From positions 1 to 64,000 of IMG/VR virus record IMGVR_UViG_3300032053_000002: DNA of 64,000 nt, one strand, 5' to 3'. This stretch comes from a virus. The position numbers were made by a program, and so were the translations under genes. Below the pieces are notes generated by a model that was not told the DNA's origin, searched no databases, and saw only the letters and a list, made by a program, of their open reading frames with translations. This document shows, one piece after another, positions 1-64,000 of this stretch (the first letter of the stretch is position 1; each line of letters opens with the position of its first letter).

Positions 1-486
1 CGTGAATGTCTCCTTTTATTAGTGCAGCGGAAGCTGTTATCTGACCGTTACTCCAAAGAATTAATTGTGCGTTTGAACTAGATATTGAACCGGAACTTAC
101 ACTAAAACCGGCAATATATCCAGAACCAGTTGCTATTATATTTGCAGCGTATAAGTTATTAGCGTGAATGTCTCCTTTTATTAGTGCAGCGGAAGCTGTT
201 ATCTGACCGTTACTCCAAAGAATTAATTGTGCGTTTGAACTAGATATTGAACCGGAACTTACACTAAAACCGGCAATATATCCAGAACCGGTTGCGATTA
301 TATTATTTGCATATAAATTAACCGCGTGAATATCACCACGAATCAAAGAGTTTGATGCGGTTATTTGACCGCTGTCTCCGCGAAGAATTAATGTAGAATT
401 TGCACTAGTTATGGCATTAGATGATATTGAAAATCCACCTATTGTACCGGCCGTAGCGTTTAAAGAACCCGTGATTTGAAGAGTTG
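1..486 (-). repeat. Tandem 162-bp coding repeats (54 residues each)
   Basis: Three consecutive units begin at about 1, 163 and 325. The first two are essentially identical over their first ~125 bases; the third has diverged. Two more units of the same kind occur around 3085-3420. The period is an exact multiple of three, so copy-number change would keep the fibre gene in frame. Confidence 0.9.
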
Positions 487-3400
487 ATATTCCCGGATTC
501 CAAGCCATTCCATTATTAGCATCTCCGACAGAAAAATATCCGTTATCAAACCAGTGATTATATCCGTCGATCCACGAACCGCTTCCCTGAATGAATTGCG
601 GGAATCGGCTGCTCGCGCCAACGTTTTTACCGAGTCGCATTCCACCAGCATGAACTACTCCAGTGAATGAACCAGTTGTCGCAGTTACTTTCCCAGAAAA
701 ATATCCGTTTTCAGTATAGATACCATATCCAGGAGAAGTATCGCCATAAAGATACGCCGGTGACAATCCTTTTAAGTCCCCAATTCGTGCTTTCAATAAT
801 ACATCAAATACCCCGCTACCTGTTCTTTCTATTATATCCATAAATGGTGCGTATGGGTCTCGGGGATTAGCATTTAATTTAATAAATCCGCTCCCACTTA
901 TTCCAGTGGAAACCAGAACCTGACCCGGCTCATAAGAACCGGTTACAGACCCAGTATAATTGACTAACGGGATTCCCAACGAATCGACTAATTGCGGATG
1001 TTGCCATACTTTGTTGCTTTGATAACTTCTGGAAACGTAAAGTTTTCCATTAAACGTGTTGGAATTGTCGCTATCAAAAGACCAACTTGCCACTCTTACA
1101 TATTCAGTAGAAAATCCGGTATCACTTACTTTTTTAACAAGAATAATTTCGCCGACTGCCCAACCACTTGCATTTTCTACGCTCCACGTAGCAAAAGTTG
1201 GGTTAGTAGGATTCGAACTTGATGTCACACTTCCACTCAATACAGTAGAATTTGCAATCCACAATTCGCCTCCGACTGCATTAACACTTTCTTTTTCAAA
1301 AACCGTGGTTCTTAACGTTCCTCTAATTTTCGCATTCTCAAATTCTGCGAAACCGTTGAAATCGCTAGTTATTCGCCACCCAACCAAATTACTTACATAA
1401 TTAGCAGATTGAATTGTTCCATTACTGTTGATAATTATATTACTTGCGGTTATTTGAGCATTATCAAAATACCAACCGCCAATTTTATTTGTTGACCCCA
1501 ATTGAAATGATGTATTACCCCCGCCAACTCCTATAATACCCCAATTGGTTGCGTCAGTATAATGCATCTTAACATAGTCTGTCGCAGAACTGCTTACTTG
1601 AATGTATCTATTGAAAGAGTTTAATTCTACAGACCCAGATGATAAAGAAGTAGGCGAGATTCTCCAGCCACCGATTAAACCGCTTCCAGTTGCTATTATA
1701 CTGTTAGCGTATATGTCCCCGCGAATCAACGCTGACGATGCAGTTATTTGACCACTATCACCACGAAGAATCAAAGAATTATTTGAACTAGAAATAGCGG
1801 TTGGTGTTATTGAAAATCCACCTATTGTACCAACAGTAGCATTTAATGAGCCGGTAATTCTTAATGTTGTTGCTCCAGGATCCCACGATAATCCGCTACT
1901 AGCATCTCCGACAGAAAAATATCCGTTATCAAACCAGTGATTATATCCATCAATCCATGAACCTGTGCCTTGAACGAATTGTGGAAATCTGCTGCTTGCA
2001 CCGACATTCTTTCCTAGTAACATTCCACCGGCATGGACTCTACCAGTAAATGAACCGGATGTGGCGACAATCTTTCCAGAAAAGTATCCGTTTTCAGTAT
2101 AGATACCATGTCCCGGACTAGTGTCACCAAAAAGTAATGATGGCGACAATCCAGTTAAATCTCCAATTCGTGCTCGTAGCCGTACATCATATACTCCACT
2201 ACCTGTTCTTTCAATTATATCTATGTATGGAGTATACGTGTCGCGAGGATTGGCATTCAATTTAATGTAACCGCTTCCGCTCAATCCAGTAGAAACTATT
2301 ACCTGTCCTGGTTCATAAGAACCGGTTATAGAACCACTGTCATGCACCAGTGGCGGGCCTCCAGGAATTACTAGTTGGGTATGTGCCCATTGAATATTGC
2401 TTTGGTAACTTCTGGAAACATAAAGTTTTCCGTTAAACTTTGTCAACCCATCTGATTCGAGCGACGAACTTACTATTTTTACATATTCTGTAGTGAATCC
2501 AGTATTGCTTACTTTTTTAACTAACGCGATTTCTCCAACTGCCCAACCGCTTGCATTATCCACACTCCAAGTAGCAAAAGTCGGAGATGTTGGGTCTGCA
2601 CTAGCAGTTAAACTACCGCTCAAAACCGTAGAATTAGCTATCCATAGTTGTCCACCAACAGCATTTACCGTTTCTTTTTCAAATACAGTCGTTTTTAATG
2701 TTCCGCGAATTTTAACGTTTTCAAATTCTGCATAACCATTGAAATCACTAGTTATTCGCCAACCGGATAAATCACTGACATAATTAGCGGTTTGCAAAGA
2801 ACCGTTGGAATCTATAATTATATTACTTGCGCTTATTCTAGTATTATCAAAAAGCCAACCGCCAATTTTATTAGCAGAACCGAGTTGAAACACCGTAGCA
2901 TTTCCGCCAACTCCTAATAAACCCCAATTGGTTGCGTCAGTATAATACATCTTTGTATAATCAGTTACAGAAGAACTTACCTGAATGTATCTATTGAAAG
3001 AGTTTAATTCTACAGACCCAGATGATAAAGAAGTAGGCGAGATTCTCCAGCCACCGATTAAACCGCTTCCAGTTGCTATTATACTGTTAGCCGTTATATC
3101 ACCTTTTATTAAAGCAGCGGAAGCTGTTATCTGACCGTTACTCCAGAGAATTAACTGCTGATTTGAACTAGAGATTGAACCGGAACTAATACCAAATCCG
3201 CCAATAATTCCGCTTCCAGTTGCGATTATATTAGCAGCGTATAAATTATTGGCGTGAATGTCGCCCTTTATTAAAGCGGCGGAAGCTGTTATTTGACCGT
3301 TACTCCAGAGAATTAACTGAGCATTCGAACTAGAAATTGAACCGGAACTTACACTAAAACCGGCGATATATCCAGAACCAGTTGCGATTATATTATTTGC

Positions 3401-6400
3401 ATATAAATTAACCGCGTGTATATCTCCGCGAATTAAAGCATTGGAAGCGGTAATCTGACCAGTGCTTACTATCTGACCGGTACTCCCGCTTAAATATACC
3501 GCACCATTAACACTGGTAAGAGCATCAGCCGCGATTTTCCACCCGCCAATTGTTCCAACTACGGCATTCAATGAACCTGAAATCTGTAACGTTGCCGTTC
3601 CAGGATTCCAAAACAACCCGCTATTAACATCTCCAACAGAAAAATATCCGTTATCAAACCAGTGGTTGTATCCGTCTATCCACGAACCTGTGCCTTGAAC
3701 AAATTGCGGAAATCTACTGCTTGCACCGATGTTTTTACCAAGCCGCATTCCACCGGCATGAACTACTCCCGTGAATGAACCGGTTGTCGCAGTTACTTTC
3801 CCAGAAAAATATCCATTTTCAGTATAGATACCGTGTCCTGGACTGGTATCTCCATAAAGATATGCCGGCGACAGTCCAGACAAATCTCCAATTCGAGCCC
3901 TAAGTAATACATCGTACACCCCGCTTCCGGTACGTTCTATTATGTCTATGTATGGAGTATATACATCTCTCGGGTTAGCATTTATTTTGATATAACCGCT
4001 TCCACTTATTCCAGTAGAAACAATTACTTGGCCTGGTTCATAAGAACCGGTTATAGAACCACTGTCATGAACTAGAGGCGGCCCGCCCGGAATTACCAGT
4101 TGTGGATGTGCCCATTGTAGATTGCTTTGGTAACATCGTTGTACATAAAGTTTTCCGTTAAACTTGGTTGAACTATCAACGTCGCGAGACGAACTCATTA
4201 TTCGAACATATTCAGTAGAAAATCCGGTATCCGTTACTTTTTTAACGAGCGCGATTTCTCCAACTGCCCAACCACTCGCATTTTCTACGCTCCAGGTGCA
4301 AAATGATGCGACGGATGGGTCTGAACTGGCAGATATGCTTCCACTTATAACAGTAGAATTTGCTACCCATAATTGTCCTCCGACCGCATTAACCGTTTCT
4401 TTCTCAAATACGGTCGTGCGAAGAGTTCCTCTAATTTTCGCATTTTCAAATTCTGCGTAACCATTGAAGTCGCTAGTTATTTTCCACCCAGTCAAATCAC
4501 TAACATAATTGGACGTTTGAATAGTTCCATTACTGTTCAGAATTAAATTATTACTATAAATTGTCGAAGGCGAAATTGACCATCCACCAATAGATGCAGA
4601 TCTAAATAATGCGTATCCATCTGTATCAATGGAAGAACTTGCGTTTTCTCTGGTTGATGGAGAACCCGCAATAGTTGCCGGAGTACGTATAGAATTAGCA
4701 GTAACAGAACCTAAAATAGTAACATCTTCAGTAATCGTTCCACCAGTAAAGAGTACATGGCTCGCGGTTATATCTCCGTCCTTACTCACAAAAAAGTGAG
4801 AAGAAGAAATCGTTCCGTCGCCAGACAATACAAGCGTGCTTCCCGGAGACGATAAAGACGCACTATTTATATTCCACCCACCAATAGAACCGGACATGAA
4901 ATGAACATACCCTTGTTGAGTTATCGCGGCTCGATAATAATTTCCAGAATTCGGATCATAATACGCACTAGCCGTTTCGTCACCAGTTATTCCACCAAGC
5001 GGAACTAAAATTCTATTTGCTTCGATACCACCAGAAAAATAACCATCCGTTGCGTAAATAGAACCAGTAATTTCAAGACGACCGGTATCAGTCCTAAAAC
5101 GAAGCGCGTGCGTTTCGCCTCTTCCAGTAGACGGATTTATCGCAGACGCACTTCCGCCATGAAGTTCAAGTCCAATTCCCCGATATAGTCCGGTACTTAA
5201 ATCATCCAACGCCGAACCGCTCCAAATCATGAAACCGCCCGGACCGGTTCCATCTGTCGCTCTATAATATCCTTGATATAACACATCTTTCAAATATGAT
5301 GCGCGAGTTCCGTCCGATGCGCCAACCGAAGTAAGTTGAATTCCGCCATCAATTCTATTACCAACAAAAATTGAACCGGTTAATAGATTGTCTTCACCGG
5401 AGATATAAACATTTCCTCCTTCATAAAATACTTCAGATGATGTAGCAAACAGAGTCGCTCTATCTCCTCGATAAGTGTAAAACTCCGTCTTAAATTCTAA
5501 AGTATCTTGCCTTTGCCAAGAAGGGGTCGGAATAGTGAATGACGCCAAATCAGGAGAAAATCCGGTTTCTTGCGAAACTCTCAATGAAACATCACTAATA
5601 TGCCAGTCGCCAGAGTCAATAACAAATCTAATGTGCCCATCCCCGTCTTTGTCGGCTATAAAGTTGATAGAAACTTTACCAAAACTTCTTTCGGCTACAT
5701 TATCCGTATCCGTTAAATTTATTTCGCGAATACGTTTTCCATTTCCGGAAAACTCGATAAATCCACCACCCGCCGCCATTGAGGTTGGAAGCTCAGTAAA
5801 TGCGGATCCGGACACAAAAATTAGTAATCTTGCGCTAGGAACGTCTATCATGCGCGTGATGGCGACTCTTTTATATTTTTTTATTGCGTATAACTTTACG
5901 TCTAGAGAATACTCGACATCTTTGTAAAAATTCGTTTTCTGAAGCGGATAAACGGTATAATAATCGCGATACAATCTAATACCCGAACTACCCGTAACAT
6001 ACATAGCGTCTAATAATTTTTCACTGGTATGTGTTAAGGATGGGCCGGTCATACTAGAAGTTGACGATAATACGGACGCCGTCCAGAAACTATCTATTGT
6101 ACCCTGACCATAAAAATATCCATATCGTTCATTTGTATTTACAGATTCAGAATCAATCATCAATTCTTTGGACTCAAGTACTGATTCGCCTATCAATTCA
6201 TAATCCCGTTCAGAACCAACGGATTTAGCATATAATTTTATTGAGTAGACATCTCCAGAAAAAACACTCATATTCGCAACAGTTGCTTTAACAAAAGACC
6301 TATAATTTTCTGTTAGAGAATATGTAGGCGCGGTTTCATACACTAAAGTATATGGACTCGCATTAAAATTTTTGGAGCCATAAGTATTAACACCCATTAT

Positions 6401-7168
6401 CGTACTAGTATACACTTGTGGATAAAGTCTATAATCTTCCGCAGTTGGTAAATATGGATTTTGTGCAACCGCCGTATATGCATTAGTAATAGATCTAATT
6501 CTAGTTACATACGATTGACTATTTCCATATACAACATCAGGTATTGGAACTGTTAATAATCCACCAATCATTTGATAATTAAATTGAGCCCCCGCCCACA
6601 TTGATATATTATAGTTGGAACCGACCGCTCTACCTATTACAAGGCCTGAACTATAAGTAATTGTTTCTGGACTAGAACTGGTGGAGTATGTTCGGACTAG
6701 ATATGGAGTAAAAAGTTCTTCGGTGATTACTCTAGGAAGTGAATAAAATCTAATCGGCGAAGAATTTCGCAAAGATGGGTTGACCATAATGCTTTTTTGC
6801 CATCTGATATTGGGAATTCCTTGCCATTCAATTGGAACATTTTTAGCTTCACCGACAACAGTTATAAGACCTTCACCATATTCTTCATCGGGATATACAT
6901 AAACGGAAACAAAACGAGACGCTCCTTCAACATAGTCGGGATATTCAGAATAGATTACTTTTCCGTTTTCATTTAAAACTTCCACATGAACTTCGGAATT
7001 AAGTTTTAATAAATCAGAACCATTTATACGAAACGCGGTTTTCCCAGCGGGGAAAATCTCAGGAATGTCAAATATTCTAAAATATCTAGAATTTGAATCA
7101 TTGTCAATTATGTATACAGGTATTCGCTCCAACCCAACATAATCGTTGTGTTTTTTCAAAACGGACAT
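1..7168 (-). CDS. Giant repeat-rich tail fibre / host-recognition protein (3' end outside window)
   Basis: One open frame runs from ATG at 7168 (N-terminus MSVLKKHNDYVGLERIPVY) to the window edge without a stop, so at least 2389 residues are encoded and the C-terminus is missing. The first ~600 residues look like a non-repeated virion-attachment region. The rest is built of glycine/serine-rich beta-type repeats with recurring phrases such as IGGWNI, GYFSG, IIATGSG and NGQITAS, typical of long trimeric phage fibres. About 930 nt of sequence, carrying GSWIDGYNHWFDNGYFSVGD, recurs three times, and 54-residue units recur in tandem. A late-type promoter box lies 24 nt upstream of the start. The likely role is distal tail fibre and receptor contact. 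The family is inferred from composition and repeats, not from a recognised domain. Confidence 0.75.
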   Translation of the reverse strand, partial: MSVLKKHNDYVGLERIPVYIIDNDSNSRYFRIFDIPEIFPAGKTAFRINGSDLLKLNSEVHVEVLNENGKVIYSEYPDYVEGASRFVSVYVYPDEEYGEGLITVVGEAKNVPIEWQGIPNIRWQKSIMVNPSLRNSSPIRFYSLPRVITEELFTPYLVRTYSTSSSPETITYSSGLVIGRAVGSNYNISMWAGAQFNYQMIGGLLTVPIPDVVYGNSQSYVTRIRSITNAYTAVAQNPYLPTAEDYRLYPQVYTSTIMGVNTYGSKNFNASPYTLVYETAPTYSLTENYRSFVKATVANMSVFSGDVYSIKLYAKSVGSERDYELIGESVLESKELMIDSESVNTNERYGYFYGQGTIDSFWTASVLSSTSSMTGPSLTHTSEKLLDAMYVTGSSGIRLYRDYYTVYPLQKTNFYKDVEYSLDVKLYAIKKYKRVAITRMIDVPSARLLIFVSGSAFTELPTSMAAGGGFIEFSGNGKRIREINLTDTDNVAERSFGKVSINFIADKDGDGHIRFVIDSGDWHISDVSLRVSQETGFSPDLASFTIPTPSWQRQDTLEFKTEFYTYRGDRATLFATSSEVFYEGGNVYISGEDNLLTGSIFVGNRIDGGIQLTSVGASDGTRASYLKDVLYQGYYRATDGTGPGGFMIWSGSALDDLSTGLYRGIGLELHGGSASAINPSTGRGETHALRFRTDTGRLEITGSIYATDGYFSGGIEANRILVPLGGITGDETASAYYDPNSGNYYRAAITQQGYVHFMSGSIGGWNINSASLSSPGSTLVLSGDGTISSSHFFVSKDGDITASHVLFTGGTITEDVTILGSVTANSIRTPATIAGSPSTRENASSSIDTDGYALFRSASIGGWSISPSTIYSNNLILNSNGTIQTSNYVSDLTGWKITSDFNGYAEFENAKIRGTLRTTVFEKETVNAVGGQLWVANSTVISGSISASSDPSVASFCTWSVENASGWAVGEIALVKKVTDTGFSTEYVRIMSSSRDVDSSTKFNGKLYVQRCYQSNLQWAHPQLVIPGGPPLVHDSGSITGSYEPGQVIVSTGISGSGYIKINANPRDVYTPYIDIIERTGSGVYDVLLRARIGDLSGLSPAYLYGDTSPGHGIYTENGYFSGKVTATTGSFTGVVHAGGMRLGKNIGASSRFPQFVQGTGSWIDGYNHWFDNGYFSVGDVNSGLFWNPGTATLQISGSLNAVVGTIGGWKIAADALTSVNGAVYLSGSTGQIVSTGQITASNALIRGDIHAVNLYANNIIATGSGYIAGFSVSSGSISSSNAQLILWSNGQITASAALIKGDIHANNLYAANIIATGSGIIGGFGISSGSISSSNQQLILWSNGQITASAALIKGDITANSIIATGSGLIGGWRISPTSLSSGSVELNSFNRYIQVSSSVTDYTKMYYTDATNWGLLGVGGNATVFQLGSANKIGGWLFDNTRISASNIIIDSNGSLQTANYVSDLSGWRITSDFNGYAEFENVKIRGTLKTTVFEKETVNAVGGQLWIANSTVLSGSLTASADPTSPTFATWSVDNASGWAVGEIALVKKVSNTGFTTEYVKIVSSSLESDGLTKFNGKLYVSRSYQSNIQWAHTQLVIPGGPPLVHDSGSITGSYEPGQVIVSTGLSGSGYIKLNANPRDTYTPYIDIIERTGSGVYDVRLRARIGDLTGLSPSLLFGDTSPGHGIYTENGYFSGKIVATSGSFTGRVHAGGMLLGKNVGASSRFPQFVQGTGSWIDGYNHWFDNGYFSVGDASSGLSWDPGATTLRITGSLNATVGTIGGFSITPTAISSSNNSLILRGDSGQITASSALIRGDIYANSIIATGSGLIGGWRISPTSLSSGSVELNSFNRYIQVSSSATDYVKMHYTDATNWGIIGVGGGNTSFQLGSTNKIGGWYFDNAQITASNIIINSNGTIQSANYVSNLVGWRITSDFNGFAEFENAKIRGTLRTTVFEKESVNAVGGELWIANSTVLSGSVTSSSNPTNPTFATWSVENASGWAVGEIILVKKVSDTGFSTEYVRVASWSFDSDNSNTFNGKLYVSRSYQSNKVWQHPQLVDSLGIPLVNYTGSVTGSYEPGQVLVSTGISGSGFIKLNANPRDPYAPFMDIIERTGSGVFDVLLKARIGDLKGLSPAYLYGDTSPGYGIYTENGYFSGKVTATTGSFTGVVHAGGMRLGKNVGASSRFPQFIQGSGSWIDGYNHWFDNGYFSVGDANNGMAWNPGISTLQITGSLNATAGTIGGFSISSNAITSANSTLILRGDSGQITASNSLIRGDIHAVNLYANNIIATGSGYIAGFSVSSGSISSSNAQLILWSNGQITASAALIKGDIHANNLYAANIIATGSGYIAGFSVSSGSISSSNAQLILWSNGQITASAALIKGDIH
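470..4520 (-). repeat. Three long diverged modules inside the fibre gene
   Basis: Long segments at about 470-1400, 1860-2790 and 3580-4500 encode nearly the same protein module. Each contains the phrases RGTLRTTVFEKETVNAVGGQ, GSYEPGQVIVSTGISGSG, SPAYLYGDTSPG and GSWIDGYNHWFDNGYFSVGD. The anchors at 648, 2033 and 3757 are 1385 and 1724 nt apart; most of the difference is about two extra 162-bp units. Confidence 0.85.
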
Positions 7169-7191
7169 AAAAAAATCTCCAATAATATACA

Positions 7192-7201
7192 TATAAATAT
7201 A
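7192..7201 (-). promoter_or_regulatory. Late-type promoter box TATATTTATA for the fibre gene
   Basis: On the minus strand TATATTTATA lies 24 nt before the fibre-gene ATG, with a GGAG ribosome-binding site between. The same box in the same position precedes several other late genes. It is probably read by the gp55-like sigma factor. Confidence 0.65.
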
Positions 7202-7230
7202 AAAAAATAAATGTTTTTATCGCTCTTTTT

Positions 7231-7240
7231 TATATTTATA
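7231..7240 (+). promoter_or_regulatory. Late-type promoter box TATATTTATA on the plus strand
   Basis: This is the same decamer as the minus-strand late boxes but oriented toward the plus-strand genes, 25 nt before their first ATG. Because the box flips with gene direction, it supports the motif being a directional promoter and not just AT-rich sequence. Confidence 0.65.
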
Positions 7241-7264
7241 TAAAGGACAATAAAGGAGAATAAA

Positions 7265-7414
7265 ATGTTAAAAAACAGGAAAAGAGTTAGTTATTCAATC
7301 AGTAAAGATATATTGAAAAAATTTAACGAGCTTGGAAAAAAACTTGGCTCAAATAAATCTAAAGTGGTTGAGATTTTAATAGAACGATGGATAAAAGAAA
7401 ATGATAATAAATAA
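7265..7414 (+). CDS. Small ribbon-helix-helix DNA-binding protein
   Basis: ATG at 7265 follows a strong ribosome-binding site (AAGGAG) and encodes 49 residues. The sequence starts with a short basic strand (KRVSYSISKDI) followed by two helices (LKKFNELGKKLG and KSKVVEILIERWIKE), the pattern of CopG/Arc-type ribbon-helix-helix repressors. Its last codons overlap the ATG of the downstream homing endonuclease at 7401, so the two are translationally coupled. It may repress the endonuclease or its own promoter at 7231; that role is inferred from position only. Confidence 0.65.
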   Translation: MLKNRKRVSYSISKDILKKFNELGKKLGSNKSKVVEILIERWIKENDNK

Positions 7415-8114
7415 ATGGAAAAGAAATTGCCCTGAATGCAATAGAATTATTAAATATTCTACCAAATACTGTTTTAATACGGCCGTAAAGAAAAAAACAT
7501 CGTGCATTTCTTGTTCATTAATTGGTCATATTGTTTCAGATGCAACTCGTAAAAAAATAAGTAAAAAAAGAATTGAGTTAAAATTGGGCGTCGGAAACAA
7601 TAATCCGGCTAAACGAAACGATGTCCGCAAAAAAATTAGTAAGGCTCTTACGGGCAGAAAACGCAACCCATTTAGTCAATCATGGAAAGAAAACCTTAGC
7701 AATGCTCAAAAAATATGGAGGAAAAATCATCCAGAAGATAGAACGGGGAAAAATAGTCCTTTTTATGGAAGACACCACACAGAAGAAACAAAAAGAAAAA
7801 AACGGCTAATCGCGATAGAAAATATAAATAAAAGAAGTGGCCATCCCAGACCAAATTATAATCCAAAGTCTATCTCAATTTTGGAAGAGAAAGCAAAGGA
7901 GCTTGGAATAACGGATCTTCAACACGCTGAAAACGGTGGCGAGTTCTATATTAAAGATTTGGGATATTGGGTAGACGGTTACAGTAAAGAAAAGAATATA
8001 GTTATTGAGTATTATGAAAAACGCCACAAAACGCGGAAAGATCGTGACGAAAGAAGAAGATTGGAAATAACAGAAAAATTAAAATGCAATTTTATAGAAA
8101 TACGAGAATATTAA
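7401..8114 (+). CDS. Homing endonuclease with NUMOD3 motifs and an EDxHD-like nuclease domain
   Basis: 237 residues. An N-terminal zinc-finger-like region has two CxxC pairs (CPEC, CISC). Next come DNA-binding NUMOD3-type motifs (GNNNPAKRNDVRKKIS, GKNSPFYGRHHTEETKRK). The C-terminal domain (ITDLQHAENGGE, GYWVDGYSKEKNIVIEYYEKRH) matches the architecture of the endonuclease at 58582-59187, where the core reads IEIDEKHH. Here the aspartate of that core is tyrosine (IEYYEKRH), so catalysis may be weakened or lost. It lies opposite to its neighbours between the fibre gene and the sbcDC fusion, overlaps the ribbon-helix-helix gene at its start and ends 3 nt into the end of the sbcDC gene. This looks like an inserted free-standing homing gene. 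Confidence 0.8.
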   Translation: MIINKWKRNCPECNRIIKYSTKYCFNTAVKKKTSCISCSLIGHIVSDATRKKISKKRIELKLGVGNNNPAKRNDVRKKISKALTGRKRNPFSQSWKENLSNAQKIWRKNHPEDRTGKNSPFYGRHHTEETKRKKRLIAIENINKRSGHPRPNYNPKSISILEEKAKELGITDLQHAENGGEFYIKDLGYWVDGYSKEKNIVIEYYEKRHKTRKDRDERRRLEITEKLKCNFIEIREY

Positions 8115-11100
8115 TCCATAATAATTTTACTGAAGCCGTTTTCTTTTTGAATTTCCAATGATATATCTACAAGATCTTTTACATAATAAAGATGCGAAAT
8201 CACAATAACAAAATCAAATTGATTTTTGAGATAGTCGAGCATCCGATAAAGATTATTGGCATTATCTGAATCCAGTGAACCGAACCCTTCATCGACCACT
8301 AGAAAATTTGGTCGGGGTAAACTGGTTATACTTAGTAATGCGACTCTCAATGCAACGGACGAAATGAACCGTTCCATTCCGCTAACTAGCTCTATCGGCC
8401 AGATATCCGTACCGCCATACGAAATTTTTGCGAAAATATCTTTTTCCTCGTTATCGACGCTTAAAATAATTCTGAAATCAACTACTTGCGACAGAATATT
8501 ATTTACTTCATTTTCTATTTGTGGAATGACGCTGGAGATCAATTGGAATGGGACTCCATCTCGTTCAACCGATTCCATATAATATTTATACGCATCATAA
8601 TTCTTTTCCAATTCCCGAACATAATCTATTTCTTCGTCCATTTTTCGCTGTTTTTCTTTATTGACTTCTATTTGTGCATTCAAACTCATAACTTCTTGTC
8701 CAACTTCATTGATTCTGGTTTCCACCATTCGCAATTTGCTCTCCCAATCATCTATTTTTGTTTGAACGATAAAGTTTTTTTGGATAATTTGTTTGTTGGT
8801 GTGATATAAAGAAATATTATTTTTAGTCTCTTCTATTTTTTTATTCAATAGTTGAAAATCTTTTTCAGATTGTATTATATTCGACTGAACCAAATTTATT
8901 TTGCTCTCCATATCCAAAAGTTCTTCTTTTAATCTATTGTATTCCGCATATTTTTCTTTGGTTTCTTTTTCAGATGCCAATTTGGTTTCAAAGTTTTTAA
9001 GTTTTTCCTCAAACCCCCGAACAACCAGTTTATCTCGATCAATATCTTCTTTTGTTTTAACTTTGCTTTTTATGAAGTTCTCATTTTCGGTACAACTGTC
9101 GCAAGAAGGATTGAAAACCAATTTTCCGAAATCTCCCAGTTGTTTCAACGCCGCATCTAACTTTATTTTATATTTATCATACGTGTGTTGAGTTTCGTCA
9201 TTACTTCTTTCCATTTCCTGATACATCACATACTTATCAACGATGTTCGAATCAATCATATTTATTTTATTTATCAATCCACTCTTTTCTACTGACAAAG
9301 ATTGCAAAGATAATTTTATATCATTCAATTGCATCTCTTTTTTCGGGAGCAGTTGGATATATTGTTCTAAATCGCTTTCTAATCTTTTAATGTCCGTGAT
9401 AGAAATGTCAATCTTGATCAGATTTTTAGTGAGATTTTTTATTTCCTCATTTATTTGTTTGTATAGTACGTCGCACTCATTTTTTATTCTATTTTTGTTT
9501 TCATATTCTTTTTCCAATCGCGCCAATAAAACTGATATTTCCGCCAAATCCTTTCCAAAATCCCTTTTTTCAAAATCCTGAAGAACCATACTTATTTTTT
9601 TCATTTCGTCGTTCGCGATATTATATAAATCCTGGCACACAAACAAATCTAAGAATCTCATTAGCAAAATCTTCCTATCAACCTGCCGCATGGATATGAA
9701 ATTATTTTTATCGGTTTGAGGCATCAGAGCGGTTAAAGAAAAATCATCAAAGTCGCCCAAATAATTTCGTATAACGATGTTTGTCGAGCTTCGTCTATCA
9801 CTGTTCAGAGATATTTTATCACCGTCGTCTTTCATGTAAAAATTGACATCAACATTTACGTCGCCGTTTTTATTCTTTTTTCCAAGCCGTTTTAATACGA
9901 ACTCTTTATCGTCAATCAAAAAATTCAGCTTTGAACTGAAATATGATTTTTTATTATTCAATACATTTATTGCTTTCCACGCTCTTGGCGACTTATCAAA
10001 TATAGAAAAACACAACGATTCGATAACATTGCTTTTCCCGTATGTATTCGGCCCGAACAATCCAACTATGCCTCTTAATTTCGTAAAATCTATTTTATTA
10101 TGATCCCCATAAGAAAACATATTCGAGAACTCAAAACTTTGCGGTTTCCAGACTATATTACGTTGTATATCCCTTTCGGGTAATTTCAGATTCATTTGTT
10201 CATTTAATTCAAATATACGATTCAGTAAATCTTCTTTAATATTATATTTTTTTTCTAAATATTCTTTAATCAGTTGATTCTGATAATTTATATCTCGTAT
10301 GTCGCCGATATCGATTCGTTTGGATTGATTTGAAGTGGATTGTATTAAATCACCGACTCTCATCTCGATAATTTCTTCTATACATGGGTATTTCTGGCGA
10401 ATCTTGGATATTATTTCGGCAACTTGCGTTACCGATGTATTTCGAATCATCAGACGAATTCTCGCCTTTGAAGGCAAATCACTAATATCTGGCATCGAAT
10501 TGGAGTCAACAATAAGAGTCACGTAGCCATAATCATTTTTAATTTCTATAAATTCTGATTCTCTATTAGGAATATTCCATTTTAGTATGCCGTGCTTTAA
10601 ATCCTCGCCAAAGCTTTGCTGCATTAGCGAACCGCAATATCCAACCGTCTTTTCTTTATTCAAATACTGATGCTTATGAATATCTCCCAGTATAACCATA
10701 TCAAATTCGTCAAAAATCTCCATTTTTATTTTTTCACTGTGAAGGCGAAAACCGGTATCAGATATGGCCTGGTTCACGATTCCGTGATAAACCGCTATTT
10801 TATTATTTCCTAATATTTTATTGGCAGTAATATATTTACTGGGCGAGTCAAAAATTGACATTACACTGAGTTTGATGTCCGCAATTTCATATACATCAGA
10901 ATTTTTCAAATAAAAAAGATTTTTATTATGTATATTTTTTATTACTGGACTAATGACATCCAGTCTAGTGGGATTTGCTAAATTACAGTCGTGGTTACCG
11001 GCGATTACTATGGTTGGAAGAATACCTGACATTTGTTTTAGGAACTCGAAAGTTAAATCAACTTGTTCAGGCGACATTTCCAATTTCGCATGCGCAATAT

Positions 11101-11263
11101 CTCCCGCAATAATTGCGATAGCATTTTGCGTATCTTTTTTTATCACATCGTATAATCGCGCAAATACTTCCCGATACTCTCGATGTCGCCGTAAATTTCG
11201 GATATGAATATCCGCCATGTGAAATACGGTTTCTACTTTATCTAGCCCAACATCTAATCTCAT
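8111..11263 (-). CDS. Fused SbcD-SbcC (gp47-gp46 / Mre11-Rad50) recombination nuclease
   Basis: One 1050-residue chain contains both subunits of an Mre11-Rad50-type complex. Residues ~1-340 are the metallophosphoesterase: MADIHIRN (D/H metal ligands), GDIAH, GNHD near residue 95 and GDIHKHQ near 195. Residues ~360-1050 are the SMC-like ATPase: Walker A GPNTYGKS near 404, long coiled coils with a zinc-hook CDSC near 721, a signature-like VSGMERF, and Walker B NFLVVDEGFGSLD near 991. In T4 these are separate genes 47 and 46. The expected role is processing of DNA ends in recombination-dependent replication and host DNA degradation. It starts 2 nt after the primase stop (at 11265) in the same transcript. 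No stop or frameshift separates the two halves. Confidence 0.93.
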   Translation of the reverse strand: MRLDVGLDKVETVFHMADIHIRNLRRHREYREVFARLYDVIKKDTQNAIAIIAGDIAHAKLEMSPEQVDLTFEFLKQMSGILPTIVIAGNHDCNLANPTRLDVISPVIKNIHNKNLFYLKNSDVYEIADIKLSVMSIFDSPSKYITANKILGNNKIAVYHGIVNQAISDTGFRLHSEKIKMEIFDEFDMVILGDIHKHQYLNKEKTVGYCGSLMQQSFGEDLKHGILKWNIPNRESEFIEIKNDYGYVTLIVDSNSMPDISDLPSKARIRLMIRNTSVTQVAEIISKIRQKYPCIEEIIEMRVGDLIQSTSNQSKRIDIGDIRDINYQNQLIKEYLEKKYNIKEDLLNRIFELNEQMNLKLPERDIQRNIVWKPQSFEFSNMFSYGDHNKIDFTKLRGIVGLFGPNTYGKSNVIESLCFSIFDKSPRAWKAINVLNNKKSYFSSKLNFLIDDKEFVLKRLGKKNKNGDVNVDVNFYMKDDGDKISLNSDRRSSTNIVIRNYLGDFDDFSLTALMPQTDKNNFISMRQVDRKILLMRFLDLFVCQDLYNIANDEMKKISMVLQDFEKRDFGKDLAEISVLLARLEKEYENKNRIKNECDVLYKQINEEIKNLTKNLIKIDISITDIKRLESDLEQYIQLLPKKEMQLNDIKLSLQSLSVEKSGLINKINMIDSNIVDKYVMYQEMERSNDETQHTYDKYKIKLDAALKQLGDFGKLVFNPSCDSCTENENFIKSKVKTKEDIDRDKLVVRGFEEKLKNFETKLASEKETKEKYAEYNRLKEELLDMESKINLVQSNIIQSEKDFQLLNKKIEETKNNISLYHTNKQIIQKNFIVQTKIDDWESKLRMVETRINEVGQEVMSLNAQIEVNKEKQRKMDEEIDYVRELEKNYDAYKYYMESVERDGVPFQLISSVIPQIENEVNNILSQVVDFRIILSVDNEEKDIFAKISYGGTDIWPIELVSGMERFISSVALRVALLSITSLPRPNFLVVDEGFGSLDSDNANNLYRMLDYLKNQFDFVIVISHLYYVKDLVDISLEIQKENGFSKIIMD

Positions 11264-11264
11264 A

Positions 11265-12224
11265 CTACCCCAATCCCAACTTAAATTTCATCAAACTTTG
11301 AAAATCTATTTTAACAGAATTATTTTTTATTACTTCATTTATTTTTTCGAATCCGACTATCGATGGATCTTTTTCTCCTAACTTAACAATATAAACATAC
11401 AACCCCTCCGATAATAATTTCTCGGTTATTTTAATCGAATTTTTTATCGCGTCTTTATCCAACGCGATATAAACCGCCGGCGGGTGTTCCATTACTATTT
11501 TTTCATATAACTTATCAGAAACGGTTTTTCCAAAAAGCGGAATGGCGTTCCTTTTTATGGCTATCGCGTCAAATACGCCTTCGCATAATATAATCTCACT
11601 TTGCCAGTTTATGAATAGATCAAACCCAATTACATTTCTCGACGCTGATGGATTTATATATTTTAGTTTAGTGTCTTCAAAAAATGCACGAGCGGTAAAA
11701 TAATTTAATTTTCCACTATCATCAAACGATGGAACTATTATTCTATTTTTATATTTTCCTTCGGCACAAAATCCTATTTGATATTTTAATATATCGTGAA
11801 GAGTTACTCCCCGATTTTTCAAATATAATAATGCGTGTTTTCTTTCGATTATATTGTTTTTCGCCCAAAGCGGAATATATTCTTTTGGCAAGTTGACAAC
11901 AATTGACGTTAATACGTCTTTGGAATCTGAATGGCGTCCAAAACTTTTTTCTCCGAGAATCTCTTTTAATAAACTTATCTGCTCGGGCGACGCATCAAAT
12001 CTTTTGAACAGTGCGTAGAGACTTTTCCCCTTTGTTCCGTGTATATCCTGGCAGATCCAACAGTGCCACGATTGAAAAGTTTTATAGTTCGGATCTAGTT
12101 TTATTATCAGTTTTGGCTTATAGTGATTACATGCCGGGCAGTGAAAAAGGTATTCTCCGCGACCCTGTTTTCTACCATTTCCTAATAAAGATTCTAAAAG
12201 CGATAGTAACCTTGTTTCATCCAT
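11265..12224 (-). CDS. DNA primase (zinc finger plus TOPRIM)
   Basis: 319 residues. The N-terminus has a zinc-binding pattern CPAC...WHCWICQ (residues ~29-57) like the CHC2 domain of DnaG/gp61-type primases. Around residues 200-290 is a TOPRIM domain with the acidic motif CEGVFDAI and the metal site ALDKDA. The protein should make RNA primers for lagging-strand synthesis and act with a replicative helicase not seen in this window. It ends with TAG at 11265, immediately before the sbcDC start codon, so the pair is co-transcribed. The length is short compared with bacterial DnaG and typical of phage primases. Confidence 0.85.
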   Translation of the reverse strand: MDETRLLSLLESLLGNGRKQGRGEYLFHCPACNHYKPKLIIKLDPNYKTFQSWHCWICQDIHGTKGKSLYALFKRFDASPEQISLLKEILGEKSFGRHSDSKDVLTSIVVNLPKEYIPLWAKNNIIERKHALLYLKNRGVTLHDILKYQIGFCAEGKYKNRIIVPSFDDSGKLNYFTARAFFEDTKLKYINPSASRNVIGFDLFINWQSEIILCEGVFDAIAIKRNAIPLFGKTVSDKLYEKIVMEHPPAVYIALDKDAIKNSIKITEKLLSEGLYVYIVKLGEKDPSIVGFEKINEVIKNNSVKIDFQSLMKFKLGLG

Positions 12225-12227
12225 ACA

Positions 12228-12500
12228 TTATATTAGTTTGTCTTCTTCTTTAACTAACCTATTGATAATAAGTTCCATCAATTTCTCGAATTCTATTATC
12301 GCATAATTCTTTGAACGATTTCGATGAAAGACCACTAAAGGTATCCGATTTGGTTCGGAATTTTCTTCGGCTTGCTGAATAGCTTGCCATGTATTAAAAG
12401 ACTTATTTTTAATATAAACAACATCAAAAATATTATTTATTTTTAATTCTTCGTTTATTGGATTCTCCAATTGCATTACTCCCTGCTTTTGACATATCAT
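12228..12500 (-). pseudogene. C-terminal remnant of a PD-(D/E)XK nuclease gene
   Basis: From about residue 25 the reading frame (FDVVYIKNKSFNTWQAIQQ..., IPLVVFHRNRSKNYAIIEFEKL) aligns with the second half of the intact nuclease at 13322-13657 (FAIECKNVEKFNRNSAIKQ..., ISLVVFKKNYSKTYAIISLEDL). The N-terminal half is missing, and the catalytic ECK triplet of the intact copy is replaced by VYIK. Its first ~68 nt overlap the 3' end of the GIY-YIG endonuclease gene. The best reading is a leftover 3' end of a nuclease gene broken by arrival of the homing endonuclease. It may still be translated as a short protein. Confidence 0.65.
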
Positions 12501-13263
12501 GTTTTTTTCCTTTTAATGCTAAACTTAATTTAATTTTTGTTTCTTCTTTGCATGGACTTCTTTTTCTTCCAATAGCTAGTTTTCTAATTTTATCCTTTGT
12601 TTCTTCGGTTTGTTTTCTTCCCTTGTTTAGTCCTGGGTGTTTCTTTCCATAATTACCGTTATTTCTGCCCACCTGCCTGTTTGGGTTTTTTCTATAATAT
12701 TCTAATTGAGAATTTCTTATTTTGTTTTTGGTTTCTGCTGACCGTTTTTGGCCTAACATAGACTTTCTTTTCTTTTCTAATATCTCTAGTGTCTTGACTT
12801 CGCCGTATTTTTCGATATATGAAAGTCCTTTTTGCCACCTACTTTGTTTTTCTTTTGATTCGTTTTTATGTTTTTTTCCAAACATAGGATTTTTTTCACC
12901 GGTTCTATTTTCAGATTGTTTTTCTTTTATTTGTTTTGCTTTACTTTCACCAAAACATTCTTCATAAGTTTTACCTTCCATACCATTACCACCATGCCCA
13001 CCATTAGCAATGTTGTAATTGCCAAATGTAATCGAACTATTAAATTTTTTTATATAATATTTTTCTTTTTTATCTAATTCCATTCTGTCTTTACATTCGC
13101 ATAATAATTCAACTTTAAAATTATTTGTTCCATATTTTTTAATAGATTTATTTAATATTTTTCCAGACCCATAATAGTTTTTATCAAACTTCCCTCTCTT
13201 TTGTCCGATATAAATTTTATTATTAATTAAATTTATAGTTTTATAAATATATCCAATATACAT
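12433..13263 (-). CDS. GIY-YIG homing endonuclease with NUMOD3 repeats
   Basis: 276 residues. Residues 1-90 form a GIY-YIG nuclease domain: GYIYKTINLINNKIYIGQ carries the two name motifs, followed by YGSG and a glutamate in KEKYYIKKFN. The middle has NUMOD3 DNA-binding motifs (GEKNPMFGKKH, GRNNGNYGKKHPG) and the basic C-terminus is helix-turn-helix-like. This is the SegA/Seg-like free-standing architecture known from T4-type phages. A late-type promoter box is 37 nt upstream. The gene separates an intact PD-(D/E)XK nuclease gene from a truncated copy, which marks its insertion point. Confidence 0.9.
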   Translation of the reverse strand: MYIGYIYKTINLINNKIYIGQKRGKFDKNYYGSGKILNKSIKKYGTNNFKVELLCECKDRMELDKKEKYYIKKFNSSITFGNYNIANGGHGGNGMEGKTYEECFGESKAKQIKEKQSENRTGEKNPMFGKKHKNESKEKQSRWQKGLSYIEKYGEVKTLEILEKKRKSMLGQKRSAETKNKIRNSQLEYYRKNPNRQVGRNNGNYGKKHPGLNKGRKQTEETKDKIRKLAIGRKRSPCKEETKIKLSLALKGKKHDMSKAGSNAIGESNKRRIKNK

Positions 13264-13299
13264 AAAAATCTCTTCAAATGTTGAATTATTCTTAATATT

Positions 13300-13309
13300 T
13301 ATAAATATA
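13300..13309 (-). promoter_or_regulatory. Late-type promoter box TATATTTATA
   Basis: TATATTTATA on the minus strand, 37 nt before the GIY-YIG endonuclease ATG and just after the stop of the upstream nuclease gene. The site also contains TATAAATA, the T4 late consensus, because it is nearly palindromic. Confidence 0.5.
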
Positions 13310-13321
13310 AAAAAGAAAAAA

Positions 13322-13657
13322 TTATTTCATTAAATTTATTAAATCTTCTAAAGAAATAATAGCATAAGTTTTACTATAATTTTTTTTAAACACGACTAAT
13401 GATATTCGTCCTTCAGAAGAATTTAGTTCAGATTGTTTTATTGCAGAATTTCTATTAAATTTTTCAACATTTTTACACTCTATCGCGAAAGGGATGACTT
13501 TCTTCGCTGCAGGTGAAAGTTTAATATCTACCCCCGATTCAGACATCATGGCCGGTTTTATATCTCCGGGTTCTAATTGAGAATATATTTTATAAAGGTA
13601 TTCCGTAACTTCATTTTGCAAACGGACGCCTTTATTTTTGGCGGATCGAGGTTTCAC
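13322..13657 (-). CDS. PD-(D/E)XK nuclease, phage resolvase-like
   Basis: 111 residues. The order SGVDIKLSP...FAIECKN gives the D...ExK signature of the PD-(D/E)XK fold, preceded by the basic N-terminus KPRSAKNKGVRLQNEV. This short family is common in phages and is often annotated as a Holliday-junction-resolvase-like or VRR-type endonuclease; the exact substrate is unknown. It is the intact counterpart of the remnant at 12228-12500. The stop is followed by a late promoter and the GIY-YIG gene, suggesting the homing element landed in or beside an ancestral copy. Confidence 0.75.
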   Translation of the reverse strand: MKPRSAKNKGVRLQNEVTEYLYKIYSQLEPGDIKPAMMSESGVDIKLSPAAKKVIPFAIECKNVEKFNRNSAIKQSELNSSEGRISLVVFKKNYSKTYAIISLEDLINLMK

Positions 13658-13660
13658 AAT

Positions 13661-13879
13661 TTAAGACCAGAATAAAAAACATATCAGATAATAAAGAAAA
13701 TTGGCCGGTGGAATAAAAAGATTTCCGACTATGAGAACGGAAAAATATACTAAAAACGTTTTTATCGGAGACCATTCCCAGCCCTTTCTACCAAAAACTA
13801 ATCGATTCCCGATAAATACAACAACGGCCATGATAAATGACATTATAAATAAAACTTTAAGCATAAATAAAACAACCAT
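13661..13879 (-). CDS. Small two-helix membrane protein
   Basis: 72 residues with two hydrophobic segments (LFMLKVLFIMSFIMAVVVFIG and LVYFSVLIVGNLFI...YYLICFLF) and a short basic loop between. ATG at 13879 follows the ribosome-binding site GGAGGAG. It ends 4 nt before the nuclease start. A GGAACT-N17-TATAAT promoter lies just upstream. I do not recognise a family; a holin-like or inner-membrane accessory role is possible but unsupported. Confidence 0.6.
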   Translation of the reverse strand: MVVLFMLKVLFIMSFIMAVVVFIGNRLVFGRKGWEWSPIKTFLVYFSVLIVGNLFIPPANFLYYLICFLFWS

Positions 13880-13902
13880 TGATATTCTCCTCCATTTTAT
13901 AT

Positions 13903-13931
13903 ATTATACTCTTTTATATGAGAAAAGTTCC
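13903..13931 (-). promoter_or_regulatory. GGAACT-N17-TATAAT promoter
   Basis: The minus strand reads GGAACT (13931-13926), a 17-nt spacer, then TATAAT (13908-13903), 24 nt before the membrane-protein ATG. Four other sites in the window share the same -35-like GGAACT and exact 17-nt spacing. Confidence 0.65.
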
Positions 13932-13932
13932 A

Positions 13933-14841
13933 TTATAAATCTAATCTGACAACAATGGTAAGTGGTAAATCGGGGTCGTTTCGAACCGGCTGGGCAAGTT
14001 TGCCAATCGCTAATAGATTCAGATAGCTATCATATAAACCAACCGTAGTAACATATGGGGCGAAATTAGAACCAGTAACGAATCGGAGAGGTTCAGTAGT
14101 GTATAAGGAACGACTAACTCTTGCGCTCGGATTCATAGTCATATTAAATTCACCTTCTTTTACAATGCAAATTGCTTCTATTTCATGTATCTTTTCCGTT
14201 CCGCGAAATTTAACCGTATAAGTATTCGACCCAGTTCCAAAACTTAAATAATTATGGGGAGAAGAACCTGTATTCGTAATAACCATATTTCCGTGTTCAT
14301 AAAAAACATTACCTAACGTATATGTCGCCTTGTTCGCGGCGAAACTTGCCGAACTGTCCGCATCATATAGATTTCCGTATCCGTCGTCCACCAGAGTAAA
14401 TCCAACCGTTACGTCTTCCAGGTAAACCGATTTCGGTTTTATCGTATACCCAAAAAGATTTTGCGGAACCGAAATAACTTTACAACTATCGTGGAAATTT
14501 CTATACATCAATCCCTTTCCGCTTAATCCAAAGTTAAAATATGGTTCATAAAATTTATTGACTGACCACGAACCGGTTTCCGCCGGATTTGTATAAGAAC
14601 CCGTATATTCAGAAAGACTGGTTAAATTATAATACAGATGTTTTACACTGTCATAAAGAGTTCTGTTATAAATGTCGCCCGAAGCGGTTGGTTCTAACCA
14701 CCAATAGAATGCGGAATTCTCCACTTTCATCGCATACATTACTAGTGCGATACCATCGGCCTGAGTAAGTACCCATTCCTTGTATGCGTAAATTTCCCTA
14801 TAACTAATATCGTCGCCAGATAATTCTTTGTATATCGCCAT
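13933..14841 (-). CDS. Virion structural protein with shared C-terminal domain
   Basis: 302 residues, rich in aromatic and glycine residues as in tail proteins. The last ~45 residues (PYVTTVGLYDSYLNLLAIGKLAQPV...LTIVVRLDL) match the C-terminus of the next gene upstream (ITTVGLYDDSNQLLAVAKISQPI...IKVRLDW), so the two proteins share a module. Position at the end of the late structural operon suggests a baseplate or tail-tip component. It has its own late promoter box 20 nt upstream and follows a strong terminator. No enzymatic motif is visible. Confidence 0.7.
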   Translation of the reverse strand: MAIYKELSGDDISYREIYAYKEWVLTQADGIALVMYAMKVENSAFYWWLEPTASGDIYNRTLYDSVKHLYYNLTSLSEYTGSYTNPAETGSWSVNKFYEPYFNFGLSGKGLMYRNFHDSCKVISVPQNLFGYTIKPKSVYLEDVTVGFTLVDDGYGNLYDADSSASFAANKATYTLGNVFYEHGNMVITNTGSSPHNYLSFGTGSNTYTVKFRGTEKIHEIEAICIVKEGEFNMTMNPSARVSRSLYTTEPLRFVTGSNFAPYVTTVGLYDSYLNLLAIGKLAQPVRNDPDLPLTIVVRLDL

Positions 14842-14860
14842 CTATAATATGTCCTTTTAG

Positions 14861-14870
14861 TATAAATATG
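14861..14870 (-). promoter_or_regulatory. Late-type promoter box (CATATTTATA)
   Basis: The minus strand reads CATATTTATA, one mismatch from the late consensus TATATTTATA, 20 nt before the ATG at 14841. Confidence 0.55.
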
Positions 14871-14900
14871 TTAAAGAGAAATTATTTATCGAGCAAAATA

Positions 14901-14931
14901 AAAATGGTCGCGATTAAGCGACCATTTTTTT
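14901..14931 (-). terminator. Intrinsic terminator, works in either direction
   Basis: A perfect stem (TGGTCGC / GCGACCA, extended by A-T pairs) with a short loop is followed by a T-run on both strands. It lies between the two late structural genes, 45 nt after the stop at 14977, and ends the large late operon. Confidence 0.85.
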
Positions 14932-14976
14932 AATATTTCTTTTTAACTCTTACGTAACTTATTATTTTTATTGATG

Positions 14977-16215
14977 TTACCAATCCAATCTTACTTTTAT
15001 CAGTGCCTCGCGATCAAAAGCTTTTAATATTGGTTGACTTATCTTCGCAACTGCTAATAGTTGGTTCGAATCATCATATAATCCAACCGTCGTAATATAA
15101 ACTTTCGGATCCCCGATAAAAGTTGATATTTTTATTGAACCGTCAGAAGATGTATAAAACGTCGGGTTGTTACTAAAATTATATTCTCTATTTTTTACTC
15201 TAACAAAATATGTCGTAGAAGAAACGACTTCTTCGTTCCTTGCGGCGAAATACGAACCTGATTGAAGCATTCCAACAAGTTGCCGATGATTATTTTGCGC
15301 AGATCCAGAATCCGACGTAACAAAAGATAATCCGGCCAAATGCCCCGCCAAAGTTAATGGACTAAGAATTATAATTCCTCTATCAGGATAGAACAACCCA
15401 AATCCGCCCGGTGTTTCACTGGCCGCCGGTGTGAGCACTCCATTTGCAATACTACCGGTAACTACGTTATATCTTCTACCAGATACACCAGATAATTTAT
15501 CAAAATTGTCGCCACTATCATCTATCAACTTTACAGTATTCGCACCATATTTTAACCACAATTCCCAGTTACCAGGATCCATTTTTTGTTTCAATCTTGC
15601 TCTATTGATGTTTATCGCTAAAATCTGATCACTGGAATAACTTCCCGCAAATGTAAATTTTGTATCTTCCGGATCCAATAAAATATTTCTATATTGCGCA
15701 TAAATTGCTTTAGTAGGCTCTTTGGAAGTATTTTTGGTTGTTACGTTTGGATAACCGCCACCGTTGATTTCGCCGTATGCAACTGAAAATTGAACTTCCG
15801 CACTATCGTCAGTATTCGGATCTAAATTATAAACATCATAATACCAGTCGCCCGTGCTGCCAGATTGAGATGTTCCTATATAAAAATTGGCTAAACTTCC
15901 AGTGTCTCCACTCCACATTCCGGTTGTAACTCTTCGCGTCATATTATCTACCACATCATCAGTAGTAAAATGTGTATAGGTTTTCATTACTGTTGCCGTT
16001 GGTGTACCACCCGCTGCCCCCGCAACTCGGGTTTGAGATGGGTATCTTTGTAATATCAAATTTCTCGTAGCGGTATCCAACGCTGCCCACTCCGCCGCAG
16101 TTAGCACAGCCCCGGACATTAGTTGATTACCTCTAGCGGTGCCAACTACAGATCCCAAACCGGCTTTCATGAAATAATCATCTAATAAAGTTAAAAAATC
16201 AGTCGTCATTGCCAT
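14977..16215 (-). CDS. Virion structural protein
   Basis: 412 residues, beginning MAMTTDFLTLLDDYFMKAG after ribosome-binding site AGGAGAT. The first ~70 residues are helical (TAAEWAALDTATRNLILQRYPSQ); the rest is beta-rich. The C-terminal ~50 residues (VYITTVGLYDDSNQLLAVAKISQPI, IKVRLDW) are shared with the neighbouring protein at 13933-14841. Such endings are common in structural proteins of large T4-like phages. It lies directly downstream of the intron-split gene in the same operon and is followed by a terminator. Exact position in the virion is unknown. Confidence 0.75.
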   Translation of the reverse strand: MAMTTDFLTLLDDYFMKAGLGSVVGTARGNQLMSGAVLTAAEWAALDTATRNLILQRYPSQTRVAGAAGGTPTATVMKTYTHFTTDDVVDNMTRRVTTGMWSGDTGSLANFYIGTSQSGSTGDWYYDVYNLDPNTDDSAEVQFSVAYGEINGGGYPNVTTKNTSKEPTKAIYAQYRNILLDPEDTKFTFAGSYSSDQILAININRARLKQKMDPGNWELWLKYGANTVKLIDDSGDNFDKLSGVSGRRYNVVTGSIANGVLTPAASETPGGFGLFYPDRGIIILSPLTLAGHLAGLSFVTSDSGSAQNNHRQLVGMLQSGSYFAARNEEVVSSTTYFVRVKNREYNFSNNPTFYTSSDGSIKISTFIGDPKVYITTVGLYDDSNQLLAVAKISQPILKAFDREALIKVRLDW

Positions 16216-16232
16216 TTTTTAATCTCCTAAAG

Positions 16233-17151
16233 TTATGTTGCGGTTGAACCACCCGCGAAAATTCTATCCGTATATATCGTCACCGGAACTGTTCTAGTTA
16301 CTCCCGTATCGTTTCCGATAATGGTTATAGAAGTTTGCACATAAGTTGTCGTATAAGGAGAAACATCTTTACTAATCAGTGTAAAAGATTTTCCAACTTT
16401 TACTATTGATTGATTAAGTTCGGTGTCACCCAAAAACGATGGAACTACGGCGACAACTGACTGGTTGGTTTGTTCTTTTACCTGCAAGTCCGCATAGTTT
16501 GAATTATGCAATATTGCGGTATACCCATATGCGTCGCCTTCGTAATATCTAGTTTTTGGCTGGATAACAACTTCGTCTCCCTGTTTTCCCAATTGAATTG
16601 ATGCGAATCCAATTGTAAGAAGAGGCATTTTTGTTGTCGTTTTTGGTAGTGTAATAAGTTTATATCTCATTGTTTGAGTTTCATCGGGACACGCCTCTAA
16701 AACGGGCATCCCTTCAATCGCCGAACCATAATAGTCCGTTCCCAATGGATGCGATTCGTCCCACAAAGTATAATCAACTTCATCATCAGCCAAAGCAAAT
16801 TTTGTTATGCCTAACTTGCCGCCTTTCGATAAAACCTCACGTCCCTTTTTTGTCAGTCATTTTGTTATCTTATTAGTTTTTTATCTAATAACTCTTACGA
16901 TTTCTGTTTTTCGTAAGTTCGGCATATATTTTCAACCACTTGGGTTGTTGGACACTCTTGGAAAGATTATTGTTGGATCTCACTTTCTATGCTCTACACT
17001 ACTTGTTCTACATTATCCCGAACAAGTTAGCACGGTGTTAGCATTTCAGCCTTTCACCGTTTTTGCCCAAATTATTACCCAGACATTGCTATCTGGGACG
17101 ACACTACTTTATCGCCTCCACAACCGTGGTGGTGCTGGTTAAATATCCCAT
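16233..17151 (-). CDS. Virion structural protein split by a group I intron (exons 17151-17111 and 16857-16233)
   Basis: Exon 1 starts at ATG 17151 (ribosome-binding site GAGGAG 9 nt upstream) and encodes MGYLTSTTTVVEAI. Exon 2 starts at 16857 and continues LTKKGREVLSKGGKLGITKF, then ALADDEVDYTLWD. Joining T17111 to A16857 restores an uninterrupted 221-codon frame. Without splicing, exon 1 meets TAG two codons into the intron, and the exon 2 frame has no ATG near its start. The N-terminus MGYL...VVEAILTKKGRE...ITKFAL.DDEVDY is a pattern I associate with structural proteins of large phages. The rest is beta-rich with no enzyme motif. It lies in the late operon between the 1266-residue virion protein and a smaller structural protein. 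Confidence 0.85.
16858..17110 (-). other. Group I self-splicing intron (253 nt, no internal ORF)
   Basis: The 5' exon ends in U (GGCGAU) and the intron ends in G, as group I introns require. P1 is visible: exon GGCGAU pairs with intron GUCGUC (17097-17102 region), with a U-G wobble at the splice site. The three bases AGU just before this guide can pair with the first 3'-exon bases ACU (P10). P2 is a 6-bp hairpin CCCAGA/UCUGGG. The core contains AAACGGTG...CACCGTGCTAA, closely resembling the P6 region of the T4 td intron. Two 3' hairpins (CTTACGA/TCGTAAG and TTATTAG/CTAATAA) fit P9 elements. A separate HNH endonuclease gene lies immediately upstream. Confidence 0.88.
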
Positions 17152-17899
17152 AAAGCATCTCCTCAACTTGTTTGGTCATCTTTTCAAAATTATTGTGTAC
17201 TTTCGAATGACAACTTCTACATAAATAAATTAAATTATTCTCGTTATTATTTCTCTTATCTTTATCTATATGATGTAAGCACAAATCATTATTGATGGCG
17301 CATAATAAACACCCATTTTTTTGCCTTTCCAACAGATGTTCTCTAAATTCTTTATTATAAAATTCATCTCCATATCTATCATTTTTATTCGGATTCCATA
17401 GATAATGGTTTTCTCCAGACCATTTTCTTATCCGTTCATCATTAAACCTAGATTTATTTTTATTCCAAATATCAGGATATATTCCTAACATTTTTTTAAT
17501 ATTTTTCGTTTCGTTTGATTTGGAAACTATTTTATTATAAATATCATCCACTTCGGTTTTATTTCGTGTATTCACATAATGATTCTTTGATAAAATACCA
17601 TTTTGAGATTGTTGTTTTTTAGTTTCTCTCATTTTATCCATTATATTATTAAAATATTTCGGATTTTCTTTTATCCAACGTTTTCTTCCTGCGGATATGT
17701 TTTTTATATGAGAATCTGATTTTTTAACTCCCTTTGTTACCGTTGATACAGATTTACTAATTTTACTAACTATCTTTTTATATTCTTCAGACTCTTTATT
17801 ATATTTTAATTGCCAACTACCACCACCACTATGACCATATAAATATCTATTGGTTTCTTTAACAACTTCTTTCCCGCAACCACATTCACAAAGTCTCAT
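17075..17899 (-). CDS. HNH homing endonuclease overlapping exon 1 and the intron
   Basis: 274 residues, ATG at 17899 with ribosome-binding site AAGGAAG. The N-terminus CECGCGK...GHSGGGSW is a small cysteine-bearing motif, the middle is basic and helical, and residues ~200-245 form an HNH/zinc domain (CLLC, LHHIDKDKRNNNENNLIYLC, RSCHSKVH). Its last 25 codons overlap exon 1 of the split virion gene in another frame (HHHGCGGDKVV), and the stop is inside the intron. A late promoter box is 24 nt upstream. Placement next to, but not inside, the intron matches the collaborative-homing arrangement known from other phages, where a separate endonuclease cuts the intronless site. Confidence 0.88.
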   Translation of the reverse strand: MRLCECGCGKEVVKETNRYLYGHSGGGSWQLKYNKESEEYKKIVSKISKSVSTVTKGVKKSDSHIKNISAGRKRWIKENPKYFNNIMDKMRETKKQQSQNGILSKNHYVNTRNKTEVDDIYNKIVSKSNETKNIKKMLGIYPDIWNKNKSRFNDERIRKWSGENHYLWNPNKNDRYGDEFYNKEFREHLLERQKNGCLLCAINNDLCLHHIDKDKRNNNENNLIYLCRSCHSKVHNNFEKMTKQVEEMLYGIFNQHHHGCGGDKVVSSQIAMSG

Positions 17900-17922
17900 G
17901 ATATTCTTCCTTTTATCTTATC

Positions 17923-17932
17923 TATAAATATA
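17923..17932 (-). promoter_or_regulatory. Late-type promoter box TATATTTATA
   Basis: An exact match on the minus strand, 24 nt before the HNH endonuclease ATG and 18 nt past the stop of the 1266-residue virion gene. It would also transcribe the intron-split structural gene. Confidence 0.6.
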
Positions 17933-17949
17933 AATATAATAAATTTATT

Positions 17950-20900
17950 TTATTCTACTAAAATTTTACTAGGCCCCATATCCGTTGTCATCAATCTATT
18001 CGGATTAGTATAAAATACTTCTACAGGTTCTTTTCCATCAATTGATGTTTCGGTAGTATTTAATGTCCCTGCGTAGTATAATCTATTTCTAAGACTTCTA
18101 GCTTCAGACGTCCACGAACCGGATGGAAACATATCCTGAATTGGATGAATCATTTCTATATACCCATCATAAATGATCGAATCTTCAAATGCAAAATTTA
18201 TTGCGGAATTGTACTCTTCAAATGCTCCTTCATATGTTGGATCGATTTGAAGTATTTCGGATTCATACTTTGGAAGAGTTGAACTCATAGTACAGTAATT
18301 ATTAACATAGATATTAGTTTCTTTATCTATTCTCTCATGCACTAAATCTCGCCATTTTATCTTATGGCGTTCCAATATGGTTGGTTCTATCAGAACTCCT
18401 ATTACAGGTTTCGCCCGAGCAGGAATCAATGATCGCAGTTGATTAAAGAACGATGCGTCATAGTGTTTAAGAACGCGAATAAATTTATTAAAATCTGGGC
18501 GACTTTTATATTTTCTCCAGTACGCCAGTGACAACTCATCCAAATCATCGTATGAATCATTAAATCTGTCGCGAGGGTCGCCAATATATCCGCTTAAATC
18601 AAGTCCCGCATAAGTAGCTATTATGTCTCTGTTGATAGATTCTATGGGCGAAAAATAAATACCTAATTTCGGAGAATCCAATGGCGCTCTATCAAAAGAA
18701 GATTTTTCCACTCTTTTCGCCACACTTAAATGCCCATATTCTATTTCATTATCTTCTAACCTGATTTTAGTATTTATGTACCTGCCGCCCCCCATTTGTA
18801 TAGTAAGAGCTGCAAATTCTTCTGTTCTCGGAGAATAACTAATGTGGCTACCAAAATTGGTAGCGGTTCCGACGGTCGTCCACGATTGATTTGCTTTTAT
18901 GTCACTAACGGTCGTAGTTGTTGCGTGATTTACCGGATTGTCAAGTGAATATCGTAATACCAAATCATAATAGGTGCGAGTGGGCGTATTGGAATTATAT
19001 GATTTTGGCCATCGCACATGATTATCAAATGCCGATTCCGAAAGAGCGGATTGATACAGTTTAAATTCTTGAAGCGAACCGGTAAATTGCACTCCCCACG
19101 TATAACCAGCATCTCCACCGATATAAAGAGTTGATGTATTAGTCCACGATGTAAGAATATTAGCATTGGTTGTTAAATTCGCCGATGAATGCCATATAAT
19201 TCTGTCACTTTCCGCTTTCTTCACAAATAATTGAAGTTGGTTCGCCGCGGCGGATGCGCTATACCTAACCATAACAGAATTAAACTCATTATCATAATAT
19301 CGGTATTTATCAGTTTTTATTGAACTCACTGTCGCGCCATTAGTAATAATAAATTCCACAGCTCCATATCCAGACCCAGAGTCTAAAAGTCTAATTGCCC
19401 AATCATCCGCAGAAACTAATGATTGCGTCGGCTTTCCGCGTCCTAATCCGACACTACTTATCGAATCGTAAAGTGTTGGAGCAGACGCAAAGCGAAACTC
19501 TATCGTATCCGGTTTTTTACTTTGAGTGAGATCGCTCCAGGAAAATGAAATACTCTGACTTCCTTCAAGATTTAATGCGTACACAAAATCATCAAATATA
19601 TATGAAGATTTTTGGTCTATTTCAGAATAATCTCTAGGATCCGGGCCTCCATATTCACGAATTGTTAGCAAAGAAGTTGGAATTCCATAGCATGCTAATA
19701 ATGCACGGATAGAACGTTCCGTTCCTTTGGTTTTTAATAGATATGATAAGTTATTTAATATTCTTCGCCAGATTTCCTTTGATACATTTTCATGGGACAT
19801 ATATTGATATTTATCACCACTGGAACCGCTCACTGACCCGACATAATAACTTCCCGTTGCATCATATCCAAACGCATATCTCCATAACTCCGAATTATCT
19901 CTACCATTAAATAAATCAAACCCTAAAGATTTGGCGACATGATAAGTTAAATCTTTCGCCATCCCTTCAAAAATAGATTCATCCCGATTATGGATTTTGG
20001 TTAAATGTTTTGTATATGCCCAAAACATATCAAAGTATTGCCCCATCATATAAATGAATGCAAGATAATCCCCGTTATTTTCGTCGACGGTCAGATAATC
20101 AGGAATATTGCTAACAAAGTTGTAAATATTATCCTTATCATATTCTTGCGCAATTGTTAATTGGTCTTCATACCAGGAAGTCACGTTTGAAGAAGTTAGC
20201 CGATATAAAATAAATGGCTTTGTTTTATTTTGCTTCGGCCATTCATTTATCGCGTTAGTCAAATATTTTCCAGTTATCGTAGAACCGGAATATTGCGATC
20301 CGGATGAATAATATAAATGCCGTTCATAGGAATCAAGCCCATTAACTAAAACTCTTTTTTTGTTTTCATAATTTCCGATACTGGAAGACGCGATTGCTGA
20401 GCCCGACGAGCTCGTATTTCGCACTTTCAGTATTTCTTCATTATATGCATCTATTAGTTCCATCTTGTACTTGAAGTTGGCGAGTCTTTCTTCCGCCGAA
20501 CCAAAATGAACAAATTCAGAATAATCTCCATAATTTATATTTAACGAAATGTCGCCTACTTCCGGATTTGATGCGCTTATAAATTCGTCTAATAATGCCT
20601 GAGATGTTGACGGATATGTTGAAAGCAAAGTATCCCACGTCTCATATCCAGTTGAACGTCCCGTTATTCCTGCAACATTTATATCCCAGTTGGCCGGTTC
20701 AAGGATCAGATAATCTTCTTCTCTTTCGGCTTCGAGTAAAAATGCTTTTTCTATAATGGAATAAGTTATTTTTTTAGAAACCCATAATTGATCGTTTTCT
20801 TTAAAATCTTGCGGAAGAGGCTCGTATAATTTTAATACTATTGAATTGGGATATTCTGGGTATTTTACAGAATCCTGCGCCCAATTTACTATAAAATAAT

Positions 20901-21750
20901 TTTTACTATTTCCAAAGTTAATATAAAAGTCCGCCGACCTATTCGAAGGACTATAAAAAACAAGGGTTTTGATAAATTCTTCCCACCGAATATAAACACG
21001 CATCGTTGTACCAGACTGATCAAATCCTTCGCCAAAAACAATAGTGAATACTTTTTCGGCGACACTTGACAATCTTTGTTGATCTTCATACTGAAGAATA
21101 TCTTTCGCTTCTTTTTTTGCATTATTGTAAACTTGATTAATTGTTTCTCCGACCAACGTAGTAAATTTTGCAGATAATTCTTCGTATTCAGAAGATTCGA
21201 CATCCGAGAAAAAATCTTTTGCGGTGTATGTGTTTAATTTATTTCCAAACAATCTTGCGAAAGATTTTGTTAGTATTCCATTTCTTCCAAAATTAACAAA
21301 GTCAGAATTAAATTGAATATTATTATTTTCATCCGTTGTTTTTACTGGTAATACTCTAATTTCTTTTCGCGATGGAGAAATTTCTTCTATAAAAAGTTTA
21401 TTATCGTTAAACCCACCCAAACTATTTCTGAAAAATTCGTATACTACTCGATATTGCCCACGTTGGAAGCCGAATAAACGTAAATCGTTCCCGGGTTTTA
21501 AGATTATTTTATTTGGCGAAACTTTGTCATACATTTCATAGGGAGGGGGAACAATCGCCCACTGAAGAAAATTATCGTCCATATCATAGACGGATAACTC
21601 TACAGTATCTTTTCCATCGGAATAATTATAGGTTTCTTCGCTATCCTTATTGAAATAAAATAAAGTTAGGTCTTTTGTGTCAATTCGCTCGCCACGAACC
21701 TGACCAACGGATTCTTTTATTTCATTATAATTTTTAAAGTCTTTTATCAT
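17950..21750 (-). CDS. Large virion protein with a LamG-like lectin domain
   Basis: 1266 residues. No catalytic motif is visible. Residues ~715-920 (YALNLEGSQSISFSW, IEFRFASAP, RYYDNEFNSVMVRYS, LYIGGDAGYTWGVQFTGSLQ, FKLYQSALSE) have the spacing of a concanavalin/LamG jelly-roll domain, used by phages to bind sugars or as structural inserts. The N-terminal 400 residues include FFRNSLGGF, seen in large T4-like phage tail proteins as far as I recall. It is first in the order toward the split gene and shares the late operon with the gp6-like baseplate gene. The likely place is the baseplate periphery or fibre network. Confidence 0.7.
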   Translation of the reverse strand: MIKDFKNYNEIKESVGQVRGERIDTKDLTLFYFNKDSEETYNYSDGKDTVELSVYDMDDNFLQWAIVPPPYEMYDKVSPNKIILKPGNDLRLFGFQRGQYRVVYEFFRNSLGGFNDNKLFIEEISPSRKEIRVLPVKTTDENNNIQFNSDFVNFGRNGILTKSFARLFGNKLNTYTAKDFFSDVESSEYEELSAKFTTLVGETINQVYNNAKKEAKDILQYEDQQRLSSVAEKVFTIVFGEGFDQSGTTMRVYIRWEEFIKTLVFYSPSNRSADFYINFGNSKNYFIVNWAQDSVKYPEYPNSIVLKLYEPLPQDFKENDQLWVSKKITYSIIEKAFLLEAEREEDYLILEPANWDINVAGITGRSTGYETWDTLLSTYPSTSQALLDEFISASNPEVGDISLNINYGDYSEFVHFGSAEERLANFKYKMELIDAYNEEILKVRNTSSSGSAIASSSIGNYENKKRVLVNGLDSYERHLYYSSGSQYSGSTITGKYLTNAINEWPKQNKTKPFILYRLTSSNVTSWYEDQLTIAQEYDKDNIYNFVSNIPDYLTVDENNGDYLAFIYMMGQYFDMFWAYTKHLTKIHNRDESIFEGMAKDLTYHVAKSLGFDLFNGRDNSELWRYAFGYDATGSYYVGSVSGSSGDKYQYMSHENVSKEIWRRILNNLSYLLKTKGTERSIRALLACYGIPTSLLTIREYGGPDPRDYSEIDQKSSYIFDDFVYALNLEGSQSISFSWSDLTQSKKPDTIEFRFASAPTLYDSISSVGLGRGKPTQSLVSADDWAIRLLDSGSGYGAVEFIITNGATVSSIKTDKYRYYDNEFNSVMVRYSASAAANQLQLFVKKAESDRIIWHSSANLTTNANILTSWTNTSTLYIGGDAGYTWGVQFTGSLQEFKLYQSALSESAFDNHVRWPKSYNSNTPTRTYYDLVLRYSLDNPVNHATTTTVSDIKANQSWTTVGTATNFGSHISYSPRTEEFAALTIQMGGGRYINTKIRLEDNEIEYGHLSVAKRVEKSSFDRAPLDSPKLGIYFSPIESINRDIIATYAGLDLSGYIGDPRDRFNDSYDDLDELSLAYWRKYKSRPDFNKFIRVLKHYDASFFNQLRSLIPARAKPVIGVLIEPTILERHKIKWRDLVHERIDKETNIYVNNYCTMSSTLPKYESEILQIDPTYEGAFEEYNSAINFAFEDSIIYDGYIEMIHPIQDMFPSGSWTSEARSLRNRLYYAGTLNTTETSIDGKEPVEVFYTNPNRLMTTDMGPSKILVE

Positions 21751-21756
21751 TGTTTA

Positions 21757-23259
21757 TTACCCAACATCTTTAATAAGAGTGCTTCCACCACCACCGGTAT
21801 TGCCTTTGTCTTCATCGTCAATAACTATGGCTCCAGATCCGCCATCCCCAGTATCTTTAATTTCAGTATCTATAATAAATCCTGCCAGTATTTCAATATT
21901 AAGCTCGGTTAGTGATATTTCCAACGCAGAACTTGTGCTTATAAGATTATATTTTCCAGCATCATTTTTTCTATACCATCCAACAAAAGTTCCATATAAA
22001 AAGTTTTCTTTAATGAATGTTATTTGTAACTTATTTCCAATATCCGTCTTTATTATAATAGGAATTGAATTATTAACATCTTCTTTAATAAGTTGTGTTC
22101 CTTTCAATATCTTATATGTAAACCAATCATCTACCGGAAAAGAAGGATCTTCTGACCTAACCCCGCTAACTCCATAAACATCGGCGACATCTCCGATGTG
22201 AACTTTTGTAACAGATTGTGCTGGAAATTGCTCTTGTGGTGATTCATCCTTATATCCAGACGCAATTATATACTGATTCGCATCTTCTAAATATTGAAGT
22301 TCAGGTCTATATCCCTTTCTGGGAACAAAATAAAATCTAATCTTTTTTTCTTCCGATACTTTTTCCCACTTTGATAATGTTTTATCAAATAACCACCACC
22401 CAATCCAATTTGTCGCGGAATTTACCAATTCCAGAATAACGTCATATTTACTATTATCTGCCGGAAAAGGCTTCCCCCGTTTATCCGTTCGAATGAAGCG
22501 GTCTGTTAAAATGTCCCCTTCCGAATATATTGCGTCAGTATTCCTATCGACTATATAATATTTTATTTCTACCATTGGTTTTACTGTTGTTTCAGTAACA
22601 ACCTTTAAATTTATAGTATCATATATCAACGATGTTAGTAATAAAGACATAACAGAAGTAGATTCTGAAAATTGACCATAATCAGGAAGATTTGTTATGA
22701 CCGTCGGGAATCTTGGGTCTTTTTCGCCAGTACCGCCGCCTCCGCCATCTCCCCAAGTAGCTTTTATTTCGGCCAGTAACTTTTTTAATCTTTCTATTTC
22801 ATCCAACAATCTTTGTCTCTCACTTACCGGAAAAAAAGCGGTTGGGTCTTTAGCATTTATAAGCGCTTCAACGGATTTATCTCCATAATTCGGTATAGAA
22901 TCTTTTATCTTCGCGTAAAGCGCGAATAACTCATTTATCAATTCCAACATAGTTTTTTGCGATTTATACAGTTCTCGCAATTCCAAATCCAGAACTTTAG
23001 TCATTTCTTTATAGTCATAAATCCTGCGAAATAATTCGACCGACACAAACTGGTTTGCGCTGACAATATTTTTTTGTTCGTTATATTTGTCCTCGTAGAG
23101 CAAAATATTTCCAATATTATCTCTTAAAGTAGGCACCTTTCCATGCAAAATACTGATTGTATTTCCACTGCTGATAGTCTGTTCTTGCTGAGATAATTGA
23201 CCGGAATCCATTCCCAGAGAATCTTGTTGTTTTTTAATTTCGGAATGCCACTTTGCCAT
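21757..23259 (-). CDS. Virion structural protein, coiled-coil N-terminus
   Basis: 500 residues. The first ~160 residues are helical with heptad character (ELRELYKSQKTMLELINELFALYAKIKDS, RQRLLDEIERLKKLLAEIKATW), followed by a glycine linker (GDGGGGGTGEKD) and beta-rich domains. The tail is glycine-rich (DTGDGGSGAIVIDDEDKG). It lies between two other structural genes with 4-6 nt gaps, so it is part of the late operon. I do not recognise a named family. The trimeric coiled-coil plus beta layout fits a fibre or baseplate connector. Confidence 0.65.
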   Translation of the reverse strand: MAKWHSEIKKQQDSLGMDSGQLSQQEQTISSGNTISILHGKVPTLRDNIGNILLYEDKYNEQKNIVSANQFVSVELFRRIYDYKEMTKVLDLELRELYKSQKTMLELINELFALYAKIKDSIPNYGDKSVEALINAKDPTAFFPVSERQRLLDEIERLKKLLAEIKATWGDGGGGGTGEKDPRFPTVITNLPDYGQFSESTSVMSLLLTSLIYDTINLKVVTETTVKPMVEIKYYIVDRNTDAIYSEGDILTDRFIRTDKRGKPFPADNSKYDVILELVNSATNWIGWWLFDKTLSKWEKVSEEKKIRFYFVPRKGYRPELQYLEDANQYIIASGYKDESPQEQFPAQSVTKVHIGDVADVYGVSGVRSEDPSFPVDDWFTYKILKGTQLIKEDVNNSIPIIIKTDIGNKLQITFIKENFLYGTFVGWYRKNDAGKYNLISTSSALEISLTELNIEILAGFIIDTEIKDTGDGGSGAIVIDDEDKGNTGGGGSTLIKDVG

Positions 23260-23263
23260 TGTA

Positions 23264-24889
23264 TTACCTTATTACTTTAAAAGTATATTTTTCGTCATAA
23301 ATCGTTTCAACATTATTACTTTGCGAAACCTTGAATAATATTCTGTAGAATCTCTCGGGCTCAACGCCATTCAAATATAAATTAAAATAACTCCCCGTTG
23401 AATCTACAGATATCTGACTATAATCAGAAAACGGAATGACTTCTTCTTCAGTCCACGCATCCCTAATCGAATAATAAGAAGTTATCGGTAAAAAACTTTC
23501 ATCTCTATTATATGACCAACTACCAGTCGTATATGTCTTTTTCGGGTATCTTTCTCTTGCACGTATTCTAAATCTGACCTTTGAATCCTGTCGGTATTTA
23601 TCTAGCATATTAGTTAGGTGAATAACAAAATCTTCGCCGCCTATCGCGAACATTGTTTGAGTTGACGTACTATTAGTTGTATATCCAGTAATACTGGAGC
23701 TTAAATATGTATAATTTGCGGTAACCGCAGTAAAACTCTGACTATAATAATATCCACCTCCCGGAACATATGTCCATACAGCGTCGCTCGAAGTTGCGGC
23801 GGCAATAGAATATGAAACATTTGCAGCATTTGATGCGGAAAAATCGCTGCCCAAACTCGCGGTGTAAAAATCCGTAACGGTTGTGGCCGCAGATACTAAA
23901 CTATAACTTATGATAGTATTACTTCCGCTCGTATATGTATATCCTAAATATGTTGAACTAGTTACGAAACTAGAACTATGATATAATCCGACGCTCCCAG
24001 TCCATGAATAAATCGAGTGTGTCGCATAATAATAACTCTCTTTATACCAGGTAGTAGAATCGTCACTTTGAGTAAAATATCCGAAGTTATATCCTATTCC
24101 GCTTCCGGTGTAAGAAGTAGCAACAGTATATGAAATTACAGGATTATACGACATGGAAAGAATAGACGTTGCTTCAGAATAACTATAACTTACAGTTGTT
24201 CTCGGGCTATTTGAAAAATCTTTCCAAATGGCTTCCAATCTTGGGCGATAAATTGTATTGGTCTCGTTGGAATAAAATCGAATAGTTCCCTGGTTCAAAT
24301 CATTCCGTTCGTCCGTAACAGTTCTTCTAATTAAAAATCCATAATTAGGAATGTCGCCTCTAAGCCATGCTAGAACTGTATTAGTTACGTCCATATACAA
24401 ATCCGTAGTCTGAAATTCAAATGATTGCGACGATTCATATATTCCATATCCAGACCCGGATAGATAATCACTTCCAGTTGTTACCCACGTACTACCAGTA
24501 ATTCCGGATATAGTAACTCCATCTCGTATTTCCCAACTAACACCGGTCTTGGTTGCGGGAACGCTCGACCGTTTCCCATTTCCCATTTCCCACGATTGAG
24601 ATACCGGATATGCGCAGATAGTATATGAAAATGGTATTTCCAATGCTTCCGCCGTATACATATTCAAATAAAATTTCATACCACTTCCAGATAATTCGCC
24701 CGATGCAAAAGAAGATGAGTAATCATCCAAATCAAATTCAATCAGAATTCTGGAATTATACGGCGCATCATCGTAGCTATGAACTATTTGTTTTTGTAAT
24801 TCTACCAGTTGGTCAAGCCCCGTATTCATATGAATACTGTCTTCATAAATCGTACTATCTTTTTTAGCAAACAAAAAATAATGCGCCAT
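23264..24889 (-). CDS. Virion structural protein (DNRLRE-like beta protein)
   Basis: I choose ATG at 24889, which overlaps the previous stop as TAATG and has GGGAG upstream; an upstream ATG at 24925 would add 12 residues. The 541-residue protein begins MAHYFLFAKKDSTIYEDS and continues with IEFDLDD, WEIRDGVTISG, MDVTNTVLAWLRGDIPNYGFLIRR and RFYSNE. This pattern resembles the beta-sandwich domains of DNRLRE-type surface proteins. A central stretch is very rich in Ser, Tyr and Thr with repeated SY/YT elements. It probably forms part of the tail periphery. Late operon, 4 nt before the next gene. Confidence 0.65.
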   Translation of the reverse strand: MAHYFLFAKKDSTIYEDSIHMNTGLDQLVELQKQIVHSYDDAPYNSRILIEFDLDDYSSSFASGELSGSGMKFYLNMYTAEALEIPFSYTICAYPVSQSWEMGNGKRSSVPATKTGVSWEIRDGVTISGITGSTWVTTGSDYLSGSGYGIYESSQSFEFQTTDLYMDVTNTVLAWLRGDIPNYGFLIRRTVTDERNDLNQGTIRFYSNETNTIYRPRLEAIWKDFSNSPRTTVSYSYSEATSILSMSYNPVISYTVATSYTGSGIGYNFGYFTQSDDSTTWYKESYYYATHSIYSWTGSVGLYHSSSFVTSSTYLGYTYTSGSNTIISYSLVSAATTVTDFYTASLGSDFSASNAANVSYSIAAATSSDAVWTYVPGGGYYYSQSFTAVTANYTYLSSSITGYTTNSTSTQTMFAIGGEDFVIHLTNMLDKYRQDSKVRFRIRARERYPKKTYTTGSWSYNRDESFLPITSYYSIRDAWTEEEVIPFSDYSQISVDSTGSYFNLYLNGVEPERFYRILFKVSQSNNVETIYDEKYTFKVIR

Positions 24890-25140
24890 TAATTTGCTCC
24901 CATTTTCTTTTTTAGTTTTCGCCACGAAAGTATGTCCCGAACATCAATCACCGTTGATTGTGTCGGGTACGCGCCCATAACATTGGTCAACACTACAAAT
25001 TTGTTCCCCCGCGTATCGTTAAAAAACTTTTCCAGTTGCCCTCCAATTTTTTCAAATTTTGGATTACCGGTTTCGAATTCGTAGAATCCACCTTCTTCGA
25101 AATCTTCTTCTTCCACCATCAAATTTTTTAACTGCGTCAT
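24889..25140 (-). CDS. Small acidic protein of the late operon
   Basis: 83 residues with an acidic N-terminus (VEEEDFEEGGFYEFETG) and a basic C-terminus (RKLKKKMGAN). ATG at 25140 follows GGAGAG. It lies between the gp6-like gene and the beta-rich virion gene and overlaps the latter's start codon. No family recognised; an assembly or minor structural role is plausible from position. Confidence 0.55.
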   Translation of the reverse strand: MTQLKNLMVEEEDFEEGGFYEFETGNPKFEKIGGQLEKFFNDTRGNKFVVLTNVMGAYPTQSTVIDVRDILSWRKLKKKMGAN

Positions 25141-25153
25141 TTCAGTTCTCTCC

Positions 25154-27052
25154 TTATAGAGCCCTTCCTATTATATCACTATTTGTAAATTTAATACAAA
25201 AAATACTCGGATCTAAACTCGGATAAATTATATTGTCTTTTGTCGCCGATTTCATATCATAAAAGTTTCCGGAATATCCATCAGATGTTTTATAACGATT
25301 TTCTATTTGAATATTAGTTACTGCTTGAACTCCTTCTACCGAAAACAACTCTGTATGAATGTCGGATATAATAATTGGCTGATTAAATTGCCATTTATCC
25401 AAGTTAAAAAAGTCTTTCATTTTCTGAACGCAATTTAGCAAAACCTCTCTTTTATTATAATTTTTGAAAACAACTATATCAAATAGTACGGCAATATTTA
25501 CTATAAATCCGTCTTTAATATTTATTGCATCCGTTAACATTCGGTATTGGGACAAATATGTTTTCAAATTTGTTTTTACCGCTTTATTCGCCGTGGTCAG
25601 TGTTTTAGCGTTGTTATATCCCAACACATATAAATTTATCGCGAGTGGATTCGCAACTCTACTATTTCCACTACCAAATCCAGAGGTATCTGGCGACAAA
25701 CTCAACTGATCATCCTGAACAACATAAGCTTTCGCAATAGACCCGTATTTAGCGGGCATAGAATATACCCGACTAATAAAATCTTCTTTGTTTACCATTC
25801 TAAGTTGCGTTGGAAATTCCGCTAAAGCATTATACCTAACTTCTTCAACAGTGTCGCCGTCTCTCCCGCCGACCGCCGCGATTGGATTGTTCACCGCTAA
25901 AGAAGATTCTACTTGAGACAATACAGATGCGTTTAGTGCATCATCGTCAATTGAAAATACCACGTCCTTAACCTTTGTCAGAGAGTTCTGATTCACGTTT
26001 GACTTCAATCCCCCACCCGCGACATACTTGATAGTGATAGTTGTATTATGAGGCGACTGCCCATACGTTCTAGTATGCAAAAAATTGGCGGGATCTATTG
26101 GGTTATCAGAAAACTCCACCGACCCGAACACGTTTGAACCGATGTTGGTTGGGTTCGGAATAATCAACTCGTCGGGATTATCAGATACGCCAGACCCGAA
26201 TTGTACCTCTACTTTTTTATCACTTAAAATACGAGAAGTAAAACGTCGAGCGGACTTCTGAAGTTTTAATAAATACGGAGTTTCATTGCCATATTGCGCT
26301 AAATCGGTTTCGTTGGCCGCAATATTTTGAATGTCAGTAAAAACAGTATCCTGCGCGAGATACGGGACGTGATACCATTTGTTCCCATCAGAATCAGTCC
26401 CATACAATATTTCAATTATATTATCGTCGGCTATCGTTCTCTTTGCAAATTCTACCGGATCTGTAAATGATAACTCCGTTTCTTTTATTTCTCCCGCCGC
26501 CGCATCAACTGATTTTTTCAGAACAAAAAATGTTGGATTTCCGCTGCCATCCACTTCATATACCGCGGCACTAGTTGGATTTTCCGAACTGGAATACGCA
26601 AAGTTTATATCTTCAACGGTTCGAAATATAACAGTATTATCATCTTCGCTAGAAACTTGCATCCCGGAATTAACTATTAGCGCATATCTATAATCAGGGG
26701 CAGAACTACCACCCGTTCCCGCCGCCGGAACTATTTGATAAACATCTAAGGTTACTAACGCCGGATACGATAAACTCGGTCGATACCCCAACGACTGCGC
26801 AATTGCATAAATGTTTTGATTCTCTTCCGCATAATACAACAAACTTTCTTTTAACGCGCTATCTATGTAATAACTTAGCACGTCGCCAACGTAAGACGCC
26901 ATTTCAATAAACATTTGCCCGACTGAAGCTTCGTTAAAATTTCTGTAAGTGGTAGGGTAATAAACTTTCGCGAAGTCCATCAAATTTTGTCTTAATGTTG
27001 AGAAGTCCCTTCCTAAATATCGTATTTCTTTATTTTTTGTTATTTCGGCCAT
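25154..27052 (-). CDS. Baseplate wedge protein, gp6-like (baseplate J family)
   Basis: 632 residues. The N-terminus (RYLGRDFSTLRQNLMDFAKVYYP, FNEASVGQMFIEMASYVGDVLSYYID, ENQNIYAIAQSLGYRPSLSYPA) is characteristic of T4 gp6-type wedge proteins, which dimerise around the hub to form the inner baseplate ring. Later segments (NPIAAVGGRDGDTVEEVRYNA, LRMVNKEDFISRVYSMPAKYGSIAKAYV, QPIIISDIHTELFSVEGVQAVTNI) match the baseplate-J core shared with P2 gpJ. The length is close to T4 gp6 (660 residues). It starts after ribosome-binding site GGAGAAATTG. The gp25-like partner is encoded 1 kb upstream. Confidence 0.92.
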   Translation of the reverse strand: MAEITKNKEIRYLGRDFSTLRQNLMDFAKVYYPTTYRNFNEASVGQMFIEMASYVGDVLSYYIDSALKESLLYYAEENQNIYAIAQSLGYRPSLSYPALVTLDVYQIVPAAGTGGSSAPDYRYALIVNSGMQVSSEDDNTVIFRTVEDINFAYSSSENPTSAAVYEVDGSGNPTFFVLKKSVDAAAGEIKETELSFTDPVEFAKRTIADDNIIEILYGTDSDGNKWYHVPYLAQDTVFTDIQNIAANETDLAQYGNETPYLLKLQKSARRFTSRILSDKKVEVQFGSGVSDNPDELIIPNPTNIGSNVFGSVEFSDNPIDPANFLHTRTYGQSPHNTTITIKYVAGGGLKSNVNQNSLTKVKDVVFSIDDDALNASVLSQVESSLAVNNPIAAVGGRDGDTVEEVRYNALAEFPTQLRMVNKEDFISRVYSMPAKYGSIAKAYVVQDDQLSLSPDTSGFGSGNSRVANPLAINLYVLGYNNAKTLTTANKAVKTNLKTYLSQYRMLTDAINIKDGFIVNIAVLFDIVVFKNYNKREVLLNCVQKMKDFFNLDKWQFNQPIIISDIHTELFSVEGVQAVTNIQIENRYKTSDGYSGNFYDMKSATKDNIIYPSLDPSIFCIKFTNSDIIGRAL

Positions 27053-27065
27053 TCAATTTCTCCGA

Positions 27066-27311
27066 TTATTTTTTCTTTTTTGCTTTCTTAACCATATCTT
27101 CATACGGCGTTAATACTTTTCCGGCCGGAAGTGGGTGCCATTTCATCCCCTCAACACTTTTCACGGTTCCATATGGCATATGAGTTCGTTCATGCCAAGT
27201 CATTTCAACGAAATCTTCAGTACCATCTTTATATCTTACCGCATAAAGAACTTTTTCTTTTTCTTCATATATTTTACTCATTTCAAGCAATTTCATTATA
27301 CTTATAGGCAT
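27066..27311 (-). CDS. Conserved-looking small protein, unknown
   Basis: 81 residues. ATG at 27311 overlaps the preceding stop (TAATG) with GAGGAATAAG upstream, so translation is coupled. The sequence KVLYAVRYKDGTEDFVEMTWHER suggests a small beta domain; the C-terminus is lysine-rich. No family recognised. It lies just ahead of the gp6-like gene. Confidence 0.6.
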   Translation of the reverse strand: MPISIMKLLEMSKIYEEKEKVLYAVRYKDGTEDFVEMTWHERTHMPYGTVKSVEGMKWHPLPAGKVLTPYEDMVKKAKKKK

Positions 27312-27817
27312 TATCTTATTCCTCGTCTATCCATTTCTGCTCTGACGGACGCCATACATAGTCGCCCATGAAATGCCAGATCTCCCCGGTGTCTTCCATA
27401 TTTCTCTTCATAAACGTCTTTTATATAATATATTTGTGCCTTCAAGTCTTCGTCCGACAAAGAATCGAGTTTTTCTTCATAGTGGGGATCATATACTGAT
27501 ACATATTTGAATTTTTCATGGTTGTTTTTGTCTACATATATTGTTTTCCACTCATTTATTTTTTTTGTCTCCGATGTATTTTCTTTCAGCGGTTTTAAAT
27601 CTTTTGGCTTAAACCAAGAAATAGTTCGTTTTTCGTCATAAACATATAACGAAAATAAATTTTTCATGTCTTGACCACCACCATATTTTTCATAATACGT
27701 TCCTATTATTTTCGCTTTCCTTCCTTTATTTACGCCCGTTACTATCAGAACGGCATCCCCTCTTTTAAATTTTTGGCGAGAAGGCATTATTTCAAATAAT
27801 TTTTTTAATTTAATCAT
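27311..27817 (-). CDS. KOW-like domain protein
   Basis: 168 residues. Near the N-terminus QKFKRGDAVLIVTGVNKGRKAKIIGTYY resembles a KOW motif, a small RNA/protein-binding beta element found in NusG and ribosomal proteins. The C-terminal half is charged and helical (LDSLSDEDLKAQIYYIKDVYEEKYGRHRG). ATG at 27817 has GGAG 8 nt upstream; an internal Met at residue 11 is a second possibility. Function is unknown, and its place among baseplate genes may be incidental. Confidence 0.55.
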   Translation of the reverse strand: MIKLKKLFEIMPSRQKFKRGDAVLIVTGVNKGRKAKIIGTYYEKYGGGQDMKNLFSLYVYDEKRTISWFKPKDLKPLKENTSETKKINEWKTIYVDKNNHEKFKYVSVYDPHYEEKLDSLSDEDLKAQIYYIKDVYEEKYGRHRGDLAFHGRLCMASVRAEMDRRGIR

Positions 27818-27834
27818 ATGTTATCTCCATCAAA

Positions 27835-28221
27835 TTAAACCTGAAATACAATTTGAATTTCGTCGTATAGTTTTAAATCCCTTTTCAACCCAAAACTAAT
27901 AGCGATTTTTATTTTATTGCTGTCTATATTTTCCTGGGACGCGTCCACGTCAATATTAAATATTTCGACATACGGAAGCCAGGTTTTTATTGCTTCCTCA
28001 ACGTCCTGTTTTATCTTCGGCCCCAAATCGTATGTGTTCTGATCAAACAAGCGATTATAAATATCCGTTCCGAAATCGGGTTGCATAACTCTTTCTCCTT
28101 TTTTAGTCAGAAGAAGATTTAACAGATTAGATTTCGCCTCTTCTAAAGAAGAAAAAGTTTGCTGAAAATAGCCGGTGTTGCCCATAGCAATCGGTATTCT
28201 TATTCCTATCGGAATCGCCAT
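27835..28221 (-). CDS. Baseplate wedge protein, gp25-like
   Basis: 128 residues, the usual size of the gp25/W (lysozyme-like fold) family. Diagnostic segments are EEAKSNLLNLLLTKKGERVMQPDFGTDIYNRLF and IKQDVEEAIKTWLPYVEIFNIDVD. Proteins of this family nucleate sheath assembly at the baseplate and also occur in type VI secretion (TssE). It overlaps the upstream gene by one base and lies 1.2 kb ahead of the gp6-like partner with which T4 gp25 interacts. Despite the family name, lysozyme activity is not expected. Confidence 0.92.
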   Translation of the reverse strand: MAIPIGIRIPIAMGNTGYFQQTFSSLEEAKSNLLNLLLTKKGERVMQPDFGTDIYNRLFDQNTYDLGPKIKQDVEEAIKTWLPYVEIFNIDVDASQENIDSNKIKIAISFGLKRDLKLYDEIQIVFQV

Positions 28222-28844
28222 TATCTAACTCCCGCCGCTTTAATACCTTTAGCCTTCTCGTCCGCCTTTTTTAATATACTTTTATAATTTTTGGATAAGT
28301 TCAGTATTACAGTATTAGGAACCGCTGACAAATTTAATGGTTCACCTTCCGGCCCGACCGTTGGTAAAAGTATTTTTTCTGGCACTTCTTGACTAACCAT
28401 TTGTTTTTTCGACGCAATTTCGTTTCCTCTCGATAAATTTTTAACTTGCGCAGGAAGAGTCGCAAGATTTTGAGTATTTAACCTTATTTCGGCTTGTTCG
28501 TTCATCGCACCCAAAACCATATCAGGCCGATATCCAGTTCCGGTAACAACCTCTTCCGCCGTTTTATTTAGTATGTCGTAAATAGTTCCTTTTTTAGTGA
28601 ACGGTTTTTTTATCAGAACAGGTTCTTTCGACTCGGCAATTTCTTCTTCTTGCAATATCTTGGTTAAAGAATAATTATTTTCTTCGCCGTTTCCGAGAAC
28701 ATTTTTGGAAGATTTTTCTAGAATCAAATGTAATTGTTTTTTAATCGTCTCTTTTATCAACGGGCGAATTTCTTCTAAAAACAATTTTCGTAATTCGTTT
28801 CTAACCACTTTGGAAATCATTAGTTCAAATTGTTTTTTATCCAT
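28221..28844 (-). CDS. Hypothetical helical protein of the baseplate region
   Basis: Start chosen at ATG 28844, which has GGAGGTG 8 nt upstream; a longer start at 28868 would add 8 residues and lacks a good site. About 207 residues. The N-terminal 60 form an amphipathic helix (QFELMISKVVRNELRKLFLEEIRPLIKETIKKQL), and the remainder is low in structure with many lysines. No recognised family. It overlaps the gp25-like gene by one base. It could be a baseplate chaperone or minor structural protein. Confidence 0.55.
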   Translation of the reverse strand: MDKKQFELMISKVVRNELRKLFLEEIRPLIKETIKKQLHLILEKSSKNVLGNGEENNYSLTKILQEEEIAESKEPVLIKKPFTKKGTIYDILNKTAEEVVTGTGYRPDMVLGAMNEQAEIRLNTQNLATLPAQVKNLSRGNEIASKKQMVSQEVPEKILLPTVGPEGEPLNLSAVPNTVILNLSKNYKSILKKADEKAKGIKAAGVR

Positions 28845-28846
28845 AG

Positions 28847-29236
28847 TTATTTCACCTCCGCAATCCATTTATTTATTTTTATAATTGCATCATCTACACT
28901 TTTCGCCCGAACTTTTCTAAATCTTTTCTTTGCGCCCATAAATTGATGGATCAACTCGATGTCCCCGTCGTTTTCAAAATGTAACTTTACATACCTAGAA
29001 TTATTTACGATACCATTTCCCCATTGGTCTTCTCTATCCAAAGAGAAATTTATTAAAATCGATACGTGACTTTCGCCACCTAATGTGGAATGATATACTT
29101 TAGCATACGGCGCATTTATCTTTTTCTGTAATTCTTCAACCGCACTATTTACCGTGGTAATGTCGAAAACTTTACTGTCGTTGGCTTCCATCAAAGAATT
29201 TTTTCTCAGTAGTTTTTGCCATTGCTTTAAATCCAT
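28847..29236 (-). CDS. Hypothetical protein
   Basis: 129 residues. A central alpha/beta segment (AKVYHSTLGGESHVSILINFSLD, NNSRYVKLHFENDGDIELIHQFM) is followed by a short basic tail (KRFRKVRAKSVDDAIIKINKWIAE). ATG at 29236 has a GGGAG sequence upstream. No family recognised. Located in the late operon between baseplate genes. Confidence 0.55.
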   Translation of the reverse strand: MDLKQWQKLLRKNSLMEANDSKVFDITTVNSAVEELQKKINAPYAKVYHSTLGGESHVSILINFSLDREDQWGNGIVNNSRYVKLHFENDGDIELIHQFMGAKKRFRKVRAKSVDDAIIKINKWIAEVK

Positions 29237-29300
29237 TCTATTTCTCCCATTCTTTTATTTCTATGAATTTGCAACCCAAGTATTCAACTATTTCTTGCTA

Positions 29301-29846
29301 TCATCCATATCCCCCCCATAAAAATGGTGTCGGAATCGGCGCACCAGACGGTGTGGGCACTAGCGCAGTCGTGATTCCCGATAATGTTGATAAATGTTGT
29401 CTAAAAAATTTTATTAAATTATTTATAAATTCACTCTTATTTTGCGTGCCGTCTTTTCGCATACTGAGTATCGGAATCGGAGTTCCCGGCGAAGTAACCA
29501 TATTGGAAACTACACCAACCGTTCCCGGTGGCGGAACTAACAGTGCTAAACTTGCACCACTCCAAAATTGTATCAGTCCATTAGAGATCCCAGTTCCCAT
29601 CAAAGTCGGCACCATTTCGCCCATCGTTAAATTTTTTAATTGTTTAAATAGCGTTTTCAACGCGCTCTTCAATCCGGGAGAGTTATACGATGTCACCATA
29701 TTTCCATACATCATATCCACTCCCATTAAAACGGCTATTTCGTATTGTGTCGCCAGAAAATCCGCTGCGTCGTCTTCCTTTTGGGCGACAAAATTGTCAA
29801 AATACATCTGTAAATTATTTCCAAAAGTGTTCCAGTTTATAGCCAC
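29301..29846 (-). CDS. Late-operon protein with conserved GLIQFW...PPPGT segment
   Basis: I choose GTG at 29846, which overlaps the upstream TAG as TAGTG and yields MAINWNTFGNNLQMYFDNF; an ATG at 29879 would add 11 residues but lacks a good ribosome-binding site. About 181 residues. The segments FLATQYEIAVLMG and GLIQFWSGASLALLVPPPGTVGVVSNMVTSPGTPIPI recur, as far as I recall, in virion proteins of large phages. Hydrophobic, proline- and glycine-rich. The role is probably in the baseplate or tail tube region. Ends in TGA. Confidence 0.6.
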   Translation of the reverse strand: MAINWNTFGNNLQMYFDNFVAQKEDDAADFLATQYEIAVLMGVDMMYGNMVTSYNSPGLKSALKTLFKQLKNLTMGEMVPTLMGTGISNGLIQFWSGASLALLVPPPGTVGVVSNMVTSPGTPIPILSMRKDGTQNKSEFINNLIKFFRQHLSTLSGITTALVPTPSGAPIPTPFLWGGYG

Positions 29847-30127
29847 TATCTTTTCCCATTTAAAAAATCGGTTTCGCATTGATCTAATTCTCGTTGAGTT
29901 TTTGGATCAACCTTCTTCAAATAATTCAGAAATTCAGAATAATCTTTTGGTAAATAAATCGTTGTCGGTGGGCGACCCGCGCTCGTTTTCAATGCATATT
30001 TCGGAAAAATTATTCCGTACGGGCTGCCGGTTTTATACTTAACGTTAATTGGTCTTATAAGTTTTTCCCAATCGGTTCCTTCGTTAATAATCGTCCGAAT
30101 CATTTCCCTAAGTTCTGATTTTTTCAT
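29846..30127 (-). CDS. Hypothetical protein
   Basis: 93 residues. The N-terminus MKKSELREMIRTIINEG is a short amphipathic helix of a type that starts many proteins in T4-like marine phages, sometimes linked to virion assembly. The rest is charged (YLPKDYSEFLNYLKKVDPKTQRELDQ). ATG at 30127 has GAGAG upstream. It stops with TAG overlapping the next GTG start. Confidence 0.5.
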   Translation of the reverse strand: MKKSELREMIRTIINEGTDWEKLIRPINVKYKTGSPYGIIFPKYALKTSAGRPPTTIYLPKDYSEFLNYLKKVDPKTQRELDQCETDFLNGKR

Positions 30128-30142
30128 TTTTATTTCTCTCTC

Positions 30143-31348
30143 TTATAATGTGTAATTTTGTTGAGACAATGCTTGTTCCAATTTCTGTTTTATGCTAATA
30201 AATTGCGAAGTGTTGATAGGTGGCCCGGAAGGCCCGGTTCCTGTTGGCACTGTTAACTTCGTAATCGCATCTATCAATTCTTCCAGCAATTTTTTTAATG
30301 TCGTTCCTAATACTACTTGCTCTTTTGCGTCTTTGCTACCCAAATAAATCTGGGGAGTGTTGACTATCACCTTATTGGAACTATTTATTATCGTTTCGCC
30401 GACGGCGTCTATCGTAAAAATTCCGGAACTGACTAAATTTATCGCCTTTTTGGCGAAACCCATTATCTCATTCTGTCTTGCATTTAAAACGACTCTGTCG
30501 CTATTAATAAATAGTTGATTGCCGATAAATGTTGGTGGTTTATTCGGATAAAACTGTAAATGAACATCCGAATCCAATGTCGCAGGATTAAACCCGATTT
30601 CTTCATCAGATGTAATCCACAATGAATTCGGGTCGTCATTTATATTTTCCTCTATCAGCGCTAAAAACTTATTCGGGACTTCCTCCGGATGCCCGACTTT
30701 TATTTTCATATTCGGAAGATGGGTTTTAGGATTCGAACCGAACTTAATTGACTGACCGAATCGCCCTTCGTAAATGATGTCACCTTCAAACGGTTTTATC
30801 GGTTTAATATTTTTATTGGTAGAAAATATTTTTCCTAAAGAAAATGCGGATTGATCGTTTTTTTTATTTGGAGACCCCGATGTAGAGATTTCGTTGTATT
30901 CTTTAGCACTTCCTTTCCCACCGCTACCTTTAGTCTGCAAAGACGGCAAGCTGACTCCGGGGTAAGAGTTTTCGTTTGGATTATTAAATATATTCATTCT
31001 CTGAGTATAATATAAATCTCCCAGATAATTTACTGCAATAACAACTTCGTGCACTAAAGGATAACTTTTAATATTGGAATCTAATGGTTTTGCGTAAGTT
31101 AAAACTTCCGAGCTCATCCCATTTTGACTGGTAACAAACCTAACTTTCGCCTTTCCTATGTCGCGATAATCTTTAAATTGCGGATGGTTTTCGTCCAGAA
31201 TAATATCGAGAACTTCCGCTGGCTCTAACTCGTAAAACTCTATTTGAGATGCATTTGCTCCACGACCTGGAGAAGATTCCGCCGACAGTAATCCGAACCG
31301 TTGATTGAATTGAGAAGACCCTTTGTTTTTTTCTTTATATATGGCCAC
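30143..31348 (-). CDS. Baseplate hub / central spike protein, gp5-like without lysozyme
   Basis: 401 residues. The N-terminal ~110 residues form an OB-type domain (EVLDIILDENHPQFKDYRDIGKAKVRF, YPLVHEVVIAVNYLGDLYYTQRMNIF), as in gp5/VgrG hubs. The motif FEGDIIYEGRFGQSIKFG and the repeating beta-strand region (LFINSDRVVLNARQNEIMGFAKKAINLVSSGIFTIDAVGETIINSSNKVIVNTPQIYLG) match the spike stem of large T4-like phages. No lysozyme domain is present between them, unlike T4 gp5. It should form the trimeric membrane-piercing spike. In the late operon with gp25- and gp6-like genes. Confidence 0.82.
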   Translation of the reverse strand: MAIYKEKNKGSSQFNQRFGLLSAESSPGRGANASQIEFYELEPAEVLDIILDENHPQFKDYRDIGKAKVRFVTSQNGMSSEVLTYAKPLDSNIKSYPLVHEVVIAVNYLGDLYYTQRMNIFNNPNENSYPGVSLPSLQTKGSGGKGSAKEYNEISTSGSPNKKNDQSAFSLGKIFSTNKNIKPIKPFEGDIIYEGRFGQSIKFGSNPKTHLPNMKIKVGHPEEVPNKFLALIEENINDDPNSLWITSDEEIGFNPATLDSDVHLQFYPNKPPTFIGNQLFINSDRVVLNARQNEIMGFAKKAINLVSSGIFTIDAVGETIINSSNKVIVNTPQIYLGSKDAKEQVVLGTTLKKLLEELIDAITKLTVPTGTGPSGPPINTSQFISIKQKLEQALSQQNYTL

Positions 31349-31350
31349 CG

Positions 31351-31788
31351 TTATTCTCCAGTACTACCACTAAATGAACTTGAAAACTCCGATTTAAATC
31401 TTTCAAGACTATCGCTTATCACTTTTAATTTTTTGTCTTCGTTTTTCTTTTCTTCTTCATAACTTTTTACTTCTGATAACAATTGTTCTTTCTCATGTTC
31501 TGTCAGCAACCCAACATCCGTAACACTCTTTTTATCTTCCCGAATTAACCTTTGAACTATATCCGCTAACTTAACCAGATGCTCATCATTTTTAACACCG
31601 ACTTCCAGATATTCTTTTATCAATGGAACTATTACCGCCGCGTCACTTAAATGTTTCACAAATGGCGTTAATTGTTTAATCAATTCGTTTATTTGCCCCT
31701 TTGTTTTAGAAGAATTTTTGTATATGTCCTCAAATAACCCGCTTAAACTTTTACCATTAAACAATTCGTATAATTTTTTATCGTCCAT
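31351..31788 (-). CDS. Hypothetical helical protein
   Basis: 145 residues, almost entirely helical and charged (SKTKGQINELIKQLTPFVKHLSDA, HEKEQLLSEVKSYEEEKKNEDKKLKVISDSLERF), ending in a short Ser/Gly tail. It is the first gene after a late promoter box (28 nt upstream) and starts the large late operon, 2 nt before the spike gene. No family recognised; a hub chaperone or tape-associated protein would fit the position. Confidence 0.6.
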   Translation of the reverse strand: MDDKKLYELFNGKSLSGLFEDIYKNSSKTKGQINELIKQLTPFVKHLSDAAVIVPLIKEYLEVGVKNDEHLVKLADIVQRLIREDKKSVTDVGLLTEHEKEQLLSEVKSYEEEKKNEDKKLKVISDSLERFKSEFSSSFSGSTGE

Positions 31789-31815
31789 ATTTAACTCCCT
31801 AAATCTGTATTCATT

Positions 31816-31825
31816 TATAAATATA
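31816..31825 (-). promoter_or_regulatory. Late-type promoter box TATATTTATA
   Basis: An exact minus-strand match 28 nt before the ATG at 31788. It would drive the structural operon down to the terminator at 14901, together with the internal late boxes. Confidence 0.65.
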
Positions 31826-31844
31826 AAAGTTTTCGTTTATTAAA

Positions 31845-31872
31845 TAAAAAAGGCCCGTATTTTAACGAGCCT
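31845..31872 (-). terminator. Intrinsic terminator after the late sigma factor gene
   Basis: Minus strand: AGGCTCGT / ACGGGCCT stem (one mismatch) with an AT loop, followed by TTTTTTATTT. It ends transcription about 55 nt past the sigma-factor stop and upstream of the late promoter at 31816. Confidence 0.8.
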
Positions 31873-31927
31873 GATTTATTTACCGAAACCATCTATGCAC
31901 TGGATGCTTCATAGTACCGGATTTCAG

Positions 31928-32641
31928 TCAAAGAAAGTCATCCAAACATTCATCAACGTCGAATATTCCAACAGTGTTATATTTATTCAGCAATATTTCG
32001 TTGTGTTCTTTCATCTTATTTACTACGGCGGTTATGTATTGCGTTCTAAGACCCGTCATTTCCCGTATTAAAAGATATAATGCTTTTTTATTATAATTTT
32101 CTATATTTTGCGACATTCTAAATAAATTTAAAACGGCATCCGCTATCATAATCTCCTGTCGTTTAGTGAAAACTTTGCTAAGATTGTTTTCCCAATATTC
32201 TATCATCAGTCGAACAAATTCCGGTATATCATCATTTGCTAATCGTTCTTGCGCTTCATCTACAATATCAACGGTATGGTCAGGATTAATCTGATCAATT
32301 CTTTGTTGAATTTTTTTATATTTGTATTGTTCGTTGTTTCCGAGTATTAAATAATTTTTCGCCAAAATGGAAAAATAAGAAAATGCTTTGCCTTTGTTTT
32401 GGTCGTATTTGTTTATATTTAAAACTAAAAAGGATACCACGTCAAATTGTAAGTTTTCTTCCACTTCTTTAAAATATGGGAATTTGAATCTGTTGATAAC
32501 GTTTTCGGCCAATTTATTAAACGATTTCGATATTTTGTTTTTATAAATATTCGATTTAACTTTTACGCAAGTTTCTGTATTATAAGAAACTATTGCGTCC
32601 TCGGTTTCCTGAGTAAAATAATTTTTATTTTTCAAATCCAC
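31928..32641 (-). CDS. Late transcription sigma factor, gp55-like
   Basis: 237 residues, GTG start at 32641 with GGGGGAG just upstream. Sequence landmarks are YFTQETEDAIVSYNTET near the N-terminus, LAENVINRFKF, and EENLQFDVVSFLVLNINKYDQNKGKAFSYFSILAKNYLI. The last corresponds to a sigma region 2 helix and is very like the late sigma gp55 family of T4-type phages. A C-terminal helical region (ALYLLIREMTGLRTQYITAVVNKMKEHN) could be the region 4 equivalent. It should direct host RNA polymerase to the late boxes TATATTTATA found in this window. Ends at a strong terminator. Confidence 0.82.
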   Translation of the reverse strand: MDLKNKNYFTQETEDAIVSYNTETCVKVKSNIYKNKISKSFNKLAENVINRFKFPYFKEVEENLQFDVVSFLVLNINKYDQNKGKAFSYFSILAKNYLILGNNEQYKYKKIQQRIDQINPDHTVDIVDEAQERLANDDIPEFVRLMIEYWENNLSKVFTKRQEIMIADAVLNLFRMSQNIENYNKKALYLLIREMTGLRTQYITAVVNKMKEHNEILLNKYNTVGIFDVDECLDDFL

Positions 32642-32752
32642 GTCTCCCCCAATCCAAGAATGCGCATATTATTATAGTCGCGTATGTTAAAAATATTATT
32701 AAGGAGAGTTTAAGGTTTAAAGTTATCGGTGTGTTAAAAGTTTAAAATTTAT

Positions 32753-33166
32753 TTATGGTGTAGATTGTGAGCCTTTTTGTATATCTTCTATTTCTATATT
32801 AGGATTTTTCCGTTTCAATATTCTTTTTTTAATTTCTCGCTCCCGAGCATACATCACAGGCGAAAGAATTTCCTGTTTTTCTTTTTCCCCTTCTTCGATA
32901 ATTCCGTATACAGACAACCTTTTCAGTATAGAATACATCGCCTGATAAAAAAATCCGACTTCGTCATCGGATCTAAAAGTTCCGGCAGCATCTATGTTAT
33001 TCAATTCCTGGTCTACTGTTTGAACTGTTTTTGCAAATCCGTCAATCCACGTTTCATATGTTTCAATGTAATCTTCATATCGTATGACCTGTAAATACAG
33101 ATTCTTAATAACAAATGCCATTATTATAATACACAAAAATAAAAATAATATAATAAAAAGTTCCAT
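32753..33166 (-). CDS. Membrane-anchored conserved phage protein
   Basis: Start chosen at ATG 33166, directly after the HD-domain gene's stop; earlier Met codons lie inside that gene. 137 residues. The N-terminal segment MELFIILFLFLCIIIMAFVI is one transmembrane helix. The cytoplasmic part contains YETWIDGFAKTVQTVDQELNNIDAAGTFRSDDEVGFFYQAM, a pattern I recall from small membrane proteins of T4-like phages, followed by basic helices. Function unknown. It overlaps no other gene and sits between the HD-domain gene and the sigma factor. Confidence 0.7.
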   Translation of the reverse strand: MELFIILFLFLCIIIMAFVIKNLYLQVIRYEDYIETYETWIDGFAKTVQTVDQELNNIDAAGTFRSDDEVGFFYQAMYSILKRLSVYGIIEEGEKEKQEILSPVMYAREREIKKRILKRKNPNIEIEDIQKGSQSTP

Positions 33167-33170
33167 ATTG

Positions 33171-33980
33171 TTATTCTTCCATTTTTTTATCATTATTAAA
33201 TTCGCCGAATATCTTATTAAAGTCATCAATCGAAAGCGCATTTGGTTCGGCGCTCTTAAATGATTGTTCCAATGTTTTTTTCGGCTTATTTACTTTCTTT
33301 TGATATGTGTCGCCATTTATTCCTTTCAGGAATTTTTGCCCATCCAGACTATTCTCCCACTCATAATATTCCTTCTTAAACGCCATCATATCCGCCCAAT
33401 GCGCAATATATGGGAGCATCGATCTTAATCTATATTTTGGTTCGTATGTAACAAGGTATGCTTTATTGCCTTCGTCGTAAAGACCATCGTGGAGTTTTAT
33501 AGATACAAATTCATTTTCAGTCATTTTTATCCCGAAATGTTGTAATAAAAATATTGACCTATCCTGAGTTTTCATATATGGTAGTTCCTCAGTAAAATCA
33601 AATTGTGTTCCCTTTTTAATTTTCCAATCATCCGTCGCAGGAATATAATACTCGTAATCCAAATTCCCTATTTTCCCCAGGTCATGATTCAACGTAACAA
33701 AGTTTAATTCCTCGTCGGTATAATTCTTGACTCCGCTAAACGAACTCCACAAGTCAGAGACCTTTTTTCCCGCCTCAATAACATTCAGAACGTGATATAC
33801 ATATCCACCCACGAAACACGAGTGAAAGTTGACTCTATTCGATGCTGGCGACAAGGCGACTCTCTCTGAAAAGGTATCGTATAGTTTCAATAACCTTTCT
33901 CGTCTTTCGCCGTTAAATGTGTTATCAATAAAGTTAATTATTCGTTGATAATTATCTTGTATTTGTTGTTCGGTTAACAT
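33171..33980 (-). CDS. HD-domain phosphohydrolase-like protein
   Basis: 269 residues. Metal-binding motifs of the HD superfamily are visible: NFHSCFVGGYVYHVLNV (first His), FVTLNHDLGKIGN (the HD pair), SIKLHDGLYDE and IAHWADMMA (later His/Asp). Phage relatives are usually annotated as HD-domain hydrolases of unknown substrate; nucleotides or nucleic-acid ends are candidates. A GGAACT-N17-TATAAA promoter lies upstream. The C-terminus (NALSIDDFNKIFGEFNNDKKMEE) may be a short peptide ligand. Confidence 0.75.
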   Translation of the reverse strand: MLTEQQIQDNYQRIINFIDNTFNGERRERLLKLYDTFSERVALSPASNRVNFHSCFVGGYVYHVLNVIEAGKKVSDLWSSFSGVKNYTDEELNFVTLNHDLGKIGNLDYEYYIPATDDWKIKKGTQFDFTEELPYMKTQDRSIFLLQHFGIKMTENEFVSIKLHDGLYDEGNKAYLVTYEPKYRLRSMLPYIAHWADMMAFKKEYYEWENSLDGQKFLKGINGDTYQKKVNKPKKTLEQSFKSAEPNALSIDDFNKIFGEFNNDKKMEE

Positions 33981-34014
33981 AAATGCCTCTTCCCTTTTTA
34001 ATCGACTTTAATTA

Positions 34015-34043
34015 TTTATACTAAAAAAAAGGAATAAAGTTCC
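34015..34043 (-). promoter_or_regulatory. GGAACT-N17-TATAAA promoter
   Basis: Minus strand: GGAACT (34043-34038), 17-nt spacer, TATAAA (34020-34015), 35 nt before the HD-domain gene ATG. A weaker late-like box (TATATTTATT) lies just upstream at about 34053-34062. Confidence 0.65.
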
Positions 34044-34082
34044 CTAATATACAATAAATATAAATATTTAAATAATTAAAAT

Positions 34083-34106
34083 AAAAAAGGGCAGTTAATG
34101 CCCTTT
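34083..34106 (-). terminator. Intrinsic terminator
   Basis: Minus strand: AAAGGGCA / TGCCCTTT stem followed by TTTTTTATTTT. It ends the transcript of the gene at 34115-34876. Confidence 0.85.
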
Positions 34107-34114
34107 GAAATTCG

Positions 34115-34876
34115 TTATCCTTTGTTTTCCAGTCGTTTCTTATACTTCACATATACTTTGTTCAGTGCGTCAGCCTGTTTTTGAGTAAAAATGTTTTTAT
34201 TAACCGCTCCATTATAAACACTCAACACAAACCAGTATGCGGAAAATCTTGGTGCGGCGGGGTGAGTTATTCCATCCACTTTGCAAACCAAATCCAATAT
34301 CATCTTTATTTTTGGAATGGTAACTTCAGTAAAATGTTTTAAATGGTCGCCGAACTTGGAAACGTCGCCATGTTTAGTCATAAACCTATCGCGAACTCGA
34401 ACCAGCGCGTTTACCATATTTATCGTAAATGGACGACTCCCAGTATCGAGAATGGCTTTCATATCGCGAACAAAACTATTTGCGGAAAGATAATTTTCCG
34501 GTAAACCATTCGTCCAATCAATCAGGTTTTTATATTTGATAGCGTATTCGGCTTTTCTACGGCTAGCGGCTGCGTCTTCTTTAAGTTGTTTTATACTGGT
34601 CGATGCGGAATTATATCCGGCCCAACGAGTTCCCAACACTAAAGTCAGGCAATCCATACCGATTTCATGTTTTATCGCCTTACCTATCGTATCAGACGCG
34701 CTTCCAAACCCATCAATCACGGCGACATACTGAAGATTATTACCGCAAAATTCGCACTTGGTCGCTTTATTGTGACGATGAAGCGAATCGTAACATTCGT
34801 TTAACTTGAAATCGTACTTACCGGCAAGTTCTTTTATGTCGGTGTGCCAGCGTTTTGAAACATTATTCTTATTCAT
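34115..34876 (-). CDS. Hypothetical protein with a CxxC zinc-knuckle-like motif
   Basis: 253 residues. Near residue 37 is CEFCGNNLQYVAVIDG, a possible half zinc site, followed by a conserved-looking IGMDCLTLVLGTRWAGY. The remainder is helical and basic. I recognise no catalytic motif. It is a single-gene transcription unit between an early-type promoter (TTGACT-N17-TATATT, 34904-34932) and a terminator, which suggests regulated early expression, perhaps a host-takeover protein; that is inference from context. Confidence 0.65.
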   Translation of the reverse strand: MNKNNVSKRWHTDIKELAGKYDFKLNECYDSLHRHNKATKCEFCGNNLQYVAVIDGFGSASDTIGKAIKHEIGMDCLTLVLGTRWAGYNSASTSIKQLKEDAAASRRKAEYAIKYKNLIDWTNGLPENYLSANSFVRDMKAILDTGSRPFTINMVNALVRVRDRFMTKHGDVSKFGDHLKHFTEVTIPKIKMILDLVCKVDGITHPAAPRFSAYWFVLSVYNGAVNKNIFTQKQADALNKVYVKYKKRLENKG

Positions 34877-34903
34877 ACTTTAAAACCTTTTTATTATCAA
34901 TAT

Positions 34904-34932
34904 AATATAACCAAAAGAAACGTTTCAGTCAA
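34904..34932 (-). promoter_or_regulatory. Early-type promoter TTGACT-N17-TATATT
   Basis: Minus strand: TTGACT (34932-34927), 17-nt spacer, TATATT (34909-34904), 28 nt before ATG 34876. An imperfect palindrome GGTGTAC-AAGT-GTTCACC (34959-34976) is centred near -70, where two other early promoters carry CRP-like sites. Confidence 0.8.
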
Positions 34933-34978
34933 CTGGTATTTTCAACTATCTTTGGAATGGTGTACAAGTGTTCACCTA

Positions 34979-35680
34979 CTAGCCGGGGTTCTTCTGGTCG
35001 TAAAATTCCTTTAGCACCGCATAATACACTTCCGAATCAATTTTATACATCAGAACGTTCCGATAAAAAAAGGATTTTTGCCCAGGAGTCAGCAAGATGT
35101 CTATCCACTGAGTATACCGTTCATTCATAGTATCTCTGACCTGATAAATCCCATCATAACTTCCACTCGGAGTTCCCTTGATTAAAACGAAATCTCCGAA
35201 TCGTATGTCGCCGCCCCATCTCTTGAGCAAGTCTCTGGACAATGCAACATAGTGATAATCACCGGCAGTTTTTATATCAAATACCGTTCCGTCGGCGGTA
35301 ATATTTGGAGTGTCATCCGTTTGTGATTTAAGTGGGTGATAACCGGTCAATTTCGTTTTATAAACTTTTTCGCTGAACAGATGCTTAACGAAATGTTTAA
35401 CCTGCTCTTTCTTGTCGTACATATTATTTATAACCGAATCTTGTTCCTGTGAATAATGCGCTAACTCAGCATATTTGTTTTTCAGTTCGCCGTACATAAG
35501 TTGTTTTTCATACAACTCGTTTTTCAACACTGCACCCTGAGCGACCATAAATAAAAATAAAATAAAAAAAATTCCAAGTACAAATTTCATCATATCAATA
35601 TCCGTCAAACTTTTATACCATGTCCTAATTAAACAAATTTTACTTAGAAAATAGTATTCAATTTTGGCAAATGCGTTCAT
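34979..35680 (-). CDS. Membrane-anchored 3D-domain protein (MltA-type beta-barrel)
   Basis: 233 residues. A hydrophobic segment at ~30-50 (MMKFVLGIFFILFLFMVAQGAVL) acts as signal anchor, followed by a coiled stretch. Residues ~110-210 hold a 3D domain: TGYHPLKSQTDDTPNITADGTVFDI, HYVALSRDLLKRWGGDIRFGDFVLIKG, YDGIYQVRDTMNERYTQWIDILL, with the three conserved aspartates. Such domains occur in lytic transglycosylases and peptidoglycan-active phage proteins. It may act on the cell wall during lysis. The true start could be Met 29/30. No promoter box recognised directly upstream. Confidence 0.75.
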   Translation of the reverse strand: MNAFAKIEYYFLSKICLIRTWYKSLTDIDMMKFVLGIFFILFLFMVAQGAVLKNELYEKQLMYGELKNKYAELAHYSQEQDSVINNMYDKKEQVKHFVKHLFSEKVYKTKLTGYHPLKSQTDDTPNITADGTVFDIKTAGDYHYVALSRDLLKRWGGDIRFGDFVLIKGTPSGSYDGIYQVRDTMNERYTQWIDILLTPGQKSFFYRNVLMYKIDSEVYYAVLKEFYDQKNPG

Positions 35681-35765
35681 TCTAACTCTCCCGAAGCAAT
35701 TAAACTTACCAACAACTAAAAAACGGCAAAAAAATAGGCATCATAACGGATTAAAACCTGTATCT

Positions 35766-35796
35766 TCGCCTCTTTTGGCGACGTGCTGACTTGCAC
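35766..35796 (-). other. Two adjacent small hairpins in an intergenic RNA region
   Basis: In the 132-nt gap between the genes at 35680 and 35813 two short stems sit side by side: TCGCC/GGCGA with a 6-nt loop and GTGC/GCAC with a 6-nt loop. No T-run follows on the minus strand, so a simple terminator is unlikely. A structured leader or processing site is possible. Confidence 0.4.
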
Positions 35797-35812
35797 CAAT
35801 GATGTCTACCTG

Positions 35813-36118
35813 TTAGTCTATGCGTCCCTGACTATTAACTATCTTTACTATTTCGCGAACCTCGTTTTTTTCTCTTTTCCTTTTTCTTCTCCTATTCATT
35901 TTTTTTTCATACAACATTAATCTGCATATTCCGTGATGGTCACAAGAAACGGAATGATGATGTTTAAAAAACCCATATCCATTTCCATCATTTTCATCTG
36001 ACGTATAAAGAGTTCTATTTTCGTCTTCGTCTTTTTTATACGCCCAATACCAGCCCATTATTTTCCACAATTTTCGCCGAGAATCTAATTTAGCTTTTTC
36101 TTTTGGTCGTAGTCTCAA
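35813..36118 (-). CDS. Basic hypothetical protein
   Basis: 101 residues, strongly basic at both ends (RLRPKEKAKLDSRRKLW, NRRRKRKREKNEVREIVK), with a His/Cys cluster in the middle (FKHHHSVSCDHHGICRL) that could bind a metal. The ATG lies only 23 nt downstream of the tmRNA 3' end on the same strand, so it is probably co-transcribed with the tmRNA. No family recognised; nucleic-acid binding is plausible from composition. Confidence 0.55.
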   Translation of the reverse strand: MRLRPKEKAKLDSRRKLWKIMGWYWAYKKDEDENRTLYTSDENDGNGYGFFKHHHSVSCDHHGICRLMLYEKKMNRRRKRKREKNEVREIVKIVNSQGRID

Positions 36119-36140
36119 TCAATTCTCCCAATACAATTAG

Positions 36141-36489
36141 TGGAGTCGGCGGGGAATCGAACCCCGCGTCCGAAATAGTTCCAAAATCAACATCTACAAT
36201 TATAGTTTGTTTTTATTTTATATCGCGAAAACAAACAAAACATGATAACAACTTTCTTTTAATTCTATGTTGTGAAAGAATGGAGGCCTGACCGAATGGT
36301 CATTCCGGCTACCAGTTGATATGACACCGCTTTTCCCACTATCAACGTCATGGAGCGATGGCGACTTAAATAGTTTTAAGCCGCGTAGGCAAGTGAATAG
36401 TTGCCATTTATTTTTGTTTTTGGTTTTTAACGTCACCCCGACGAATTGCAGTTAATCTTCTACCTACCCCGTCGAATCCGTGCGACCCC
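36141..36489 (-). ncRNA. ssrA: Phage-encoded transfer-messenger RNA (tmRNA)
   Basis: The 5' end GGGGTCG (36489-36483) pairs over 7 bp with CGACTCC at the 3' end, including the G-U pair seen in E. coli tmRNA. Next comes GGATTCGACGGGG, the hallmark of the tmRNA 5' domain (E. coli: CTGGATTCGACGGG). The 3' domain reads AACTATTTCGGACGCGGGG then TTCGATT, matching E. coli GGAATTTCGGACGCGGG plus T-loop. The discriminator is A; CCA is not encoded. An internal frame around 36390-36365 encodes the tag GNYSLAYAA followed by TAA, with resume codon probably GGC after an A-rich stretch. The tag ends in Ala-Ala as needed for ClpXP recognition. Length is about 349 nt. A coding sequence overlaps its 5' end. 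Confidence 0.93.
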
Positions 36490-36707
36490 AATGTAGTAAC
36501 AACATCATCATGGCTCAGAAACTTTGTTGATTGAGCATCTTTAGCACCCGAATACCATCTATCTCTACTACCGAGTGCGTTTTCAAACGCGTTTAAACAC
36601 GCCATTAAATATTTCGCCAGAATAAAATCTGGAGTGTTCGAACCGTTTTCAATACTGTTTCTGTTAATTAAAGTTTCCAATTCTTTCATAAATTTTGTTT
36701 TCGCCAT
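36408..36707 (-). CDS. Hypothetical protein whose 3' end overlaps the tmRNA gene
   Basis: I choose ATG at 36707 (MAKTKFMKELETL), with AAGGA at a usable distance; ATG 36716 is too close to it. About 99 residues. The central part (NTPDFILAKYLMACLNAFENALGSRDRWY) is a pattern I recall from small conserved phage proteins. The last 27 codons (GSHGFDGVGRRLTAIRRGD...) are read through the 5' domain of the tmRNA, so either the protein acquired this tail when the tmRNA arrived, or the original stop was lost. The basic tail differs in character from the body. Confidence 0.6.
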   Translation of the reverse strand: MAKTKFMKELETLINRNSIENGSNTPDFILAKYLMACLNAFENALGSRDRWYSGAKDAQSTKFLSHDDVVTTLGSHGFDGVGRRLTAIRRGDVKNQKQK

Positions 36708-36755
36708 TGTTTTCATTTCCTTTTAATAAATATACGCAAATTTTATTAATATACT

Positions 36756-37799
36756 TTATTTTAACAGTAAATGTGGTTGCGCTTCAATTTGCCCAGCGGA
36801 AGTAACTCTTACGAAATCAACTTTTGCGCGAAATTCGTCTAAAGTTCTGGCACCGACATAACTCATGGAAGACTTTAATCCGTCCGTAATAGCCTTTATT
36901 ATTCGTTCCACCTTGCCTTTATAAGCGACAATTTTGCTATTACCTTCGATGTTATCCGTGTTTTCATTTCGATCCATTTTCGCCGATTCCGATGCCGATC
37001 CCTTATATTGTTTATACAATTGCTCGTCAGGAAAGTTCCCTATTCGGATAAACTTCCCAGGGGTTTCCTTTGTTCCAGCAAGAAGTGAACCCAGCATCAC
37101 AAGGTCGGCTCCAGCTCCAATCGCTTTAGCAACATCTCCTGGTGTCCTTATACCGCCATCCGCAATAATTATATTTTTTCCCTGCGTCGCCTCGTAAACG
37201 TCCATTATGGCCGTGAGTTGCGGAATACCGATTCCAGTACGAATGCGAGTTTCGCAAAGAGAACCGTTTCCTTGCCCAACTCTCAGAATATCCACCCCCC
37301 ACTCCAGTTGGTCTGTCGCCGCTTCTTTGGTGGAAATACTACCACCGATAACGATGATGTCTTTTAACTCTTGGCGAAGAGCCTTCATTACGTCTTTCAT
37401 ATGTTTGGAATGCCCATGCGCAATATCAACTATAAAAGTTCTCGCTCCATTCAGATACAATTGTCTAACCCGTTCCAAATAATCACCTGTTGCGCCAACG
37501 GCAAATGGAGTTGCTTCAATTCCCTTATCTCCTATGTATTGTATTTTAAGAGATTGTAGTTGTTCCAATTGCTTATCAATAGGCATAAACCGATGAATAG
37601 TTCCTATTGCTCCCAGTTGATATAAAATTTCAGCCATTTTATATTCTGAAACGGTACTCATTGGCGACGATATTACCGGAACGGAAAGAATTACGTGATC
37701 AGTTACCCACTTTGTTTCTAAAGAGCATTCGCCTCTAGACTCCATATCCGAGTATTTCGGAGCTATTTGCACATCATCGTAAGTCAGACATTCTCTCAT
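36756..37799 (-). CDS. IMP dehydrogenase / GMP reductase family enzyme
   Basis: 347 residues, the size of a CBS-less family member. Motifs: [14 protein letters not shown] at the N-terminus, [28 protein letters not shown] (substrate region), catalytic loop [20 protein letters not shown] with the active cysteine, [31 protein letters not shown] (phosphate site) and C-terminal [15 protein letters not shown]. The enzyme would oxidise IMP to XMP or reduce GMP to IMP, both using nicotinamide cofactors. I cannot separate the two from sequence alone: length and the lack of CBS suit GMP reductase, while SSMSYVGA is IMPDH-like. It is downstream of the NAD synthesis genes, on the same strand. Confidence 0.85.
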
Positions 37800-37811
37800 G
37801 CGCCCTTCTTT

Positions 37812-38165
37812 CTAAAATTTTTTATAATCAGGATTATTCATAATAATGTTTTTCCCGAGATCAAGATATAACGTATCTTTACCAGAAAACCTTCTAGTAG
37901 CTGGGAAAAAAATATCCCATACTTTGAGTTGATTAGTTCCGCGTTCCCAATGTCGGCAATAACACCTAATCTCATCATCGCCTTGATAAAATACTAAAAT
38001 ATATTGATAAGTTTCGCCGACCTTATATGTTTCGGCCAGTGGTTTCTTATTCGACAATATTTCAGTTTGAACGGTATTATGAATTCCATAAAATATCAAA
38101 AAAACAAATATCAATGAAATAAAAAATATCCACGGTACACCGGCGTGATTTTGTTTTTGGTTCAT
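37812..38165 (-). CDS. Single-pass membrane protein, unknown
   Basis: 117 residues with one N-terminal transmembrane helix (WIFFISLIFVFLIFYGIH) and a small soluble domain containing KVGETYQYILVFYQGDDEIRCYCRHWERG. It lies between the nicotinamidase and IMPDH/GMPR genes with 12-16 nt gaps, so it is in the same operon. No family recognised. Confidence 0.55.
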   Translation of the reverse strand: MNQKQNHAGVPWIFFISLIFVFLIFYGIHNTVQTEILSNKKPLAETYKVGETYQYILVFYQGDDEIRCYCRHWERGTNQLKVWDIFFPATRRFSGKDTLYLDLGKNIIMNNPDYKKF

Positions 38166-38181
38166 TACATCATTTCCTTTC

Positions 38182-38994
38182 TTATTTTATTATAAAATCT
38201 TTAGTGTTTGAAACTTGCACACCCATCGCTACCATCGACTTAATGAAATCGTCTTGAAGTTGTTCGAATCCGCTAACGGGACTCATACCATCTTCCAATA
38301 ATACAAGTTTTTCTGGTGAGATACCATCAAGTAAAAACTCGGATACAATATCCTTTACGGTATTGGCGACGCAATGCGAACCAGCTTCACCGACCACAAG
38401 AACCGAGTCGCAATCCTCCAGCGTTTCGATAAGTTTAATGTTTGTCAGGGTTGATGGGTCGTTCATGTCAGGAACGTCGGCTTTAATCGCTGAATAGTGC
38501 TCAGTGAAAGAATTACTCCCTTTGGTGATATAATTCACGTTTGTCGCATATTTTTGCTCCCACTCTTTTAACGTGTCGAATAGTGGTTGCATAACGGCCT
38601 GCCCATCACTTCCAATCAGACAGTGCGGAGGCCAGATACATAATGGGTAACGTTTGTTCTCTTCCAATGATTTTATGTAGTGCAAAGCCTGTTTGAATGT
38701 ACCTGGAATGAAGGGCAACCAGGTTGCTGCCAATACATCTTCCAATTTAATAATAGTATACGGGAGCGGGTGATTACCATTAACATCCACCCAGAAAATC
38801 GGATGTGCAATATGAACGGTTTGATGCGTATCTAGAGTTACGTGAATATAACGAAGTTTTTCGCCAATCCGTTTAATTAAGTCCGATATTCTTTCTATAT
38901 CCTTTTCTGCATTCTTCACATATAAAACGTTTTTTATCGGGTCGCAAAAATCTACTTGCGGATCGATGATAAGTAAATCAATTTTTTTATTCAT
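38182..38994 (-). CDS. pncA: Nicotinamidase (isochorismatase-fold hydrolase)
   Basis: 270 residues. The catalytic triad of the nicotinamidase family is visible: Asp in IIDPQVDFCDP, Lys in NYITKGSN, and nucleophilic Cys in VVGEAGSHCVANTV. Metal ligands appear in VTLDTHQTVHIAHP, and the WPPHCLIGSDG segment is typical of nicotinamidases. The enzyme converts nicotinamide to nicotinate, feeding the Preiss-Handler route to NAD. The next gene upstream (3 nt gap) is nicotinate phosphoribosyltransferase, its direct successor in the pathway, and NAD synthetase lies 1.6 kb further upstream. Somewhat longer than bacterial PncA (about 210 residues). Confidence 0.9.
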   Translation of the reverse strand: MNKKIDLLIIDPQVDFCDPIKNVLYVKNAEKDIERISDLIKRIGEKLRYIHVTLDTHQTVHIAHPIFWVDVNGNHPLPYTIIKLEDVLAATWLPFIPGTFKQALHYIKSLEENKRYPLCIWPPHCLIGSDGQAVMQPLFDTLKEWEQKYATNVNYITKGSNSFTEHYSAIKADVPDMNDPSTLTNIKLIETLEDCDSVLVVGEAGSHCVANTVKDIVSEFLLDGISPEKLVLLEDGMSPVSGFEQLQDDFIKSMVAMGVQVSNTKDFIIK

Positions 38995-38997
38995 AAT

Positions 38998-40161
38998 TTA
39001 TCGTCCTTTAATTTCTTGTAATGCGCGTTTAATCATATCTTTATTTCCCGTATATTTTGTTTTCGAGTCGCTCAACTTTATCGTCGGTATCCATTTACCG
39101 TTTCCATCTGGATCCGCTGCGGTCATTTTGATTACCATATTCAGAGGTTTAACTTCAGGAATATCATTCGTAAGATAAGTGCCGATGCCGTAAGAAGTCT
39201 TGATGCGACCATTAACATATTTTTCTATTTTTTTCACAAAGTCGTAGTTTAGGCCGTCCGAAAATACTATTGTTTTGGAAAGCGGATCGATTCTCAATTT
39301 TTCATAGTGTTTGATTGCTTTATCTGCGAACTCAAACGGCGAACCCGAATCCTGTCGTACACCGTCAAACAATTTTGCGTACAGGGTATCAAATGACCGA
39401 AAGAATTCGTCGGACGTGAACGTATCAGTTAACGCGATTCCGAGATTACCGTGATACGCATCCACCCATCTACCCAATGCAACTCTTGTCGCCATTTTGA
39501 AACCGTATTTAGCGGCGTGAAACATATACCACTCGTGAGCCTGAGTTCCTATCGGAGTTAAATCATATTTGTGCGCAAGACTAACGTTGCTGGTTCCGAC
39601 AAAGTTTTTATTGGGAGAAAATGTACTAACCATCAGGTTTTGATACCAATACGCATAACGTCGGCGTGTTCCAAAGTCGGCGAATTTTATACCAAGTGCT
39701 TTAAACTTTTCGGATTTTTTATTGATAAGTTCCGTAACTTTACCGAATTCACCGGTCATATCAACATTTTTACGAACCATTGCATAATTCAATTCACTAA
39801 TCATCGCCATCAACGGAACTTCCCAGAGAATTGTGCGATACCAGTACCCCTCGATAACTACTTTTAAGTCGCCACCATTCTGAGTTATTTTGACTTCGTT
39901 CGGGTCGTATTTATACCCTTCGAGTAAATCTAAATAAACGGGGTCGAAGAAATAGCACTTATCTCTTAAAAACTCTTTTTCCGACTTTAATAGTGATGGT
40001 ATTTTCCGCAATTCATCTTTTAATTGTGCTCCCAAATACTTTGGAAATCTGTGTTTTCCGCGATTGATAAACTCATATCGAACTTTCGCGTTGGGATATA
40101 ATTTCGCGACAGCTAGTTGCATCGAGAATTTATACAAATCAGAATCGAGAATTGAAATCAT
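38998..40161 (-). CDS. pncB: Nicotinate phosphoribosyltransferase
   Basis: 387 residues, close to E. coli PncB (400). Motifs: LDSDLYKFSMQLAVAKLYPNAKVRYEFINRG at the N-terminus, FADFGTRRRYAYWYQ (substrate loop), GTSNVSLAHKYDLTPIGTQAHEWYM with the His-Glu-Trp seen in the family, TDTFTSDEFF and DGVRQDSGSPFEFADKAI for phosphoribosyl binding. It condenses nicotinate with PRPP to nicotinate mononucleotide. It forms a pair with nicotinamidase 3 nt downstream. The adenylyltransferase NadD needed for the next step is not seen in the window. Confidence 0.92.
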   Translation of the reverse strand: MISILDSDLYKFSMQLAVAKLYPNAKVRYEFINRGKHRFPKYLGAQLKDELRKIPSLLKSEKEFLRDKCYFFDPVYLDLLEGYKYDPNEVKITQNGGDLKVVIEGYWYRTILWEVPLMAMISELNYAMVRKNVDMTGEFGKVTELINKKSEKFKALGIKFADFGTRRRYAYWYQNLMVSTFSPNKNFVGTSNVSLAHKYDLTPIGTQAHEWYMFHAAKYGFKMATRVALGRWVDAYHGNLGIALTDTFTSDEFFRSFDTLYAKLFDGVRQDSGSPFEFADKAIKHYEKLRIDPLSKTIVFSDGLNYDFVKKIEKYVNGRIKTSYGIGTYLTNDIPEVKPLNMVIKMTAADPDGNGKWIPTIKLSDSKTKYTGNKDMIKRALQEIKGR

Positions 40162-40177
40162 AACTTATCCTATTTAA

Positions 40178-40411
40178 TTAAAATAAAATTTTCATAAAAA
40201 CCGTGACCAAAATAAACCATATAGCAAATGAAAACATCATACCGCATGCCATTAGAAATAATATACTATCCCATTGTTTGCTGGTATGCGCAGAAAAATT
40301 TGTATCCAGTTTTTTATCGATTTCATCACTTTGTTTTTGCCAAAATATAGCCAATCCTGCTCCAGAAAGTATAACAACCAAAACCCAAAGTAATCCTTTA
40401 AGAAAAATCAT
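40178..40411 (-). CDS. Small two-helix membrane protein
   Basis: 77 residues with two hydrophobic helices (FLKGLLWVLVVILSGAGLAIFW and SILFLMACGMMFSFAIWFILVTVF) and a charged loop between. ATG at 40411 follows AGGAGAAG. It sits between pncB and nadE in the same operon. No family recognised. Confidence 0.55.
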   Translation of the reverse strand: MIFLKGLLWVLVVILSGAGLAIFWQKQSDEIDKKLDTNFSAHTSKQWDSILFLMACGMMFSFAIWFILVTVFMKILF

Positions 40412-40425
40412 AACTTCTCCTATTT

Positions 40426-40623
40426 TTATTCATAATTCTTTAATATATAATCTATTTCATTTAAAAGTTTTTTCATTTTTCTTTTATATTGGTTTATTTC
40501 ATTTTTGGTGTCTTCTCTACGTATCATTGAACGTAATGTATTAGCATACTTTAAAGCATCAAACGCACAACTATATAAATAATCGTATGCGATTTTTTCA
40601 TTAAGATTTACTGGTAAACTCAT
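40426..40623 (-). CDS. Hypothetical helical protein
   Basis: 65 residues, helical, ending with RKMKKLLNEIDYILKNYE. ATG at 40623 overlaps the nadE stop by four bases, so it is translationally coupled to NAD synthetase. No family recognised. Confidence 0.5.
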   Translation of the reverse strand: MSLPVNLNEKIAYDYLYSCAFDALKYANTLRSMIRREDTKNEINQYKRKMKKLLNEIDYILKNYE

Positions 40624-41531
40624 TCTATTTCTTCCTTTATCAATTTTCTTCTTGAAATATTATACGGATTATTTCTTTTAAATTCCGATTTTAAATGTCG
40701 CCGAATAACTGAGTGGTCTTCATCTACCTCGCGACCGTGAGTATAATCACTTAAAATTTCATCAACTTCTTCGTATGTCTTTGCTCCCAATTGTTCCAGA
40801 TCAGAGTTTGTTATTCCTAACCCATCAGTCGGAACGGCATCTATACATAACCGCATGGCTTCCGCTTTTTTAAAATCCTGGTTGCATCCAGACGAGTAAT
40901 CATTTAAAAGGTATTTTGATAATGTATACACTTCGGTTTTCCAGAGATTCTGTATCATACCAAAGTCACCCACGTCGCCGTGAAGTGTCCAGAATCCGAG
41001 TAAATACTCGGTATAATTGTCAGTACCCAAAACCATTCCTTTATTAGTATACGCAAGATTATACAGGTAAATCATTCGCAGTCGTGCTTTGATATTTCCC
41101 CTACGTATTTTTTCTTCCATCTCATTCGCCATCAGAACATATTTTTCAGTAACATCCATTTCCACATTAAAAAAAGTAGCGAGCAAATCTGTATTTTCCC
41201 TAAAATCAGTACAAAACGCTTCGCCGGTAGCAATCGCCCTTTTTTGTTCTTCGTCCGTGTTCGTTTCAATCGGCAAACTGCGACCAATCAACGGAATACC
41301 TAAATGTCTGCAAACCGGTTCGGCTATTGCACAACATAACGCACTGTCTATACCGCCAGATACACCGATGATCAGTGATTTTATTTTGTTGGTTACGATA
41401 TAAACATCGAGCATATCCTGAATAGTTTTAATAACCGACGCGGCTTCTTTTTCTGTTATAAATGTCGCCTCTTTTGCTAATACTTTTTCGGTGGCGTCCA
41501 TCACTTCTTTCAATGTTATTCCGATAGTCAT
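40620..41531 (-). CDS. nadE: NAD synthetase, ammonia-type
   Basis: I choose ATG at 41531 (MTIGITLKEVMDAT), which has GGAGAAG just upstream; an upstream start would add 10 residues. About 303 residues. The PP-loop SGGIDSALCCAIAEPV binds ATP pyrophosphate. The segment RGNIKARLRMIYLYNLAYTNKGMVLGTDNYTEYLLGFWTLHGDVGDFG is the NadE substrate and ammonia region, and GLGITNSDLEQLG is a third family motif. No glutaminase domain is present, so it should use ammonia. It converts nicotinate adenine dinucleotide to NAD. Same operon as pncA and pncB. Confidence 0.9.
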   Translation of the reverse strand: MTIGITLKEVMDATEKVLAKEATFITEKEAASVIKTIQDMLDVYIVTNKIKSLIIGVSGGIDSALCCAIAEPVCRHLGIPLIGRSLPIETNTDEEQKRAIATGEAFCTDFRENTDLLATFFNVEMDVTEKYVLMANEMEEKIRRGNIKARLRMIYLYNLAYTNKGMVLGTDNYTEYLLGFWTLHGDVGDFGMIQNLWKTEVYTLSKYLLNDYSSGCNQDFKKAEAMRLCIDAVPTDGLGITNSDLEQLGAKTYEEVDEILSDYTHGREVDEDHSVIRRHLKSEFKRNNPYNISRRKLIKEEIE

Positions 41532-41547
41532 TACTTCTCCAATGCTT

Positions 41548-41850
41548 TTAAAGTTTAACAATACTATACATGGCAGCTAAGGTTTTCCATTTATCTATTA
41601 TACGATTTTTTTGAATACAAATTTTCTTGTATTTACTATCAAGTTCTTTTTTTGTAGGAACTTTAATGTATTTATATCCATAAGTAACATAGTTGTCTGA
41701 ATGCTTCCATGCACCGAATTCAGAACACCATTTTTCGAGATGATATTTTATATCTTCTTCAGTAAAATCTTTTGAAATGCGAAATATTCTTTTTTCCTCC
41801 GTTCCACGATTTGATTTAATCCAAAACAAAACATACGTTTTATTTTTCAT
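41548..41850 (-). CDS. Hypothetical protein
   Basis: 100 residues. A small alpha/beta protein with KTYVLFWIKSNRGTEEKRIFRISKDFTEEDIKYHLEKWCSEFGAW, followed by a basic helix. It overlaps the upstream gene by one base. No family recognised; part of a chain of short coupled genes ahead of nadE. Confidence 0.55.
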   Translation of the reverse strand: MKNKTYVLFWIKSNRGTEEKRIFRISKDFTEEDIKYHLEKWCSEFGAWKHSDNYVTYGYKYIKVPTKKELDSKYKKICIQKNRIIDKWKTLAAMYSIVKL

Positions 41851-42032
41851 TATTTCTCCAATATATTATTTTTCAAATTTAAATGCCCGTTTTTACATAT
41901 TCGTATATTCTCCGTAGAAGCCCCACAGGTTATTTCTTCTGTAAAATCTCCGCATATTCCACAAAGACAATCCTTGTCTATAACCAAATCATATATTGCG
42001 TTCATTAATATTTTCTTTTCATCTTCTTTCAT
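41850..42032 (-). CDS. Small zinc-ribbon-like protein
   Basis: 60 residues. CLCGICGDF...CGASTENIRICKNGH gives four to five cysteines and a histidine in zinc-ribbon spacing. ATG at 42032 with GGAGAAG upstream overlaps the preceding gene by four bases. Possibly a nucleic-acid-binding or regulatory peptide. Confidence 0.5.
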   Translation of the reverse strand: MKEDEKKILMNAIYDLVIDKDCLCGICGDFTEEITCGASTENIRICKNGHLNLKNNILEK

Positions 42033-42301
42033 TGCTTCTCCAACGCATCTATCTTTTCAATAAATTCATTAACAAAATGAATATATTTGGGATGCTCAAG
42101 TGCAACTAGAGCGAATGCTTTTTTAACATCGTCTATATATTTTTTAATTGCGCCTTCTAACCGGTTATTGTCGGCTTCTAGATCGCTGATGGTTTCTATA
42201 AAATTCATTATGGTTTCTCCCCGAATATTTTGTACGCTATTCAAGCCGTGTTCGGCGACAACCTTTCTCCATCGTTCAATTTCTTGTTTATCCAATATCA
42301 T
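42029..42301 (-). CDS. Hypothetical helical protein
   Basis: 90 residues; EIERWRKVVAEHG, then a coiled stretch (FIETISDLEADNNRLEGAIKKYIDDVKKAF). First gene after an early-type promoter and ribosome-binding site GGAGAAG, opening the operon that runs on through nadE, pncB and pncA. No family recognised. Confidence 0.5.
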   Translation of the reverse strand: MILDKQEIERWRKVVAEHGLNSVQNIRGETIMNFIETISDLEADNNRLEGAIKKYIDDVKKAFALVALEHPKYIHFVNEFIEKIDALEKQ

Positions 42302-42330
42302 AACTTCTCCAATATTTTATTTACTATAAT

Positions 42331-42359
42331 AATATACGAAATTATATTCAGAAAGTCAA
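42331..42359 (-). promoter_or_regulatory. Early-type promoter TTGACT-N17-TATATT
   Basis: Minus strand: TTGACT (42359-42354), 17-nt spacer, TATATT (42336-42331), 30 nt before ATG 42301. It should transcribe the NAD operon. The -35 box overlaps the stop region of the upstream methyltransferase gene. Confidence 0.8.
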
Positions 42360-42931
42360 GAACTTTTTATTATCACTATCACTCTACCGCTTTTCGCCGT
42401 GTAGATGAAAACCTTATGTGAAGAAAATACCGCTTTCCAGTCTATCAGAACTTCTGTATGGCCGGGGTCTCCGTAAAAAGTTTTATGCACCGGTGTCGGA
42501 TATGTGAATACGGCGTTTTCGCAAACTCTCATTATTTCTTTCGCCGCATTTTCTTTTAACTCAGGCGAAACGTGTTCAATAGTTTCTGCACACCATCCCC
42601 AGTGCCATTGTTTATCAGAAAATATATTTAGGTCGCAAACATCGGCGACATAATTGACGTTAGCACCGGGTCTAATATCTAACGCAGCGTATTCCAGTGT
42701 CCGTTTTCTCAGGTTTCCGCGATAAGGTGTTTTAGTTCCAGAACCGATATCGAGTATTGACCTGGCGACAGTCTTGCTATTGAGATTAGCAGTTCTGATA
42801 TAATTTCTTCGCCAGTGATATGAACCGTCTTCAGCAAAATATACCGGCGGAAGAAAGTTCAGGTAAAAGCGAATAACTTGCTCTTCGTTGTGATGGTTAT
42901 TAATTGGGATCATTTTCAAAAAAGTGCTCAA
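42356..42931 (-). CDS. SAM-dependent methyltransferase-like protein, possible N-terminal frameshift
   Basis: The frame gives 191 residues only from a TTG at 42931. Motif I SILDIGSGTKTPYRG, the acidic loop LEYAALDIRPGANV, DVCDL and WCAETIEHV match class I SAM methyltransferases. Just upstream a better start, ATG at about 42946, encodes MINFEHFFENDPN before a TAA, and this peptide looks like the natural N-terminus continuing into NHHNEEQVIRFYLNFLP. A single-base indel near 42900 would join them. Substrate unknown. It lies between the restriction-like cluster and the NAD operon. Confidence 0.65.
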   Translation of the reverse strand: MSTFLKMIPINNHHNEEQVIRFYLNFLPPVYFAEDGSYHWRRNYIRTANLNSKTVARSILDIGSGTKTPYRGNLRKRTLEYAALDIRPGANVNYVADVCDLNIFSDKQWHWGWCAETIEHVSPELKENAAKEIMRVCENAVFTYPTPVHKTFYGDPGHTEVLIDWKAVFSSHKVFIYTAKSGRVIVIIKSS

Positions 42932-42944
42932 AATTAATCATTTC

Positions 42945-43652
42945 TTATAAAATTTTAATTTTCGAATTCCATTTTTTCAACTCATCACGTGCCGCAAAAA
43001 TCGCTCCACGCATTGTATAAATCCTGACTCCGCTACCTTTATATTTGTCAATAGTTGTCTGATTTACGCCAGTAAATCCTAAAATATAGTTATCATGGTG
43101 TGGGACGGTTTGATTGATAATTTTTTCAATCATTTTTTCGTTTGAAAGTTCTCCGTGAAAAATCCATAAAATACCAACAATAGGTTTTTCTGGCAAGGAA
43201 TAAACTCGTTTCATTATTTCCTCCACCCTCGGCGCGATTCCATACCATCGCCAACATCTCTCATATGCATTTTGCTCACTTAATTGGTTTTTAACTTCGA
43301 GCATGAAGTGATTAAAAAAATTTTCATCGGTAGAAATTAGTGCTTCCGGTTTAACCGATCCCCCGTTTAAAGAAACTCCGTTGTGAACTGACCCCCCACA
43401 ATATTGAGCGCAAAGATTCCCATATTGACCATAAATACGATGCCATAACCCAAATGGGTCGGCGGTCTTATTTGAAATTACTAAATCAGAAACTTCCTTG
43501 ATTGCTCGAATAGTTACATCTTCTGCAAGACTACCGGTTACGCCGGCTTGTGCCATCCCTGTAGGATCCAATTTTTCCGTAAAAATTTCTGGTGAAACAT
43601 CCTTATATTCTTCATAATCAAAAAAGTCTTTTTTCATATTTTTCTTATTCAT
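42945..43652 (-). CDS. Candidate PD-(D/E)XK nuclease next to an adenine methylase
   Basis: 235 residues. The order KPEALISTDENFFNHFMLEVKNQLSE gives a possible E...ExK active site (LEVKN). The cysteine-bearing AQYCGGSVHNGVSLNGG upstream and a C-terminal ILGFTGVNQTTIDKYKGSGVRIYTM complete an alpha/beta fold. I do not recognise a named family. It ends just before the methyltransferase-like gene and begins 2 nt after the Dam-type methylase, so it could be a cognate restriction-like or single-stranded-DNA nuclease. Function is inference from motif and position. Confidence 0.5.
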   Translation of the reverse strand: MNKKNMKKDFFDYEEYKDVSPEIFTEKLDPTGMAQAGVTGSLAEDVTIRAIKEVSDLVISNKTADPFGLWHRIYGQYGNLCAQYCGGSVHNGVSLNGGSVKPEALISTDENFFNHFMLEVKNQLSEQNAYERCWRWYGIAPRVEEIMKRVYSLPEKPIVGILWIFHGELSNEKMIEKIINQTVPHHDNYILGFTGVNQTTIDKYKGSGVRIYTMRGAIFAARDELKKWNSKIKIL

Positions 43653-43654
43653 TC

Positions 43655-44644
43655 TCAGTTATAAAGTAATATCTCTTTTGCCAGTTTTGCGTCATAACTT
43701 GGGGATTCATCATACCCATCCGATTTGTCAAGTTTAACATATTCATTTTCTTTTCTTTCGGTCTTCTTTCTTCTACCCGCCGTATAAATAACCTCAAATC
43801 TTTTCAAGTTTAACGATCCTTTATACTTTTCAAAAAACCCATCATCTTCATCTCTATTACATAAAAACACTTTTGAATTTTTTAACCGTTTGCAAAACGC
43901 GACCACTTCTATTTGTTTGTCATCATCAAAATCTTGCCCATATTTAGTAAATCCTCCTCTATATGGCGGATCTAAAAAGAAAAACGTATTGTTATCCTCG
44001 ACTCTATTTACACAATCTCTCCAATCTTCGGAATAAATCTCAACGTTTTCTTGTAGAATTTCCGACCACATCATAACATTATTTTTATCATAAATATTTA
44101 CTACTTGATTTAGTAATCCAGACGGAGTACCAAATCTACCATTGGTATTTTGATTCACTTGCCAAATACCATTAAACCCCGTCTTCATTAAAAAATATAA
44201 ATGGGCGGCTTCTATGCTCGGCGTTTCTCTCCATTTTTCATAATCAAACGCGTGTTCGTAACGAATCTCAAAATATAATTTTTTTCTTTCTTCTTTATTC
44301 AATCGAATATATTCGCCTTCTAGTCTGTCCATCTCGTGAATAAAAGTATTAACATCATTTTTTATCGAGTTATATATACGAATAATACCATCATTAATAT
44401 CATTGATTACTATTCTTTTTAAGTTGGGATTCTTTACTAAAACTCTTAATAGCATAGCTCCACCACCAAAAAATGGCTCACAATAATTTTCAAATTCTAA
44501 ATTTGCCATTAGTGGAATATAGTGTTTTAACATTTTATTCTTACCGCCGGCCCATATGAAAAGTGGTCTTATTTTTCGTTGTTTGTCTTTATTTTTTATT
44601 ATCGGATATTCTTCTTCCAAAATAAAATAATCTTTGTTAGCCAT
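43655..44644 (-). CDS. DNA adenine methyltransferase (Dam / D12 class)
   Basis: I choose ATG at 44644 (MANKDYFILEEE), with GAGAGG upstream; an upstream ATG at 44668 overlaps the promoter. 329 residues. Motifs: IRPLFIWAGGKNKMLKHYIP (SAM binding, WAGGK as in Dam), NYCEPFFGGGAMLLRVL, VINDINDGIIRIYNSI, GFNGIWQVNQNTNGRFGTP and the catalytic FFFLDPPYRG. The D12 class methylates N6 of adenine, often in GATC. The role may be protection of phage DNA. Neighbouring genes on both sides have nuclease-like motifs. Confidence 0.92.
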   Translation of the reverse strand: MANKDYFILEEEYPIIKNKDKQRKIRPLFIWAGGKNKMLKHYIPLMANLEFENYCEPFFGGGAMLLRVLVKNPNLKRIVINDINDGIIRIYNSIKNDVNTFIHEMDRLEGEYIRLNKEERKKLYFEIRYEHAFDYEKWRETPSIEAAHLYFLMKTGFNGIWQVNQNTNGRFGTPSGLLNQVVNIYDKNNVMMWSEILQENVEIYSEDWRDCVNRVEDNNTFFFLDPPYRGGFTKYGQDFDDDKQIEVVAFCKRLKNSKVFLCNRDEDDGFFEKYKGSLNLKRFEVIYTAGRRKKTERKENEYVKLDKSDGYDESPSYDAKLAKEILLYN

Positions 44645-44674
44645 ACCTAAAAACCTCTCGTTTAACATTTCTAT

Positions 44675-44703
44675 ATTAAACGTTGGCGAATAAAATAAGT
44701 TCC
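44675..44703 (-). promoter_or_regulatory. GGAACT-N17-TTTAAT promoter
   Basis: Minus strand: GGAACT (44703-44698), 17-nt spacer, TTTAAT (44680-44675), 31 nt before the methylase ATG. The -10 box is weaker than at the other GGAACT sites. Confidence 0.5.
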
Positions 44704-44711
44704 TTAATATT

Positions 44712-45224
44712 TTAGAAAGTGGGATAAATTTTCGCGACTATTTTCTGTTCAATTAGTTTTTTCCAGGGGCAATAAATATTATAAGTTATTCCAAAACCTT
44801 TAGTAGTATAATCCAATTTGAAAGTTCTGTATTTGGGTGACTTATGCGCGTCATTATAATGCAAATCAACGATGTATTTTTTTAGTTCATTCCACTTGAC
44901 TAAATACACAATAGTTGGGCATTCTTTGTCTTCTCCATCATAATAACCATAAACCAATGCATTACACCATATTAACTTACTCCACCATCCGTGATTATTT
45001 GTTTCCAAATCCTGTTCAACCTCGATAACCATATCAGAATGCAGATAACTGGACGATTTTTCGTCTATATATATTTTTGTTCCATCGGTTCTAAATAACT
45101 TCTTATCACCATATTTTTCTTGTTCTTCTTTTGAAGTGATGTGTTCAACGCGATGTCCCAACCCCTTATATATAACACCATCACAAAATAGGGAAAACTT
45201 CTTTTCTAAATCAAAAGTATTCAT
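44712..45224 (-). CDS. Hypothetical protein with nuclease-like IDEKSS motif
   Basis: 170 residues. FRTDGTKIYIDEKSSSYLHSDMVIEVEQD has a D...ExK spacing compatible with PD-(D/E)XK nucleases (IDEKS), as in several phage and restriction enzymes. The C-terminus (GFGITYNIYCPWKKLIEQKIVAKIYPTF) is basic and aromatic. It ends upstream of the methylase promoter and starts 13 nt after the larger nuclease-like gene. No recognised family; role inferred from motif and context. Confidence 0.5.
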   Translation of the reverse strand: MNTFDLEKKFSLFCDGVIYKGLGHRVEHITSKEEQEKYGDKKLFRTDGTKIYIDEKSSSYLHSDMVIEVEQDLETNNHGWWSKLIWCNALVYGYYDGEDKECPTIVYLVKWNELKKYIVDLHYNDAHKSPKYRTFKLDYTTKGFGITYNIYCPWKKLIEQKIVAKIYPTF

Positions 45225-45237
45225 AACACCTATTATA

Positions 45238-46227
45238 TTATTTATTTGAAGATTTTTTCTTCAGGTATATTTTCACATACCCATCAGCAACCGCATTCGT
45301 ATCTCCGCCTCGACTGAACACGGGATTGAACTTCAGGGTGTTTGATAAAAAACGTTTATCTTCAAAGTTGGAAATAAAAACTAATCTATTATCTTCATCG
45401 GGCAGAATAATCGACGCTATACCTTTATTTTTCACATAGATTCTAAGTAGTTCAATACCCAAATATTCTTTACAATATTCGACATCATGCATATTTCCCG
45501 CCATATGAGTCGCCCAACGTAACCTGATATTATCTGTAAAATCAGTACATATTTTTTCCGGATATAGGTCATCAAAAAATCCTTTAAATTTTGTTTTAAC
45601 TTCATCTGTCGTCATTCCAGCAAAACAGTCGTCGTGTTCGTTCTTTTTTGAAGATAATGGATTCAACCCACCAAACCATTTTTCTAAAGCGTTATCACCG
45701 ACACGATGTTTATTACCTTCTTTAATAACCGGACTAAAGCACGCGCCACTACCACTTTTAACTTCACCTTTCTTTATTTTTATTTCATTATTATCATCTA
45801 AATCTCTAATCAATAAATCATCAACGGAAGAAAATATTGTATTGGAAAATAGAAGTATCAAAGCCAACTCTCCGGCTCCCCTACCTTTACCTTTAACTTG
45901 AAATAATCTTTTTATGACATGATTAAAGGTTTTATTTGCTTTCAATGATTCAGGAATCAACTCAAAAATAGTAGTATCTGAATTTTCAGTTGGAAATGGT
46001 GGCAAATCACCATTCGACGTTAGGCAGTCAATCATTTCCATACCGTCGTGATTATATCGTTCATGACCATACAATCCGGATTCAAGAAGAGTTTGCCTAA
46101 ACTCATTAAGGATAACTATTTCCTTTGGTGACAAAAATCTTTTCTTAATAAGTTCATCAACTTTTTTCTCGAATTCTGATAAAAAATTCGCTGGATTTTT
46201 TACTTCTTTGTTATTATCTTTTTCCAT
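45238..46227 (-). CDS. Candidate restriction-type nuclease
   Basis: 329 residues. The central segment GKGRGAGELALILLFSNT...DDNNEIKIKKGEVKSGSGACF contains an E...D...ExK arrangement (GEVKS) typical of PD-(D/E)XK nucleases. The glycine-rich GKGRGAGE just before it may form the substrate loop. It is the first gene after an early-type promoter that has a CRP-like site upstream. Together with 44712-45224, the Dam-type methylase and 42945-43652 it forms a compact modification/nuclease cluster. I do not recognise the family; structural confirmation of the fold would be needed. Confidence 0.55.
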   Translation of the reverse strand: MEKDNNKEVKNPANFLSEFEKKVDELIKKRFLSPKEIVILNEFRQTLLESGLYGHERYNHDGMEMIDCLTSNGDLPPFPTENSDTTIFELIPESLKANKTFNHVIKRLFQVKGKGRGAGELALILLFSNTIFSSVDDLLIRDLDDNNEIKIKKGEVKSGSGACFSPVIKEGNKHRVGDNALEKWFGGLNPLSSKKNEHDDCFAGMTTDEVKTKFKGFFDDLYPEKICTDFTDNIRLRWATHMAGNMHDVEYCKEYLGIELLRIYVKNKGIASIILPDEDNRLVFISNFEDKRFLSNTLKFNPVFSRGGDTNAVADGYVKIYLKKKSSNK

Positions 46228-46261
46228 TTATTACTTAAACCTTTGTTTATCTTATACTATA

Positions 46262-46290
46262 AAGATAATCATATTCGGCTTACCTGTCAA
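46262..46290 (-). promoter_or_regulatory. Early-type promoter TTGACA-N17-TATCTT
   Basis: Minus strand: TTGACA (46290-46285), 17-nt spacer, TATCTT (46267-46262), 35 nt before ATG 46227. The -35 box is a perfect sigma70 hexamer. Confidence 0.75.
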
Positions 46291-46315
46291 ATTATATTTT
46301 ATTTATTTTTAAAGT

Positions 46316-46333
46316 TTGTGAAAAATTTCACAA
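46316..46333 (-). promoter_or_regulatory. CRP-like palindrome TTGTGA-N6-TCACAA
   Basis: A perfect inverted repeat with TGTGA and TCACA half-sites separated by six bases, the CRP consensus. It is centred at about -69.5 from the predicted start of the promoter at 46262, close to the class I CRP position of -71.5. It could also act as a weak hairpin after the deformylase gene. Confidence 0.55.
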
Positions 46334-46351
46334 GGCGGCAATCTGTAACTA

Positions 46352-46939
46352 TTAAACGATTTCCCATCCCTGTTCCAGATAGGCTTCTGCCTTTTTGTAT
46401 TTGATTTGTTCTATAACCTGATCTGTAACATTATTCTTTATATTCACTTTCTCGTTCCGACCATATTTGAACGGATTTTTAATCGTCTTGAAAAAGTCTA
46501 TCATAAGTTTACCATCCAGATGTGCTATCTCATGCTGCACGCATATACACTCTAACAACCCGCTATCGTTCATAGAAAATTCGTTTTCGCCAGTGATTGG
46601 ACAAAATATCATCTTACTCAGCCAGTTATCGGCTTCAACCGTGATTAAAGTATGTCTTATTGTTCTCGCCGTTTTTCCGGGGAAACTCAAACAACCTTCT
46701 GAATATACAATCTCGCCTTCGGCTTCAATGATGCGCGGATTGACCAGATAAAACGGCTTGTCCTTAACTTTTATGGCGACAACTCGTTTCAGAATACCAA
46801 TCTGCGGTGCAGACAGTCCAATACCGTCTTCGTGCTCAGACAATACCTGTAACAACTTTTCGCCGATTTCTCGCCCCTCTTCTGGAGTGGCCGGTTCGCT
46901 GATTTGCCTTAAAAACTTTTCGTCTTTAATTATTTGCAT
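46352..46939 (-). CDS. def: Peptide deformylase
   Basis: I choose ATG at 46939 (MQIIKDEKFLRQISEPAT), which has GAGAAGG upstream; the longer start at 46969 would lie deep in the previous gene. 195 residues. All three family motifs are present: GIGLSAPQIG (motif 1), EGCLSFPG (motif 2, metal cysteine) and QHEIAHLDG (motif 3, HExxH). It removes the formyl group from new proteins and may keep N-terminal processing active late in infection or when the host enzyme is limiting. The C-terminal ~30 residues are a helical extension. Overlaps the preceding gene by 14 nt. Confidence 0.95.
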   Translation of the reverse strand: MQIIKDEKFLRQISEPATPEEGREIGEKLLQVLSEHEDGIGLSAPQIGILKRVVAIKVKDKPFYLVNPRIIEAEGEIVYSEGCLSFPGKTARTIRHTLITVEADNWLSKMIFCPITGENEFSMNDSGLLECICVQHEIAHLDGKLMIDFFKTIKNPFKYGRNEKVNIKNNVTDQVIEQIKYKKAEAYLEQGWEIV

Positions 46940-47162
46940 TTGCCTTCTCGATTGTTTTCCAGTACGCATCTACTGCGACTCTCGTGGTTTGTCCTAAACA
47001 ACTTTTCATAATATCACATTTTGGATGACCCATATCAAAAGAACTCTGCGCACATTTTCTATGCACGGGGCACAGCCTAAATATCCAATACTTTGAAGTG
47101 AACCACTTGTCTTTGAATAAATACCATTTATTGCTCCACCAATACCATTTAAATATTTTCAT
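46926..47162 (-). CDS. Small Cys/His-rich protein
   Basis: 78 residues. The aromatic-rich N-terminus (MKIFKWYWWSNKWYLFKDKWFTSKYWIFRL) precedes CPVHRKCAQSSFDMGHPKCDIMKSC, a possible zinc site. It ends inside the start of the deformylase gene. Phages often carry short proteins of this type; no named family recognised. The neighbouring membrane protein ends 1 nt upstream. Confidence 0.55.
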   Translation of the reverse strand: MKIFKWYWWSNKWYLFKDKWFTSKYWIFRLCPVHRKCAQSSFDMGHPKCDIMKSCLGQTTRVAVDAYWKTIEKANANN

Positions 47163-47163
47163 T

Positions 47164-47463
47164 TTATCCCCACCATTTTATTTCTTTTAATGGAATATCC
47201 CCAACGCTCCCATGATGAAACACCTTTTCCAGAAGATATTGCGGAATCGCGATATACAATAACATCAACGCAAGCATGATTAGTGTAGCAAGTATAACAA
47301 CCGGAAAGATCACGAACTTCATTTCCAGTGATTGCCCCCAGTTCGCTAACATAAAATCCGCCCAATGAAAAACTCTATCTAAAAGCGGAAACGATTTAAC
47401 GAAAAGATAAAGTTGAAAATAAAAAACTAAAAAACGTATAAAGTATCCGATTGCTTTTATCAT
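47164..47463 (-). CDS. Membrane protein, unknown
   Basis: 99 residues with two hydrophobic regions (AIGYFIRFLVFYFQLYLFV and FVIFPVVILATLIMLALMLLYIAIPQYLL). ATG at 47463 overlaps the clpP stop by four bases. No family recognised. A second overlapping frame at 47159-47365 is judged a shadow. Confidence 0.55.
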   Translation of the reverse strand: MIKAIGYFIRFLVFYFQLYLFVKSFPLLDRVFHWADFMLANWGQSLEMKFVIFPVVILATLIMLALMLLYIAIPQYLLEKVFHHGSVGDIPLKEIKWWG

Positions 47464-48077
47464 ATGATTTCGTCCACCATTTTATATTTCAAGCAGGTTT
47501 CTGCATCGAAGAACAGATCATGCAACAGGATTTCATCCAGTTTATCGGCAGGTATTTCAGTATACTCCGCATACACTTGTTTGATAAGTGTCATAAAGCG
47601 TTCCAGATTCTGCATCTCATCTTTATGCTCGGAGAACTTGCCCCAAAAAACAGATTGTAACTCATGAATGAGCATGAAAGAGTGACGCGAAATCTGACGT
47701 TTCTTACCGACTACCGACAAGAATGTCGCCGCGGATGCACACACACCATCCACGATGGTAATCACGGGCGACTGACATTTCAATATGTTGTCCATTGCGG
47801 AAAATCCAGAAAAAATACTCCCGCCATAACTATTGATATGCAAAAATATTGGATCTAAAGTTTCACGACCATGAATTTGCTTATCACTTATGTTCGTGTT
47901 ATCGATCTCTTTCAATTCCTTATTCAATTTGAGAACCTCTGCGCGGTCTATATCGGAGTAGAAAAAAATTCGGTTGTTGACAACTTCAAGAATATCCGGC
48001 TCTTTGATGAAAATTTCATCTTTCGGTGGCTGAACAGGTTGATCATTTTTTCCGTTTCGTATATCCCATGCACACAT
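47460..48077 (-). CDS. clpP: ClpP-like serine protease
   Basis: I choose ATG at 48077, 8 nt after AAGGAG; a GTG at 48086 would add three residues. 205 residues, the normal ClpP size. Motifs: IFLHINSYGGSIFSGFSAMDNI (oxyanion and substrate loop), DGVCASAATFLSVVG (catalytic Ser in ASAA), SRHSFMLIHELQSVF (catalytic His) and the acidic DAETCLKYKMVDEI at the end (triad Asp likely in LFFDAE). It could degrade tmRNA-tagged or host proteins with a host ClpX/ClpA partner, or mature virion proteins as some phage ClpP-like proteases do. No prohead protease is visible nearby. Confidence 0.9.
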   Translation of the reverse strand: MCAWDIRNGKNDQPVQPPKDEIFIKEPDILEVVNNRIFFYSDIDRAEVLKLNKELKEIDNTNISDKQIHGRETLDPIFLHINSYGGSIFSGFSAMDNILKCQSPVITIVDGVCASAATFLSVVGKKRQISRHSFMLIHELQSVFWGKFSEHKDEMQNLERFMTLIKQVYAEYTEIPADKLDEILLHDLFFDAETCLKYKMVDEII

Positions 48078-48096
48078 ATCACACACTCCTTTTTAT

Positions 48097-48624
48097 TTAC
48101 GCGAAAAACTTATTTTTAATTTTTTTGTCGCCACTCTTTTTTACGTCTTTTTCCGCAATCTCGAACTTTTCCTTTTTCCTATCCTCGCGCTTTTTCTTTT
48201 TTTCGAGTTGTTCCTTTTTCTTTTCATAGCGTTTGGCGAGTTTTTGTTCGTGTTCCATTTTCTTTTGTTGACGCTGAAATGAAGAAAGTTTCTTTTTCTC
48301 TTCGATAACTGTTGGTGGTAACGTTCCCTTTAACTCCGGTTGTTCTACACCCTTGTGATAAACATTCAGTTCTGCGTCTACGTATACCTTCATAAATCGC
48401 CATCCACGCGGCTTTCGCGGAGCTGTGTCTTCGGTCTCTTCTTTCGGCTTGAGCTGATGCGGTATCTCTACCATTTTCTGGCAACACAACCAGCAAATCG
48501 CACCTTCGGAATCCGAATCTACTGAAACTTCGTTGACGTTGCAGGTCGAACAAACGACGAACTTGCGATTTGATTTTCTAACTTGAAAGTCCACATCTTT
48601 ACTACTCATCTTTTTGCGCTTCAT
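48097..48624 (-). CDS. Zinc-finger protein with coiled, lysine-rich tail
   Basis: 175 residues. N-terminal CSTCNVNEV...GAICWLCCQK is a four-cysteine zinc ribbon. The middle segment MKVYVDAELNVYHKGVEQPELKGTLPPT is a conserved-looking beta unit I recall from T4-like phage proteins. The C-terminal 70 residues are a long charged helix. ATG at 48624 follows GGAGAA; ATG 48609 is a second option because it overlaps the previous stop. Likely nucleic-acid or RNA-polymerase contact; function unproven. Confidence 0.6.
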   Translation of the reverse strand: MKRKKMSSKDVDFQVRKSNRKFVVCSTCNVNEVSVDSDSEGAICWLCCQKMVEIPHQLKPKEETEDTAPRKPRGWRFMKVYVDAELNVYHKGVEQPELKGTLPPTVIEEKKKLSSFQRQQKKMEHEQKLAKRYEKKKEQLEKKKKREDRKKEKFEIAEKDVKKSGDKKIKNKFFA

Positions 48625-48940
48625 TTGGTTCTCCTATGTTTGGTGAAAACATTAAATTCTTCGCCGTTGGCGACTTTGATAATATCGCATCCAATTTTTT
48701 GAATAGTGAATCCATCTCCCCTTTGATATTTTTGAAGTCTACTTTAAAAACTTCTCCATCTTTCTTTTTCTTGAAATCGTCGGTAATCTCAAACACGTCC
48801 ACCACAGTATCTTCAAAGTTTTTGCTTATATTATCTTCAATGACGTGCCTCTCAACTTCAGACCTATTATCTGCGAAAAGATAAGTGATAATCTTTCCAT
48901 CAGTATCTTTAAACGACTTCTCCACCTGATAAAATTTCAT
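48602..48940 (-). CDS. Hypothetical protein
   Basis: 112 residues: an alpha/beta domain (MKFYQVEKSFKDTDGKIITYLFADNRSEVERHVIEDN) then a charged helical tail. ATG at 48940, preceded by GGAGAGAAT. It ends in TAG within the start of the next gene. No family recognised. Confidence 0.55.
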   Translation of the reverse strand: MKFYQVEKSFKDTDGKIITYLFADNRSEVERHVIEDNISKNFEDTVVDVFEITDDFKKKKDGEVFKVDFKNIKGEMDSLFKKLDAILSKSPTAKNLMFSPNIGEPNEAQKDE

Positions 48941-48942
48941 TT

Positions 48943-49515
48943 TTATTCTCTCCGTTTAATTACTATGATTTTTCTATACGCCACGTGTATTATCTTTTCA
49001 ATACTATACTTCTGAGATATGGTATTCTGTAATTCTTCCAATCCAATGCCAAAGCAATCTATTTTATTAAACGGCTTCGCGTTCTCTTCTGCCCAAGAAA
49101 TGAAACACCGTCCGTTCTTTGTTAAACACTACATCCACGAATCGAGCGCTTTATTAAAGTCGTAACAGTGGTCTATACTATTTGTATAAATAAAATCAGT
49201 CGCGTCTATCCATTCCGGTTTCGTATCGTGAAAATCGTGAACAATCATATTTGGTATTGTCGCCGCGGTTTCAGATATATCCGTGCCTATTATATTATCA
49301 CTGTTCAACGATTCTCTAAACTTTCGCACTTCATATCCATTTCTGGCTCCATGACATATTCCAAAATTAATTTTTAATCCAAGTTCCTTAATATACTGAG
49401 AAATTTGGGTTATTTCTTCATCGTTTATCCATACCGCACCTAATTTTCTTTTGTTCTGACTTGTTTGCAGTTGAACATATTCTTGATAATTATCTGATTT
49501 AATATATTTAGTCAT
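48943..49515 (-). pseudogene. SAM methyltransferase-like gene with an in-frame TAG
   Basis: The frame from ATG 49515 encodes a class I methyltransferase pattern (INFGICHGARNGYE as motif I, IIGTDIS as motif II, DFIYTNSIDHCYDFNKALDSWM). At 49131-49129 it meets TAG, but the same frame continues for 61 more codons (CLTKNGRCFISWAEENA, IDCFGIGLEELQNTISQKYSIEK) to TAA at 48943, just before the next gene's ribosome-binding site. The extension fits the expected methyltransferase C-terminus, so the gene was recently intact. TAG is one base from CAG, AAG and TGG. Either a nonsense mutation, read-through, or suppression; TAG is used as a normal stop elsewhere. Confidence 0.65.
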
Positions 49516-49517
49516 AA

Positions 49518-50468
49518 TTATATGTGACAATCTATTATTGACATCATTATCTCAGGTGTTTTTTCCAATGGCTCCAGAAAGGTTGAGTAATAATTCTCTA
49601 CAAAATTTCTATACTCTTCGTCGCCTTCAGTAGAGCAACCGAACCATCCCATATCCCCAGGAGCATTCCATTCACCATCATCAGTAATTACCGCGTAAGT
49701 CGAAAACATATTCGTTAATTTAATAAAATTCTCTTTAGTTAAATATCGATCTAAATAATATTTCGGACTATAATATGTTTTTGCGTGATGTTTCGATATT
49801 TTCTTTTTTCGTTCTTCTTCCGGTAGAGATAAAAATTCTTCTGAAGTAAACGGCACTACGTATTGCTCCCACAATTTTTCTTGTTCTTTGATTGACCTTT
49901 GATTTGGTTTCGCAGAATTTTTCCAATCGATTAAAATAAACGGCGCGTAATCGACATATCCCTGTTTCGGAGGCGGGGTTTGAATTCCGAGGTGCCCCGT
50001 TCCGGAAAACTCATATAAATACCGATATTTTTTAGGCACTTTGGAAATTGGTTTTAACTTTAATTCTCCGCTCCATCTCCCACCAACCGAATACCAATCC
50101 CACTTGGCGTCTTCATTCGTATATCTTCCCCAGTTGCCATCATCATTTTGAGAATATCCACTCCAGTCGTTCATCAATTTTTCGTAATTGTTTGTTTTTA
50201 GATATTCCAGATATTTTACAAAATAATCTTTTTTCTCTATACTTCCATCTTTATTAAGCGTTTTTATTTTCCGCCGTTTGCCATCACGGTCATAAAAAAC
50301 ATTTTTTAGAATATAATTTCGAATATCGTCCTTCTTACATTCCATTATAAAAGACGCGCGTGGGTCGTCCTTTATTTCTTCTTGCGACAATGTACACTCT
50401 AATTCATGATAAGGATATAGCTTATTCTCAACATCGTCGCCGATAACTAAAACCGAAAAATGCGACAT
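49518..50468 (-). CDS. Conserved hypothetical phage protein
   Basis: 316 residues. MSHFSVLVIGDDVENKLYPYHELECT at the N-terminus and WDWYSVGGRWSGELKLKP in the middle are diagnostic of a widespread phage protein of unknown function. GEWNAPGDMGWFGCS and many aromatic residues follow. It overlaps the next gene upstream by one base and the methyltransferase-like gene starts right after it. The family has no established biochemical role that I know of. Confidence 0.7.
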   Translation of the reverse strand: MSHFSVLVIGDDVENKLYPYHELECTLSQEEIKDDPRASFIMECKKDDIRNYILKNVFYDRDGKRRKIKTLNKDGSIEKKDYFVKYLEYLKTNNYEKLMNDWSGYSQNDDGNWGRYTNEDAKWDWYSVGGRWSGELKLKPISKVPKKYRYLYEFSGTGHLGIQTPPPKQGYVDYAPFILIDWKNSAKPNQRSIKEQEKLWEQYVVPFTSEEFLSLPEEERKKKISKHHAKTYYSPKYYLDRYLTKENFIKLTNMFSTYAVITDDGEWNAPGDMGWFGCSTEGDEEYRNFVENYYSTFLEPLEKTPEIMMSIIDCHI

Positions 50469-50983
50469 TATTGTTTTCCCCCGTATTTATTCCATAATTT
50501 ATTTAATTTTTCAATCGACTCTTTTGATAATTTACATTTGTCTATAAAATCATCGTATATATCAACAAACTCGTCTACGTCGGCTTTCCACGATACCTCT
50601 ATTGAACTATCCCGTATCACTCTTCGCAATTTTTCCAACCTCTTTTTGATTTTTTGGTATTTGTCTACGTCTATTTTGTTCGCATCTCGTTTGACTTTCA
50701 GTACAGAAGTGTCGCGATATGAATATCCTTTATAAAGTTTTTTACGTTTCAATTCCACCCATTTATCAATCGGATATACTTTACGAGAAGGATTTTTGCA
50801 ATCTATTCTTCCCCATTCCGCAACTAAATGTTTAGCATCAAGTTGCGATATTCTATAAAATTTGAAATGATTATCGTTGGTGTTTTCTAAATATACGGTT
50901 TCTCTCATTTGATCCTCGGATTCCAAATCTTTTATTATTTCATCTAGCGCGGTTAACGCTTTTTTATACGAATTCTTTATCAT
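50468..50983 (-). CDS. WGR-domain protein
   Basis: 171 residues. The central part ETVYLENTNDNHFKFYRISQLDAKHLVAEWGRIDCKNPSRKVYPID...LYKGYSY contains a WGR motif, a small DNA-binding domain otherwise found in PARPs and some bacterial DNA-binding proteins. The C-terminal part is helical. The ATG lies only 5 nt after the -10 box of an early-type promoter, so the mRNA may be leaderless. The role may be recognition of DNA breaks or host DNA; inference only. Confidence 0.65.
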   Translation of the reverse strand: MIKNSYKKALTALDEIIKDLESEDQMRETVYLENTNDNHFKFYRISQLDAKHLVAEWGRIDCKNPSRKVYPIDKWVELKRKKLYKGYSYRDTSVLKVKRDANKIDVDKYQKIKKRLEKLRRVIRDSSIEVSWKADVDEFVDIYDDFIDKCKLSKESIEKLNKLWNKYGGKQ

Positions 50984-50988
50984 ATCTG

Positions 50989-51017
50989 AATATACAAAAT
51001 AAAACCATACCAGTCAA
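50989..51017 (-). promoter_or_regulatory. Early-type promoter TTGACT-N17-TATATT, leaderless
   Basis: Minus strand: TTGACT (51017-51012), 17-nt spacer, TATATT (50994-50989), then only five bases to the ATG at 50983. Transcription would start at or next to the start codon. Confidence 0.8.
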
Positions 51018-51020
51018 CCG

Positions 51021-51314
51021 TTATATTTTTCTCTTTTTATTCGCCATTGGAATTTGTTCCAATTCTCGATTTCTTATCCATTTAACGTAATTTCGGACTT
51101 TTTCGTTTTTCAATAGTTTAGAAATTGAGTTATATTCTCTTTCTAATTGTTTGTTCGGAATCAACTTATGTACCATGTCTTTACACGATAAACATACCAG
51201 AACAACGTCCGATTTCGAGCCTCCGCGACTCTTTGGGGTAAGGTGATGTTTGGTTAGAGTATTCACCGTTCTCTTACAGAGTTCACACGTTTTTAAAGAA
51301 TCCGAGAATTGCAT
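51021..51314 (-). CDS. Small HNH nuclease
   Basis: 97 residues. CELCKRTVNTLTKHHLTPKSRGGSKSDVVLVCLSCKDMVHKL carries the two CxxC zinc pairs, the HH catalytic pair and the final His of HNH endonucleases. It has no obvious DNA-targeting extension. Phage HNH proteins of this size can assist genome packaging or act as free nucleases. ATG at 51314 lies 8 nt downstream of the stop of a membrane protein gene. Confidence 0.75.
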   Translation of the reverse strand: MQFSDSLKTCELCKRTVNTLTKHHLTPKSRGGSKSDVVLVCLSCKDMVHKLIPNKQLEREYNSISKLLKNEKVRNYVKWIRNRELEQIPMANKKRKI

Positions 51315-51322
51315 GAATATAA

Positions 51323-51649
51323 CTATTCTTTCGGTTTAATAGATTTTAAAACACGGTCAATATCGTCGCTCACTTCTTTTTTAAGTCGTTTCAGAGTTTT
51401 ATTTACAATTTTGACATACATTAAATAAAAGATGTTGGAAAAAAACAAAATGAATATAAATATAAAAATCACGACAAGTGATGGCGAAAAAAATGCAAAA
51501 TACAAAAATAATAATAAAGAAATAAGTATTGATAAAACTTCATTGATATTAAAAATAATATCCAGACGTTTCTCCCATTTTTCTATTAGGTTGTTATTCA
51601 ACCGTATTTTGTCGTTTAATAAATTCATATTTTTTAATATCTTCTTCAA
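51323..51649 (-). CDS. Two-helix membrane protein
   Basis: 108 residues. A charged N-terminal helix (NLLNDKIRLNNNLIEKWEKRLD) is followed by two hydrophobic segments (VLSILISLLLFLYFAFFSPSLVVIFIFIFILFFSNIFYLMYV) and a basic helix. The first codons overlap the end of the homing endonuclease gene; Met 8 (51628) is an alternative start. No family recognised. Confidence 0.55.
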   Translation of the reverse strand: MKKILKNMNLLNDKIRLNNNLIEKWEKRLDIIFNINEVLSILISLLLFLYFAFFSPSLVVIFIFIFILFFSNIFYLMYVKIVNKTLKRLKKEVSDDIDRVLKSIKPKE

Positions 51650-52376
51650 ACCACACTTTTAATTCATAACCACGTCGCTTCACGGCATCCCATTTCAGTT
51701 TATCATTTTCTCTTTCATAACCTTTTGTCTCGATATAATAAAAATTTTCATCGTTATCAAGAACTTTAAAATCTAAAAGATAAAAATGCTCTTTTCCATC
51801 AACTCCAATATATTTTATTCGATCATTTGTATATTCCCAATCTTTTATATCTCCGTCCCGTTTCCACCTATCAAGTATTTTACAAGTTCTTAGTTCATAC
51901 GTTCCTTGTACTTTTATTTTTCCATGCGTTGTTTCTACTTCCACCCATCTAGTTATTCCGCCAAAAACCGGTTTTCCATTTTCATACGATTTTTTTACCG
52001 CAAGAGATAAATTTTTTCTCGTTTCATTGCTCACAAAATGTCCCATTAAGGCTTCGCGTATTTTTACTAATGTTTCTTCAGAATAAACATTCGTTCTTCC
52101 CCTATTCCACGGAACTTGCCCTCTATGATTATCACTTATTTTTTTTAATCTTTCGTCCGTTTCTTTAGTCAGTCCTTTATTCCACGGAATTCTACCTTTA
52201 TTCCACGAAATTCTACCCTTATTTCTTTCCATTAATGTATTACTAACTTTTTCGTTTATTTCTTGCCGCATCTCTTTCGTTGAATAACCTCGAGCGCATT
52301 TTTTTGAGCAAAATGTTCCATCCGAATATTTACTATACTTTACAACTTCATTTATATTACAATATTTACATTTCAT
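51594..52376 (-). CDS. Homing endonuclease with NUMOD-like repeats and PD-(D/E)XK-like domain
   Basis: I choose ATG 52376 (MKCKYCNINEVV); GTG at 52406 would add ten residues and start inside a tRNA-like element. About 260 residues. The N-terminal zinc finger CKYC...FCSKKCARGY is followed by three WNKG/WNRG repeats (ISWNKGRIPWNKGLTKE, QVPWNRGRTN) resembling NUMOD DNA-binding motifs. The C-terminal domain has KVQGTYELRTCKILDRW, FYLLDFKVLDNDENFYYIETKGYERENDKLKWDAV, with the D...ExK core (DFK...IETKGY) of PD-(D/E)XK nucleases. It directly adjoins a truncated tRNA-like sequence, a common type of insertion site. Confidence 0.8.
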   Translation of the reverse strand: MKCKYCNINEVVKYSKYSDGTFCSKKCARGYSTKEMRQEINEKVSNTLMERNKGRISWNKGRIPWNKGLTKETDERLKKISDNHRGQVPWNRGRTNVYSEETLVKIREALMGHFVSNETRKNLSLAVKKSYENGKPVFGGITRWVEVETTHGKIKVQGTYELRTCKILDRWKRDGDIKDWEYTNDRIKYIGVDGKEHFYLLDFKVLDNDENFYYIETKGYERENDKLKWDAVKRRGYELKVWFEEDIKKYEFIKRQNTVE

Positions 52377-52403
52377 TTTATTTGTAATTTCCCACTTATT
52401 TTG

Positions 52404-52452
52404 CACTCTCGGCAGGATTTGAACCCGCCCTATTCCGTTGCTCTACGAGAGC
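52404..52452 (-). pseudogene. Truncated tRNA-like element (acceptor and T-arm only)
   Basis: Minus strand: acceptor GCTCTCG pairs with CGAGAGT (7 bp with one G-U), and the T-arm GCGGG-TTCAAAT-CCTGC is intact. Only 17 nt (TAGAGCAACGGAATAGG) separate them, where about 42 are expected: the remains of a D-arm 3' half (TAGAGCA) and anticodon stem are recognisable but the anticodon loop is gone. It lies between the gene ending at 52443 and the homing endonuclease. Most likely a tRNA gene damaged by deletion. A minimal tRNA-like RNA is the alternative. Confidence 0.6.
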
Positions 52453-52679
52453 ATTATTCCTTCTATAATATCATGGCTTATTTCGCGAAGATTTTCAAAC
52501 TCTCTCCAGCCTTCCCATTTCTTTTCCAATATCCGAAATTCTTCTTCGGTTTCGGCTAATGATATTTCGTGTATAAATTCGTGTAAGTTATTCTTATCAA
52601 ACAACTTATTTACATTTATCGCAGTATTTATCTTTTTTATTTTTCGCAACAAATTGTTTCCCACACTTTTTACAATCAT
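52443..52679 (-). CDS. Small hypothetical protein, uncertain start
   Basis: Up to 78 residues; the C-terminal part (NNLHEFIHEISLAETEEEFRILEKKWEGWREFENLREISHDIIEG) is acidic and helical and looks genuine. The N-terminal ~25 residues overlap the zinc-ribbon gene in another frame, so the true start may be a TTG near 52598. The stop overlaps the tRNA-like element. No family recognised. Confidence 0.4.
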   Translation of the reverse strand: MIVKSVGNNLLRKIKKINTAINVNKLFDKNNLHEFIHEISLAETEEEFRILEKKWEGWREFENLREISHDIIEGIMLS

Positions 52680-52794
52680 TTATATGTCCGATAATATGAG
52701 GTTTAACATTGGGATTGCATATCGAGCACTGCATCCAATCCAATGAACCGGTATGCACGTGCCCGAAATGCGCATTTATTGAATCCTTGTTCAT
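52606..52794 (-). CDS. Small zinc-ribbon protein
   Basis: 62 residues. Two zinc knuckles are visible: CSICN and CKKCGKQFVAKNKKDKYCDKC. ATG at 52794 follows AAAAGGAAT at usable distance and lies 21 nt after the tRNA-like element at 52815. Likely nucleic-acid binding; function unknown. Confidence 0.6.
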   Translation of the reverse strand: MNKDSINAHFGHVHTGSLDWMQCSICNPNVKPHIIGHINDCKKCGKQFVAKNKKDKYCDKCK

Positions 52795-52814
52795 ATTTTA
52801 TTCCTTTTAATTAG

Positions 52815-52895
52815 TATCCACGGCAGGATTTGAACCTGCGTTTTCAGCTCCGTACTACGGCTAATGCGTTCGTAGCGCATCCCGGCTACGTGGAC
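52815..52895 (-). tRNA. Unusual tRNA-like gene, possibly tRNA-Arg(ACG)
   Basis: Minus strand, 81 nt. Acceptor GTCCACG/CGTGGAT pairs over 7 bp (terminal G-U), discriminator A, and the T-arm GCAGG-TTCAAAT-CCTGC is canonical. A perfect hairpin ATGCG-CTACGAA-CGCAT has the exact loop of bacterial tRNA-Arg(ACG). However, it begins only 8 nt after the acceptor, so there is no D-arm in the usual place, and a second hairpin-like segment (AGCCGTAGTACGGAGCT) follows instead of a short variable loop. An alternative fold pairs CTACG with CGTAG. It may be a degenerate or rearranged tRNA, or a tRNA-like regulatory RNA. Confidence 0.55.
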
Positions 52896-52901
52896 ATATA
52901 T

Positions 52902-53111
52902 TTATTCTTTTACTTCCAACTCCGCTGCCGCTTCGGCTTTCACTTTCTTCTTCGGTTTATATTCAATTTCATTTCCACCGCTCAGTATTTCGCCGCACTT
53001 TGGGCAGGTTAGCCAAAAAAACAGTTCACCCTCTTCCTTTTTAGGAACAACCGACTTAAATTGATAATTCCTATCACAAGTCTCGCAATAAAAACCTCGT
53101 TTACTAGCCAT
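52902..53111 (-). CDS. Small zinc-ribbon protein
   Basis: Start at ATG 53111 (MASKRGFYCETCDRNY), with GGAGAATAT upstream. 69 residues. FYCETCDRNYQF and WLTCPKCGEIL give a four-cysteine zinc ribbon; the C-terminus alternates Lys and Glu/Ala. First gene after an early-type promoter. It could bind nucleic acid or RNA polymerase; not assigned. Confidence 0.6.
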   Translation of the reverse strand: MASKRGFYCETCDRNYQFKSVVPKKEEGELFFWLTCPKCGEILSGGNEIEYKPKKKVKAEAAAELEVKE

Positions 53112-53138
53112 TATATTCTCCACTTTTTATATGTACCG

Positions 53139-53167
53139 AATATACAAAAAAATAGAATCATAGTCAA
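53139..53167 (-). promoter_or_regulatory. Early-type promoter TTGACT-N17-TATATT
   Basis: Minus strand: TTGACT (53167-53162), 17-nt spacer, TATATT (53144-53139), 28 nt before ATG 53111. A perfect palindrome ATTATTTT-G-AAAATAAT (53170-53186) is centred near -46. The transcript would include the zinc-ribbon genes and both tRNA-like elements. Confidence 0.8.
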
Positions 53168-53170
53168 GTA

Positions 53171-53575
53171 TTATTTTGAAAATAATTCCGTTTGTATTCG
53201 CAAAACTTCATGTATCAAGTTCATTTTCGTAAATGACGGGCAATCTCTGGCATGACACTCCGGAAAATTAAACGTTTTCTCCGCCGGATTCAAAATCGCG
53301 TCCGATGCTACTTTCCATCTGCTATCGAGTCGGCATACCTTTTCCGTAGAAATGAGCGATACGATATTAAACAATTCTTCTGAGCCAAATTTTGATTTAT
53401 CGAATATATGCACTATAACACTGCCCATATCAGGAATACCATGAGCGGATACAATCCTATCATCTATACGATAAATCGACATCAATATTTCTATTTTCTG
53501 AGATCTTGTTTTTACTTCTTCTTCCGACACCTTTAACTTCTCCACATCGAGTTTACTACCTATAAATATATTCAA
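53171..53575 (-). CDS. Hypothetical protein
   Basis: 134 residues, alpha/beta: MNIFIGSKLDVEKLKVSEEEVKTRSQKIEILMSIY, DMGSVIVHIFDKSKF, then a Cys-containing region (FPECHARDCPSFTKMNLIHEV). It starts directly at the stop of the M14 peptidase gene (1 nt apart). No family recognised. Confidence 0.55.
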   Translation of the reverse strand: MNIFIGSKLDVEKLKVSEEEVKTRSQKIEILMSIYRIDDRIVSAHGIPDMGSVIVHIFDKSKFGSEELFNIVSLISTEKVCRLDSRWKVASDAILNPAEKTFNFPECHARDCPSFTKMNLIHEVLRIQTELFSK

Positions 53576-54205
53576 TTATTTATTTTCCTCTATAATCATT
53601 TTTAAAAAGAAACGAACAAACTTTTTATTCATCGATACTCGTCTTTTAATTGGATTATATTTATATGTTTCCGTTGAGTATGCGTTTAAACTTCCGAATC
53701 TTCTGGCAAAAAAATCGCTCGAATCTCGATATTCTTTAGTTAGTGGCTGATATATGATTCCGACTTTATGTTGTCTGCAAAATTCTCTGAGATTGGATTC
53801 AACTGCTTCATTTTTGTTATCTAAACTCGACCATATAAAATCGTTAGCAGTATCTTCGGCAATATGCTCATGCATATCTAAAAATATTTCCGGTTTATAT
53901 TCTTTTATTATATCTTGTAATTCTTTCATAAATTTTAATTTTGTTCTCGCCCGATACTCACGATTTAAATTGAAATTTTCCTGAAGACCGTCGCGGGTTT
54001 TAATACCTGAATAAAATCTGTTTTCATCGGCGAATCCCTGTTTATTTAAACAGGATATTATCCACACATCATTTTTTAATTTCTTAGTCAAAATGGATTC
54101 TATCGCTATAACCGGTGCTTTCTCGTCTCCATGAGAACCCGCTACAATAAATAATCTTGGTTCTCCAAACTGATGTATTGTTACGCCGTTAGATAACCTC
54201 AGCAT
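53576..54205 (-). CDS. M14-family zinc carboxypeptidase-like protein
   Basis: 209 residues. Zinc ligands of the M14 fold: FIVAGSHGDEKAPVIAIESI (HxxE), FNLNREYRARTKL (substrate Arg), EIFLDMHEHIAED (third His) and AYSTETYKY (catalytic Glu). It resembles succinylglutamate desuccinylase or small carboxypeptidases. Possible substrates are cell-wall peptides or modified amino acids. ATG at 54205 follows AAGGAAAA. No signal peptide, so it should act in the cytoplasm unless exported with a holin. Confidence 0.75.
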   Translation of the reverse strand: MLRLSNGVTIHQFGEPRLFIVAGSHGDEKAPVIAIESILTKKLKNDVWIISCLNKQGFADENRFYSGIKTRDGLQENFNLNREYRARTKLKFMKELQDIIKEYKPEIFLDMHEHIAEDTANDFIWSSLDNKNEAVESNLREFCRQHKVGIIYQPLTKEYRDSSDFFARRFGSLNAYSTETYKYNPIKRRVSMNKKFVRFFLKMIIEENK

Positions 54206-54214
54206 ATATTTTCC

Positions 54215-54358
54215 TTAACAGTTAGTTTTATATTTTTTTACTTTCCCCGACCACCGCCGTACACATATCAGACACGTATTATTTATTTTTATTATTTTCC
54301 TAATCAGAAAACGTTTGTACACTTTTGAATTAGTTGTGTTTTTTATTGTTTCTTTCAT
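54215..54358 (-). CDS. Possible small basic protein
   Basis: 47 codons in the 190-nt gap between the M14 and HAD genes: basic with a CxxC (KINNTCLICVRRWSGKVKKYK). No strong ribosome-binding site is visible. Otherwise the gap holds no recognised feature. Confidence 0.3.
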   Translation of the reverse strand: MKETIKNTTNSKVYKRFLIRKIIKINNTCLICVRRWSGKVKKYKTNC

Positions 54359-54395
54359 CTTAATTTATTCGCCCTTTCCGAATTCTATAAACATA

Positions 54396-54869
54396 TTATT
54401 TCTTTAATATTTTAGTCGCCAGTTCTACCAGCTTTTCATTAAACCCATCCAACATATTCGTATGTAAAACATTATCAGGAAAAAACGGCCAAATATCGTC
54501 AACATCGTCGTCTAATATCAGAAATGATTTCACGTTTTCCTTATTGTTTTCCAACCATTGTGATATTTCTTTCCCGCGAATATCTTCCCGAGTCTTTGGA
54601 GTGAGCCCAATAACTTCCCAATTAACATTCTTTTTTTCAAATAGTTGTTGAAAATAGTCAATCGTCTTCCCGTATCGCCAACTTGAAGATATTACGATTT
54701 TGGAATCAGTCAAAGAGATAAGTTTATTTAACGCGATAATACAATCATCGTCCAGAGATTGTAAATCCCTTTCATCACTGGATAACTTTTTATCCCGTAA
54801 ATTTTCAATGCTCTTTCTAGTAACGAGAACCCCGTCTAGATCAAGAAAAATAATGTTAAACTTTTCCAT
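54396..54869 (-). CDS. HAD-family phosphatase
   Basis: 157 residues. FLDLDGVLV (motif I, catalytic Asp), KIVISSSWRYG (motif II) and SFLILDDDVDD (motif IV) define a small HAD hydrolase. Such phage enzymes act on nucleotides or on DNA/RNA 5'/3' phosphates. The ATG is only 5 nt after the -10 box of an early-type promoter, which predicts a leaderless mRNA. A CRP-like palindrome lies upstream. Confidence 0.8.
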   Translation of the reverse strand: MEKFNIIFLDLDGVLVTRKSIENLRDKKLSSDERDLQSLDDDCIIALNKLISLTDSKIVISSSWRYGKTIDYFQQLFEKKNVNWEVIGLTPKTREDIRGKEISQWLENNKENVKSFLILDDDVDDIWPFFPDNVLHTNMLDGFNEKLVELATKILKK

Positions 54870-54874
54870 ATACT

Positions 54875-54903
54875 AATATACCACCCCAGAAATTAACAGT
54901 CAA
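54875..54903 (-). promoter_or_regulatory. Early-type promoter TTGACT-N17-TATATT, leaderless
   Basis: Minus strand: TTGACT (54903-54898), 17-nt spacer, TATATT (54880-54875), five bases, then ATG 54869. The layout is the same as at 50989-51017. Confidence 0.8.
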
Positions 54904-54918
54904 CCGAATCTTTAAAGA

Positions 54919-54936
54919 TTGTGAAACCTTTCACGA
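54919..54936 (-). promoter_or_regulatory. CRP-like palindrome TTGTGA-N6-TCACGA
   Basis: Plus-strand reading TTGTGAAACCTTTCACGA, half-sites TGTGA and TCACG. Centre near -59.5 from the promoter at 54875, close to the class I CRP position -61.5 and one helical turn from the matching site at 46316. It overlaps the last codons of the helicase gene. Confidence 0.5.
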
Positions 54937-56919
54937 GCGACGACTCTTATTTTTTAACCACTGAAATACCCTGTCCACGTTGATTGATTTTTCAAAAATT
55001 TCTTCTTTATGCCCGATTACAGAATAAACATATTCGTCAATTGTATTTTCGCCCAAAAGATAATAGATATTTACAGGATTTTGTTGACCTATCCTATGCA
55101 ACCTATCTTCCGCTTGTGACAATAACGCCGGTGTCCACGGTAATTCAACAAACGCAATCTTATCGCAAATTCTCTGTAATCCATCGATACCTATTCCGGC
55201 CGATTGCAGCGAACCGATGAAAATCTTTATATCTTTTTCAGCTATGAATCGGTTTATAGTGTCGCTAACTTCATTCGCCATCCCGCCATACAACATCACC
55301 GAACAATTTCTGTATTTATTAAAAAGATTTTCTATTATGTCGCGATGATGAGCGAAAATAACCAACTTATCAACTTGCTCCAAAGTATCGTCAACCCATT
55401 CGAATATCGCGTCCATTTTGTACGTCGCCGTGGCCTGTCGTAAGTATTCTATTTTAACCATTTTTTCTGCGTATTCACTGCGAGTTGTTAGTTTTTCTTC
55501 AATCAACTCTTCTACTTCAATTTCAGATAGATTTTGTTTCTTTAACTTTTCTTCATACCAGTTTATAGAGTCATCTTCTACTTCTTTATATTTTTTGTAA
55601 TCAGATAAAGGCAAATAAACTACCTGTTTTATCTTGTCTGGTAATTCCTTTAACACGTCTTTTTTCATTCGCCGAATCATACAGGATTTTCTTAGTTCGG
55701 TCTGCAACTCTTCTTCATTCGCGGAAGTGTATATCGTTCCGAAACCATTAAATTGCGGCGGTGCATATCTGCGAATAAATCGTCTTTTCCCACCGAAGTG
55801 AGAATCCAAAACACCCAACAATTCCAACTGCGGCGCCAATTCTATTGTTCTATTCAGGATAGGCGTTCCCGTTGTTAAAATGCGATATGAAACATTTTCA
55901 AAATATTTTAATATTGCTATTGTGCGCTGGGAGTTAGATGTTTTCAAATAATGCGACTCATCTGCTATCAAACACTTCGGTTTTCTTATCATAAGTCTGT
56001 CGCCAACTTTGGAAATCATATTGTAACTAACCACGTAAATATCAGAGTTCGGAAAAACGCTGCTGTTGTCTATCTTTGATGCCGTCCGATGTGGAATCCA
56101 ACTTTCTATTTCTCTCAACCAATTTCTCACAATCATGGCCGGAACAACAATTACTGCGGGGTATAATTGGTGATATTCAATAATCGCCAATGCTTGAATT
56201 GTTTTTCCGAGACCCATTTCATCCGCGATTAAAATTCCGTTCCGATGTTTAGAATATTCGACGGCGACTTTCTGAAACGGATATAATCTCTCAAACATTC
56301 CTTTGAATTCATCTGATTCGTTTATAGATTCCATAGTTGACAGTATAAATAATTTTTTTTGTTGACCTACCTCTATTTTAGCTTTATTTATCGCCTTCTC
56401 CATTTTCTTTTCGTCTATGTTATAACCGATCTCTTTAATTAGCGGATTGTTCAGCAGTTCTTCGAAAATGTTTTCATCACGTATTACAGTAAACCATAGC
56501 GGATCAGAATTCTGGCGATATTCGAATTGTAAGTCCAAATCTTCTTTGAAAAATTTAATTAACGGCTCGAACTTGTTTCGCGGAAGCCATGGTAAACGAA
56601 TCTCTAATACGTTGTTATCGCCCATAATTTTTATTTCTATCGCCTGAAAAACCGGTCGACTTTCGCCTCCGCTTTTTTCTTTTTGGTATTCTTCCAACGA
56701 ATAATATTTTATTCCCAGACTTCTGAAATAATCATTGTACTTTATCAAAGAATCGTTTAGTAATTTTATTATTTCGTAATCCTTTATTTTTCCGCGAAGT
56801 AAATGACTAAACAACATCAAATCCGGAGGAGAAATACCTGTTATTTTTCCTTTAGCGGCATAATCCAGGAGCAACTTTACGAATTTTACGATGTAGTGAT
56901 TCTCAAAATTATTTGCCAA
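54931..56919 (-). CDS. SNF2-family DNA helicase
   Basis: 662 residues, TTG start at 56919 with GGAG 7 nt upstream, overlapping the Nudix stop. A 210-residue N-terminal domain precedes the motor. Motor motifs: LYPFQKVAVEY (Q motif), GILIADEMGLGKTIQALAI (I), AVIVVPAMIVRNW (Ia), CLIADESHYLKT (II, DESH), RILTTGTPILN (III), KLVIFAHHRDIIENLF (IV), KIFIGSLQSAGIGIDGL (V), LSQAEDRLHRIGQQNPV (VI). Closest in layout to SMARCAL1/RapA-like annealing or remodelling helicases, as in T4-like phages (UvsW-type roles). It could help recombination, repair or displacement of proteins. Confidence 0.92.
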   Translation of the reverse strand: MANNFENHYIVKFVKLLLDYAAKGKITGISPPDLMLFSHLLRGKIKDYEIIKLLNDSLIKYNDYFRSLGIKYYSLEEYQKEKSGGESRPVFQAIEIKIMGDNNVLEIRLPWLPRNKFEPLIKFFKEDLDLQFEYRQNSDPLWFTVIRDENIFEELLNNPLIKEIGYNIDEKKMEKAINKAKIEVGQQKKLFILSTMESINESDEFKGMFERLYPFQKVAVEYSKHRNGILIADEMGLGKTIQALAIIEYHQLYPAVIVVPAMIVRNWLREIESWIPHRTASKIDNSSVFPNSDIYVVSYNMISKVGDRLMIRKPKCLIADESHYLKTSNSQRTIAILKYFENVSYRILTTGTPILNRTIELAPQLELLGVLDSHFGGKRRFIRRYAPPQFNGFGTIYTSANEEELQTELRKSCMIRRMKKDVLKELPDKIKQVVYLPLSDYKKYKEVEDDSINWYEEKLKKQNLSEIEVEELIEEKLTTRSEYAEKMVKIEYLRQATATYKMDAIFEWVDDTLEQVDKLVIFAHHRDIIENLFNKYRNCSVMLYGGMANEVSDTINRFIAEKDIKIFIGSLQSAGIGIDGLQRICDKIAFVELPWTPALLSQAEDRLHRIGQQNPVNIYYLLGENTIDEYVYSVIGHKEEIFEKSINVDRVFQWLKNKSRRS

Positions 56920-57340
56920 ATGCTTGCTCCAGTATAGGAAGATGCCTATAAAACATTTTTTTCTCGGCTTCTTCTTTGCTCAAAAACCCCGCCCAATCAA
57001 CCTCTTCTTTTTGCAACAAATCACTCACAACAACCGGATATACAAATTCCGCGATTCGCGGATTAGTTATTTCAACTATGAAACAGAAAACTTTTTTATA
57101 CACCTTTCCTTTTTTATCGGTATATTCTATAATAATTGGAACATCGGACTTTATCATACCCCTTGAAAATCGCACACCGATTTCTTCTTCCGTTTCGCGA
57201 ATAGCGGCATCTATCACATCTTCACCGTTCTCTATTTCGCCTTTAGGAATCGAGTACGTCCCATTCCAGGATGCATTAGTCGGGTGGCATAACAAAATCT
57301 TATTATCGTAAATTATCGCGAGCCCGGCAGATTTTTTCAT
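56909..57340 (-). CDS. Nudix hydrolase
   Basis: 143 residues. The Nudix box GEIENGEDVIDAAIRETEEEIGV (residues ~36-58) has all catalytic glutamates. YSIPKGEIE before it suggests MutT or dinucleoside polyphosphate-type substrates. Its ATG overlaps the Thg1-like stop (ATGA). Candidate substrates include NAD-derived or capped-RNA nucleotides, notable beside the NAD synthesis genes, but the sequence alone does not show which. Confidence 0.88.
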   Translation of the reverse strand: MKKSAGLAIIYDNKILLCHPTNASWNGTYSIPKGEIENGEDVIDAAIRETEEEIGVRFSRGMIKSDVPIIIEYTDKKGKVYKKVFCFIVEITNPRIAEFVYPVVVSDLLQKEEVDWAGFLSKEEAEKKMFYRHLPILEQAFGK

Positions 57341-58107
57341 TCCACTAACTCTCCGTCTTTTTTATAGATTATATTTTTTAGATAGTCGCGATTGTCGGCG
57401 AAAAACGGAACGTCATTATCAAGTACCCACTTTGACCTGAGAACTTTTTGCCCATCTTCGGTAACAATCTCATACATATATTTTTTTACGGTGAATCCCC
57501 ACTTCTGAGCACTGGGTAATTCTTCCCACTTTTCACCTTTACCTTTTAATTCACACATTTCTCTTAACTCGTCAGAATTTTTATTCAGTAATACTTTTTG
57601 ACTAAACATAGAATGCGCAAGAGATTGGATAGAATTTCTCTTTGCGTCAAATTGTCGCCAGATGAAAATGTTTTCCACTTCGTTTAGCGGAACATTAAAT
57701 ACCCGACAATCAAAGTATGCCAGTGAGTTGGGAAGCGCAATCACACTGTTGAAATTGGCAGTAAAAATAGATGCGATTACAGAAGAAACCTTTTGAATAT
57801 TTCCGCCAAACCACACCTGAGACTTTTCTCCACCCCAGACTCCACCACCCATTAAAAATGTCGCTTCATCTGATTGACTATATGCCATAGCGACAGACCC
57901 AATTTCTTTACAAGTTTCAACCGCCGCGATTCCCATTGCAGTAGACAACGCCCAATCAAACGGCCGTTTGAACTCATTTTTTCCAACCCAGGTATGAAAC
58001 GCTTTACCATCCACTCGAACAAAAATCGGAAGGTTCACGTCTAAATAGATTCTACTTTTTTCTTCGTACGCTTTTAGACGGTTTCCCATCTCGTCTTTTT
58101 TCTTCAT
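57337..58107 (-). CDS. Thg1-like 3'-5' nucleotidyltransferase (TLP)
   Basis: 256 residues. Motifs of the tRNA-His guanylyltransferase superfamily: IFVRVDGKAFHTW (metal Asp, DGKxFH), AYSQSDEATFLM (second metal Asp), FDCRVFNVPLNEVENIFIWRQFDAKRNSIQSLA, and KGKGEKWEELPSAQKWG. TLPs extend RNA in the 3'-5' direction and repair 5'-truncated tRNAs in bacteria, archaea and some phages. Here the gene shares a genome with a tmRNA and tRNA-like elements that are possible substrates. ATG at 58107 has GAGGAAATT upstream. It overlaps its neighbours on both sides, so it is in a tightly coupled operon. Confidence 0.9.
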   Translation of the reverse strand: MKKKDEMGNRLKAYEEKSRIYLDVNLPIFVRVDGKAFHTWVGKNEFKRPFDWALSTAMGIAAVETCKEIGSVAMAYSQSDEATFLMGGGVWGGEKSQVWFGGNIQKVSSVIASIFTANFNSVIALPNSLAYFDCRVFNVPLNEVENIFIWRQFDAKRNSIQSLAHSMFSQKVLLNKNSDELREMCELKGKGEKWEELPSAQKWGFTVKKYMYEIVTEDGQKVLRSKWVLDNDVPFFADNRDYLKNIIYKKDGELVE

Positions 58108-58309
58108 CAGAAATTTCCTCTTTTTTTGGATTATAGTTTATTTCTTTTATATCATATTCGGAACAGGCTTTATCCGCAATTTTATATAACCTATTCCACT
58201 CTTCTTCAGTTTCAGTAGAAACACTATTCTTCTGTTTTTCTTTTCGATATTTTTCGCAAATTTTCGCGAACGCTGACAGACTATCCATTAGTTCCGAATG
58301 TTTAGTCAT
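58052..58309 (-). CDS. Hypothetical charged protein
   Basis: Start chosen at ATG 58309 (MTKHSELMDSLSAFAKICEKYRKEK); an earlier Met lies inside the upstream gene. 85 residues, helical and highly charged (EEISDEEKRRDGKPSKSVRRKK). It overlaps the Thg1-like start. No family recognised. Confidence 0.5.
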   Translation of the reverse strand: MTKHSELMDSLSAFAKICEKYRKEKQKNSVSTETEEEWNRLYKIADKACSEYDIKEINYNPKKEEISDEEKRRDGKPSKSVRRKK

Positions 58310-58313
58310 ATGA

Positions 58314-58496
58314 TTAGTATTTCTCGTTAAATACTTCGTCTTGACATTTCTGGCATAACCCACTTATCCGAAATTCTTTTTTCGGCAGTTCGTCGAGAAA
58401 ATCATTCTCGTTTACTGGTTTTTTGCAAAATGGGCAAATACCAATATCCTTCAGTCCGGACTCGATAGGAAACAACACTTCAACAGGTTTAGACAT
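58314..58496 (-). CDS. Small zinc-ribbon protein
   Basis: 60 residues. ICPFCKKPVNENDFLDEL...SGLCQKCQDEVF is a clear two-pair zinc ribbon. ATG at 58496 has AAGGAATT upstream and is the first gene after an early-type promoter, heading the operon Thg1-like, Nudix, SNF2. Function unknown. Confidence 0.65.
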   Translation of the reverse strand: MSKPVEVLFPIESGLKDIGICPFCKKPVNENDFLDELPKKEFRISGLCQKCQDEVFNEKY

Positions 58497-58526
58497 TTCT
58501 TAATTCCTTATAATAACACATAATTA

Positions 58527-58555
58527 AATATACGAAAATAAAGTACATAAGTCAA
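58527..58555 (-). promoter_or_regulatory. Early-type promoter TTGACT-N17-TATATT
   Basis: Minus strand: TTGACT (58555-58550), 17-nt spacer, TATATT (58532-58527), 31 nt before ATG 58496. Confidence 0.8.
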
Positions 58556-58581
58556 CCGTTATTTTTAACACAAAAGGCGAC

Positions 58582-59187
58582 CTATTTATAAAGTTTTATT
58601 CTGATTACTTTATATCCCAAACTTTCTAAGTATTTTTGTTTTTCTATGTCTCGTTTTTTATAACTACCATCGAAATTAAAATGATGTTTTTCATCTATTT
58701 CTATTATTACTTTCTTTTCTTCATCAACCCCATCCGGCCAATAACCACCAATACACTTTTCTCCACCATTTTCGGCATGCTGAAAATCACAACCGTGTCG
58801 TTTTCCATATTCGTCTATAAGTTTGCACGCGTTTTTATTATAATTAGGCATTATTTGCCCGTATTTTTCTTTTATTTCTTTTATTCTTCTTATTCTACGA
58901 GATTTATTTAATTCACTTTGTTTTTTGTTCGCATATTCTTTTCCGTGTTTTTCTAACCACACATCATATACAGATCGACCATACATAGGATTTTTTTTAC
59001 CTAATCTTCCCTTACTATTCTTTTCTCTAGATTCTAAACTTTTAGACGGATGTTTATCTCCTTTAGCAATCATAGTTTTACTTATTTTTTCTCTAACTTC
59101 CAGACGTTTGGCCGGATTGTTATCTCCAAACATCTCTGGTCGTTTCTTACCAATCCAATATCCAATTCTTCTTTTTTTAATTTTCAT
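58582..59187 (-). CDS. Homing endonuclease, NUMOD3 plus EDxHD-type nuclease
   Basis: 201 residues. NUMOD3-type DNA-binding motifs (GKKRPEMFGDNNPAKRLEVREKIS, GDKHPSKSLESREKNS, GKKNPMYGRS) fill the N-terminal half. The C-terminal domain CDFQHAENGGEKCIGGYWPDGVDEEKKVIIEIDEKHHFNFDGSYKKRD has the E-I-D-E-K-H-H core of EDxHD (Vsr-like) homing endonucleases such as I-Bth0305I. It is the intact counterpart of the endonuclease at 7401-8114. It sits between the candidate small RNA terminator and an early promoter, so it is free-standing. Confidence 0.85.
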   Translation of the reverse strand: MKIKKRRIGYWIGKKRPEMFGDNNPAKRLEVREKISKTMIAKGDKHPSKSLESREKNSKGRLGKKNPMYGRSVYDVWLEKHGKEYANKKQSELNKSRRIRRIKEIKEKYGQIMPNYNKNACKLIDEYGKRHGCDFQHAENGGEKCIGGYWPDGVDEEKKVIIEIDEKHHFNFDGSYKKRDIEKQKYLESLGYKVIRIKLYK

Positions 59188-59221
59188 TTTTTATCAACTT
59201 ATCAAAGTTTTATTGTATTAT

Positions 59222-59289
59222 ATATGAAAATGGGTGATTAAAAATCACCCATTTAATGTAACTCGGAGGCATATAACGTAACCTATCTA
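59222..59289 (-). ncRNA. Candidate ~65-nt small RNA
   Basis: A GGAACT-N17-TATAAT promoter (59296-59324) predicts a start near 59289, and an intrinsic terminator ends at about 59227. Between them is no open reading frame of useful size. The RNA includes ATATGCCTCCGAGTTAC, whose CCTCC is complementary to Shine-Dalgarno sequences. The promoter-to-terminator distance of one short RNA is the main evidence. Confidence 0.55.
59228..59254 (-). terminator. Intrinsic terminator
   Basis: A 12-bp stem (AAATGGGTGATT / AATCACCCATTT) with a 3-5-nt loop. On the minus strand it ends in TTTTC. It would terminate the small RNA and any read-through from 59330. Confidence 0.75.
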
Positions 59290-59295
59290 TCTATA

Positions 59296-59324
59296 ATTAT
59301 ACAATTTTATTAAAAATAAGTTCC
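59296..59324 (-). promoter_or_regulatory. GGAACT-N17-TATAAT promoter for the small RNA
   Basis: Minus strand: GGAACT (59324-59319), 17-nt spacer, TATAAT (59301-59296). No protein start follows within 100 nt, so it is probably an RNA-gene promoter. Confidence 0.65.
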
Positions 59325-59329
59325 ATTTT

Positions 59330-60136
59330 TTAGAATTTTTTTCCACAAGATGGGCAATATGTTTCGTTTTTTCTGCGTCTCCGACCACAATCAGAACAAT
59401 ATTCCCGAACATCCTGAATAGTGGCTGGTTTCTGAGAAACTGGGAGTATTTGGAATTGAATGGAATATGCACAATAAGTATCGAAATCCAGATAAACACT
59501 ATTAAATTCCTGATCAGATACAGACCCCTGTTCCACTCTTCCGGTTTCTATTTCTGTTTTATCCATATAATCAATGGACGCAACACCAACACCAGAAGTG
59601 AGAGTTGTATTATTATAACAAGTGGTAGTAATGGAACTTGATAGACCGTCATTCAGATTAGTATTTCCGGCGGTTGTATACCATGTATATTTAGGCCAGC
59701 AAGGATAATCGTCCCGTCTTTTTCTTCGTCCGCCACCGATGTAGATTGGGTTTATCGTTATCGATGATCGAATTTCTTTCTTTCTATAAAAAGAAATTTC
59801 CACCTTTCCATTGTTTCTAATAGCATTTGTTCTATCAGAATCTACGGAATACGTTTCAAACTTGAAACGTCTTTTGTTTCCCTGATTGAGATCCGGGGTG
59901 TCTAAGTACACTCGTTCTCCAGGTCGTAAGACTAATCCCGCATCAGAAACCAACTCATCATTCAACTTAATTTTAGCGAGCCATGTTTCATTTGTTGGAT
60001 TATCAAATTCTAATTGAAATTCCGTGTTGTTTTCCATAAAAAGTTTATTTCCCGGATAAACCTTAACACGATTTCTGTTTAATACGATGTGCGCATTTGG
60101 ATAATTGCCGGATTCGGCATAAGATACATTAGTCAT
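59330..60136 (-). CDS. Conserved phage protein with C-terminal zinc ribbon
   Basis: Start chosen at ATG 60136 (MTNVSYAESGNYPNAHIVLNRNRVKVYPG), 8 nt after GGAG; an upstream start lacks one. 268 residues. The N-terminal 140 residues are beta-rich (FQLEFDNPTNETWLAKIKLND, GLVLRPGERVYLDTPDL, RRFKFETYSVD), a fold I associate with abundant conserved proteins of large phages. The C-terminus YCSDCGRRRRKNETYCPSCGKKF is a zinc ribbon. The middle has a Ser/Thr-rich linker. Probably a structural or scaffold-like protein; function not established. Confidence 0.7.
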   Translation of the reverse strand: MTNVSYAESGNYPNAHIVLNRNRVKVYPGNKLFMENNTEFQLEFDNPTNETWLAKIKLNDELVSDAGLVLRPGERVYLDTPDLNQGNKRRFKFETYSVDSDRTNAIRNNGKVEISFYRKKEIRSSITINPIYIGGGRRKRRDDYPCWPKYTWYTTAGNTNLNDGLSSSITTTCYNNTTLTSGVGVASIDYMDKTEIETGRVEQGSVSDQEFNSVYLDFDTYCAYSIQFQILPVSQKPATIQDVREYCSDCGRRRRKNETYCPSCGKKF

Positions 60137-60254
60137 AGTAAATCTCCTTATTATAGTTTGTTTGACTAAAACGTCCACCTTTTGATTCACGACTATTTTA
60201 TAAATCGCTCCAAAGTCTTGACGGCTCTCAACCGATGAACTGACATTTATATAT

Positions 60255-60283
60255 GTTATACTTTTTAGTGTATAAAAAGTTCC
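60255..60283 (-). promoter_or_regulatory. GGAACT-N17-TATAAC promoter
   Basis: Minus strand: GGAACT (60283-60278), 17-nt spacer, TATAAC (60260-60255). It is about 119 nt before the ATG at 60136, giving a long untranslated leader (60136-60254) with no recognised structure. Confidence 0.55.
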
Positions 60284-60301
60284 AATAGTAAATAGTAAAA
60301 A

Positions 60302-61213
60302 TTATATTTTTTTAGATTCTCTTTTCACAATAGACACTATAATAGAAATGATTAAAATAAAAAGAATAAACAACAAGGTAATGATTATCGGAATCTTATA
60401 CACCCAAATGAACATCATCTTTATTCCAATGAATATTAGAATGACAGAAAGACCTACATATAAATAATCAAAAAGTCTCATAAATCCAGACAACGCAAAA
60501 TAAAGAGCTCGAAGACCGAGTATAGCAAATATGTTGGATGTATATACTATAAAAGGATTCAATGTTATCGCTAAAACGGCCGGTATGGAATCTATCGCGA
60601 ACACAATATCACTAGTTTCTATCACTATTAAAACTATAAGTAAAGGAGTCGCCATAATTTTGCCACTTCTCTTAATAAAAAAACTTTCTCGCTCATATTG
60701 CGGAGTGATTGAAATAAATTTTCTAGCAAATTTAACGATCGGGTTTCTTTCTACTTTAATACCCCTTTCTTTATTAGTCAATGTCTTAATCCCTGTTAAT
60801 ATAAGAAATCCGCCAAAAATATAGATTATCCATTGAAACTTGTTTATCAAAGTTATTCCCAATACAATAAAAATCGCTCTCATTATTAGTGCGCCGATAA
60901 TACCCCAAAAGAGAACTTTGTGTTGATGACGAGTTTCAACCCTGAAATATGAAAAGATTATTAAAAAGACAAAAAGATTGTCGGCACTCAAAGATTTTTC
61001 TAAAAGATACGCAGTTAAAAATTCTAATGCGGCATCACTTCCAAACGAGAAATAAATTATTATATTAAACATCAACGCCAAACTTATCCAAACAAGAGTC
61101 CAGACAATAGCTTCTTTTAGTTTTATTTCGTGGGATTTTTTATTAAAGATGCCCAAATCAATAAAGAGCATTAGAAAAACAAAAGCATTAAATAATATCC
61201 AATATAAGTACAT
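60302..61213 (-). CDS. terC: TerC-family membrane protein
   Basis: 303 residues with about eight hydrophobic helices. Diagnostic motifs: FIDLGIFNKKSHEIKLKEA, LLEKSLSADNLFVFLIIFSYF and VIVIETSDIVFAIDSIPAVLAIT, with the conserved acidic residues thought to bind metal ions. TerC/Alx proteins are linked to manganese export and tellurite resistance, and tellurium-type genes occur in large phages. It overlaps the next gene upstream by one base. Why a phage carries it is unclear; membrane stress or metal control are options. Confidence 0.9.
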   Translation of the reverse strand: MYLYWILFNAFVFLMLFIDLGIFNKKSHEIKLKEAIVWTLVWISLALMFNIIIYFSFGSDAALEFLTAYLLEKSLSADNLFVFLIIFSYFRVETRHQHKVLFWGIIGALIMRAIFIVLGITLINKFQWIIYIFGGFLILTGIKTLTNKERGIKVERNPIVKFARKFISITPQYERESFFIKRSGKIMATPLLIVLIVIETSDIVFAIDSIPAVLAITLNPFIVYTSNIFAILGLRALYFALSGFMRLFDYLYVGLSVILIFIGIKMMFIWVYKIPIIITLLFILFILIISIIVSIVKRESKKI

Positions 61214-61515
61214 TATAATAGCAATTTTTCTTCATTAAAGTCATCAAAAACTATATTTCCTGCGCTGAATTGCATCTTCCCATTCTTAAAGTATTTTATC
61301 CAATTATTATCAATGGTTTCGCCTTCAGCATACAAAATAAAAAGGTTCGCTGAATATTTTTTAGATAATTCTCGTAAATCTTTCTCGTGAGTTTCCCACA
61401 GTGATGGATTACCCTTTAATGCATATCTGGCTTCACTATTATTTTCTAATAGGTAGTCCATTATTTTCTGATCGAACGGTTCAATCTCCACTAAAAAAAC
61501 GCAATATTTTCCCAT
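61213..61515 (-). CDS. Hypothetical protein
   Basis: 100 residues, alpha/beta: MGKYCVFLVEIEPFDQKIMDYLLENN, LWETHEKDLRELSKKYSANLFILYAEGET. Coupled to terC by a one-base overlap. No family recognised. Confidence 0.55.
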   Translation of the reverse strand: MGKYCVFLVEIEPFDQKIMDYLLENNSEARYALKGNPSLWETHEKDLRELSKKYSANLFILYAEGETIDNNWIKYFKNGKMQFSAGNIVFDDFNEEKLLL

Positions 61516-61517
61516 AC

Positions 61518-63062
61518 TTATATTTCTCGACTTATTATAACACTGCCTCCCGGGGAGAACATCGTTGTTTCTATCTGCCCCGCCCGTTTCTCTTTAACCT
61601 CTTTAACCGCATTATCAAAATATTCTTTAATTTCATCAGATGTTATCGGGTGTTTGGATTTTGCGTCATCTGTAATTTCTTCTATTTTATCTGGAATAGG
61701 AATTTCGCCTTCGTGCTCTTCGTCAGGCTCAGGTATTTTATCATCCTCGACCGGTATTGTCTCAATTGGTTCTGGTATAACATCATTATCGATTTCTTCT
61801 TTATCGGGTTCAGGTAAAATGTCGTCTTCTTCTGTCTTATCTGGCTCCGGAATATCCGGTTCCAAAACTACTTCTTCTATTATTTCAGGTTCAATAACCA
61901 ATTGTGTCGACTTCGGATCAACTTCTTCGGCTACCACTGGGGAAGTAAACACCTGAGCGTCTTCCTTGTTCTGAGTTTCCATTTCTTCTTGATTAATGTT
62001 AATAGGTTGAATTATTTTTTCAGCTTCTTCGATAATAATGGGATTTTGTTCTGTCGCGGCAGCAGGAAGATTGAAATCATCCGGCGGTGATTGTAATAAA
62101 TCGGTTTCTTCTTTTACTACTATTGTTTTTTTTCTCCGCCTTTTTGGTTTTGTGAGTTCTTCCACTCGTTCAGTTTCATCACCACTTATAACCGTACTCA
62201 CGCTAACTACTCTTTGTTTTCCTTCAATACTAATTCTTTCTTCCTTTGATTTTTGTATAACCATATTCATGGCGATAATAAGAGCGATCGCCAAAGGATC
62301 GAATACAAAAATAATAATAAGAGTAAACCATTTAACGACCGTGTCCATACCAATATTAAACAATCTCGCAATATACAATAACGGCCCAACATCGGCTCCA
62401 GTATCAATCAACTCAAGTTTTTTGTCTGAGATTTCATTGCCTATTCTTGAAAGTTTTGCGTTCGTAGAATCCAAGTTGGCGACATACTTAGAAATGTTAT
62501 TATCTATTCTCGTTAGTTCTTCATCGTATCGCTTGTAGACCTGACTATTTCTCCAGGAGCGGTTTTTGATTGAAACGGAATCGATTGCTATATTATTGGC
62601 TGCGATTTCGCCATTTCTATTCTGAATCGTTGATTGCCGTTCATTTCTTAACGTTGATATATCGTTTATCAATCTTTCACGCTCCGCTACCAGATCACCT
62701 TTTCGCTGATCTAGAACCTGGTTCTGAGAATTGATTTTTTCCAATCCAATAGTAGAACCTTGATAAGAACTGGTTAAATATCCGAAAATACCGGCGGAAG
62801 TAAGTATCATTAAAATCAACAATCCGATAGTCAAATATACCTTTAACGACTTCGGAACGGCTTTCCAATAACGATATAAAAATGAGGCGGTGATAATTTT
62901 AGCGAATTCCAATCCACCCATCATTATGGCGACATAAACAAGAGAACCGGCGTATAACATCGAAACACCAGTAATAGAAAATACTGCTGCCATAGAAGCC
63001 AATAGCATTGCCGAGAAGCCTAATAGAAATGTAAAAAGCCGGCTATTCGTTTTTTCTAGCAT
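61518..63062 (-). CDS. Membrane protein with periplasmic coiled coil and acidic proline-rich tail
   Basis: 514 residues. Three N-terminal helices (LFTFLLGFSAMLLASMAAVFSITG, YVAIMMGGLEFAKIITASFLY, VYLTIGLLILMILTSAGIFGYL) precede a ~110-residue coiled coil (QNQVLDQRKGDLVAERERLINDISTLRNERQ) and a fourth helix (WFTLIIIFVFDPLAIALIIAMN). The last ~230 residues are acidic with repeated EPDK/EPIE-like units (DILPEPDKEEIDNDVIPEPIE). A similar layout is found in membrane proteins of T4-like marine phages, without known function. It might scaffold a membrane complex with TerC. Confidence 0.7.
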   Translation of the reverse strand: MLEKTNSRLFTFLLGFSAMLLASMAAVFSITGVSMLYAGSLVYVAIMMGGLEFAKIITASFLYRYWKAVPKSLKVYLTIGLLILMILTSAGIFGYLTSSYQGSTIGLEKINSQNQVLDQRKGDLVAERERLINDISTLRNERQSTIQNRNGEIAANNIAIDSVSIKNRSWRNSQVYKRYDEELTRIDNNISKYVANLDSTNAKLSRIGNEISDKKLELIDTGADVGPLLYIARLFNIGMDTVVKWFTLIIIFVFDPLAIALIIAMNMVIQKSKEERISIEGKQRVVSVSTVISGDETERVEELTKPKRRRKKTIVVKEETDLLQSPPDDFNLPAAATEQNPIIIEEAEKIIQPININQEEMETQNKEDAQVFTSPVVAEEVDPKSTQLVIEPEIIEEVVLEPDIPEPDKTEEDDILPEPDKEEIDNDVIPEPIETIPVEDDKIPEPDEEHEGEIPIPDKIEEITDDAKSKHPITSDEIKEYFDNAVKEVKEKRAGQIETTMFSPGGSVIISREI

Positions 63063-63067
63063 TTTGT

Positions 63068-63253
63068 TTATAATCGGTTATCAGTTTCGCGGACAATCAG
63101 GGATTGAATTTGACCTAATTTTGCTTGCAAATATTTTAACGTATCATAAACCTTTTCTTCGGTAATGGTTTTCTTTTCCATTCCAGTTTTAGCCATATCA
63201 AGTTGAGCTGACGCTTCCCCTAAATACTGATCCACTAATTCTTTGTATATCAT
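63068..63253 (-). CDS. Small helical protein
   Basis: 61 residues, helical (MIYKELVDQYLGEASAQLDMAKTGMEKKTITEEKVYDTLKYLQAKLGQIQSLI). ATG at 63253 has AAGGAGT upstream, 29 nt after a late-type promoter box. First gene of the transcript that includes the coiled-coil membrane protein and TerC. Confidence 0.6.
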   Translation of the reverse strand: MIYKELVDQYLGEASAQLDMAKTGMEKKTITEEKVYDTLKYLQAKLGQIQSLIVRETDNRL

Positions 63254-63281
63254 AAAAACTCCTTAAAATTTTGTTTACTCA

Positions 63282-63291
63282 TATAAATATA
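63282..63291 (-). promoter_or_regulatory. Late-type promoter box TATATTTATA
   Basis: An exact minus-strand match 29 nt before ATG 63253, right after the terminator of the Ro60 gene. Confidence 0.65.
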
Positions 63292-63304
63292 AAAAAAAGA
63301 AAAA

Positions 63305-63324
63305 GGGGGACAATTTGTCCCCCC
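63305..63324 (-). terminator. Intrinsic terminator after the Ro60 gene
   Basis: A GC-rich stem GGGGGACA/TGTCCCCC with a short loop is followed on the minus strand by TTTTTCTTTTTTTT. It lies 7 nt past the stop at 63331. Confidence 0.9.
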
Positions 63325-63330
63325 GTTGAT

Positions 63331-64000
63331 TTAGAATTTATCACTAATGAAATCGGACATTATTGTTGGAACGTTTGTATCGAAGCCAACTACATCGAGT
63401 GCGGAAGTATCCATCGGATCCGCTATCGTAAATTCGGTGCTCGTCATTCCGACAACAATAAGTTTCACGTCATGCCCAACTTGGTCTCTGTATTGTTTCA
63501 TTGCTTGAGTTGGATGAATTTTACCTGCCCAAGTTTCGCAATCCGTATAAATAACAATCGCGTCAAAATCCTTTTTGTTATTTTTCGCCCAAATTGCTGG
63601 CAATGCGCAATCAGTTGCTCCAAACGGTAATCCGTTAGTATAATCCGTTATTTCGTTCAAAGACATTCCTGAGTGAACCTTTAACTCGGCGACGTTTGAT
63701 TGCCCAGATAACCAATCTCCTCCAGTGAATCCGATAATAGCGTGATTCTTTTCAGTTCTCATCGTTACCAATGCGAGAGCCGCAGACGCTTCTCTCGGAG
63801 AAAGGTTTAGAATGTTAGCAACACCACCATTAGACATTGAACCGGATACGTCAAGAGCTAACAATATTCTTTTCCCGGTCGGTTCAACATATTTGAACGC
63901 TAAATAAAACGCATCGTTCAGCGCTTTAACAATTTGCGGAACAACATTCCATTGACCAGACCCGCGCATACCGTGACCAGATTCGTAAGTTTTCAGCGCC
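63331..64000 (-). CDS. Ro60 (TROVE/vWA) RNA-binding protein, N-terminus outside window
   Basis: At least 223 residues are visible in one frame from the window edge to the stop at 63331. ALKTYESGHGMRGSGQW is the TROVE-end motif, and the vWA domain follows: LLALDVSGSMS (metal site DxSxS), LPFGATDCALP (Thr), VIYTDCETWAGKIHPTQAMKQYRDQVG, the signature of Ro60 orthologues. Ro60 binds misfolded RNAs and Y RNAs and works with 3' exonucleases in RNA quality control and stress survival. The N-terminal HEAT-repeat ring lies beyond 64000. Possible RNA partners in the window are the tRNA-like elements at 52.4-52.9 kb. Confidence 0.92.
   Translation of the reverse strand, partial: ALKTYESGHGMRGSGQWNVVPQIVKALNDAFYLAFKYVEPTGKRILLALDVSGSMSNGGVANILNLSPREASAALALVTMRTEKNHAIIGFTGGDWLSGQSNVAELKVHSGMSLNEITDYTNGLPFGATDCALPAIWAKNNKKDFDAIVIYTDCETWAGKIHPTQAMKQYRDQVGHDVKLIVVGMTSTEFTIADPMDTSALDVVGFDTNVPTIMSDFISDKF

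Follow-up and report, generated by a model that had tools for sequence, protein, structure and literature searches.

A nicotinamidase, nicotinate phosphoribosyltransferase and NAD+ synthetase gene trio in a T4-like jumbo phage: a probable deamidated route to NAD+

Phages are known to rebuild NAD+ from nicotinamide and PRPP by the KVP40-type salvage pathway (NadV plus NatV/NadM, sometimes with NadR; equivalent to NARP2), in which nicotinamide is converted to NMN by a nicotinamide phosphoribosyltransferase (NAMPT), and NMN to NAD+ by an NMNAT-Nudix enzyme. In surveys published in 2021 and 2022, phage NAD synthesis comprises NadV, NadM and NadR only (PMC7824862, PMC9503650). A further phage module that rebuilds NAD+ with nicotinamide, NARP1 (Adps and Namat), uses ADP-ribose and two enzymes (PMC12774641). 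Single pncB or nadE genes have been reported or annotated in Barba19A, Atu_ph07, cyanophages, phage G and snow phages, and the accessible parts of these reports do not discuss a joint PncA-PncB-NadE module (PMC6715854, PMC6102473, PMC11097641).

The DNA analyzed here (the window) comprises 64,000 nucleotides, positions 1 to 64,000 of IMG/VR record IMGVR_UViG_3300032053_000002. The complete record (292,723 b) was assigned to a T4-like jumbo phage on the basis of its terminase, portal, major head protein and DNA polymerase; its first base falls inside a gene, so the record is incomplete. At positions 38182-41531, where an earlier note on this DNA placed PncA, PncB and NadE, lie three intact ORFs for these proteins, all on the minus strand. 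The genes of this region are as follows.

36756..37799, minus strand: IMP dehydrogenase / GMP reductase family enzyme, 347 aa, without a CBS domain (PF00478, 4.9e-95); last gene of the run
37812..38165, minus strand: ORF of the same run, 117 aa, with an N-terminal hydrophobic segment; 16 bases after PncA
38182..38994, minus strand: PncA, predicted long-form nicotinamidase, 270 aa (catalytic residues, PDB profile search, fold search)
38998..40161, minus strand: PncB, nicotinate phosphoribosyltransferase, 387 aa (NF003704, TIGR01514)
40178..40411, minus strand: ORF between NadE and PncB, 77 aa, with two hydrophobic segments (by eye) and a GGAG site upstream
40426..40623, minus strand: ORF between NadE and PncB, 65 aa, no assigned function; 4-base overlap with the NadE stop
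40620..41531, minus strand: NadE, ammonia-dependent NAD+ synthetase, 303 aa from ATG 41531 (TIGR00552, PF02540)

The trio is contained in a run of same-strand genes with gaps of less than 20 bases, the spacing between PncA and PncB being only 3 bases, and ribosome-binding sites are present in the contiguous trio genes. Such gene spacing suggests co-transcription and agrees in part with the single operon described in the earlier note, but a promoter and terminator scan gave no signal above that of shuffled sequence. The placement of the three genes goes beyond chance, since dozens of further viral loci contain the same trio. The 65-aa ORF had no Pfam or PHROG match, and no family was found for the 77-aa and 117-aa ORFs in the same searches. 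The IMP dehydrogenase / GMP reductase family enzyme retains the GNGSLCETR catalytic loop and scores under the NCBIfam cut-offs of both enzymes; it could be an enzyme that depends on NAD(P) for its reaction, or unrelated to the trio.

NadE passes the TIGR00552 model (130.8 bits, cut-off 63.65) and matches Pfam PF02540 (1.9e-34), which is the sole Pfam match across the 313-aa frame, i.e. the protein is without a glutaminase domain. The P-loop SGGIDS (SGGxDS) begins at residue 68 of this frame. A GGAGAA site lies directly upstream of the start codon ATG 41531 (the right edge given in the earlier note), and no such ribosome site precedes the alternative start TTG 41561 proposed by the ORF tool (313 aa). 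The identity to NadE proteins of other large phages is 45-52%.

PncB exceeds the cut-offs of two curated, nicotinate-specific models, NF003704 (434.5 bits, cut-off 379) and TIGR01514 (395.9 bits, cut-off 269.55), and its predicted preference is therefore for nicotinate; on the same scores, its assignment as a NAMPT (NadV) was rejected. Its nearest PDB relative is 2im5 (2e-88). His209, within GTQAHEW (GTxAHEW motif), is conserved without exception across 11 aligned phage sequences and is presumably the phospho-histidine. As no NAPRTase-family protein other than PncB occurs in the record, NadV is not encoded there, which bears out the earlier statement that these enzymes differ from those of the NAMPT-based NARP pathways.

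PncA is more divergent, with scores under the cut-offs of Pfam PF00857 (23.1 bits, cut-off 27) and NCBIfam NF008623 (30.2 bits, cut-off 174). The catalytic Asp-Lys-Cys residues (D11, K158, C208) and the metal residues (D55 and H57 of D-x-H, and H124, the WPxHC His) are nevertheless kept: they do not vary among five aligned phage sequences, and all six align with yeast Pnc1, which was also identified in a profile search of the PDB (5.3e-13). The best Foldseek matches of a predicted model (pLDDT 78) are nicotinamidases (E 3e-8), with other isochorismatase-like hydrolases ranking closely behind. The protein is a divergent long form of an uncharacterised type; since the curated nicotinamidase cut-offs were not reached, nicotinamide is its predicted substrate. 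Together, family scores, catalytic residues and fold support the enzyme identities on which the previously suggested Preiss-Handler reading was built.

The deamidated (Preiss-Handler) route leads from nicotinamide to NAD+ in four enzymatic steps, and the phage probably encodes the enzymes for three of them; the likely purpose is upkeep or rebuilding of the NAD+ pool. PncA would convert nicotinamide to nicotinate, from which PncB, with PRPP, would form NaMN; this would be adenylated to NaAD by a host NadD, and NaAD would be amidated to NAD+ by the phage NadE. In this way the NAD+ pool could be sustained or rebuilt through a long jumbo-phage infection, the nicotinamide source possibly including NAD+ split by host NADase defences or ADP-ribosylating enzymes.

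The trio is a deamidated variant distinct from the phage NAD routes of the surveys. Unlike in NARP2, deamidation would come first and amidation by NadE last, and the record contains neither NadV nor a convincing NadM. With regard to NARP1, the sole phosphoribosyltransferase of this family in the record is PncB, with its nicotinate-specific scores, and no PRPP-synthetase-like protein was found, an absence which also counts against the proposed route. The enzymes are the same as those of the bacterial Preiss-Handler pathway (PncA, PncB, NadD, NadE) at three of the four steps, but here the module is phage-borne and clustered, and contains the long-form PncA.

The complete four-step set is not present in the record. 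A search for NadD in the rest of the genome, as proposed in the earlier note, was run on the 292.7-kb record with the Pfam family CTP_transf_like, with HMMs for sets of phage NadD and NadM sequences, and by scanning for motifs; no NadD was found, and the Pfam and HMM searches gave no convincing NadM. The statement that only NadD is missing therefore stands for the recovered record, which is, however, truncated within a gene at its base 1. The third step is likely to be supplied by the host NadD. Because the route passes through NaMN, the substrate preferred by the NadD of nearly every bacterium, a phage NadD would be dispensable, and a simple prediction follows: phages with this module would need the NadD of their host, except where they encode one themselves. 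The sole CTP_transf_like match in the record is a HIGH-type nucleotidyltransferase domain within a protein of 895 aa (G000:277070-279754); it contains GRFQPFHSGH and ISGSQIR motifs and weakly matches Francisella NMNAT (E 0.005). That this domain is the phage's own adenylyltransferase is nonetheless quite improbable: it is fused to other domains, lies about 235 kb from the trio amid structural-type genes and matched no NCBIfam NadD or NadM model, and homologues of the protein are found in LR756508 and in Microcystis phage Mel-JY01, both of which gave no match to the window PncB.

Among 64 distinct viral loci with NadE, 31 had both PncA and PncB within 10 kb. All four steps are clustered within 5-8 kb in the isolated Sinorhizobium phage Phosso, in a gut phage and in a phage of 735 kb (four-step clusters of Phosso, MT835470 and LR756501). 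Some module phages carry their own NadD or NMNAT beside the module, and others have a true NadD elsewhere, as in G004 (TIGR00482, 117.8 bits, cut-off 112.45). Matches to "Acinetobacter phage MD-2021a" were discarded, as the annotated neighbourhood is bacterial. Neither the recurrence of the module in many large phages nor the adjacent NadD or NMNAT genes had been mentioned in the earlier note. If a nicotinate route is widespread, current catalogues of anti-defence systems may miss many NAD+-rebuilding phages.

A counter-defence role of the trio is plausible, and NAD supply for replication explains the same data equally well. The purely metabolic reading, in which NAD(H) would serve replication and NAD-using phage enzymes with no link to defence, comes close to an even chance. 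Several module-bearing phages encode an NAD-dependent DNA ligase, near the module in G003, G014 and G018, but the window record contains none, and the ligase was consequently rejected as the reason for the module in this phage. The IMPDH/GMPR enzyme of the same run and the many apparent sugar-nucleotide enzymes at 145-182 kb (an impression from the sequence) would also fit metabolic supply, and the available part of the snow phage report interprets NAD genes as metabolic (PMC11097641). On the other hand, the same record contains genes for a Macro domain protein and a NADAR-like protein, both tied to ADP-ribose processing, which fit a conflict over NAD and ADP-ribose.

That the module is dedicated mainly to reversing NAD+ depletion by TIR/SIR2-type systems, like NARP1 and NARP2 but with other enzymes, is a substantial possibility, if somewhat short of probable. 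Nicotinamide, the product of NADases, is the predicted PncA substrate, and surveys propose counter-defence for phage NAD synthesis generally (PMC9503650, PMC7824862). The principle has been demonstrated by NARP1 and NARP2 (PMC12774641, PMC13232231, PMC12028318), and its extension to the present enzymes is conjectural; the four-step route consumes several ATP as well as PRPP, and a dying cell may have too little of these. PADLOC assigned the module proteins to no defence family, its library covering defence and not counter-defence. The absence of NadD and the divergence of PncA could also mark passenger or decaying genes without function, but this is hardly credible, given that frames, ribosome-binding sites and catalytic residues are intact in the module enzymes at about 45-58% identity to relatives.

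A scan of viral contigs with the single PncA sequence gave nothing, and an alignment-based scan detected 51 loci. In most relatives no PncB or NadE lies within 10 kb of the long PncA; therefore, another partner function is possible. In other large phages, relatives of the window PncA usually precede a triad of vWA, PP2C and Ser/Thr kinase genes resembling TerY-P by its domains (representatives matched Pfam VWA, PP2C_2 and Pkinase). The triad lies within 10 kb of the long PncA in 33-34 of 42 distinct viral loci, usually in the order PncA, vWA, PP2C, kinase on the same strand. The accessible parts of reports on known TerY-P systems mention no nicotinamidase (PMC11090510, PMC4978471), and the cassette connects NAD metabolism with TerY-P signalling in a way that is so far unexplained and can be tested. 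The long-form PncA might accordingly act chiefly in a TerY-P-like signalling or defence cassette, its pairing with PncB and NadE being a secondary or parallel use. We regard this as unlikely: in contrast to those relatives, the window phage lacks PP2C and kinase genes of the triad families and has only one distant vWA, its PncA adjoins PncB, and PncA-PncB-NadE occurs without the triad in many phages. A broader and rather tentative proposal is that large phages share a third, deamidated type of NAD+ rebuilding module, maybe borrowing host NadD, and that in many of them the nicotinamidase belongs to a vWA-PP2C-kinase switch under phosphorylation control, which would respond to infection or to loss of NAD by activating NAD rebuilding or inter-phage defence.

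In a PncB tree, bacterial and phage sequences were interleaved and most forks remained open; the only firm groups were Phosso/Atu_ph07 and G014/G018, separate from each other. In bacteria, one relative of the long PncA adjoins NUDIX, macro-domain and NAD kinase genes, in keeping with the proposed role in NAD+ rebuilding.

The window forms bases 1–64000 of a 292,723-base IMG/VR virus record. Judging by matches to terminase, portal, major head protein, baseplate and DNA polymerase, its source is a T4-like jumbo phage; since the first open frame extends past base 1, the record is probably incomplete. The NAD module lies exactly where the earlier note had placed it (38182–41531). In order of transcription, the minus strand carries NadE, a 65-aa ORF, a 77-aa ORF, PncB, PncA, a 117-aa ORF and an IMPDH/GMP-reductase-family gene, and neighbours lie no more than 16 bases apart or overlap slightly. 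The NadE start was placed at 41531 on the basis of a GGAGAA site. Downstream of the IMPDH/GMPR-family gene lies a full-length, phage-encoded tmRNA gene (36138–36489, minus strand; Rfam RF00023, 140.9 bits; ARAGORN tag GNYSLAYAA).

PncB scores above the curated cut-offs of two nicotinate phosphoribosyltransferase models (434.5 against 379 and 395.9 against 269.55) and NadE that of TIGR00552 (130.8 against 63.65), which bears out the identities first proposed for them. The nicotinamidase assignment stands in part: PncA falls below the Pfam and NCBIfam thresholds, but residues D11, D55, H57, H124, K158 and C208, which in nicotinamidases serve catalysis and metal binding, are invariant in five phage sequences. 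Moreover, a profile built from these five has yeast Pnc1 as its first PDB match (5e-13), and the best matches of the predicted structure (mean pLDDT 78) are nicotinamidases. On these three grounds, nicotinamide is the likely substrate.

The earlier note had reported NadD as missing and proposed a search of the rest of the genome. Pfam searches and HMMs built from NadD and NadM proteins of phages revealed no convincing NadD in the whole record, the Pfam search yielding a single HIGH-type nucleotidyltransferase domain, located amid structural-type genes:

277070–279754 (4067–6754 of stretch L013), minus strand: 895-aa protein whose middle part holds a HIGH-type nucleotidyltransferase domain

This domain shows weak likeness to NMN adenylyltransferase (E 0.005), and the protein has no match to the NCBIfam NadD/NadM models. 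By eye, the protein's N-terminus resembles ParB and its C-terminus, which contains a KTDG motif, resembles a ligase. Relatives occur in Mel-JY01 and, at full length, in the 484-kb phage LR756508, neither of which is matched by the window PncB. No second NAPRTase-family protein was found in the record; PncB being the only one, NadV is absent, in agreement with the contrast originally drawn with nicotinamide phosphoribosyltransferase pathways. Neither a PRPP synthetase nor an NAD-dependent DNA ligase was found in the record.

In the most likely route, PncA would deamidate nicotinamide, PncB would make NaMN, host NadD would convert this to NaAD, and NadE would produce NAD+. Bacterial NadD enzymes generally prefer NaMN to NMN, which allows a phage of this kind to rely on its host for the adenylyltransferase, whereas NAMPT-type phages often bring their own NMN adenylyltransferase.

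PncB relatives were detected at 17 IMG/VR loci (one pattern scan) and in 14 of 50,697 GenBank phage records; two of these 14 (Acinetobacter MD-2021a) appear to be contaminating bacterial sequence. Alignment-based scans gave 80 NadE and 51 PncA loci. Among the 64 NadE loci distinct at 90% identity, PncB lies within 10 kb in 43, PncA in 37 and both in 31. Some phages contain complete four-enzyme sets. In Sinorhizobium phage Phosso, about 5.5 kb hold NadE and PncB together with an adenylyltransferase and a hydrolase of the isochorismatase family; gut phage MT835470 has its set within 4.9 kb, and the 735-kb phage LR756501 within 8.2 kb, with a NadR-like enzyme. A 329.8-kb phage (G004) has the trio and a separate NadD passing TIGR00482. 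The phage LR745208.1 has PncA and NadE, with no PncB match; its 383-aa protein (1486–2634 of stretch L078, minus strand) carries a C-terminal NadD-like domain (CTP_transf_like) and, by eye, an N-terminal part resembling the CinA/PncC NMN deamidase domain. Phage PncBs form at least three groups; in the main one, phage and bacterial sequences are intermingled, which suggests that the gene was acquired repeatedly. The module is real, recurrent and uncommon in phages, and its enzymes are themselves ordinary.

Two surveys from 2021 and 2022, on jumbo phages and on NAD/ADP-ribose systems, name NadV, NadM and NadR as the enzymes by which phages synthesise NAD (PMC7824862, PMC9503650); the enzymes of NARP1 are Adps and Namat (PMC12774641). 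For Barba19A, Atu_ph07 and some snow phages, pncB or nadE has been reported as a single gene (PMC6715854, PMC6102473, PMC11097641). No description of a phage PncA-PncB-NadE module was found among the openly readable papers searched. The deamidated route is absent from the phage NAD routes of both surveys and is a variant of known phage NAD+ synthesis.

The benefit of the module may be evasion of defence, its substrate being an NADase product; the same genome also encodes two proteins of families tied to ADP-ribose processing:

105480–105947 (3479–3946 of stretch L004), minus strand: NADAR-like protein
192261–192611, minus strand: Macro-domain match

Equally, the module may simply supply NAD, as suggested by NAD-dependent ligases near it in three other large phages (G003, G014 and G018) and by the IMPDH/GMPR-type gene within the same run in the window phage.

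Viral loci contain 47 clustered relatives of the window's long PncA, and downstream of most of them, on the same strand, lie genes for a vWA protein, a PP2C phosphatase and a Ser/Thr protein kinase. Among 42 loci distinct at 90% identity, 34 have the vWA gene, 33 that for PP2C and 34 that for the kinase. Some of these loci also contain PncB, NadE, NadD or NadM, and NADAR; one (L143) has NADAR, NadD, PncA, vWA, PP2C, kinase, PncB and NadE. In composition, the triad corresponds to that of TerY-P (PMC11090510). It may regulate the NAD enzymes or may be a separate defence cassette; no PP2C or kinase of this type was found in the window phage. A long PncA annotated on a megaplasmid of Variovorax adjoins NUDIX, macro-domain and NAD kinase genes, and this neighbourhood favours an NAD-linked role for the long form.

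Elsewhere in the window (8111–11263, minus strand), a 1050-aa single chain combines a metallophosphoesterase with an SbcC-like ATPase, a fusion of the SbcD-SbcC type. Between about 145 and 182 kb of the record (stretches L006–L008), a long run of sugar-nucleotide epimerase/dehydratase-, glycosyltransferase- and methyltransferase-like genes appears, by eye, to be a large surface-polysaccharide cluster.
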